Shown: piece after piece, positions 1 to 33,415 of the stretch
Layout of the letters: the number at the start of each line of letters is the position of its first letter
How positions within the stretch are numbered: position 1 is the first letter of the stretch
Origin: Acidobacteriota bacterium
Lineage (GTDB): Bacteria > Acidobacteriota > Blastocatellia > UBA7656
Direction: 5' to 3'
Assembly (NCBI GenBank): GCA_040754075.1
Contig: JBFMDH010000050.1
Coordinates: 1-33,415, forward strand
DNA length: 33,415 bases
Position numbers and translations under genes: made by a program
Notes under the pieces: model-generated
Databases searched by the model: none
What the model was told of the DNA's origin: nothing
What the model saw: the letters and a program-made list of their open reading frames with translations, nothing else

Positions 1-226
1 TAAGACGAAAGGGTAACATCGGGGAATCTCCTTTGGTTTTTGGATAAAGTGAAACTATGGAGATACCCCGATTGAATCCTTACTTTCAAGTGATTCTCAG
101 AAATTCTTTTTCATGAGGTCTATAGTTCAGCGATAGCTTCTTAGGCTATCGCTGAAGCGAGGCTGGATTACCAAATTTCATCTGCAATCATCACCCCTGA
201 GATTGACTGAGGTGTAAAGCTTTTTC
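1..226. other. Gene-free left edge with two inverted repeats
   Basis: No convincing coding frame is seen. Two dyads are visible. The first pairs 18-31 with 59-72 (14 positions, one mismatch, 27-base loop). The second is a perfect 12-bp stem, 126-137 with 145-156, around a 7-base loop. Neither has a T tract on either strand, so they are not clear intrinsic terminators, although the second could mark the 3' end of the minus-strand gene that stops at 227. Confidence 0.5.
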
Positions 227-2374
227 TCAGGACGCAATGACGAACCATTTCTGTTTTTCCCCGATGTATTTTTTTCGCGTATCCTGCACGCGGACTTTCA
301 ATTGATACGTGCCGGGCTTGAGATTATTGAGTTTAAACTGCTGTGACACATTAATGGCTTTGGCATCCCGGTCATCCATCACTGAAGCAATGTCAGTCCA
401 AGGTGTTTGCAGAATCACTTTGTTATCCTGCGCGAACTCCACCTGCATTCGCAGATTCGCAACCTCCGGCGCATTGTAGATTTTAAAGCCGTATGACAGG
501 ACATCCGTGCTGCTATAGATGATTTCGCCCTGTCTGGAAACCTTCTGCAACACCTCGGTCTGATTCGTCGGTTGCGGTTGCGCGGTGATTAATAGCAAAT
601 CGCTAAGCGTCAGATTGCCTTTTTTCAAATCCGGAACTTCAACCCAGAGAGATGTCGACCCCACTCTTTGAGTGTGGGTTTCCAGCAAACCAATACGAAT
701 GTTGTAGGTTCCCGGCTCAAGTTCCAGCCGCCTTGCCGATTTAAAGCCATTACGTTTTGCCAACTCGAATTGCGCCGGCGTAATCTGCCCCTTCATCTGT
801 TCATTGATCGTTTTAATCACTTTGCCGGAAGTATTCAGCACTGCCACCCCAAGTTCGGCGTCAAAGAGTCGCGCGTCGTTTTGCATCAGGAAATCAAAAG
901 AAACCGGATCGGCATAAATCGAAAGCGAAACCTGCGCTTTATCACCTTCGAGTTCGATAAAGTCTGCGGTTGCCGCAACCCCGAGGGCGTTGACCGATAG
1001 TGGCGCAGTCATCGCTTTGATTAATTGCTGTCGCGGCGTCAAGGTTTCTTCTTCGTTCTTGAAATCGGCGGGCAGATAGCCGCGCTGGGCGCGCACTTTA
1101 TAGTCATCATGGTTTTTGACGCGGACTTTGATTTTGCGAAATTTATTTTCTGCCTCCGTGTTTGAGGAATAGTAATCCAGCGCGTAATAGATGCTGTTTT
1201 CATCAAGCGCCTGCTGCAAACCGATGTTCAGATTATTCGTGTTGAAGAGCGCCTTGCCGCCAGTGTCCGCAGCTAGAGCGTTGAGACCGTTTTCACTATC
1301 TCGCGCCGACATTCCCATATAGGTTGAAAAGGATGGCGGCGGCATAAATGTCCCAACAGACGCATCACCAAAGACATCAGGTTGTAGTCCTTTGGCGTTG
1401 AAGGCGTAGAAGACGACTCCTGAACGGACGGCGCGGCTGACCACGGTTTGTACGGCAGATAAATCCGCTTCACCCCCGTAACCCATCATCGTAAAACCAT
1501 CAGAAAAGAGTGCCAGAATCTTCTGACCGGGCATCCCCTGTAACCGCTCGGTCACTGACCTGAGCGTGGACAGAGTCATTTGCCGCCGCCGGATTCCCTC
1601 CATCAACACCTCTTTAGCCCGACCGGTTATCGCTACTTCATCGGCTGAACTCATTTGATAGATGAACGGATCGATTTCCTCGAACTCTTGGCCACAGGGT
1701 CGCCCTTGTTCTTCTCTCACGATGCAGAGCGCCAGTACCTTTGCTGCCCGATCACTTGCCAGTACACGAGCAGCCAGCAATGGGGTGTAAAATCGCACAC
1801 GAGTGTCGGGTTGCCACGGCGCAATTTTGTCAATCAGACGATTGAGCAGTTGGCGGTCGCGCGTGAACTGTTCGTAGATGCCAAGCGAAGCCGTAGTCGT
1901 CACCAGCGCAACTTGATCGTCTTCGGAAAGCGAGGTGGCGACAAATTTCTTGAGTTCCTGTCTCAACAGATACAGGCTTGAAAACGACAGGTTCACTGTG
2001 TCGACGAAAAGCACAACCGTATGCCCGCCGCTACTGCCTGGTTTGGAGGCAGTGGGTTGTGAATTTTTTATCGAATCGCTTCCGGTAGATGCGGCGGCGC
2101 GTGATAGCTTGCCGGTGCGTTCAAGCGAAAAGAAACTGATTTGCTGTGGGCGATCATTTTCAAGAACTTCAAAATCTTCTTTCGTCAAGTTCTCAATAAT
2201 GTTGCCATTTTTATCGGTCACCACAGCGCGTACATTAATCAGTTCGGTTTTAAGCTTTACCACCGACTCCTGATCTTTTTTCGCGTCCTGGGCAAAAAGC
2301 CGAATTGCCAACAGGTGGCTGGCAGAGAGGAGAAAAAGCAGGCAAACGACTGCCGGCAGTTTCAAATGTGTCAT
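227..2374 (-). CDS. Secreted VWFA-related acidobacterial-type protein
   Basis: A 715-residue exported protein. Residues 1-23 form a signal peptide with a hydrophobic core (VVCLLFLLSASHLLA). An N-terminal segment at about 47-83 (VRAVVTDKNGNII, then KEDFEVLENDRPQQI) is the beta domain that precedes the von Willebrand A fold in the VWFA-related family expanded in Acidobacteriota. The A domain starts at LFVDTVNLS (Asp125); this gives an incomplete DxSxS MIDAS motif, so metal binding is uncertain. ALFSDGF is the second acidic strand. The C-terminal 250 residues look like beta-sandwich adhesion-type domains. The ATG is preceded by AAGGA. Its role is unknown; a surface or periplasmic protein-binding role is inferred from the fold. 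It is followed on the other side by a minus-strand ApbE gene with a 199-base spacer. Confidence 0.85.
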   Translation of the reverse strand: MTHLKLPAVVCLLFLLSASHLLAIRLFAQDAKKDQESVVKLKTELINVRAVVTDKNGNIIENLTKEDFEVLENDRPQQISFFSLERTGKLSRAAASTGSDSIKNSQPTASKPGSSGGHTVVLFVDTVNLSFSSLYLLRQELKKFVATSLSEDDQVALVTTTASLGIYEQFTRDRQLLNRLIDKIAPWQPDTRVRFYTPLLAARVLASDRAAKVLALCIVREEQGRPCGQEFEEIDPFIYQMSSADEVAITGRAKEVLMEGIRRRQMTLSTLRSVTERLQGMPGQKILALFSDGFTMMGYGGEADLSAVQTVVSRAVRSGVVFYAFNAKGLQPDVFGDASVGTFMPPPSFSTYMGMSARDSENGLNALAADTGGKALFNTNNLNIGLQQALDENSIYYALDYYSSNTEAENKFRKIKVRVKNHDDYKVRAQRGYLPADFKNEEETLTPRQQLIKAMTAPLSVNALGVAATADFIELEGDKAQVSLSIYADPVSFDFLMQNDARLFDAELGVAVLNTSGKVIKTINEQMKGQITPAQFELAKRNGFKSARRLELEPGTYNIRIGLLETHTQRVGSTSLWVEVPDLKKGNLTLSDLLLITAQPQPTNQTEVLQKVSRQGEIIYSSTDVLSYGFKIYNAPEVANLRMQVEFAQDNKVILQTPWTDIASVMDDRDAKAINVSQQFKLNNLKPGTYQLKVRVQDTRKKYIGEKQKWFVIAS

Positions 2375-2573
2375 AACTGCAGGGTTCCTTTAATCAAGTA
2401 GATTTTCCACTGACGGTACTGCCTTTTGAAGGACGATGAATTCGCTCAGGCAAAAGTTGCCTGCACGATATATCAAACGAACCTATTTAGAATCTGCCAT
2501 ACAAGCAATACTTACAAAATCCTAATGGTGATAAAAGCAGTGATTCATCAGTATCTTGAGAGTAAGCGGGCAA

Positions 2574-3611
2574 TCAGTCACGAATTTTACTAGGTTTCGC
2601 GACAGCTTGCCAATTGGCAGATGCATAGCTCGTCATCTCGCCCTGCAAGGTTTTGATGGTTATGAAAGCTGCAACATTTTTTGTCGCGTTAATCAATCGC
2701 AAACCTTCGTCTTTGCCAAGAACGCTTACCGCCGTAGCGAGCGCATCGGAATCTATGCCGCGTCGCGCGACAACCGTGACACTGCTTTGCCCTTGAATAC
2801 CGACGCCGGTGCGCGGGTCAACAATATGTGAATAGCGAACGCCATCAAATTCGACAAACTGTTCAGCATCGCCCGATGTTGAAACCGCGGCGTTAGAGAG
2901 TAAGAGTTGGGTTTTATTTTGCAAGTTGTTGGCTTGCAAAGTTGCGACTTCAATCACCCATCCCGATTGTCCGGGCGGCGACTGACCGATGACGATGTCA
3001 CCTCCCGCGGCAACTAAAGCACTGCGAATGCCCAATCGTTTTAAAATCTCTAGGGCTTCGTCAGCGGCAAAACCTTTGGCGATGCCGCCTAAATCCAAAA
3101 GCACGCCTTCGCGGTCAAGCCAGGCGGATTGCGTCTTTGCATCGAGATGGAGTTTTTTGAAGCCTGTGAGAGCTAACGCTTGTGTGAGTTTTTCTTTATC
3201 GGGCATTTGATGCGTGCGGCGCGCGCGTCGCCACAAACGTGTGACTGCGCCGATTGTTATATCAAATGCGCCATTGGTTTTTGCCGCGAGCCTTTGCGAG
3301 TAATCGAGAACGCGAAATAAATCATAGCTGATTCTCAGGGGACGATTGATGGCTTGATGGGAAAGGGTGTTTAGCTCACTGGCTTGCTGATAATCGCTCA
3401 TGATAGCATCCAAACGCGCGATGCGGTTAAATGCGGCTTGCTTAGCGCGACCAGCGATTTGATGATTTGCCGCATACATCACAATTTTAAACTGTGTACC
3501 CATGTGAATTTCAGTGAATTCAAATCGCCGGGGTGTGATCGTATAACCGTAAATATTGAGAATCAGCAGGCACATCAGCGCGACAGAGATTCTTTTCAGC
3601 ACCGCAATCAT
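2574..3611 (-). CDS. apbE: FAD:protein FMN transferase (ApbE family)
   Basis: A 345-residue ApbE-type flavinyltransferase. Proteins of this family move FMN from FAD to a Thr or Ser of an exported target, such as Rnf or Nqr subunits. Residues 1-24 are a hydrophobic signal or anchor segment without a lipobox cysteine. Family motifs are present: MGTQFKIVMY near the mature start, DLGGIAKGFAADEALE at about 173-188, AGGDIVIG, HIVDPRTG at about 261-268 and the C-terminal DALATAVSVLG. No obvious flavinylation target or Rnf/Nqr gene lies in this window. The start codon has no clear Shine-Dalgarno sequence and lies only 16 bases from the divergent gene at 3628, so a later ATG at 3575 is possible. Confidence 0.9.
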   Translation of the reverse strand: MIAVLKRISVALMCLLILNIYGYTITPRRFEFTEIHMGTQFKIVMYAANHQIAGRAKQAAFNRIARLDAIMSDYQQASELNTLSHQAINRPLRISYDLFRVLDYSQRLAAKTNGAFDITIGAVTRLWRRARRTHQMPDKEKLTQALALTGFKKLHLDAKTQSAWLDREGVLLDLGGIAKGFAADEALEILKRLGIRSALVAAGGDIVIGQSPPGQSGWVIEVATLQANNLQNKTQLLLSNAAVSTSGDAEQFVEFDGVRYSHIVDPRTGVGIQGQSSVTVVARRGIDSDALATAVSVLGKDEGLRLINATKNVAAFITIKTLQGEMTSYASANWQAVAKPSKIRD

Positions 3612-3627
3612 CGAATTTTTAATAGCA

Positions 3628-4674
3628 ATGAATCAGAGCATGAAGCAAATCCGTTTGGTCTTAATCATCAGTTTATTTTTCGCGTTGGTCAGTGGGCTAA
3701 ATGCCGGTAACTTTCGCCAGAGTTTTGCCGCAGTTGAGGCACAAGTCTCAACCAAGCCGTCCGATATGAAGCCGTACACGGAAACCGTTCCAGGCAACCG
3801 CGTGAAATTCGATATGGTGGCAATTCCCGGCGGCACATTTCAACTTGGCAGTCCGGCGAGCGAAACTGGACGTGGCGCAGATGAAGGGCAGCAGGTTGAA
3901 GTTAAAATTCAACCGTTCTGGATGGGCGCGATGGAAGTGACCTGGGACGAATATGATGTTTTTGCTTTCTCGCAGGATATTCCGAAAAAACCAACGCCGG
4001 AACCGCAGCCAACAGCAAGTGATGCGGTTACGCGCCCGACGCCGCCTTATGCCGATGAATCGTTTGGCTATGGCAAAGGGCGTCAACCGGCAATCAGCAT
4101 TACGCATCATGCGGCGATGGAATACTGCCGATGGCTTACTGAAAAAACCGGCAAACTTTATCGCTTGCCCACCGAAGCCGAATGGGAATACGCTTGTCGC
4201 GCCGGTTCAAAGACTGCTTACGCCTTTGGCGATGATGCTAAAAAATTAGCAGAGTACGGTTGGTTTGCCGATAATTCGGAAGGCGCGCCGCATCCGGTTG
4301 GCAAGAAGAAGGCGAATCCCTGGGGGTTATACGATATGCACGGCAATGTCGCCGAGTGGTGTCTGGATGCCTATGCAAAAGATTTTTACAGCACGTTGAA
4401 AGCAGGCGTGGTTGAGCCTGTGTTGGTTCCGACAGAAAGGCGTTATCCGAATGTGGTACGTGGCGGGTCATGGGATGACGATGCGGACAAATTGCGAAGC
4501 GCGGCGCGGCAATACTCGAAAAAAGAGTGGAGCAAGCGCGACCCGCAACGTCCGCAAAGCATCTGGTGGCACACCGACGCACTCACTATCGGTTTTCGCA
4601 TCGTTCATCCGCTTGATGAACAAGAGATTTTGAAAGGATTGAAATCCAAGGTGACTCGCCAGAGTCCCGATTAA
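3628..4674 (+). CDS. Exported FGE-like (SUMF1/sulfatase-modifying factor) domain protein lacking catalytic cysteines
   Basis: 348 residues when started at 3628; ATG 3640 is an equally good choice. A signal peptide (LVLIISLFFALVSGLNA) is followed by one FGE-sulfatase domain. The signature blocks are MVAIPGGTFQLGSPASE, MEVTWDEYDVF, YCRWLTEKTG, YRLPTEAEWEYACRAGS, GLYDMHGNVAEWCLDAY, VVRGGSWDD and a C-terminal GFRIVHP. The two active-site cysteines of true formylglycine-generating enzymes, expected after the RGGS block, are absent here. Catalysis on sulfatases is therefore unlikely and a binding or structural role is more plausible. A proline- and threonine-rich insertion interrupts the first third (KPTPEPQPTAS). 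It is divergent from the ApbE gene and 129 bases upstream of a Tat oxidoreductase. Confidence 0.85.
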   Translation: MNQSMKQIRLVLIISLFFALVSGLNAGNFRQSFAAVEAQVSTKPSDMKPYTETVPGNRVKFDMVAIPGGTFQLGSPASETGRGADEGQQVEVKIQPFWMGAMEVTWDEYDVFAFSQDIPKKPTPEPQPTASDAVTRPTPPYADESFGYGKGRQPAISITHHAAMEYCRWLTEKTGKLYRLPTEAEWEYACRAGSKTAYAFGDDAKKLAEYGWFADNSEGAPHPVGKKKANPWGLYDMHGNVAEWCLDAYAKDFYSTLKAGVVEPVLVPTERRYPNVVRGGSWDDDADKLRSAARQYSKKEWSKRDPQRPQSIWWHTDALTIGFRIVHPLDEQEILKGLKSKVTRQSPD

Positions 4675-4715
4675 ACAATGGTCTTTAGTTATTAATTGCC
4701 GGATATTGTCAGGCG

Positions 4716-4754
4716 ATGCCTTGAAACTGGCTCTCAGAGTCAGTTTCAAGGCAT
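4716..4754 (+). repeat. Perfect 14-bp inverted repeat, possible hairpin terminator or mRNA stabiliser
   Basis: Bases 4716-4729 pair perfectly with 4741-4754 around an 11-base loop, 41 bases after the stop codon of the FGE-like gene. No T tract follows, so it is not a canonical intrinsic terminator. It may protect the 3' end or separate the FGE-like gene from the oxidoreductase gene downstream. Confidence 0.5.
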
Positions 4755-4803
4755 TGGTCTGGAAATTAAGGGCTACAGTCCAAAGGGTTGAAAAGGAGAA
4801 GAT

Positions 4804-6093
4804 ATGGAAAATTCTAATGATAAAAATCCATCGCGCAGAGATTTTTTGAAAACCTCTGCCGTTGCTATCGGCGCAACTGTCGCGACCAATCTAATCAACA
4901 ACGCTGCCTATGCGGCAGGAAGCGATGAAATTCGCATCGGCTTAATTGGTTGCGGCGGACGCGGCACCGGTGCAGTTGACAATGCTTTCAATGCAGCGCA
5001 AGGCGTTAAACTGGTTGCGATGGGCGATGCTTTTAAAGACCGAATAGAAAGTTGCAAAGCGGAACTTGGCAAGAAGAATGCCGATAAAATCAATGTGCCC
5101 AATGACCGTATGTTTGTTGGTTTTGATGCTTATGAAAAAGTCATCAACACCAAAGAGGTCAATTACATTATCCTGGCAACCCCGCCGGGCTTTCGTCCTA
5201 CACATTTGAAGGCAGCGGTCGCTGCCGGCAAAAATATTTTCACGGAAAAACCAGTAGCGGTCGATGGACCAGGGATTCGCAGCGTGCTTGAAACCTATGA
5301 ACAAGCGAAAGCAAAAGGCTTGGCGATTGCTGCCGGTACACAGCGTCGCCACCAGACCGGCTACCTGGAAACCATGAAATTGATTCACGATGGTGCTATT
5401 GGTGAAATTGTTGCCGCGCGCTGTTACTGGAATCAAGGCGGTTTGTGGAAGAAAGATCGCCAGCCGGGATGGAGCGATATGGAATGGCAATTGCGCAACT
5501 GGCTCTATTTTACCTGGCTTTCAGGCGATCATATCGTCGAACAACACGTCCACAACATTGATGTAGTCAATTGGGCGATGCAAGCGCATCCGGTGTCGGC
5601 AACCGGAATGGGCGGTCGACAATCCCGCACTTCGCCGGATTACGGACACATTTTCGACCACTTTGCCATTGATTACGAATACGAAAATGGTATGCACCTG
5701 ATGAGTATGTGCCGTCAGGTGGTTGGTGCGGATGGCAACGTTTCCGAAGCTCTGGTTGGCACTAAAGGCAAATGTCAGGTGAATCGTTATCAAATCACCG
5801 GCGCAAATCCTTGGCGAATGGAGCGTAAACAAGGCGACGATCCAGACCCCTATGTCAAAGAACATACCGATTTAATCGCCAGCATTCGCACCGCCAAACC
5901 AATTAACGAGCTTAAAAATGTTGCCGAAAGCACCCTTTCGGCAATTATGGGCAGAATGTCTGCCTATACCGGCAAAGTCGTAACCTGGGAAAAGGCGTTG
6001 AATTCTCAAGAGAGTCTGGTGCCGGCTAAACTTGATTGGGGACCGATTGCGGTTCCGGCAATTGCAATTCCCGGTCAAACCGTTCTCAGCTAA
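4804..6093 (+). CDS. Gfo/Idh/MocA family oxidoreductase, Tat-exported
   Basis: A 429-residue NAD(P)-dependent oxidoreductase of the Gfo/Idh/MocA family. The N-terminus carries a twin-arginine signal (SRRDFLKTSAVAIG) ending near AAYAAG. A Rossmann motif (IGLIGCGGRGTGAV) follows, then the family's EKP block (NIFTEKPVAVDGPG) and a substrate-domain histidine motif (GDHIVEQHVHNIDVVNW). Family members act on sugars or inositols; the substrate here is not visible in the sequence. AAGGAGAA lies just upstream of the ATG. Exported members with a TAT signal are common in Acidobacteriota, Planctomycetes and Bacteroidetes. A hairpin terminator follows at 6105, so it probably ends its own transcription unit. 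Possible functional pairing with the FGE-like gene before it is only inference. Confidence 0.92.
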   Translation: MENSNDKNPSRRDFLKTSAVAIGATVATNLINNAAYAAGSDEIRIGLIGCGGRGTGAVDNAFNAAQGVKLVAMGDAFKDRIESCKAELGKKNADKINVPNDRMFVGFDAYEKVINTKEVNYIILATPPGFRPTHLKAAVAAGKNIFTEKPVAVDGPGIRSVLETYEQAKAKGLAIAAGTQRRHQTGYLETMKLIHDGAIGEIVAARCYWNQGGLWKKDRQPGWSDMEWQLRNWLYFTWLSGDHIVEQHVHNIDVVNWAMQAHPVSATGMGGRQSRTSPDYGHIFDHFAIDYEYENGMHLMSMCRQVVGADGNVSEALVGTKGKCQVNRYQITGANPWRMERKQGDDPDPYVKEHTDLIASIRTAKPINELKNVAESTLSAIMGRMSAYTGKVVTWEKALNSQESLVPAKLDWGPIAVPAIAIPGQTVLS

Positions 6094-6104
6094 TCTTACT
6101 TTAA

Positions 6105-6157
6105 GAGGTGGTGAACCTTTCGTGAGTAGAAGATAATCACCACCTCCAGCTTTTTTT
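6105..6157 (+). terminator. Intrinsic terminator after the oxidoreductase gene
   Basis: A 10-bp perfect stem, 6105-6114 with 6137-6146, and a 22-base loop are followed by CAGC and seven T's. It starts 12 bases after the oxidoreductase stop codon. Confidence 0.8.
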
Positions 6158-6342
6158 GCCGCAACTCTTTCATCAAATCAAGCAGAAAAAAGAGTTAATG
6201 TTTATCTCAAAAACTTGAAAAAGGTTCCTTGGTAAAAATATTTTTCTGCTCTGGAGAAAAGAAATAACTTGTTTTATTGAAGGATTTACGCAGTGATAGT
6301 GAAAGTAACTTGAGAGCTTGATGTATTACTTTAACTTTTTTC

Positions 6343-6371
6343 TTGCATCTAGTGTAGGTATGTGATATAAC
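6343..6371 (+). promoter_or_regulatory. Sigma70-type promoter for the candidate RNA
   Basis: TTGCAT (6343-6348), a 17-base spacer and TATAAC (6366-6371) match the housekeeping consensus closely. The sequence upstream is AT-rich (TTTAACTTTTTTC), like an UP element. The expected start near A6380 is two bases before the first strong hairpin. Confidence 0.6.
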
Positions 6372-6379
6372 CTCGACCC

Positions 6380-6540
6380 ATAAACAACACCGCTTTATGT
6401 TCCTGCCATAAAGCGGCGTTGTTTCAGCAGTGCGCTGGATATGGAACATTCAGAAAGGGGGCTACTGGATGTTCAAGGGGGCTTGTCGATTCGACGATCT
6501 AGCGTACTGCATCATCATATCTTCGCTTCCTCGACAAGTC
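6380..6540 (+). ncRNA. Candidate pseudoknotted structured RNA (small RNA or dtd leader)
   Basis: No coding frame fits here. Reading the plus strand from the predicted start, I see four helices. P1 pairs 6382-6399 with 6407-6424 (18 positions, one A-C mismatch). P2 pairs 6427-6440 with 6497-6510 (14 bp, two G-U). P3 pairs 6444-6453 with 6465-6474 (10 bp, one G-U) and lies inside P2. An 8-bp helix, 6482-6489 with 6531-6538, crosses P2 to form an H-type pseudoknot. All three deviations in P2 and P3 are G-U in the plus-strand RNA and would be A-C in the other strand, which supports the direction. AAGGGGGCT occurs twice, in the P3 loop (from 6455) and before the pseudoknot strand (from 6475). I do not recognise a known RNA class. 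No strong terminator follows, so it may be the leader of dtd. Confidence 0.45.
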
Positions 6541-6562
6541 AATTACATCTTTCCAAACACCC

Positions 6563-6607
6563 AAATTAGTTACGAGATTTGCAAAATCGGCTAATTTTGC
6601 TTAAACA
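6563..6607 (+). promoter_or_regulatory. Mutually exclusive hairpins and possible weak dtd promoter
   Basis: AAATTAG (6563-6569) can pair with CTAATTT (6591-6597), or GCAAAAT (6581-6587) can pair with ATTTTGC (6594-6600). The two pairings share bases and exclude each other. The same stretch also holds a weak promoter-like pair, TTGCAA (6579-6584), 17 bases, TAAACA (6602-6607), with the dyad between the boxes. It could act as a switch in an mRNA leader or as an operator-promoter; the sequence alone does not decide. Confidence 0.3.
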
Positions 6608-6642
6608 TACAGCGTTGCCATCATTATTTGGGAGGAATTTCA

Positions 6643-7092
6643 GTGAGAGCGGTTATTCAACGGGTAAAAAGCGCCTGTGTCGAGGTAGATGAACAAATCG
6701 TAGGCAAAATTGCTCAAGGTTTATTGGTTCTGCTGGGGGTAGCTCGCGATGACACGCAGGCAGATGCCGATTATTTACTGGATAAAACCCTAAATTTGCG
6801 CATCTTTAACGATGAAGAGGGAAAAATGAACCGCTCTGTTCTTGACGCCGGTGGCGCACTGCTGGTGGTTTCGCAATTTACGCTTTACGGCGATGCGCGT
6901 AAAGGCCGTCGACCTTCTTATATTGAAGCCGCAGAACCTGAACGAGCGAATGCTTTGTATGAATACATTATTTCTGAGGCGAGGAAAAAGGGCTTAGCTG
7001 TGGAAACGGGCGTGTTTCAAGCGATGATGCAGGTCAATCTAATAAATGACGGGCCGGTGACTATATTGCTTGATAGTCGTAAAAATTTTTAA
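6643..7092 (+). CDS. dtd: D-aminoacyl-tRNA deacylase (D-Tyr-tRNA deacylase)
   Basis: A 149-residue DTD, the usual family length. It hydrolyses D-amino acids mischarged on tRNA, keeping D-residues out of proteins. The protein begins with VRAVIQRV, as in the family. It has the SQFTLYGD motif around residue 80 and the C-terminal [11 protein letters not shown] block; together these two loops form the cross-subunit active site of the homodimer. GTG at 6643 is chosen because GGGAGGA sits six bases before it; an upstream TTG at 6628 would put that ribosome site inside the gene. It converges on ftsH with a shared terminator between them. Confidence 0.95.
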
Positions 7093-7124
7093 GGGCTGAG
7101 AGTGATAGGCTCTCAGCCCTTAAA
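7088..7124. terminator. Bidirectional terminator between dtd and ftsH
   Basis: A perfect 12-bp stem (7091-7102 with 7110-7121) has a 7-base loop, extended by T's on the left and A's on the right. It overlaps the dtd stop codon and lies 24 bases beyond the ftsH stop, so it can serve both convergent genes. Confidence 0.8.
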
Positions 7125-7147
7125 ATATGAAACGCTAGCACAACTGA

Positions 7148-9067
7148 TTAAGCGTTGGCATTACCGGGCACCGGCGGGATGATTGGATTCAGCACGGAAG
7201 GTTTCGGTTCCGTCTTGGGTTTGTCTTCCCGTATGGATGAAGACGGTGTCGTATCATCATCAAGCGGAAGCCCCGCAATCAAGCGACGAATCTGCACCCC
7301 ATCAAGCGATTCACGTTCAAGCAGGGATTCTGAAAGTCTGATCATGGCGTCCTTGTTTTCCAAAATAATCTGCTTGGCGCGATTATATTGTTCAGTGACG
7401 ATGCGTTTGACTTCCTGATCGATTCTAATCGCCGTATCTTCGCTGTAATCCTGATGCTGAGCGATTTCGCGTCCAAGGAAAATCTGCTCTTCCTTTTTGC
7501 CAAAAGTGATTGGCCCAAGGCTCGACATTCCGAATTCGCAAACCATCTTGCGCGCCAGTTCCGTTGCGCGTTCAATGTCATTTGAAGCACCGGTGGTGAC
7601 GTGATTGAGGAAAATCTCTTCGGCAATTCGACCACCCATTAAAATGGCAATCTGCCCTTCGAGATAATCTTTGGTATGTGAATAACGGTCGGCTTCCGGC
7701 AGTTGCATGGTGACACCGAGCGCCATGCCGCGCGGAATAATCGAAACTTTATGCACCGGGTCGGCATTAGGAACTTTAATGCCAACCATTGTGTGACCGG
7801 CTTCGTGATAGGCAGTGTTGCGTTTCTCTTCGTTTGACATCACGATGGAGCGCCGTTCGGAACCCATCAATACTTTATCTTTTGCCCATTCAAAATCGAG
7901 CATCGAAACCGCTTTGCGATTATAACGGGCAGCGTTGAGCGCCGCTTCGTTCACGAGATTCGCCAAATCCGCGCCGGTAAATCCAGGCGTGCTGCGGGCA
8001 ATGACGTTAATATCGACATCTTCACCAAGCGGGATTTTGCGTGTATGCACGGCAAGGATGCCTTCGCGCCCTTTCACATCAGGACGATTAACCACGACGC
8101 GACGGTCAAAACGTCCAGGTCTGAGTAGCGCCGGATCGAGCACATCCGGGCGGTTCGTCGAAGCAATCAAAATTACTCCGTCGTTTGATTCAAAACCATC
8201 CATCTCAACGAGCAATTGGTTGAGCGTTTGTTCGCGTTCATCGTGTCCGCCGCCAAGACCTGCGCCACGATGCCGACCAACCGCATCAATTTCGTCAATG
8301 AAAATAATGCACGGCGCATTCTTTTTGCCCTGTTCAAACAAATCACGCACGCGGGAAGCGCCAACACCTACGAACATTTCAACGAAATCCGAACCGGAAA
8401 TCGAAAAGAACGGCACGTTGGCTTCACCGGCGATGGCGCGTGCAAGCAGGGTCTTGCCGGTGCCCGGAGGTCCCATCAACAAAACGCCTTTGGGAATGCG
8501 TCCACCAAGTTTTTGGAATTTCTGCGGCTCTTTCAAAAATTCAATAATCTCTTGTAATTCTTCTTTGGCTTCTTCAACGCCCGCGACATCCTTGAAGGTG
8601 ACGCGCTTTTGCTGATTGCTTAACAATTTGGCGCGGGATTTTCCAAAAGAGAGGGCTTTATTACCGCCCGATTGCATCTGCCGCATCATGAAAATCCAGA
8701 GTCCGAGAATCACCAGAATCGGTGCCCAACTGAACAGGCTAAATACCCACTGACTTGATGAAGAACTTTTGATACTGACCTTAATATCTTTAGCGGTCAT
8801 CTTGTCGACAATATCACGTTGAATAAATTGATTGGTCACCGGGGCTTCAAATTTTTCGCCGGTTGTCAGCTTGCCTGTGAAACCGGAATTCTCTTCAAGC
8901 GTTGCTTCTTGAATCTGTACCGGCTGTGCCTCTATTTTTTTAACTAATTCAGTATGGGTGAGGACAACTTCTTTTTGCCCACCTCGGCTTGTGAAAACCG
9001 CATAAAGCAGAATCGCGCCGCCGATAATCACCACCCAGAAAATTGCTTGTCTAACTGTTGAATTCAA
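7148..9067 (-). CDS. ftsH: ATP-dependent zinc metalloprotease FtsH
   Basis: A 639-residue membrane-anchored AAA+ protease that degrades misassembled membrane proteins and short-lived regulators. Two N-terminal membrane segments (about 8-25 and 108-128) flank a periplasmic domain of about 80 residues. The AAA module has Walker A GPPGTGKT (about 200-207), Walker [13 protein letters not shown] and the second region of homology around [19 protein letters not shown]. The zinc site HEAGH is at 421-425. The C-terminal tail is proline-rich. The start is TTG with GGAGG seven bases upstream; no ATG matches the homologous N-terminus as well. A good promoter precedes it, and the gene appears monocistronic. 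A long plus-strand frame over 7935-8615 is only its shadow. Confidence 0.98.
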
Positions 9068-9087
9068 CCTACTACCTCCGAAAATAA

Positions 9088-9137
9088 CGGGTCTTTACCC
9101 GATTTCAAATTCTAGCTTACCTACAAATGATGCGCAA
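9088..9137 (-). promoter_or_regulatory. ftsH promoter and leader hairpin
   Basis: On the minus strand, TTGCGC (9137-9132), a 17-base spacer and TAGAAT (9114-9109) form a good sigma70-type promoter with a start near 9102. The transcript would begin with a small 5-bp hairpin (9101-9097 with 9092-9088). The Shine-Dalgarno sequence follows at 9079-9075. Confidence 0.5.
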
Positions 9138-9216
9138 TCACAGTAAATTTTTAACCCCTCAACGCTTTTCTCACAGCATACGCAAATTCAACTACGGGTT
9201 TCATCAGGTATAAGAT

Positions 9217-10959
9217 TCAGAAACCTGTATTTAAAACCTGTACGATGGCAATGCTTGGCATTTGCTCATTGGCTGTAAATTTCAAGGCGGGGGGCAATCC
9301 CGGTGACCATACATACTCACCGTCTGATGTTGCCAAAATTAACCACGTTGCTCGACGGCTTGCAGGGATTTTATGGTCAATCATCAGGTTTTTCAACTTT
9401 TTAATTTTTGCCTGTCCAACGACGCGAACTTTTTCGCCTGCCTGTCGGGTTCGCAAAATTAAATGGTCGGGCAAGCGTGCATCATCAAGCGCCACCTTGA
9501 ACCAGTCCATTCCGCTTCGCTCTTTAATTTTCTGATTTTGTCGAATGACTTCCTTTAAATTGGCAATCGGTTGATGGCGGTTAATTTGCAAACGGAATTC
9601 ACCAGCTTCAATTATTTGTTCCGGCTGATTTAGGTTTACTTCAATAAAAGTTTTTGAGTTGAAATTTTCATCTGGTGTCTGGTGTTTGATTACAACCGGC
9701 TTATCGGGTTTGAGCGTTGAAATAAAAACCAGTGAATTAAATTCGCGCCAGACTTCGATGGCATCCATAAGTTGCACATGATCACCGCTCACACCTTCAA
9801 CAAGTAAGTGTTCAAGCGCCTTGATGTGCGTTGATTCAATAGCTGAAACGGGTGAATGAGGCGGCAATAACTTCTCCTGCGCCTGCTGCGTTGCCGCAAT
9901 CAATAGTCGTCTTCGCACCCCTTGCGGATGAGGTAAAATTTCTACGATTGATAAGGCAATCCCTTTTTCATTAGGCGCTTCGATGGTTGATGGAATTTGC
10001 GCTTTTCCGAGCAATTCAGCGGTTAATTGATTCAGCGCATCATCATCAAGCGCGATAATCTCAGCCGTTTGCGCCAGATGTTCAATGATGCGCGGATTAA
10101 TCTCACGCAAAACCTTCAGCACTTCGTGGCGGATGCGATTGCGCGTATAATCCAAACTTTCATTCGTTGCATCCAGGCGAAACGCTAAGTGTCGTTTGCG
10201 ACAATACTGCTCGACCTCTTCACGCGAGATGGCAAGCAATGGGCGAATCAATTTGATTTCCGTGGGCAGCAGGCAGTAAGCATTGGGCAGTTCAAATTGC
10301 GGGTGGCGGATGGCAGGTGGCAACTGATGGTTCGCGATGGCGAGCGATGAATCGTTTTGCTGCCGGTTATCTCCTGAATCCTGAATCCTGAATCCGGAAT
10401 CCTGTTCATCGACGCCGGATACTTCAGACTCATCACGGAATTGATGTGCCGGAATCATCGGACGCATGGATGCCAAGCCGCGAAGCCCTGCGCCGCGTGC
10501 GAGCCTCATCAAAAAAGTTTCCGCCTGATCGCTCATCGTGTGACCCGTAGCAATGCGGTTGCAACCGGTTTGCATTGCCGTATCGAGCAAAAATCGGTAA
10601 CGCGCAAGGCGCGCGGTCTCTTCGACGCCACACCTGGTTGTTTCAGCAAGTTGGTTAATATCTAATGCCGCAACAGTCGCAGGAATCTCCAGTTTGTCAG
10701 CAAGTCGTCGGACAAATTCTGCATCTTCGTCCGAAGCTTTGCCGCGAAGTTGATGATTGAGATGCGCGATATGAAGGTTGAATTCCTGCGCATGCTTTCT
10801 GTTTTTGCGAAAAGCTTTTTGTAAACGAATGAGGATGTCGAGCAGGGCAATGGAATCGGGACCACCTGAAAGCGCAATGACAATACCCGTTGTTTCTGCG
10901 AGCAGGGCGTGAGTTTTAATGAAACTCTGAACTTTTTGAAAGGCGCTTTGGGCTGACAT
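9217..10959 (-). CDS. tilS: tRNA(Ile)-lysidine synthetase with an internal repeat-derived insertion
   Basis: 580 residues from the ATG at 10959. TilS attaches lysine to C34 of tRNA-Ile(CAU), changing its decoding from AUG to AUA; it is normally essential. The PP-loop SGGPDS is at 31-36, with the supporting blocks HLNHQLRG, ATGHTMSDQAETFLMRLARGAGLRGL, RPLLAISREEVEQYC and RLDATNESLDYTRNRIRHEVL. The C-terminal anticodon-side domain is present (LPDHLILRTRQAGEKV). Between GLASMRPMIP and IKLIRPLLAIS there is an extra stretch of about 60 residues, low in complexity (QDSGFRIQDSG). It is encoded by 7-base DNA repeats and absent from ordinary family members. The frame stays open to 11028 via TTG, but that extension does not look like TilS. 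No clear ribosome site precedes 10959. Confidence 0.93.
   Translation of the reverse strand: MSAQSAFQKVQSFIKTHALLAETTGIVIALSGGPDSIALLDILIRLQKAFRKNRKHAQEFNLHIAHLNHQLRGKASDEDAEFVRRLADKLEIPATVAALDINQLAETTRCGVEETARLARYRFLLDTAMQTGCNRIATGHTMSDQAETFLMRLARGAGLRGLASMRPMIPAHQFRDESEVSGVDEQDSGFRIQDSGDNRQQNDSSLAIANHQLPPAIRHPQFELPNAYCLLPTEIKLIRPLLAISREEVEQYCRKRHLAFRLDATNESLDYTRNRIRHEVLKVLREINPRIIEHLAQTAEIIALDDDALNQLTAELLGKAQIPSTIEAPNEKGIALSIVEILPHPQGVRRRLLIAATQQAQEKLLPPHSPVSAIESTHIKALEHLLVEGVSGDHVQLMDAIEVWREFNSLVFISTLKPDKPVVIKHQTPDENFNSKTFIEVNLNQPEQIIEAGEFRLQINRHQPIANLKEVIRQNQKIKERSGMDWFKVALDDARLPDHLILRTRQAGEKVRVVGQAKIKKLKNLMIDHKIPASRRATWLILATSDGEYVWSPGLPPALKFTANEQMPSIAIVQVLNTGF
10262..10412. repeat. Heptanucleotide repeat cluster inside tilS
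   Basis: Several 7-base-periodic runs lie side by side. They are GGCAGCAGGCAGTAAG near 10265, GGTGGCG-GATGGCA-GGTGGCA near 10303, and AATCCTG-AATCCTG-AATCCGG-AATCCTG at about 10375-10405. The same kinds of heptads build the palindromic spacers at 16937 and 21391. The whole block keeps the tilS frame open. Confidence 0.65.
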
Positions 10960-11047
10960 AGGGAAATTATTTTTGCAGCCGAGCCTTTGCGCAACAAGAA
11001 AATAATGACGTGATAAAAACGCAGGCAAACTTATATTGACGTTTGAA

Positions 11048-11944
11048 TTACCAAAGCTGGTCTTCGCCTTCGAGCCAGTCTTTGGTCATATCACACCATA
11101 AAGCCAACCCTTGCCACTCACCGAAACGCGCGTAAAATCGGGCGATTTTTTTATCCGTGGCGATGCGACCTTTGTTATACATTTTGGCGAATTTGCCGCG
11201 CACCCAGGAATCAAGCGCCAGTCCATCATAACGACCCACCAGCCGCAAGAGATTTTCCGCTGCATAAGTGCCGACCCCTTTCACTCGTTTCATTTCGCGT
11301 TTGAGTTTTTCGGTCGGTAAATCGCTTGTGAGCCACGCGTCCAAATCAAGCTTGCCGGTGGCAACCTGTTCGGCAATCTCCTGCAAATAGGGCGCGCGAT
11401 AGCCGGCGCGAATTTTTTCGCGATAAAAACTTTCAGGCATCGCTGCCATGACTTCCGGGGTGGGAAAGGTGCGCGAACCATCTGCTGCGGCTTCACCGAG
11501 TTCATTGACCAGTTGATTGACCATTTTATCTGTGAGCGCCCACGAACAATTCGTGGTGCAGACCGTCTTGATTAAATCTTCAAAGACCGACGGCGCGCGC
11601 AGCATTCGCCCCGCTCCGGCTTTGGTAATCCAGGCGAAATCCTTATCACTGGCGACCGCTTCATAAAACGAGGACAAATCATCATCGAGCCTGAAGATAT
11701 GGCGCACATCGCGGATAACTTTGGCTTCGGCGCGTTGGTTCAATTTGCGTGGCAGGTTGACAACGAGGGTGCCGTTGGCTTCCGTGAGGGTGACTTTTAT
11801 CGGTTTTGCGCCGTTGAGTACAATCACCCGCGTCATCGTCCAACTATCTTTATCCAGCGTGAACGGCGGCAAATCATACCACCCATGACTGATGGCGGTG
11901 CGTTTGAAGTTGAATTGCTCAGGGGTTGGAATGGTTATTTGCAT
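11048..11944 (-). CDS. HhH-GPD DNA glycosylase (AlkA/OGG-like)
   Basis: A 298-residue base-excision repair glycosylase. The helix-hairpin-helix is at VKGVGTYAAENLL, about residues 225-237. It is followed by the catalytic aspartate of the GPD loop in GLALDSWVRGKF. No four-cysteine iron-sulfur loop is seen, unlike MutY or Nth. The N-terminal 100 residues resemble the beta domain of AlkA/OGG1-type enzymes. The substrate, alkylated purine or 8-oxoguanine, cannot be decided by eye. It starts 3 bases after the stop of the WD40 gene on the same strand, so the two are probably co-transcribed even though they differ in base composition. Confidence 0.85.
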   Translation of the reverse strand: MQITIPTPEQFNFKRTAISHGWYDLPPFTLDKDSWTMTRVIVLNGAKPIKVTLTEANGTLVVNLPRKLNQRAEAKVIRDVRHIFRLDDDLSSFYEAVASDKDFAWITKAGAGRMLRAPSVFEDLIKTVCTTNCSWALTDKMVNQLVNELGEAAADGSRTFPTPEVMAAMPESFYREKIRAGYRAPYLQEIAEQVATGKLDLDAWLTSDLPTEKLKREMKRVKGVGTYAAENLLRLVGRYDGLALDSWVRGKFAKMYNKGRIATDKKIARFYARFGEWQGLALWCDMTKDWLEGEDQLW

Positions 11945-11947
11945 AAT

Positions 11948-12973
11948 CTATTTAATCTTCCACAACATTATTGTTCCATTAGAAGTGCCTATTGCTAAAT
12001 TTTTTCCGTTGAGAGACGATGAAACGCAATTCAGGTATAAATCTTTGCCTATAGGAATTGATTCAGATTTTGTGGAATTAAGATTGAAAATTTTTAATCC
12101 GTTTTTTCCGCCGACAGCGGCTATTTTTATTTCGTTGAGAAATGTGGCTGATAAAACTCTGTCTCTATAGTCAGCAAATGTGAATTCTACTTTTCTAGTC
12201 CTGACATCCCAAACCATTACGGTTTTATCTTCACTGGCAGCGACTAACTTATTTCCGCTCTTGGAAAATCTCACTGAATAGACCTCACCAATCATGCCGG
12301 GAAATTCATCTAATACTTTTTTCTGCTTTGCATCCCAAACAACCACCTTTGCATTACCATTAGCGATAGCGATTAATTTTCCATTAGGAGAAAATGAAAC
12401 CGACCAGATGTAGTCTTTCTGTTTTGGAAGAGTGGATAAAAGTCTCCCTGTATTTAAATCCCAAAAATTTACCTCTCCGTATGGAAGACAATCCCTACAC
12501 TCAAATCCTCCGCTTCCGCTGACTAAGGTTTTTCCATCAGGTGAGAAACTAACTGAAAAAACTCTAAAATCATGAGAGTCGGGTGTTTCATGTGGTTGGT
12601 GGACGATCAGAGTGCGTTTCGTTTTCCAGGTTCGCACGTCGTGAATTATTATCCTGCCATCATCGTCCGCACTTGCAAGCAATCGCCCATCCGGAGAGAA
12701 GGAGATAGAGTTAATTACTCTATCCATATCATATGGCGAAGATTTTAGTAGTTTTCCAGTTTTTACATCAAAGAGAGTAAGCACATTTTCGCCGCCGCAA
12801 GCAAGCAATTGCCCGTCAGGTGAAAAGGCTATAGATGCGATTCCTCTCGGAATTTTGATTTTTTTTATGAGTTCAACAGATTGCGTAGAACCATTTGTGG
12901 GTGCAATGAAAGTCATTATGATGATTGTGATTCTCAACATCTGGAACCAAGAGGCTGACTTTAATGTAGACAT
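11948..12973 (-). CDS. Secreted seven-bladed WD40 repeat protein
   Basis: A 341-residue protein with an N-terminal signal sequence (MLRITIIIMTFIAPTNG) and seven WD40-type units. Each unit has a core like SVSFSPDGKTLVSGS ending in V.VWD or a similar turn; they begin near residues 45, 87, 136, 188, 231, 273 and 314. Seven units would close one beta-propeller, with no other domain present. Blade 3 carries a small insertion with two cysteines (FECRDC). A scaffold or binding role outside the cytoplasm is inferred; the partner is unknown. It is richer in A+T than its neighbours (many AAA, ATT and TTT codons), which may mean recent acquisition. GAGG lies five bases before the ATG. Confidence 0.85.
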   Translation of the reverse strand: MSTLKSASWFQMLRITIIIMTFIAPTNGSTQSVELIKKIKIPRGIASIAFSPDGQLLACGGENVLTLFDVKTGKLLKSSPYDMDRVINSISFSPDGRLLASADDDGRIIIHDVRTWKTKRTLIVHQPHETPDSHDFRVFSVSFSPDGKTLVSGSGGFECRDCLPYGEVNFWDLNTGRLLSTLPKQKDYIWSVSFSPNGKLIAIANGNAKVVVWDAKQKKVLDEFPGMIGEVYSVRFSKSGNKLVAASEDKTVMVWDVRTRKVEFTFADYRDRVLSATFLNEIKIAAVGGKNGLKIFNLNSTKSESIPIGKDLYLNCVSSSLNGKNLAIGTSNGTIMLWKIK

Positions 12974-13010
12974 ACATGCCTCACCCTTTACGTATGGTCG
13001 AATCTAATAT

Positions 13011-13415
13011 TTACTTTTTATATGAAACGCGCATCACGGTTTTGATATTGCCGCGCACATTGAAATCGCCTTCAATATCTACCCACAACGGGTCGCAGGC
13101 TTTTACGAAGTCATCGAGAATTTTGTTCATCACATGCTCGTGGAAAATTTTGACGTTGCGAAATGAGTTGATATAGAGCTTCAACGATTTCAATTCGATG
13201 CATCGTTCATTGGGCGCGTAATCAATTTTGATAGTGGCGAAATCCGGGAAATCCGAAAACGGGCAGATTGCCGTGAATTCCGGACAGATGAATGAGATGC
13301 GCGTCTCTTTGCCGACATATTGGTAAGCGAAGGTTTCAAGCGGAACGAGGTTCATCTCTTCGGTTGGCGTTTCTTCAATTATCAAGCCTAAATTTTCAAT
13401 TACTTCGGTGGTCAT
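13011..13415 (-). CDS. queF: NADPH-dependent 7-cyano-7-deazaguanine reductase
   Basis: A 134-residue single-domain QueF of the Bacillus type. It reduces preQ0 to preQ1, a late step towards queuosine in tRNA. The motif FTAICPF carries the nucleophilic Cys51. PDFATI carries the proton-relay Asp58, with the 7-residue spacing expected from the family. [11 protein letters not shown]-like and FHEHVMNKI blocks are also present. The ATG at 13415 is chosen because AAGGAG lies six bases upstream; the frame extends to 13466, but that part is not conserved. No other queuosine genes are in the window. Confidence 0.95.
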
Positions 13416-13429
13416 CTTTTCTCCTTTTT

Positions 13430-13447
13430 CCGCTCGTCTTTGAGCGG
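13430..13447 (-). promoter_or_regulatory. Hairpin just upstream of the queF ribosome site
   Basis: A 6-bp perfect stem (13430-13435 with 13442-13447) has a 6-base loop and ends a few bases before the queF Shine-Dalgarno sequence. A second small dyad, CTGATTG/CAATCAG, lies behind it. They may influence translation. I do not see a preQ1 aptamer consensus. Confidence 0.3.
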
Positions 13448-13590
13448 TTTTAGACTGATTGCACAATCAGGTTTCAGGATGTGGCTATCCGTTCAGTTTC
13501 AGCGCATAAAAACAAATGGTTAGTGTAGCAGCAAGAAATCACCCGCAGCAATTCGCATGAATCAGTTGCCGTCAAGCGCCAATGTCGGGA

Positions 13591-15300
13591 CTAATTGGTT
13601 TCTCCGCTATCGAAGAGGTTGATTGCAGGCGTGAGGGGTCGGGTTTCCCCGCTAAGCAATCGCAGGAACAAATAAATCAACAGTGAGCCAATGAAAACGC
13701 CTGGCAAAAATATCCAGTAGGAAATGACACCGAGAATCGCAAAGTTTTGCGCGACGCCGACAACCACCAGACAAATTGAATTGGCAAAAAAGATAATCAT
13801 CGAACGCGCCGATTGCTGCCCTTTCTGGTATTTGCGCGACAGCGGCAGGATTTCGCGCCGTAAAAATGACAACATCGCCAGCGACGGCGCAAGCATGACC
13901 CACGGCGCAATGATGAGAAAAGCGTGCAAGGCATTGCGCCAGATCAGCGCGTAGAGCAGAAACAGAATCACCGCGCCCGGCAACCCGAAATAAATGAAAG
14001 TCGCTTTTCTGAGACCTTGATGAATGTGGCTTAAATTTTCTACAGGCGCGACGCGAAAAATATAAGCCGCCTGGTAGTGCTCCGAAAACAGCAGCACTTC
14101 GATTGCCGACATCATCACAAACGAAATCATCGCGCCGCCAACCAGCGCGCCAAAAGTATAACTGGTATTGTAAAACGGGTCTGAAAGCTCTTCACTGATC
14201 AGTCCAAGCAACGGAAAGATGATGAAGTAGGCAAAGGTCGGATAGAGGCGGATTTTGATTTCGCGGTCACGTTTGATGTAACTTGCCACCAGATCGAACA
14301 CCGCGCGTTCGACCGGATAACGCAAAAAAAGTGCTTTGATTTTTCCAAATTTTTCCGCACGTGAAAGTTGTACTGCCTCAGCAGCCGACCTGAAAGGTTG
14401 GGGCTTTACTTCGACATAGTTTGAAGAATCAAATGCCAGGCGGGAAACGAAAGTTGCATAACCACCGGCAATTTTCCTTAACGCAATAAACCCGACAATC
14501 GACAAAATCAGCAAGCCTGTCAGGGTAAGCGCCAGTGAAAAGGTGTTGACTTTGCCCATCAGCAAAAGCGTCAACCCGACGAACCAGGCAGGCGGATAAA
14601 GCAGATAGTAATAAAAATAATCGCGTGAGGCTTGATTGATATTGATTTGAAATTTATCCATCAAACGCGGCAGCAGTTGATAGCTCAGAATAAACAAAAT
14701 CGTCAAAGCGGTTTGCGCATAGGCGATGATGTTGTTGAATTTCTCTTTATCAACATAGCGCATCAGCAGACCATAACTGGTCACCACCAGCACGGTCGCA
14801 AACACCGCAATTAAAAAAGCCGATACGATATGCGCGAAAACGAAAGCCACGCTTGAACCTCTTGCCCATACGCCAAAAATCGTCGGGAAAAAATTGACCG
14901 CGGTGGCAAGCAACAAGGCGAATAAAAACAGGTTCAAGGTTTTGGCGACAAACAGGGTGCGCGAAGTAATCGGCAGATGCCCGATGATGTCGGGTTCGTT
15001 TTCATTAAATATCACATTGCCCGATTCGGTAATCACTGCCAGCGCAATCAATGCGAAGGTGTAGCTTGAAGCAATCAGCGAAAACAGAAAAACATCCGCG
15101 CCGGTTAGGACGAAAAAGCCGATGATTAACCCCGATAACACATACATCAAGAGAATCGAAAGCAGGGCGCGATTTGAAGTGAAGGTCTCTTTGCCCTGTT
15201 GCCCGAAAGATTTGCTACTGCGTAAATCCAGTTTGAGGTACACGCCGAGCAGGGTTTTCAGTTGGCGCACATCAATGCCTTGTTTTTCGAGAAAGGTCAC
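13591..15300 (-). CDS. ABC-2 type transporter permease
   Basis: A 569-residue polytopic membrane protein with about a dozen hydrophobic segments. Examples are LLSILLMYVLSGLIIGFFVL near 47-67 and a pair near the C-terminus (FAILGVISYWIFLPGVFIGS). It lies 9 bases downstream of an ABC ATPase gene, so the two form an exporter. The long cytoplasmic stretch in the middle (about 270-340, with AEAVQLSRAEKFGKIKALFL) is typical of this permease type. The substrate is not evident. The start is GTG at 15300 with a weak ribosome site, consistent with translational coupling to the ATPase gene. Confidence 0.8.
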   Translation of the reverse strand: MTFLEKQGIDVRQLKTLLGVYLKLDLRSSKSFGQQGKETFTSNRALLSILLMYVLSGLIIGFFVLTGADVFLFSLIASSYTFALIALAVITESGNVIFNENEPDIIGHLPITSRTLFVAKTLNLFLFALLLATAVNFFPTIFGVWARGSSVAFVFAHIVSAFLIAVFATVLVVTSYGLLMRYVDKEKFNNIIAYAQTALTILFILSYQLLPRLMDKFQININQASRDYFYYYLLYPPAWFVGLTLLLMGKVNTFSLALTLTGLLILSIVGFIALRKIAGGYATFVSRLAFDSSNYVEVKPQPFRSAAEAVQLSRAEKFGKIKALFLRYPVERAVFDLVASYIKRDREIKIRLYPTFAYFIIFPLLGLISEELSDPFYNTSYTFGALVGGAMISFVMMSAIEVLLFSEHYQAAYIFRVAPVENLSHIHQGLRKATFIYFGLPGAVILFLLYALIWRNALHAFLIIAPWVMLAPSLAMLSFLRREILPLSRKYQKGQQSARSMIIFFANSICLVVVGVAQNFAILGVISYWIFLPGVFIGSLLIYLFLRLLSGETRPLTPAINLFDSGETN

Positions 15301-15309
15301 AGGTGAAAA

Positions 15310-16101
15310 TTAAAATGAAAAGGTTTTGGAAAATTCTTCGGCGCGTTCTTCGAGATTGCTGTGCGCCGTCAATTTGTTAAAGATGCGCTCAAGCGAGCCT
15401 TCGCCGCTTGCCGCCTGCAATTCAGAGAGCGTGCCATCGGCAACCACACGCCCTTTATCAATGATAATAATGCGGTCACAGGTGCGCTCGACAACATCGA
15501 GAATATGCGAACAATAAAAAATGGTTTTGCCTTCGCCGGCTAAATTTTTAATCAACGTTTTGAACATCAACTGCGTGCTGGCGTCCAGTCCGTTCAACGG
15601 TTCATCAAAAAAAATCACTCGCGGGTTATGAATCAAGGCGGCGGAGATCACCATCTTTTGTCGCATGCCTTTCGAGTAAGCCGAAAGTAATTTGTGGCGG
15701 AGCGTATCTTCACCGAGTTCAAAAAAATCGCCGAATTTCAGTATGCGGTCGTTAATGAGCGCGTCATCCAATCCGTAAAGCCTGCCAACCATTTCCAGGT
15801 ATTCGCGTCCGGTCAAGGTTTCATAGACCGCGCCGGAATCGGGCACATAGCCGATGATTTTTTTTACCGCGAGGTTATCGCGCACCGTGTCGAGACCATA
15901 AACTTCCGCGCGTCCGGCAGTCGGCGCGAGCATCCCTGTGAGCATTTTGACGGTGGTGGATTTGCCTGCGCCATTCGGGCCGAGATAGCCGACCAGTTGA
16001 CCCGAAGGAATTTGCAGGCTGATATGGTCAACCGCGAGTTGCGCGTTGGTGAAACTTTGCGGGTCGCCGTAAACTTTTGTCAGTTGGTCAAGGACTATCA
16101 T
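15310..16101 (-). CDS. ABC transporter ATP-binding protein
   Basis: A 263-residue ATPase that powers the adjacent permease. Walker A is GPNGAGKST at 41-49. The Q loop lies near GYVPDSGAVYETLTGREYL. The signature is YSKGMRQKM, a variant in which the usual LSGGQ is replaced by YSKGM, as in the ABC-2 (CcmA/NatA-like) group. Walker B is VIFFDEPLNGLD and the switch histidine is in YCSHILD. A C-terminal tail of about 40 residues follows. It is the second gene of a rhomboid-ATPase-permease run, with a 17-base gap after the rhomboid stop. Confidence 0.93.
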   Translation of the reverse strand: MIVLDQLTKVYGDPQSFTNAQLAVDHISLQIPSGQLVGYLGPNGAGKSTTVKMLTGMLAPTAGRAEVYGLDTVRDNLAVKKIIGYVPDSGAVYETLTGREYLEMVGRLYGLDDALINDRILKFGDFFELGEDTLRHKLLSAYSKGMRQKMVISAALIHNPRVIFFDEPLNGLDASTQLMFKTLIKNLAGEGKTIFYCSHILDVVERTCDRIIIIDKGRVVADGTLSELQAASGEGSLERIFNKLTAHSNLEERAEEFSKTFSF

Positions 16102-16118
16102 AATTTCAACGCCGATGG

Positions 16119-16928
16119 TTAATAGGGACGGTAATAATCATCATCTTCGTCGCGGCGGTAAACCGGAACTTTCGGCGGACGTTTTTTGCGAAACAGAAAT
16201 GATAGCACGAGTCCGGTAACGAATCCGCCGATATGCGCCATGTAGGCGACCCCGCCGCCTCTTTGATGAACGCTTGAGGTGTACTGGCTGAAAATTTGAA
16301 TGACAATCCAGAAACCCAACACGACAACGGCAGGCACTTCGGTGATGGTTGAAAAGAAACCGAGCGGAACGATGGCGCGCACACGGTTTTTCGGAAACAT
16401 CACCAGGTATGCGCCGAGCACCCCGGCAATCGCCCCCGATGCGCCGAGATTGGGAATCACTGAAGTCGGGTCAACATAAATTTGCGCGAAGGTGGCGGCA
16501 ACCCCACAAATCAAATAGAAAAACGCGAAGTTAAAATGTCCGAAATTGTCTTCGATGTTATCACCAAAAATCCACAGATAAAGCATATTGCCGATGATGT
16601 GCATCCAGCCGCCATGCATAAACATCGCCGTGAGAATGGTCAACCAGATGGGCGACGGTCCCGGATATTGCGGAATGATGATTTCGCGTGCGTTTCTCGC
16701 GGTGACTTCAGCTTGTCCGCCGCGCAAGGTTACTGGCGTTTTTAAATCTTCGCCGGAAGTGATTTCATAAGGCACGACCGAATAGCCATAGGTAAATATT
16801 TCGCCGCTTTTGGTTTGCAAAATCTGTTGCAAAAACAGAAAGACCACAACATTGATTGCCACAAAAGCATAAACCACAAACGGGGTCGTCAAACGGTCTG
16901 AATTATCGTCACCAATCGGGAAAAGCAT
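16119..16928 (-). CDS. Rhomboid family intramembrane serine protease
   Basis: 269 residues from ATG 16928, with GGAG seven bases before it. Rhomboids cut membrane proteins within or near their transmembrane helices. Catalytic Ser164 is in LGASGAIAG, and His232 is in AHIGGFVTG. The oxyanion-side motif HIIGNMLYLWIFGDNIED is present in membrane helix 2. Six or so hydrophobic helices are visible. A loop of about 60 residues after the first helix is longer than in many members. The C-terminus is rich in charged residues and tyrosine (RRDEDDDYYRPY). It shares direction and close spacing with the ABC genes downstream; a 125-base repeat element separates it from nadK. Confidence 0.93.
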   Translation of the reverse strand: MLFPIGDDNSDRLTTPFVVYAFVAINVVVFLFLQQILQTKSGEIFTYGYSVVPYEITSGEDLKTPVTLRGGQAEVTARNAREIIIPQYPGPSPIWLTILTAMFMHGGWMHIIGNMLYLWIFGDNIEDNFGHFNFAFFYLICGVAATFAQIYVDPTSVIPNLGASGAIAGVLGAYLVMFPKNRVRAIVPLGFFSTITEVPAVVVLGFWIVIQIFSQYTSSVHQRGGGVAYMAHIGGFVTGLVLSFLFRKKRPPKVPVYRRDEDDDYYRPY

Positions 16929-16936
16929 GTTCGCTC

Positions 16937-17047
16937 CAGTAGGCAGTAAGCGGTAGGCAGTTAGGATAGCAATTTGTGCCTCTCGGCTTAATAAGAAATT
17001 AGCTTGCAAGACTCAGCAGTGATGATGAAAACTGCCTACTGCCTACT
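16937..17047. repeat. Palindromic heptanucleotide repeat element in the nadK-rhomboid spacer
   Basis: The left arm (16937-16962) holds three tandem heptads of the type GTAGGCA. The right arm (17030-17047) holds two copies in inverse orientation (ACTGCCT). The unique centre is about 67 bases. The element fills almost all of the spacer and would form the 5' leader of the rhomboid mRNA. It resembles the short tandemly repeated heptamers known in cyanobacteria and REP-like palindromes. Confidence 0.7.
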
Positions 17048-17053
17048 CTCTTT

Positions 17054-17905
17054 CTATCTTCCGCTCCATTTCAATTTGCTGCGGAGAATTTCAAAATAGT
17101 TATGACCCTTTGCCACAATCGTATTAAAGGTTTTTTCACTCTTTCTAATTTCGATTACGTCGCCCACTTTTAATTGGACACTAACCTGCCCGTCTGATGC
17201 CAGCATGACTTCCTGTCCATGAGTTTTCAGTTCCAGTTTGATGTCGGCAGTGTCCGGCAAAATCAACGGACGATTGGTGAGGGTGTGCGGGCAAATTGGC
17301 GCAATGGCAATCGCGCCGACGCTCGGATAAATAATCGGGCCGCCTGCCGAAAGGTTGTAAGCGGTCGAACCTGTCGGGGTCGCAACAATCAGCCCGTCGG
17401 CGCGATAGGTGGTGACCGGCGCATTCGAGGCGGAAAAATCCAGTTCAATCATGCGCGCCAGCGTCGCTTTGTTGACTACCACATCATTGAGCGCCGACCC
17501 TGAACCGATAATTTGCGACTGGCGCACCACCTGCCAGTCAATCAGGGTGCGATGGGTGATTTGATATTCACCGCGCAGAAAATTTTCAAGCGCCGGGATG
17601 GCTTCTTCAACGCTGAATTCGGTCAGGTAACCGAGGGTTCCGAGATTGATGCCTAAAACCGGTGTGCCGCAACCGCCGATGGCGCGGGCGACACCCAGCA
17701 TGGTGCCGTCGCCGCCCAGGGCGACAATCAATCCGCAGAGGCTGGCAATCTCTTTTTCACTGGCAGAGTAAGCGTTTTCGGGAATCTCTGTGGCGCGGTC
17801 TTTGATGAACAGTTCGATATTTTTATCTGCTGCCCAGGCAGCGATTTCATTGGCTACTTTGGTGGCGCGAGGCTCCTGAGGTTTTATGAACACGCCGATT
17901 TTCAT
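17054..17905 (-). CDS. nadK: NAD kinase
   Basis: A 283-residue NAD kinase, which phosphorylates NAD to NADP. The family motifs are complete: GGDGTMLGVARAIGG with the catalytic Asp, NLGTLGYLTEF, the nucleotide-binding ADGLIVATPTGSTAYNLSAGGPI, and the C-terminal PICPHTLTNRP. The N-terminal Rossmann strand begins at MKIGVFIKP, so ATG 17905 is preferred over the open frame back to 17974. The ribosome site is weak. It sits 93 bases after an unknown gene in the same direction. Confidence 0.96.
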   Translation of the reverse strand: MKIGVFIKPQEPRATKVANEIAAWAADKNIELFIKDRATEIPENAYSASEKEIASLCGLIVALGGDGTMLGVARAIGGCGTPVLGINLGTLGYLTEFSVEEAIPALENFLRGEYQITHRTLIDWQVVRQSQIIGSGSALNDVVVNKATLARMIELDFSASNAPVTTYRADGLIVATPTGSTAYNLSAGGPIIYPSVGAIAIAPICPHTLTNRPLILPDTADIKLELKTHGQEVMLASDGQVSVQLKVGDVIEIRKSEKTFNTIVAKGHNYFEILRSKLKWSGR

Positions 17906-17998
17906 CGAACATAACCGCCGCTTCGAGAGTTTGAAGTTCGTTGATACTGTAGCAACCCGCTGTGGAAAAACCAAAGGGCTTCGTGCAGGATATGATTT

Positions 17999-18907
17999 TT
18001 ATTCGGAAGCGGCGGCGTGATGTTCCTGAATGACCGGAACCCATAAAACCAGGCGACGTGTGACTTTGACATTGTCCGGTTGCAGACCGATTTCAAACAC
18101 ATCATATTCACCGGCGAGCGTCACATATTCATCATAAAGTTTTTTCAACGCTTCACCGGCTTCCTGTTCGATACGCGCCAAATCTTCGCGCAACTCTGTA
18201 TCCGCGAGCGTCAGCGGTCCGGTGATGGGTTTGGGTTTTGTTGAGCGAAACACTCTGCCCGCAAGCGTCGAAAACAATTGTGCCAGGCGATTCTCACTTT
18301 CAAAGAACCAACGTTGTCGGGTAATCCAGGTGTCGCTGATTTCTTCGGCGCTCACGTCAATCGCCGCATGGCGTTCGCGTATCTGTTCAAGTTGTAACTC
18401 GAATTTATTGCGCAAACGTTTGAGTTCCGGTTCGACACGTCCAAGCGCGGCTTCGGCAATGCGCGCGAGAAAATCTTTCAAGTCATCTTCGGGAGCCGAA
18501 AACAAACCGAACACCGGATTGAAATAGAGGCGCAGTTTTTCCGCGCGCGCCAGTTTATCAATCAACTCGGTTTCGTACTGCGCGAATTCCGCGAGCGTAG
18601 TTTCATAAGTGCCTGGCTCATAATCGATGTTGGCGTTGGCAACCGCCTGATATTTCAACTCTCTATCGGCGGAGATTGCCGGTTTATCCCAGTCAATCGC
18701 CAAATCGGATTCCGGTATCCAGGCGCTGTAGTGGCGTTCTTCGGAATGATGCAGTCCGGCTCTGAGGCTGCGAAAATTGACCCGGCATTCAATTAACATT
18801 GCCGGTCTGTAGAGCAATCGACTGGCAGAAACTTCTGCGTCTGTGAGGTGCAGCCAAAATTCCTGCGCGTCCTTGATGTGAAGCGGTTTAGGGGCGTCCT
18901 TGGTCAT
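17999..18907 (-). CDS. Hypothetical helical/coiled-coil protein
   Basis: 302 residues from ATG 18907, with AAAGG before it. I do not recognise the family. The protein is soluble, charged and without a signal peptide. The N-terminal 100 residues look beta-rich (AMLIECRVNFRSLRAGL, SAWIPESDLAIDW). The middle (about 110-215) is strongly helical with long Glu/Arg-rich stretches (RNKFELQLEQIRERHAAI) compatible with coiled coil. The C-terminus ends in a short beta segment (RRLVLWVPVIQEHHAAASE). It lies between a zinc-ribbon coiled-coil gene and nadK, all in one direction. An association with a larger machine is possible, but no function can be assigned. Confidence 0.7.
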   Translation of the reverse strand: MTKDAPKPLHIKDAQEFWLHLTDAEVSASRLLYRPAMLIECRVNFRSLRAGLHHSEERHYSAWIPESDLAIDWDKPAISADRELKYQAVANANIDYEPGTYETTLAEFAQYETELIDKLARAEKLRLYFNPVFGLFSAPEDDLKDFLARIAEAALGRVEPELKRLRNKFELQLEQIRERHAAIDVSAEEISDTWITRQRWFFESENRLAQLFSTLAGRVFRSTKPKPITGPLTLADTELREDLARIEQEAGEALKKLYDEYVTLAGEYDVFEIGLQPDNVKVTRRLVLWVPVIQEHHAAASE

Positions 18908-19006
18908 AAAACAACCTTTATTCAATTTTAAAAATTTGCAAAGGGATGAAGGCTCAGATTGGCAGAGACCCGTTTGTGCCGGAAACGATAGACTGAACCT
19001 GTAAAA

Positions 19007-19744
19007 CTAGCTCGTAACCGTTTCCACAGATTGATTCGAGTCCGGGCGGTAATAAAGAATGCGACCGCAATTTTCACAGGTAATCATCTGGTCACCTTTA
19101 CGCACATCGCTGAACACCTTGGGACGCACCTTCACCCGACAAGCTGAACAAACGCCATCGCGAATTTCCGAAAGCGCCTGTCCGCGTTTGGCTTTCGACA
19201 TTCGCTCATAGGTGGCGAGTTGCGATCTGGGAAAACTGGTAATCAAGCCGCTACGTTTGGTGTTCAAATCAATAAGTGCTTGCTCGCATTCCTGGACTTC
19301 TTTATCGAGAGTTGCGAGGAATTGATCAACCTCATGGCGTTTTTGTTCAACATCCGGAGCCAGGGTTTTCAACTGTTCATCGAATTTTTCAATCTCTTCG
19401 AGACCTTTGAGAATCTCAGTTTCGTAGGTGTTAACCTGTTTTTTGGTAACATCGATTTCACGAAGCGCCGTCGAATATTCCTTTTCATTGGTGACACGCA
19501 TCAAGTCTTGCTTGAATTTTTCGTGATGTTCCTGGGCGGTAGCGAGGTCGAATTCCAGTTGTTTACGTTCTGCAATTTTTTGCTCGTGTTTAGTCTGTAA
19601 AGCCAGGAACTCTGCCGCTTGGGTCTTGAACTCGTTTTCTGCGTTTTCCCGTTCAACAGGTATTTTGGACAACCTGTCGGTAATTCGGATTATTTCAAGG
19701 TCAAGTTCCTGGAGCTCAATGAGCTGACTCAATTCTCGGCTCAC
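19007..19744 (-). CDS. Zinc-ribbon coiled-coil protein (COG1579 type)
   Basis: A 245-residue protein with a long alpha-helical hairpin (about 1-190, heptad-rich, e.g. LIELQELDLEIIRITDRL). A C-terminal four-cysteine zinc ribbon follows: CSAC near 196-199 and CENCG near 220-224. This matches the COG1579/CT398 group, which is thought to bind nucleic acid or partner proteins; the role is still poorly known. The start is GTG with GGAGGG upstream. The gene is divergent from the TlpA-like gene and is the first of the minus-strand run leading to nadK. Confidence 0.88.
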   Translation of the reverse strand: MSRELSQLIELQELDLEIIRITDRLSKIPVERENAENEFKTQAAEFLALQTKHEQKIAERKQLEFDLATAQEHHEKFKQDLMRVTNEKEYSTALREIDVTKKQVNTYETEILKGLEEIEKFDEQLKTLAPDVEQKRHEVDQFLATLDKEVQECEQALIDLNTKRSGLITSFPRSQLATYERMSKAKRGQALSEIRDGVCSACRVKVRPKVFSDVRKGDQMITCENCGRILYYRPDSNQSVETVTS

Positions 19745-19847
19745 GGATTCCCTCCATTTTTTTCAGCCGAAGTCTACTATACCCATCGCGGATTCTCAAG
19801 CGCCACACAGGAAAAGTGGCACTGCTGGCGAGATTGTTGGAATAAAA

Positions 19848-19913
19848 TTGCCCGAATAAAAATTTCTACGCTAGAATGCCTTTTACGTTTGACAAGCCAT
19901 TTGGCGTCAAACG
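19848..19913 (+). promoter_or_regulatory. Promoter and leader hairpin for the TlpA-like gene
   Basis: TTGCCC (19848-19853), an 18-base spacer and TAGAAT (19872-19877) form a plausible promoter. Just downstream is an 8-bp stem (19886-19893 with 19906-19913) with an inner GCCA/TGGC stem. It would lie at the 5' end of the transcript, about 40 bases before the ribosome site GGAGG at 19943-19947. Confidence 0.4.
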
Positions 19914-19953
19914 CGGGCCGCCGATTAGTTCGCGACAATTTTGGAGGATACGA

Positions 19954-20487
19954 ATGAAACTATTTTTTATCGCCTGTCTGGCAGTGCTTTTGACCGTTCC
20001 GGGGTTTTCGACCATAAAATCTGAAGCCTCAAGTCCGGGCGAAGAAAGCAAAGCTTTCCCTGAAATCGCGCTGCTCACCCTGGACGGTAAACCCGTCAAA
20101 CAGACGGAACTCAAAGGTGAAGTTTATGTTGTGGATTTCTGGGCGACCTGGTGCGGCCCCTGCCTGGTCGAGGTTCCCAATTTCAACGCCTTGCAAGCCA
20201 AGTATGCCGATAAAGGTCTAAAAGTGCTTGCCGTGACCATGGCATCGGGTGAAGCCAAAGAGGTCGTGCCCTTTGTGACGCGCTATAAAATGAAATATTC
20301 GGTGGTGATGATTCAGGACGAAGACAATAGTCCCGTCGCCCGCGATCTGGACATCATGGGATTTCCCACCACCTTCGTAGTTACCAAAGATTGGAAAATT
20401 TATAAACGTTACAATGGCACCTCTGCCAAAAAGATGGCGCAGATGGAAGCCGATATACAAAATTTGTTGAATGCAAAAGCTGAGTAA
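19954..20487 (+). CDS. TlpA-like exported thioredoxin-fold protein
   Basis: A 177-residue thioredoxin-family protein with an N-terminal signal peptide (MKLFFIACLAVLLTVPGFS). The redox motif WCGPC has Cys67 and Cys70. The cis-proline motif is GFPTTFVV. The TlpA/ResA-type arrangement (PEIALLTLDGKPV, then VVDFWATWCGPC) indicates a thiol-disulfide role outside the cytoplasm, such as cytochrome c maturation or protein reduction; no partner gene is adjacent. ATG 19954 with GGAGG seven bases upstream is clearly better than the longer frame from 19876. It shares a bidirectional terminator with the convergent HTH gene. Confidence 0.92.
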   Translation: MKLFFIACLAVLLTVPGFSTIKSEASSPGEESKAFPEIALLTLDGKPVKQTELKGEVYVVDFWATWCGPCLVEVPNFNALQAKYADKGLKVLAVTMASGEAKEVVPFVTRYKMKYSVVMIQDEDNSPVARDLDIMGFPTTFVVTKDWKIYKRYNGTSAKKMAQMEADIQNLLNAKAE

Positions 20488-20515
20488 GGCGGGCGAAAAA
20501 TTTTCAAAAAACAAA

Positions 20516-20558
20516 CGGCAATCGGTGATTAACTCTTACCGGTTGCCGCTCGTTTTTT
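20516..20558. terminator. Bidirectional terminator overlapping the HTH gene end
   Basis: An 11-bp stem with one G-U (20516-20526 with 20538-20548) is followed on the plus strand by a run of six T's (20553-20558). On the minus strand it is followed by another T-rich stretch. The stop codon of the minus-strand HTH gene lies in the loop, so that gene's last codons form one arm. Confidence 0.75.
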
Positions 20559-20822
20559 GCTTTCCGATTTGACGCTTTTACGTTGGCGACGCAATTTTGC
20601 GCCGGTCATGTGACCGTTTTGAAAGTAATCGGCAACCTGTTTGGAAAGGGTGTTGCGGTGAACGCCGAGTTTGGCGGAAGCTTTGGAAAGGTTGCCGCCA
20701 TTTTGATTCAAGACCGCCAGAATAAAATGTTTTTGAAATTCCTCGACGGCATCCTTGTAAGAAATCCCACCTTCAACCATCTCAATCACGATTGCTTCTA
20801 ACCTGCTTTTCAACGTTGTCAT
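20529..20822 (-). CDS. Small Fis-type helix-turn-helix protein
   Basis: A 97-residue protein. Residues about 25-66 match the Fis/NtrC C-terminal HTH: FQKHFILAVLNQNGGN, then LSKASAKLGVHRNTLSKQVADY, where the second part holds the recognition helix. The last 30 residues are highly basic (KLRRQRKSVKSESKKRAATGKS), as in nucleoid or DNA-bending proteins. No receiver or ATPase domain is fused. A stand-alone regulator or nucleoid protein is inferred. AAGG lies ten bases before the ATG, and CvpA lies just upstream on the same strand. Confidence 0.8.
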   Translation of the reverse strand: MTTLKSRLEAIVIEMVEGGISYKDAVEEFQKHFILAVLNQNGGNLSKASAKLGVHRNTLSKQVADYFQNGHMTGAKLRRQRKSVKSESKKRAATGKS

Positions 20823-20850
20823 AAATTTCTAGCCTTGGAACCTGGGCGGT

Positions 20851-21387
20851 TCATTTTTTATTTTTAGTTTTTTGTTGCCAAAAATCCGTAACCGTTTGAT
20901 AGCCTTCTGAAAATTGGGCGCTCAGTTCGCCGGATGCCAGATAAGCAGTCACCCGCGTGCCTTCCAGCAATAGCGGCGCAAAGGTGGCTTTCTGCACCGC
21001 CTCAAGCTTAATCGGAAAAGCCGTGAGCGCCAGATACATGACCGCACACGCCAGCCACCCGCGCAAAAATCCGAAGGTCGCGCCCAAAGCCTTGTCGAAC
21101 CAGTCGAGCCTTGCGCGCTTCAAAGCGCGCCGCAATTTGTATGACACCAGGCTTCCGGCAATTACCAGGAGTAAAAATACGGCAATGAACCCAAGCAAAT
21201 TGGCTGCCCGTTCGGTTTCCACAAAGGGTCTGACAACCACTGCCGCAAAGCGGTAAAACCACATGGCGGCAAACCATCCTAAAATGGTTGAAGCAAGCGA
21301 CAGTAATCCTTTGAGGATGCCCTTCATTGCTCCTAAGACGGTTGAGGCGACAATAACGATCAGGACAAAGTAATCTAAAAAATTCAT
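20851..21387 (-). CDS. CvpA family membrane protein
   Basis: A 178-residue CvpA-type protein with four hydrophobic segments. These are FLDYFVLIVIVASTVLGAMKG with the family's LDYFVL opening, STILGWFAAMWFYRFAAVVV, LGFIAVFLLLVIAGSLVSY and FLRGWLACAVMYLALTAF. CvpA proteins are inner-membrane proteins linked to colicin V production and envelope stress; the family often neighbours purine genes, as here with purC directly upstream. There is no Shine-Dalgarno sequence; the bases before the ATG belong to a repeat arm instead. Confidence 0.85.
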   Translation of the reverse strand: MNFLDYFVLIVIVASTVLGAMKGILKGLLSLASTILGWFAAMWFYRFAAVVVRPFVETERAANLLGFIAVFLLLVIAGSLVSYKLRRALKRARLDWFDKALGATFGFLRGWLACAVMYLALTAFPIKLEAVQKATFAPLLLEGTRVTAYLASGELSAQFSEGYQTVTDFWQQKTKNKK

Positions 21388-21390
21388 AGG

Positions 21391-21458
21391 AGGCAGGATG
21401 CAGGATTCAGGATTTAGATAGTTGGATAGTGATGTCTAAACCCTGAATGCTAAATCCT
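21391..21458. repeat. Palindromic heptad repeat element spanning the purC-cvpA junction
   Basis: The left arm, GCAGGAT-GCAGGAT-TCAGGAT-TTAGATA (about 21393-21420), and an inverse right arm (about 21434-21458) surround a 13-base centre. The left arm abuts the cvpA start codon. The right arm encodes the last eight codons and stop of purC. Confidence 0.6.
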
Positions 21459-22335
21459 CTTTTCCGGTCAAAAGTTTGTAGGCTTCAATGTACTTCTCGC
21501 TTGTCCGCTCAACGACCGTGTCAGGCAAAACGGGTGCCGGCGGTTGTTTATTCCAATCGAGCGTTTCCAGGTAATCACGCACGAACTGTTTATCAAACGA
21601 CGGCTGCGCGTGACCGGGTTCATACAATGCTTTAGCCCAGAAACGGGACGAATCGGGGGTGAGCGCTTCGTCAACTAAAATAATTTCGCTGTCTTTCATG
21701 CCGAATTCAAATTTGGTATCGGCGATGATGATGCCGCGCGTGTCTGCATATTCGGCGGCTTTCGTATAAATTTTCAGGGTCAAGGCTTTCAGTTTCTCTG
21801 TGGCTTCGCTGCCGACAATATTTGCCATCTCGCGTTCGCTGATATTGATGTCATGCCCGCTTTCGGCTTTGGTTGCCGGAGTAAAAATCACTTCCGGGAG
21901 TTTGTCGGATTCTTGGAGACCGGCGGGCAAGCGAATGCCGCAGACTTCGCCGGTCGCCTGATATTCTTTCCATCCCGAACCGGAAAGATAACCGCGCGCT
22001 ACACATTCAATCGGGAAGACCTCGGCGCGCTTAACGAGCATCGAACGCCCGATAAGCTGGTCTTTGTACTCAGGCAAAGGCGCAGGATAGGCATCGACAT
22101 CTGTAGTGATTAAGTGAGTGGTAACCGTGTCTTTCAAAAAATCGAACCAGAAGAGCGAGAGCCTGGTGAGCACCATGCCTTTAAAGGGAATCGCATTCGG
22201 GAGCACGACATCAAAAGCCGACAGGCGGTCGGTTGCGACAATCAGCAACCGGTCTCCGACTGCATAAACGTCGCGCACCTTGCCGCGTCTGAAAAGCGTT
22301 ACCCCCGGAATATCCGTCTGCGAAAGCGTTTTAAT
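21436..22335 (-). CDS. purC: SAICAR synthase (phosphoribosylaminoimidazole-succinocarboxamide synthase)
   Basis: PurC joins aspartate to CAIR with ATP in purine synthesis. The family blocks are present: FRRGKVRDVYAVGDRLLIVATDRLSAFD (the glycine-rich ATP loop), IPFKGMVLTRLSLFWF, VECVARGYLSGSGWKEY-like, TPATKAESGHD and the C-terminal DTKFEFGM. The open frame runs back to 22452, but homology begins only at KTLSQTDIPGV. The codon there is ATT at 22335, with AGAGG eight bases before it, giving 299 residues, the usual length. No ATG, GTG or TTG has such a site; alternatives are TTG 22353, ATG 22407 and TTG 22452. The final residues are encoded by a repeat arm. Confidence 0.95.
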   Translation of the reverse strand: MKTLSQTDIPGVTLFRRGKVRDVYAVGDRLLIVATDRLSAFDVVLPNAIPFKGMVLTRLSLFWFDFLKDTVTTHLITTDVDAYPAPLPEYKDQLIGRSMLVKRAEVFPIECVARGYLSGSGWKEYQATGEVCGIRLPAGLQESDKLPEVIFTPATKAESGHDINISEREMANIVGSEATEKLKALTLKIYTKAAEYADTRGIIIADTKFEFGMKDSEIILVDEALTPDSSRFWAKALYEPGHAQPSFDKQFVRDYLETLDWNKQPPAPVLPDTVVERTSEKYIEAYKLLTGKEDLAFRV

Positions 22336-22601
22336 TTTTACACCCTCTTTCAAATTGAATTGCCAAATTGTAGGGAATTTTAGCGAATGGTGACCATAAC
22401 CCCGCATTAAGCAGACGGCATTATTCATCTGAGGTTGATGCTTGTCAAGCAATGCGAGTGAAATCAGCGACGGGAATTTTCAGAAGCTTTCCGGCGAATT
22501 GTCTGGTCTTCACGAAACCGTTGTACTATCTTGTCAGCGACCCCAGCCCCATTAAAAAAGCGCCGGTTTTTATTGAGTTTTTTGATTGATGGAACACCAA
22601 C

Positions 22602-24068
22602 ATGCCTGGACACAAAGCGGTGATACCGGAAATCCCGATTTTCGATGAGGCTTCTGAATTACGGGCTGAAGATTTGACAGAGGCGCGGCATTATTTGCCG
22701 AAGGCTTGCGAAAGCGAGTTGGAAATTTTCGCCCGCAGACAACTTCGTGCCCGCCGCCGCCTCACCTTGATGCGGGCGTTTTATCACCACCATCCTTGTC
22801 GTCTGGCGCGGCTTCATCTGCTTGCCGGATGTGCCATTGCGCTTGGTCGCTTTGCAGGTTTTTCCGCAAGCTACGACCGGCTTGGCGAAGCCTTTATGCC
22901 GGTAGATAGCGACGGCAACCCGCGCACCGAAGGCTGGAAAATTTATGCAGAAGCCTGTGCGATGCGCCGACCGCTTGAAGTGCGCGATGAATTGTGGCTT
23001 GCGGCACACATGAAAGATTTGGAGGCGGTGAAACTTGCGCGACTCGATGCGGCGTTTTATGAAGAGATGGGCGAGCGTGAAAACGACCCGACCTGGCGAT
23101 TGCTTCGCCAACATATGGAAGTCACCATCGGCGCGCGCTTGATGGATGGCGCGGCGCTCAGCGGAGCGGTCGCTTATGAAACGGCATTTGGCGCAAGCCT
23201 CGCGGTTACCGTCAAACGATTATTCACTGCTGGTTGGGCGTTGCTTGGTCGCTATGCAGTGGAAGGCGTGCGCGCTGTACTTACTTTTAAAAAAGAATCG
23301 CGACGCCATCTCATCAATTACCCACGAACGGCGTTTGCGTTGCTGCGTTATTCGCTCACTGTCTGGAGAGCGTCGAAAGTTTTCAGGCGAGGCGTTCGCG
23401 CGCGTGAGCGCGGTTCGCTTGCAAGTTTTGAAGGCTGGAACCTGCTTGAAGAGGTCATTGGCGACCGCCTTCAAGCGGTGCATCCGATGATTGTTGATTT
23501 TTATACCAACCCTTCGCGTTATCAGGTGAAAGCCGCGCTTGACCTGAAAACCCTTCCGGCGAAATTCTGGTCAAGAGTGGCGACCCTGCTTATTGGTCAA
23601 GGGCTTTATGAAAGTGACAAAGAAGCGATTGATGCGCGCTTTCGCATCTTTCGCCGCCGCGATGGTTCGATGCATTTCGTTCGTGAGCTTTATTGCGGCG
23701 ATAAGATGCGGGTTTTTGATTCCGATTTCATCGTGCGCCAAATGCAAGGGAAGCCTGCGCTCTTTGAAGTCTTCGTTGATTTAAAGGTTGATGTTGAAAT
23801 GGCAGTGCAGCCGATTGAAAACGGTGGGCTTTCAATTCGCGGAAAAAATATTTATTTTCGCGGCGTGCGCCTGCCGCAAACCGGCATCAAGGTCGAATTT
23901 CAAAGCCGCGTGGTCACAGTTGATGGAATAGAACAATTAAACATTGACGGGCAGTTACTGATGCAGCCGCAAACCCGATGGGGAAAATTCCTGGCTTATA
24001 AAGTCCTGCGCCGCCCCGAACACCTCGCCTGCATTCATTACACGGCAACGCCAATCACATCAAATTAA
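22602..24068 (+). CDS. Uncharacterised protein, C-terminal region possibly DUF4166-like
   Basis: A 488-residue protein with no signal peptide. The N-terminal 200 residues are helical and Arg/Glu-rich (ARRQLRARRRLTLMRAFYHH), with hydrophobic patches. Around 205-235 is a possible membrane-associated segment (LFTAGWALLGRYAVEGVRAVLTF). The last 200 residues begin at LQAVHPMIVDFYTNPSRY and continue with WSRVATLLIG, FRRRDGSMHFVREL and ALFEVFVDLKVD. They end with a beta-rich part (GLSIRGKNIYFRGVRLP). This order of blocks reminds me of DUF4166, but I cannot confirm it. Its stop overlaps the convergent 24065 gene by four bases. A link to the SRPBCC and membrane genes downstream is inferred from proximity only. 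Confidence 0.7.
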   Translation: MPGHKAVIPEIPIFDEASELRAEDLTEARHYLPKACESELEIFARRQLRARRRLTLMRAFYHHHPCRLARLHLLAGCAIALGRFAGFSASYDRLGEAFMPVDSDGNPRTEGWKIYAEACAMRRPLEVRDELWLAAHMKDLEAVKLARLDAAFYEEMGERENDPTWRLLRQHMEVTIGARLMDGAALSGAVAYETAFGASLAVTVKRLFTAGWALLGRYAVEGVRAVLTFKKESRRHLINYPRTAFALLRYSLTVWRASKVFRRGVRARERGSLASFEGWNLLEEVIGDRLQAVHPMIVDFYTNPSRYQVKAALDLKTLPAKFWSRVATLLIGQGLYESDKEAIDARFRIFRRRDGSMHFVRELYCGDKMRVFDSDFIVRQMQGKPALFEVFVDLKVDVEMAVQPIENGGLSIRGKNIYFRGVRLPQTGIKVEFQSRVVTVDGIEQLNIDGQLLMQPQTRWGKFLAYKVLRRPEHLACIHYTATPITSN

Positions 24069-24469
24069 TCGTTAAACAAATCAATTGCAGCATCACTCCA
24101 ACTATGATCAAAAGATGTCCACCGTGTGTCTGGGAGAGGGAAATTAGTTCTACAGTATCCCCGCCTGGCTTCAAAATCAAAAACAGCGTGAGGGTATTGA
24201 TTAATCAAAAGAGCGACTTTCAGCCCATCCTTTGCCCAGAGAATTTGAAGCAAATGAGAATGCGACCTATCGATTATATTTTTTCCGTTGTAAATGTATA
24301 AAGCATCAAGAATAGGATTTTCTTCAAGAGAAAGATCAAGTCCATACAGATAACCGGTCTCACCGTCATCTTCAAAGGCAACAGCATATGAAGATTTAGG
24401 TGATGAACTTTCAATCATTACTGGCTGACCGACAATAATATTTTTTTCTACATCAATGCTTGCTTCCAT
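24065..24469 (-). CDS. Small protein, probable DUF2251 family
   Basis: 134 residues from ATG 24469 (an ATG at 24475 is also possible). The core resembles the DUF2251 pattern: VAFEDDGETGYLYGLDLS, NPILDALYIYNG, QILWAKDGLKVALLINQYPHAVFDF and GYCRTNFPLP. Function is unknown. It is AT-rich compared with its neighbours. The start overlaps the 3' end of the SRPBCC gene by about 17 bases, so translation is probably coupled. The stop overlaps the convergent 22602-24068 gene. Confidence 0.65.
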   Translation of the reverse strand: MEASIDVEKNIIVGQPVMIESSSPKSSYAVAFEDDGETGYLYGLDLSLEENPILDALYIYNGKNIIDRSHSHLLQILWAKDGLKVALLINQYPHAVFDFEARRGYCRTNFPLPDTRWTSFDHSWSDAAIDLFND

Positions 24470-25094
24470 GAACATATTCTGAAGAATTTTTATCTCTTAA
24501 CTCGGTTTCCTGCCCACTGCCAAGCCAACTTCGCGCTGCACCTTTTGCCGGTTTGCGACCAAGCAATCTGGCAAGAAAAAATTTCATAAAGCGCCAGCGC
24601 GAGCGACGTTTCGCTACAACGCTTTCATCAGCGGCGCACCACTGTCGCAAGGTCTCAAAGCCCCATTCGGTTGAAAGCCTCAGTAAATTGCGAAACACCA
24701 GCGCGTCTAATAATCGCCCCAGAACTCCATAACGCACGCCGTAATCATAAACGGTTTTGAAATACGTGCCTTCGATGCAGGGTTCGTATTGCCAGATGCC
24801 GCGCCCCAAGGTGATGATGGATTTCCAATCTGCGGATTCAAATTCAAAGGTCGAATGGTGCGGCGGCGCGTTTTGCAAATAACGCCCGATGCCCGCGACT
24901 TCGATGCCGAATACCACGTCGGTGCGGTAATCCATCAAATTGAATCCGCATGCGTCCTGTTCATCAAGATAGGTGATGTGGGTAAAGCGAATATCCCAGA
25001 GGGTGTGCAGGTCGGGCGTCTGGGTGCGTTCCCAGACCACTTCGACGGGCGCAGGGATAATGGCTTCGACCACGATTTTGCGAGGCTTTTTCAT
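24453..25094 (-). CDS. SRPBCC-fold (START-like/polyketide cyclase) protein
   Basis: 213 residues from ATG 25094. The opening RKIVVEAIIPAPVEVVWERTQTPDLHTLWD is the typical first strand and helix of the SRPBCC ligand-binding fold, followed by beta strands (FNLMDYRTDVVFGIEVAG, STFEFESADWKSIITLG). The C-terminal helix includes LLRLSTEWGFETLRQWC. The last 40 residues are basic and unstructured. The ligand is unknown. The gene starts 2 bases past the stop of the membrane-protein gene, or overlaps it if a TTG at 25100 is used, so the pair forms an operon. Confidence 0.75.
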   Translation of the reverse strand: MKKPRKIVVEAIIPAPVEVVWERTQTPDLHTLWDIRFTHITYLDEQDACGFNLMDYRTDVVFGIEVAGIGRYLQNAPPHHSTFEFESADWKSIITLGRGIWQYEPCIEGTYFKTVYDYGVRYGVLGRLLDALVFRNLLRLSTEWGFETLRQWCAADESVVAKRRSRWRFMKFFLARLLGRKPAKGAARSWLGSGQETELRDKNSSEYVHGSKH

Positions 25095-25096
25095 AA

Positions 25097-25657
25097 TCAA
25101 GAGAGTTGCGCCGGTTCGGCGTTTATGGGTTGCGATTGGTGACGACGATTGAATGTGAGCCAGCGATACAAATCGAAAAAGAATGCGCCAAAAGCGCCAA
25201 TGCCCATCATCGTCATATAAACTCTTAACATCACGGGAACCGGCGGCGGGTCAACGACAATGGCTGTAGGTAACGCGAGGTCTCCCCAAACCGTTTGCCA
25301 GACGAGCATCAGGTAGCACCCGACCAGCAAACTCAAAACGATGTGCATGAAATATTCGCCGCGCGGCAGTCCCCCTTGTGCGCGCCGACTTTGGGTTTCT
25401 TCCCAGACATCCGCCCAGGCGATGAACACATCTGTGGCGTAAATAATCGCTAAGAGAATGAGCGCTGCGCCGTGAAATCGCAAATTCGCAATGATGATGA
25501 ATTGCGAAGCGTAGATGGCGTGGCGTATGGTGTGCCAGAACACTTCGCGGTGGCATTCCGGGCGGCGGTCAAGTTGACAACGGTAGATGTGAAAATAGAG
25601 CACATCGAATACGCCGAGATGCCCGATGATTAACAGTAAGTAAAATGCCGTTGACAT
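25097..25657 (-). CDS. Multi-pass membrane protein of unknown function
   Basis: 186 residues from ATG 25657 (upstream start 25678 possible). Five hydrophobic segments are visible, including FYLLLIIGHLGVFDVLYFHI, GAALILLAIIYATDVFIAW, IVLSLLVGCYLMLVWQTVW and MLRVYMTMMGIGAFGAFFFDLY. Conserved-looking polar residues sit in and between them (RHAIY, DVWEE, GLPRGEYFMH), which suggests an enzyme or ligand site in the membrane. I do not recognise the family. It is co-directional and nearly overlapping with the SRPBCC gene. Confidence 0.7.
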   Translation of the reverse strand: MSTAFYLLLIIGHLGVFDVLYFHIYRCQLDRRPECHREVFWHTIRHAIYASQFIIIANLRFHGAALILLAIIYATDVFIAWADVWEETQSRRAQGGLPRGEYFMHIVLSLLVGCYLMLVWQTVWGDLALPTAIVVDPPPVPVMLRVYMTMMGIGAFGAFFFDLYRWLTFNRRHQSQPINAEPAQLS

Positions 25658-25808
25658 GTGCCGACTATAACGTCGCATACGAAACGCGGCAATAGTTTAT
25701 GAATCCCTGGTGAGGGGTTTGCGATTGCAACCCTGTTGTAAGCTTGCAGCCCTCAGAAATTGATTGCCTGAATTGCGCGAAATCTCTTGTTGAAAAAAGG
25801 AAAACCGC

Positions 25809-26213
25809 TTGAACCGACAAATCATTCAAAAGAATCAGACGCTCGCAACCTTGTTGATGGTTTTTGCCTGCTTTCAACCGCTGGCATTGATCGGAGGTTT
25901 TTTCGCCTTCACGATTGCTGCGGCAGGAACCTTTGCCGCGCCGACCGTTGATGACCCGGCGTTAAAATGGTACACGGCGATGGCGGTCTGGGGGGTGGCG
26001 ATGGTAGCGATTTCGATGGCGCTTTTTGTGCTTGCGTTGATTGCCGGTATCGGCATGAAAAAATATAAACATTACGGACGCCTCTGCGCTTTGCTTGCCG
26101 CCGTACTGGCGCTTTTTGAAATTCCCATCGGCACCATCCTCGGCATCTATGCGCTCATCTTTTTATGCAAAGCGGAAGTCAAACAAATTTATGCCAATCA
26201 ATCGCAACTTTAG
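25809..26213 (+). CDS. Small membrane protein
   Basis: A 134-residue protein with three hydrophobic helices: LLMVFACFQPLALIGGFFAF, WGVAMVAISMALFVLALIAG and LLAAVLALFEIPIGTILGIY. A short basic loop lies between them (MKKYKHYGR). The start is TTG with AAAGGA about eight bases upstream. No known domain is recognised. It is divergent from the 25097 membrane gene and may be followed by the small coiled-coil genes in one transcript. Confidence 0.65.
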   Translation: MNRQIIQKNQTLATLLMVFACFQPLALIGGFFAFTIAAAGTFAAPTVDDPALKWYTAMAVWGVAMVAISMALFVLALIAGIGMKKYKHYGRLCALLAAVLALFEIPIGTILGIYALIFLCKAEVKQIYANQSQL

Positions 26214-26291
26214 ATCACAGGCTTAAAATAATTTAATTGCGGCGACAAAGGTTGTGTGGTCAAATTTGAACTACGAAAAGAGGTACGAACA

Positions 26292-26474
26292 ATGAGTAAA
26301 ATGATGACAACTGATTTCCCCGTTTCAAAGGAAACCGAAAAATATAAAGCAGGCATTAAGGAGATGCTTGCCGAAATGAAACGTTTAAACAAACGGATGG
26401 AGCGCGACCAGAAAGAAATTGAAAGAATGAAAATCCGGACAAATGAAACACTCGCCAGATTAAAGGCTTGCTAA
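26292..26474 (+). CDS. Small coiled-coil protein A
   Basis: 60 residues from ATG 26292, with AGAGG nine bases before it. Almost the whole chain is helical and charged (EMLAEMKRLNKRMERDQKEI), with a heptad pattern of Leu, Met and Ile. The next gene starts two bases after its stop, so the pair is co-translated. Function is unknown. Confidence 0.55.
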   Translation: MSKMMTTDFPVSKETEKYKAGIKEMLAEMKRLNKRMERDQKEIERMKIRTNETLARLKAC

Positions 26475-26476
26475 TT

Positions 26477-26767
26477 ATGTGGAAAGAATTCTACGAAGCC
26501 ATAAAACAGTTACTGATTTTGACCCAACAAACCCAACAAAACCGCGATGAAATTAAGGAACTCCGGAAACAAATCGAACAATTAACTTCAGCTGTCGAGC
26601 GATTGGCTTACGAGATTCACCGAGCAAATGAACGGATTGATCATGCCAGTGAAAATGAGAAACACGAACGAGAAAAATTAGCTCTACGTCTAGAAAATGA
26701 AATTTTGAAATTTGAGCGGCGATTACCGCCACACCAACCGGACAGAAATAAAAAGGGAAAGACATAA
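26477..26767 (+). CDS. Small coiled-coil protein B
   Basis: 96 residues from ATG 26477, with AAAGG about ten bases upstream inside the previous gene. Residues 10-85 form a long amphipathic helix (LRKQIEQLTSAVERLAYEI), ending in a basic tail (PDRNKKGKT). The close pairing with coiled-coil protein A suggests that the two could associate; this is inference. No transmembrane or catalytic motif is seen. Confidence 0.6.
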   Translation: MWKEFYEAIKQLLILTQQTQQNRDEIKELRKQIEQLTSAVERLAYEIHRANERIDHASENEKHEREKLALRLENEILKFERRLPPHQPDRNKKGKT

Positions 26768-26844
26768 AGTCAAATCCAATGAAAATCATAATCAGATAAC
26801 GTGTGCGAAGGTTGAAATCCGGCTGTTGATATAGAGGTTTGCTT

Positions 26845-27276
26845 GTGAAGTTGGCAAAGAACAAACTGTCATTTATTACTTTAATTACGCTGTTAATTTT
26901 CAGTTCATTGGCGACAGATGCAAAGAACAAAAGAAAGCCTCTACGTCTAACAGAAAAGGATAAAGCGCAGATCATCGAATTTATTTTGCGAAAAGAACTG
27001 TCTCAAGAAAAATATTCAAGCTTTGAAAAATTTTTGTTTTGTCACAATGAATTTTTAACTCCCAACTTGATTCCTCAAATCTTTAAAAACAAAGTCATAG
27101 TAATTCAAAGCAATAATAGACAGGAAGAAACTCAAAAAGGCGATACATTCAATTTTGATGAAGTGAAAATCAAATCTTCAAAAGTCGAAATAGTATTTAG
27201 CTATACCGCTGATGCTTCAAAATATTTTCATAGGAAAACAACTACTTATGAATTCCAGAAAATTCAGGGCAGGTAG
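26845..27276 (+). CDS. Small secreted protein of unknown function
   Basis: 143 residues from GTG 26845, chosen because AGAGG lies seven bases before it. A signal peptide (KLSFITLITLLIFSSLATDA) precedes a lysine-rich mature part. The second half looks beta-rich (NKVIVIQSNNRQ, KVEIVFSYTADASKYFH). No family is recognised. The gene is AT-rich compared with uvrB, which follows 92 bases later. Confidence 0.6.
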   Translation: MKLAKNKLSFITLITLLIFSSLATDAKNKRKPLRLTEKDKAQIIEFILRKELSQEKYSSFEKFLFCHNEFLTPNLIPQIFKNKVIVIQSNNRQEETQKGDTFNFDEVKIKSSKVEIVFSYTADASKYFHRKTTTYEFQKIQGR

Positions 27277-27368
27277 CAAGGTAGGGCAACCAAGGGAAGT
27301 ATGGCAATTGGTGAATCAAATTAACCTGAATAAAAACAAAACGAATCGCTGCATGTGCAAGGAGAGAC

Positions 27369-29354
27369 ATGGATTTTAAATTAGTATCGGATTATCAACC
27401 GCAAGGCGATCAGCCGCAAGCCATCGAACAACTGGTGCGCGGCTTGAATGAGGGCACCCAGCATCAGGTTTTACTGGGCGTCACGGGCTCGGGAAAAACA
27501 TTTTCAATTGCTTCTGTGATTGAACGGGTCAATCGCCCGACGCTGGTGATGGCGCATAATAAAACGCTCGCCGCGCAACTCTATCAGGAGTTCAAATCGT
27601 TCTTTCCGCAAAACGCCGTCGAATATTTCGTCAGCTACTATGACTACTATCAACCCGAAGCCTATCTTCCGGCTTCTGATACCTACATCGAAAAAGAAGC
27701 GACCATCAACGAAGAGATTGACCGCCTGCGGCTTTCAGCAACCCGCAGCCTCTTTGAACGCCGCGATTGTATCGTCGTCGCATCGGTCTCCTGCATTTAT
27801 GGACTGGGCGACCCCGATGCCTATTACGGCATGATTATTTTCGTTGAACGCGGGCAACAGATTTCGCGCACCGCGTTACTTAAAAAACTGGTCGAATTGC
27901 AATATCAGCGCAACGATATTGAATTTCTGCGCGGCTCGTTTCGCGTGCGCGGCGATGTCGTGGAAATCTACCCGGTCTATCAAGACCGCGCCATTCGTAT
28001 CGAATTCTGGGGCGATGAAATCGACGCCATTTCAACCATCGACCCGCTGCTTGGCGAAGTCCTCGAAAAACACCAACGTCTGCCGATTTATCCCAAGACC
28101 CATTACGTCTCTTCGCCGCAAACCATCAAACGCGCCATCAAAAGTATCAAAGAGGAATTGGATTGGTGGGAGCCGCAACTGGTCGCTGCCGGCAAAACCA
28201 TCGAAGCCGCGCGCCTCCATCAACGCACCATGTATGACATCGAAATGCTCAAAGAATTGGGCTATTGCCAGGGCGTCGAAAATTATTCGCGCCATTTGAC
28301 CGGCAAAAAAGCGGGCGAGCCGCCGCCTACACTACTCGATTATCTGCCGCGTGATTCAGTCGTCATGGTTGATGAAAGCCATCAGACGATTCCGCAAATT
28401 CGCGGGATGTATAACGGCGACCAGTCGCGCAAAGGCACACTCGTCGAATACGGTTTTCGTCTGCCTTCCGCAAAAGACAATCGCCCGCTCAATTTTGAAG
28501 AGTGGAAACAGCGCGTCGGTCAATTGATTTATGTATCAGCAACCCCCGGTCCTTATGAACTGACGATGACCGGCGGCGAAGTTATCGAACAGGTCATTCG
28601 ACCGACAGGACTCATTGACCCCGAAGTCGATGTGCGCCCGGTGCGCGGACAAATTGATGATTTGCTCAATGAAATACGCATTCGCACAGAGCGCAATGAA
28701 CGTGTACTGGTGACCACGCTGACGAAAAAGATGGCGGAAGATTTGACCGAGTATTACACGGATGTCGGCGTCCAGGTGCGCTATCTGCACTCGGACATTG
28801 AAACCCTCGAACGCATTAAAATTCTGCGCGACCTGCGTCGCGGCGAATTCGATGTCCTGGTCGGCATCAACCTGTTACGCGAAGGTTTGGATTTACCGGA
28901 AGTCTCGCTGGTCGCCATTTTGGATGCCGATAAAGAGGGCTTTCTGCGGTCGGGTTCATCGCTCATTCAAACCATCGGACGCGCCGCCAGGAACGTCAAT
29001 GGCAAAGCGATTTTGTATGCCGATAAGATGACCGATTCCATGCGTTATGCGATTGGCGAAACTCAACGTCGTCGCGAAAAACAGTCCGAGTATAATCGTG
29101 AAAATCACATCACCCCGCAGACCATTATCAAAGCGATTGATTCGACGCTGGTGACCATTTCCGAAGCTGACTATTTCAAAGTGCCGATTGATCTTGAAGA
29201 GGTCGAAGGCTATTCGTTGGAAAATCTCAGAGAAACCTCAGAGCGAATTGAACGCGAAATGCGCGAAGCCGCCGCCAAACTTGAATTTGAACGCGCCGCG
29301 GAACTGCGCGACAAACTCAAAGAACTTCGCAAACGCGAACTGACGATGCGATAG
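27369..29354 (+). CDS. uvrB: Excinuclease ABC subunit B
   Basis: A 661-residue UvrB, the damage-verifying helicase of nucleotide excision repair, acting with UvrA and UvrC. Walker A GVTGSGKT is at 37-44. The beta-hairpin that grips DNA follows around [15 protein letters not shown] (about 92-106). The helicase motifs [42 protein letters not shown] and QTIGRAARN are intact. The C-terminal UVR domain ([18 protein letters not shown]), which contacts UvrC, is complete. AAGGAGAG lies before the ATG. uvrA and uvrC are not in this window. Confidence 0.98.
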
Positions 29355-29370
29355 CGGAAAATCAAACTAC

Positions 29371-29466
29371 GGAACAGACAGAAAAAAGACGGAATAAACG
29401 GAAAACCTCAGAGGATATTGGATTCCTCAAACATTTCCGTTTGTTCCGTTCTATTTCGTCTGTTCC
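29371..29466. repeat. Long imperfect palindrome after uvrB
   Basis: The left arm (29371-29404) and the inverse right arm (29434-29466) match at most of 33 positions. Both are built of GGAACAGAC/GGAATAAAC-like repeats. The loop contains a small inner GAGGA/TCCTC hairpin. It may terminate uvrB transcription, and it resembles the other repeat spacers in this window. Confidence 0.65.
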
Positions 29467-29526
29467 GCAATTTGTTTGGTAATGATTGCCGCGCCTTTCC
29501 CTTTGTCTGTGAATAATGATTACATG

Positions 29527-30048
29527 CTATGAACCGCTGGTAGCGAAACAATCTCTGGTTGGTGGATTGGTTTGCGAGTGTGCCAGTTCACTGCGGAATT
29601 CGCCGAAATGTTGACGCACTTCGCTTATATCAACCCCGTACTCCTGAGTGATTTCGCCGAGCGATTTCCCTGCCTGTAACTTCAAGAGAATTTCATCAAG
29701 CGGTTTATCGATGCGGTCTGCCAGCAGAACTGCGGCAACGAATTGACCGAATGGAAAGTTGTCGAGGCTGTCGTATTTGGTTTTCAATTCCTGTGCCGTA
29801 CCGACATCGGTGGTGTGGGCTGCAAGAATACAGAAGACCGCGTTGCGACCGAGCATTTTTTCGGTTTGTTCGGCAGTCTTGGCGAGCTTGTTGGCATCCT
29901 TATTCAGTTTGTTCTTCTGCTTTTCCTGCTTTTGACTCTTGCCGTGTTGACCGCTTTGCCCTTGCGCCATCAAGGTTGCGGTATTGACAGCTAAAAGCGC
30001 GGCGACGAAAAGGGCGAAAAGCGAGGTTTTTGAAATGAATTTGTGCAT
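29527..30048 (-). CDS. Small exported protein with a helical C-terminal domain
   Basis: 173 residues from ATG 30048, preceded by GGAGG. A signal peptide (SLFALFVAALLAVNTATLMA) is followed by a Gln/Lys-rich linker (GQHGKSQKQEKQKNKLNK) and a helical domain (AVFCILAAHTTDVGTAQELK, FGQFVAAVLLADRIDKPLDE, LGEITQEYGVDISEVRQHF). The last part resembles a small helix-turn-helix-like fold with a repeated search or anchor role, but I do not recognise the family. It lies downstream of the S9 peptidase gene on the same strand. Confidence 0.7.
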   Translation of the reverse strand: MHKFISKTSLFALFVAALLAVNTATLMAQGQSGQHGKSQKQEKQKNKLNKDANKLAKTAEQTEKMLGRNAVFCILAAHTTDVGTAQELKTKYDSLDNFPFGQFVAAVLLADRIDKPLDEILLKLQAGKSLGEITQEYGVDISEVRQHFGEFRSELAHSQTNPPTRDCFATSGS

Positions 30049-30084
30049 TGATACTTTACCTCCAAAATTTTTTGTGAGGTTGAA

Positions 30085-30130
30085 GGGGCGGGCGCTTTTT
30101 TCAAGCATAGTGATTCTATAAACCCGCCCC
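30085..30130 (-). promoter_or_regulatory. GC-rich hairpin in the leader of the small exported protein
   Basis: An 8-bp G/C stem (30085-30092 with 30123-30130) encloses an AT-rich loop containing TATAGAAT on the minus strand. It sits between the S9 peptidase gene and the ribosome site of the 29527-30048 gene. It could be a terminator without a T tract, or a leader structure. Confidence 0.3.
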
Positions 30131-30185
30131 CCATCGGTCAACGCTTTTTAGGAAGTCTGACCTGGTTGGTTTCCAAACAGGCTCA

Positions 30186-32897
30186 TCACTTTGCAGCCGC
30201 TACTGCGCCTTTCGCCACGCGAAAGCCTGTGTATTCCGCAGCGGCTTTGCGATTCCGCTGTTTTACATCGGCAGCGGTGTCGGCGCTTGCGCCCATCACC
30301 ACGCCTTTGCCGTCTTTTGCGATTACCCATTCGGCGACGTTGCCGCCTAAATCAAATACTAAATTTTCGCCCGCGCCTTTGAATGAACCGACTTCTTTCA
30401 GGAGCGGCGCGCGCCCGCCAATCTCTGCAACTTTTAGTTTGAGTCGCGTGGCGTCTTCGGGATTCAATACATAACCCGCCCAGTAATCAAGGGTGTTTTC
30501 ACCTGCGCCCGCGCCCGCATAAAGTTTTTCGGCTTCTTCTTCGGTGACGAGCCTGTAGGTGTCGCCGGTCGCTTTGCTGAGCCATTCGCAATACATCCTG
30601 GCTTGCTCGAATGAAATATTATTTGCCGGATAATTTTCCTTGCCCGGTTCAATCGTGTAAGTCTTATCAAACTGCGCGAATTGTGCGCGGGTGATTTCAA
30701 AGCGCCCAACTTCGAGGTCAGCGTGTTTGACGGTTTCAGGAACCAGCAGGCTTTTCATCATGAGTCCGTAACGCGCGCCATCCGCTCTGGCGCTTTTCAT
30801 CTTGAGCGCCACGGCAAGCGGCGAATCGGGCTTCAACGCTTCGTTTTCCGGCTTCAAGATCTTGAATAAATATTTGTCGAACCACAGGAGTTCTTCTTCG
30901 ACTTTGCGGCGTTGATGCGCGAGTTTTTGCGGGCTGTGGGCTTCACCGGGAAAGAGGATGAAGCGCACGTCCGTATTGCCGAGTTGTTGCAGGGCGCGAT
31001 AGTGCATCCACCCTTGTTGCGTCGGCACCTGTTTATCTTCGGTGCCGAAGAAAATAATCGTTGGCGTGCGCACTTTGTCCATTTTGTAGAACGGCGATTT
31101 ATTGATGTAAAGTTGCACATCTTCAAATGGCGATTTGCCGAAATAGTAATTATCGAACGACGCGCCGAACAGACAATTGCCCCAATCGCTCACCCATTCG
31201 ACATCGCCTGCGCCCGCGCCCGCAGCTTTGTAGCGCGTCGAGTTCACCGTCAAGGCAATGGTTAAAATCGAACCGTTTGACCAGCCGAGGACGCCGAGTT
31301 GATTGGGGTCAACCAGACCTTTGGCAATTAGCGCGTCAACGCCTTTTTCAAGGTCGGGAACTTCGAGGTCGTAATATTTTCCGCCGCCGATGGATTCGAC
31401 CCACTTGAGTCCGTAATTGGAACTGCCGTGATAATTCGGGCGCAACACGAATGCGCCGCGCTGGGTGTAGTTATTCACAGGGTATGCCCACGATTCGCCC
31501 CAGGCATCGTGGTCTGCGCCCGCCGGTCCGCCATGAATCATGAGCACGAGGGGATATTTTTTCGTCGCATCATAACCATGCGGGTAATAGAGAATGCCTT
31601 CGACCTCTTCATCGAGCGCCCCTCGCCAGCGAATCACTTCGCTTTTGGAAATCGTCTTCTTTTTGAAATGCGGGTTGAGGTCTGTCAGTTGATTGACACC
31701 GTCAATCTTTGTGCCCTTGAGTTCGGCGCGAAACCATTGCGAAGGTGTGCTTGCGGTCGAGTAAAGATACACGAGGGTTTTGTTATCTTTGCCGAGTTCA
31801 AAACTGTAGAGGTTTTGCGCGTGATCGCCCGCGAGCCATTCACGCGACCAGGTGTTGCCACTCTTGGTATAGCGCGCCGCTTTGTGACGCGCGCCATTGG
31901 CAAGCAAAGTGATAAAACCATTTTCGGTAATCGCCAGGTCGCCCGCGAGTCCGTTTTCCCACCCTAAATCAACTTTCGTCGGCGCGTTTGCCGCGAGGTC
32001 AAAATAGTAAAGCTCGGTGATGGTCGCGTTCACATAAACGGAATGATTGGTAAACTGGCTTGATGCATAAAAGCCTTTGCTGTCGCGTGACCATGCGGCA
32101 CCACTGACATTAAATTTTTTATCCGCGAAAATCTGTTTGCCTTCGCCGGTGGTTAAATCATAAAGCCATGTCGCGGGTTTGATTTTATGGTCATAGACAA
32201 AGCGCAAGCTGCGGTCGTGAAAAGTAACGGCTTTGGTGCCATCGGGCGACACCGCGAAATTCTGTATGCGGTCGGTGTTATCGGTGAGGCGCGCATATTT
32301 TTTGGCTTTGACCGAAAATTTGAATAGGCGAACCGGCGGCGCATTGACTTCGTCTTCGACCACGATGGAGGTGTCTTTTTTCTCTTTGATTTTATTCTCG
32401 ATAAGTGTCGGGTCTTCCTGCGCGGCAAAGATGATGGTGTCATTGTCTGCCCAATCGTAATTGGTGACGCCGCGGGCAAAATCGGTAAGCGCCCAGGCTT
32501 CGCCACCAAACGGCGAAATGAGCCAGAGTTGCGGACGCGGTCCTTCGCCGGGCGCTGCGGGCTTGACTTTCGGATTGGGGCGCGTGGTGACAAAAGCAAT
32601 CAACCCGCCATCGGGCGACCACTTGGGATTGAAGGTGTTGTCTGCGCCTTGCGTGAGTTGAATCTCTTTTTTCTCGGTGAGACTCGATAAGATGAGGTTT
32701 GAAACACGCGCATCTTTTTCCTTATCAACCGTGCTTTTCACCCAGACCGCAAAGCGCCCGTCGGGCGAGACCTGAATGCCGCCGGCGCGTTCATCGGTGA
32801 TGGCGTCATCGGCAGTCCACTTGTTGTCCTGCTGAGCAGAAACGTTCATGAAAGATAAAACAATAAGGCTGAAAACCAGCGTCAATAATCTTCGCAT
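30186..32897 (-). CDS. S9 (prolyl oligopeptidase family) peptidase fused to an FGE-like domain
   Basis: A 903-residue exported protein. The signal peptide (LLTLVFSLIVLSFMNVSAQ) is followed by a WD40/PD40-like propeller (about 25-430, with GGIQVSPDGRFAVWV and NPKWSPDGGLIAFVT). An S9 alpha/beta-hydrolase domain then follows (about 440-690). The catalytic triad is Ser540 in LGWSNGS, Asp621 in FGTEDKQV and His654 in PGEAHSPQ. After it come about 190 residues of an FGE-sulfatase-type fold: VGRFEITRAQFAQF, ARMYCEWLSKATGDTYRL, FDLGGNVAEWV and YTGFRVAKG. This part lacks the catalytic cysteine pair and part of the usual domain. Most S9 peptidases end at about 700 residues, so this fusion is unusual. 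The Shine-Dalgarno AGGAGA precedes the ATG. Confidence 0.9.
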   Translation of the reverse strand: MRRLLTLVFSLIVLSFMNVSAQQDNKWTADDAITDERAGGIQVSPDGRFAVWVKSTVDKEKDARVSNLILSSLTEKKEIQLTQGADNTFNPKWSPDGGLIAFVTTRPNPKVKPAAPGEGPRPQLWLISPFGGEAWALTDFARGVTNYDWADNDTIIFAAQEDPTLIENKIKEKKDTSIVVEDEVNAPPVRLFKFSVKAKKYARLTDNTDRIQNFAVSPDGTKAVTFHDRSLRFVYDHKIKPATWLYDLTTGEGKQIFADKKFNVSGAAWSRDSKGFYASSQFTNHSVYVNATITELYYFDLAANAPTKVDLGWENGLAGDLAITENGFITLLANGARHKAARYTKSGNTWSREWLAGDHAQNLYSFELGKDNKTLVYLYSTASTPSQWFRAELKGTKIDGVNQLTDLNPHFKKKTISKSEVIRWRGALDEEVEGILYYPHGYDATKKYPLVLMIHGGPAGADHDAWGESWAYPVNNYTQRGAFVLRPNYHGSSNYGLKWVESIGGGKYYDLEVPDLEKGVDALIAKGLVDPNQLGVLGWSNGSILTIALTVNSTRYKAAGAGAGDVEWVSDWGNCLFGASFDNYYFGKSPFEDVQLYINKSPFYKMDKVRTPTIIFFGTEDKQVPTQQGWMHYRALQQLGNTDVRFILFPGEAHSPQKLAHQRRKVEEELLWFDKYLFKILKPENEALKPDSPLAVALKMKSARADGARYGLMMKSLLVPETVKHADLEVGRFEITRAQFAQFDKTYTIEPGKENYPANNISFEQARMYCEWLSKATGDTYRLVTEEEAEKLYAGAGAGENTLDYWAGYVLNPEDATRLKLKVAEIGGRAPLLKEVGSFKGAGENLVFDLGGNVAEWVIAKDGKGVVMGASADTAADVKQRNRKAAAEYTGFRVAKGAVAAAK

Positions 32898-32996
32898 TGA
32901 AAATGTCTCCTGAGAAATGATGTCGAATGGAAGCGTGATTTTATAGATTCAACAGGTGATTGAAAAGCGAATTGCTTGACTGATCAATACCGGGTT

Positions 32997-33293
32997 TTAA
33001 TCCCACACAGCACCAAGCCTGGAAAGTTGTTTTTTATATTCGATGCGCGCCAGCCAATCCTGCCGCCAGATTTCTATGCCGTGATACGCGCCGGCGAATG
33101 CGCCCGTCAAACAGGCAATCGAATCCGAATCGCCCGATGTCAGCGCCGCGCGGTGCAAAGCTTTTTGCGGTTCATCAACGAAAAGCAGAAAGCAGAGCAA
33201 GCCGGTAGCGAAGGCTTCTTCGGCAATCCATCCTGCGCCGGTTTGCAAACATGGGTCGGTTACATCGTCGCGTAATTTTAAAGCCCTCTCTAA
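32997..33293 (-). pseudogene. 3' part of an ADP-ribosylglycohydrolase gene cut by an insertion sequence
   Basis: The minus-strand frame reads through from about 33293 to its stop at 32997. It begins LERALKLRDDVTDPC and continues with LQTGAGWIAEEAFATG. The block SGDSDSIACLTGAFAGAY is the C-terminal metal-binding motif of the ADP-ribosylglycohydrolase (DraG/ARH) family. The ending (WLARIEYKKQLSRLG) also fits. The upstream part, including the N-terminal metal motif, is missing: the frame runs straight into the insertion-sequence end at 33294. The family removes ADP-ribose from proteins or small molecules. Whether the rest lies beyond the element is not visible. Confidence 0.75.
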
Positions 33294-33415
33294 GAGCGTG
33301 TTTAGAAATTAGAGGAGAGGTAGTAGAAATGGGTAAACTGTCATTGCTATGAACAGACAACCCTATCCCTCTGACCTCTCCGATGAGCAGTGGAACCTGC
33401 TCGAACCTATGTTAC
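33294..33415 (+). mobile_element. Left end of an IS5-family (IS427-like) insertion sequence
   Basis: The element begins at GAGCGTGTTTAGAAATT, next to TAA at 33291-33293, which fits the TNA target duplications of this group. The right end and second target copy lie outside the window. The transposase reading frame starts 55 bases inside. Confidence 0.7.
33349..33415 (+). CDS. IS5-family transposase, N-terminal fragment (cut by window end)
   Basis: The frame starts with ATG 33349 and reads MNRQPYPSDLSDEQWNLLEP before the window ends. The YPSDLSDEQW opening is characteristic of IS427/IS5 transposases (DUF4096-type N-terminus). The catalytic DDE residues are beyond the edge. Confidence 0.8.
   Translation, partial: MNRQPYPSDLSDEQWNLLEPML

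Follow-up and report, generated by a model that had tools for sequence, protein, structure and literature searches.

The 550-base gap between a Gfo/Idh gene (4804-6093) and dtd (start near 6643) raises the question of whether it holds a leader of dtd or an RNA gene of its own and, in the latter case, which strand is read. The gap lies in the window, i.e. the whole 33,415-nucleotide stretch of DNA that was analysed (contig C50 of genome G000), which also carries, on the other strand, a gene that a reading of its protein marks as ftsH-like. The original prediction was that the gap encodes a structured RNA of no known class with a promoter of its own, either a small RNA or a riboswitch-like leader of dtd. 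The following features bear on this question.

6326-6339, plus strand: invariant 14-base box TTACTTTAACTTTT, immediately upstream of the plus -35 (100% identity in the seven type I loci)
6343-6371, plus strand: promoter TTGCAT-17-TATAAC (-35 at 6343-6348, -10 at 6366-6371) with a TG extended -10; expected start near 6378
6382-6399/6407-6424: hairpin P1, 18 positions, one of them A.C in the window
6427-6440/6497-6510, plus strand: closing helix P2, 14 pairs
6444-6453/6465-6474, plus strand: hairpin P3, 10 pairs, enclosing a G-rich loop
6455 and 6475, plus strand: two copies of AAGGGGGCT in the window
6475-6483, plus strand: the second AAGGGGGCT, 3' of P3 and within P2, identical across the seven type I loci
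6542-6514, minus strand: promoter TTGACT-17-TATGAT; expected start near 6507, in the 3' strand of P2

To assess the conservation of the element, we compared the window's genome with six relatives (seven genomes of one family, from five genera). Results of blastn searches showed that the element is present in all seven, with one full copy, termed type I, in each genome and 75-85% identity in the relatives. The plus promoter, the three helices and both AAGGGGGCT copies were found where they had been predicted, the promoter (with TATAAA as its -10 in three relatives) and the helices being kept in 7/7 genomes, and the three non-Watson-Crick pairs of P2 and P3 in the window are indeed G-U on the plus strand. 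In the alignment of the seven type I sequences (A6; 42 pairs), 93.9% of cells were paired over P1, P2 and P3 together, where cells stand for sequences, not events, and the sequences are related. Eight pairs had changed on both sides, compared with a mean of 2.8 in shuffled alignments, none of which reached eight (0/500), and 1-3 in slid controls. These compensatory changes, which the original prediction had named as evidence in its favour, fell in P1 (six) and P2 (two) and not in P3, which is 100% paired with G-U pairs as its sole deviations; P2 is paired in 96.9% of cells. Furthermore, the 131 bases from 6380 to 6510 fold on the plus strand with -60.8 kcal/mol (z -8.2), and none of 200 shuffled sequences folded as well. 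By its conservation, then, the RNA element is real.

Within the fold, the P1 stem varies while the core of its loop, AUGUUCCUGCCAU, is unchanged across the type I loci, and the G-rich loop of P3 reads AAGGGGGCUA in the window and UAGGGGGCUA in two relatives. The invariant P1 loop (6397-6411 in the window) also spells a four-codon start-stop frame, ATG TTC CTG CCA TAA (TAG in G005), in 7/7 type I loci, with no visible ribosome site upstream. Its AUGUUCC (6397-6403) has a complement in GGAACAU at the base of P3 (6443-6449); substitutions in G004 and G006 keep wobble pairs in this complementarity, and a P1-P3 contact or an alternative fold is therefore possible.

The element does not correspond to an RNA class in Rfam 15. 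There was no match in the window at gathering score, nothing was found at eight type I and type II loci (L011 left out), and the six matches obtained at a relaxed threshold within 6090-6700 were all far under the cut-off (drum RNA, for example, with 17 of 43 bits). 6S RNA (RF00013), which these genomes also carry as a conserved structured RNA gene of about this size, was rejected: it gave one match per genome at E<=1, over the cut-off in 4/7, but at other loci in all seven genomes. Literature searches covering RNAs of Acidobacteria and Blastocatellia as well as paired or convergent sRNAs gave, among their top results, no title or opening of an abstract that describes such an element; a survey from 2010, with 104 candidate structured RNAs, was left aside. 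The RNA family thus appears to be new, in the sense of being absent from Rfam 15 by these searches, and to have an unusual conserved two-promoter layout, its general kind being already known.

We next consider how widely the element occurs. A covariance model built from the seven type I sequences (R1) matched all seven family genomes and found no match outside them in 162 genomes of the class (strict filters, with scores computed for 20 candidates in each genome). When the filters were relaxed for a set of 16 genomes, the six relatives were matched and none of the ten others; G007, the sample's only additional member of the order, gave no match. A blastn search of 396 phylum genomes (E<=0.01), a draw that may omit the other four family genomes, matched five, including G000, G001 and G002; the two remaining matches were set aside as chance, consisting of 19 bases inside a reading frame that is rhomboid-like by a reading of its protein. 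A 17-base core pattern occurred at 42 places in the genome contig collection; six of these, spread over five family genomes, fit R1 (one is a partial copy). It also occurred at 15 places in viral contigs, none matching R1. Weak R1 rows (three with pattern places, two in the 16-genome search) were opposite-strand overlaps of known loci. The element is conserved, but was seen in one family only; the total sample comprises seven type I loci, two loci of a second type (type II, below) and one partial copy.

The genes around the element differ among genomes. dtd follows it in 2/7 genomes, the window (by Pfam) and G001 (by reading), where about 130 and 185 bases, respectively, separate P2 from its start, and no terminator was listed in between, as expected if the RNA were a riboswitch-like leader of dtd. 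However, dtd is absent downstream in the other 5/7 genomes, and in G002, G003 and G005 the next identified gene lies on the other strand. In G003 a PqqD gene stands on the left and, on the right and on the other strand, a gene whose protein has a borderline receiver-domain match and a sub-cut-off Zn-ribbon; G002 is alike by reading. In G006 the neighbours are a PqqD-like gene (by reading) and, on the right, the gene for the complex I 30-kDa subunit. In G005 (by Pfam, glycyl-type by reading) and G004 (by reading), the left neighbour is a class II tRNA synthetase gene, and on the right stand an MFS transporter gene on the other strand and an unassigned frame, respectively. Because of these differing neighbours, the element is not the leader of one particular gene, and a dtd leader is refuted as its general function; we consider the leader reading scarcely credible. 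The small RNA, the other option offered at the outset, is favoured by the same variation of downstream genes.

We also considered whether the locus is a short translated reading frame, with AGGGGG as its ribosome site followed by AUGUUCAA.... An ATG does stand 7 bases past AGGGGG in the seven type I loci, but the peptides would range from 19 to 61 residues with ends that are not conserved, the frame is shifted in G003, and the encoded residues diverge although the RNA helices hold. As no conserved reading frame was seen in the seven type I loci, translation is a very improbable explanation.

The original prediction treated the locus as one-stranded. Its plus promoter stands, but it overlooked an equally conserved promoter that faces it from the minus strand (6542-6514). 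This minus promoter was found in 7/7 type I loci as TTGACT, a spacer of 17 (18 in G006) and TAT(T/G)AT. Mean pairwise identity is 1.00 in its -35 (AGTCAA), 0.69 in the -10 region, 0.34 in the spacer and 0.40 just beyond; for the plus promoter, the -35 has 1.00 versus 0.63 in the spacer. Such islands of identity look like the trace left by a promoter that is used. The invariant box upstream of the plus promoter, in turn, may be an UP element or a regulator site. Since the minus promoter is directed back into the RNA, two complementary transcripts are expected, and it is probable that two complementary small RNAs are made, which control each other or other genes. The same arrangement, facing promoters over one non-coding locus, is present in the sequences of 7/7 type I and 2/2 type II loci. 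No conserved intrinsic terminator (GC-rich hairpin and U tract) was found after P2 on the plus strand or after P1 on the minus strand; P1 itself is terminator-like in 3/7 type I loci, on the plus strand in two of them (the window and G003) and on the opposite strand in G006, with just 3-4 consecutive T. In G003, a minus-strand tRNA gene (L010:1807-1880; Rfam tRNA, 70.9 bits) precedes the minus promoter by about 125 bases.

The minus promoter also bears on the H-type pseudoknot that had been predicted from an 8-base complement (6482-6489/6531-6538). The complement is present in the window, the only genome in which all eight pairs form; the six relatives have 6, 5, 5, 4, 4 and 6 of 8. Slid controls were mostly lower (0-5 of 8), and 67.9% of cells were paired compared with 27-45% in slid versions. 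However, the single pair that changed on both sides equals the shuffle mean of 1.0, and 386 of 500 shuffles matched the paired percentage. The 3' arm (6531-6538) sits in the minus-promoter spacer and two bases of its -35, whose invariant AG supplies two of the eight pairs, and the pseudoknot therefore looked plausible in one genome while failing in the others. The H-type pseudoknot is not supported.

In a search for the box and the plus -35 in eight genomes, allowing up to three mismatches (one match with the reversed pattern as control), the seven type I loci were recovered exactly and two new loci with two mismatches each, of which 0 and 1, respectively, lie within the 14-base box: G000:C34:24654 and G001:C10:90885. 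A further match with three mismatches (G006:C10) was unrelated and had no comparable element. The two new loci, termed type II, each contain P1, P2 and P3 and have promoters on both strands.

L110:1501-1735 (G000:C34:24654 onward): type II locus of the window's genome
L109:1290-1524, minus strand (G001:C10): type II locus of G001

Type II P1 is unlike that of type I in sequence, with a GUGGGG loop followed by GGUUUUAG. P2 is GUGCGC/GCGCAC (AUGCGC/GCGCAU in G001), and the P3 loop contains GUGGGGGCUA (a GGGGGCUA loop), with CUG(A/G)AUGUCAAGGG also present. A minus promoter, TTGACA-18-TATAAA, stands at the far side of both loci; the promoter scan accepted only -10 sequences ending in T and so did not list it. 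The plus promoter is TTGCAA-17 with a poor -10 (TATTTT or TAATGT). Comparison of the two copies shows three pairs with both sides changed, and the folds have z of -6.8 and -6.4. In the MAFFT alignment of both types (A4), part of type II seems to be wrongly placed relative to type I, and identities that include type II are rough.

A covariance model of type II (R2) gave two strong matches in 21 genomes and no further type II locus; a third match (E 0.035) fell in a helicase-like frame, the other 14 had E>=0.49, and the promoter pattern was found in none of the five of these 14 that were scanned. A gapped helix pattern, which cannot match type I loci because its first gap is too long, occurred at 14 places in 12 of 162 class genomes (19 places for the reversed control); two are the type II loci and the other 12 were judged, as a group and from their letters, to be chance. 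In G040, from another family of the class, 39 bases (L114, near 1501-1539) share 85% identity with the plus promoter region of type II, and no comparable element was seen downstream. TTTTCCACA, with TTTTCCAC/TTTTTCCAC nearby, is kept downstream of both type II loci (L110 about 1741; L109 about 1256, minus strand), where the surroundings differ; there is one TTTTCCACA per type II locus, and it resembles a DnaA box.

Reading direction can be inferred from substitution patterns and folding energies, as described for RNAstrand, and we examined both. The type I deviations in P2 and P3 comprise 15 cells of plus-strand G-U versus one of A.C, plus two other mismatches (11 versus one in P2 alone). In P1 they comprise four G-U versus 10 A.C/C.A cells, plus five other mismatches. 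Counted by column with type II included, the figures are 11 versus 2 for P2/P3 (binomial p 0.022) and 3 versus 7 for P1 (p 0.34), and the two differ (Fisher p 0.013), in a test that leaves out minor helices inside P2 (2 versus 0 cells) and whose columns, from related sequences, are partly dependent. The wobble deviations thus indicate that P2/P3 is kept as plus-strand RNA, and those of P1 lean, without significance, toward the minus strand. On the minus strand, 6380-6510 folds with -51.7 kcal/mol (z -7.4), and the plus-strand fold was the stabler in all four loci folded in both directions.

An alternative is that the plus RNA alone is functional, for example as a structured sRNA that binds a protein or target by its G-rich loops, and that the minus promoter serves solely to limit it, through transcription collision or as a roadblock at which the plus transcript, itself lacking an intrinsic terminator, would end. 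The wobble direction in P2/P3, the stabler plus folds in the four compared loci and the lack of a conserved terminator agree with this. Against it, the P1 deviations point the opposite way, although alone they are not significant, and the minus start, judged by spacing, coincides with the base of the structured domain in type I and type II alike; we regard the explanation as rather unlikely. Since the P2/P3 wobbles fit the plus strand and the plus folds are stabler, the minus RNA could nevertheless be only an antisense transcript, without selected structure of its own. Tentatively, and with more doubt than confidence, one may suggest instead that a single DNA element is selected as RNA on both strands, P2/P3 as plus RNA and the P1 hairpin as minus RNA, giving two folded sRNAs that meet via G-rich and C-rich loops, in two paralogous versions with unrelated P1 sequences and a common dual-promoter plan within one bacterial family.

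The reading that we favour, and consider fairly probable, is that of a stand-alone small-RNA gene read from both strands, encoding a family-restricted antisense sRNA pair in which one RNA is an effector in trans and the other its antagonist in cis. It draws on the helices and their conservation, the two conserved promoters, the paralogous locus of like layout and the varied neighbours; from these we infer that both RNAs are produced, where they start and end, which may be the effector and how they would pair. The plus RNA would start near 6378, fold P1 and then P2/P3, and expose two AAGGGGGCU stretches, while the minus RNA would start near 6507, read through P3 and P1, and expose AGCCCCCUU stretches on mirror-image domains. 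One of them would act in trans at ribosome-binding sites, pairing there via its short elements rich in G or C; the other, as the cis-encoded antagonist, would form a duplex that RNase III cleaves, interfere with transcription, or do both. The mirrored hairpins, with AAGGGGGCU on one RNA and AGCCCCCUU on the other, suggest loop contacts between the two, and pairing of the C-rich RNA to G-rich ribosome-binding sites.

Precedents exist for parts of this model. CJnc190/CJnc180 of Campylobacter jejuni, as described, follows the same antisense-pair logic (PMC8687705); likened to it by description, the present locus differs in that both promoters and the two-domain fold are conserved in a family and occur in two paralogous versions. 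SdsR/RyeA of Escherichia coli is described as two sRNAs that are cis-encoded with respect to each other and whose promoters show transcription interference (PMC6610125). There, SdsR has a sigma-S promoter and a terminator, whereas here both promoters are sigma-70-like, no conserved terminator was found and the element has no Rfam match. The Xanthomonas sRNA sX13 is reported to have stable stems whose C-rich loops are used against G-rich motifs near translation starts, with Hfq dispensable (PMC3771888). Comparable C-rich loops would be expected on the minus RNA; sX13 differs in having three stems and acting without Hfq, and beyond its description it was compared with the element by Rfam alone. 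In the cited reports, the antisense pairs (SdsR/RyeA, CJnc190/CJnc180) are single cases. If the favoured reading is true, a family-wide pair with both promoters visibly selected, joined by a paralogous second pair within one genome, would open the antisense partner's role to comparative tests, and would offer an entry point to sRNA regulation in a little-studied Acidobacteria lineage with Hfq, for which a match above the Pfam cut-off was present in 7/7 genomes.

Finally, the two palindromes, the differing genomic places of the loci and a second, partial copy in G001, found by blastn besides the full type I copy, could reflect a DNA-level or mobile feature, i.e. protein-binding palindromes, a remnant of plasmid-type copy control or a short repeat element, with the promoters incidental. 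Facing promoters are the arrangement of plasmid antisense control, and those of the present locus resemble it. However, searches of plasmid and phage collections gave no match to the element, one full type I copy per genome does not make a repeat family, the directional G-U pairs in P2/P3 indicate RNA, and ten neighbour proteins (one without a Pfam match) include no replication or transposase family. We therefore consider such a feature improbable. The partial copy in G001 (L015, about 1500-1570; G001:C46:107982-108044) covers the P2/P3 core with 89% identity over 63 bases, and neither facing promoter was found at it. It has a closing helix of its own, GCGCTGGT/ACCAGCGC, and lies between a lipoprotein-like frame on one side and, on the other, a frame of 479 residues that has no Pfam match.
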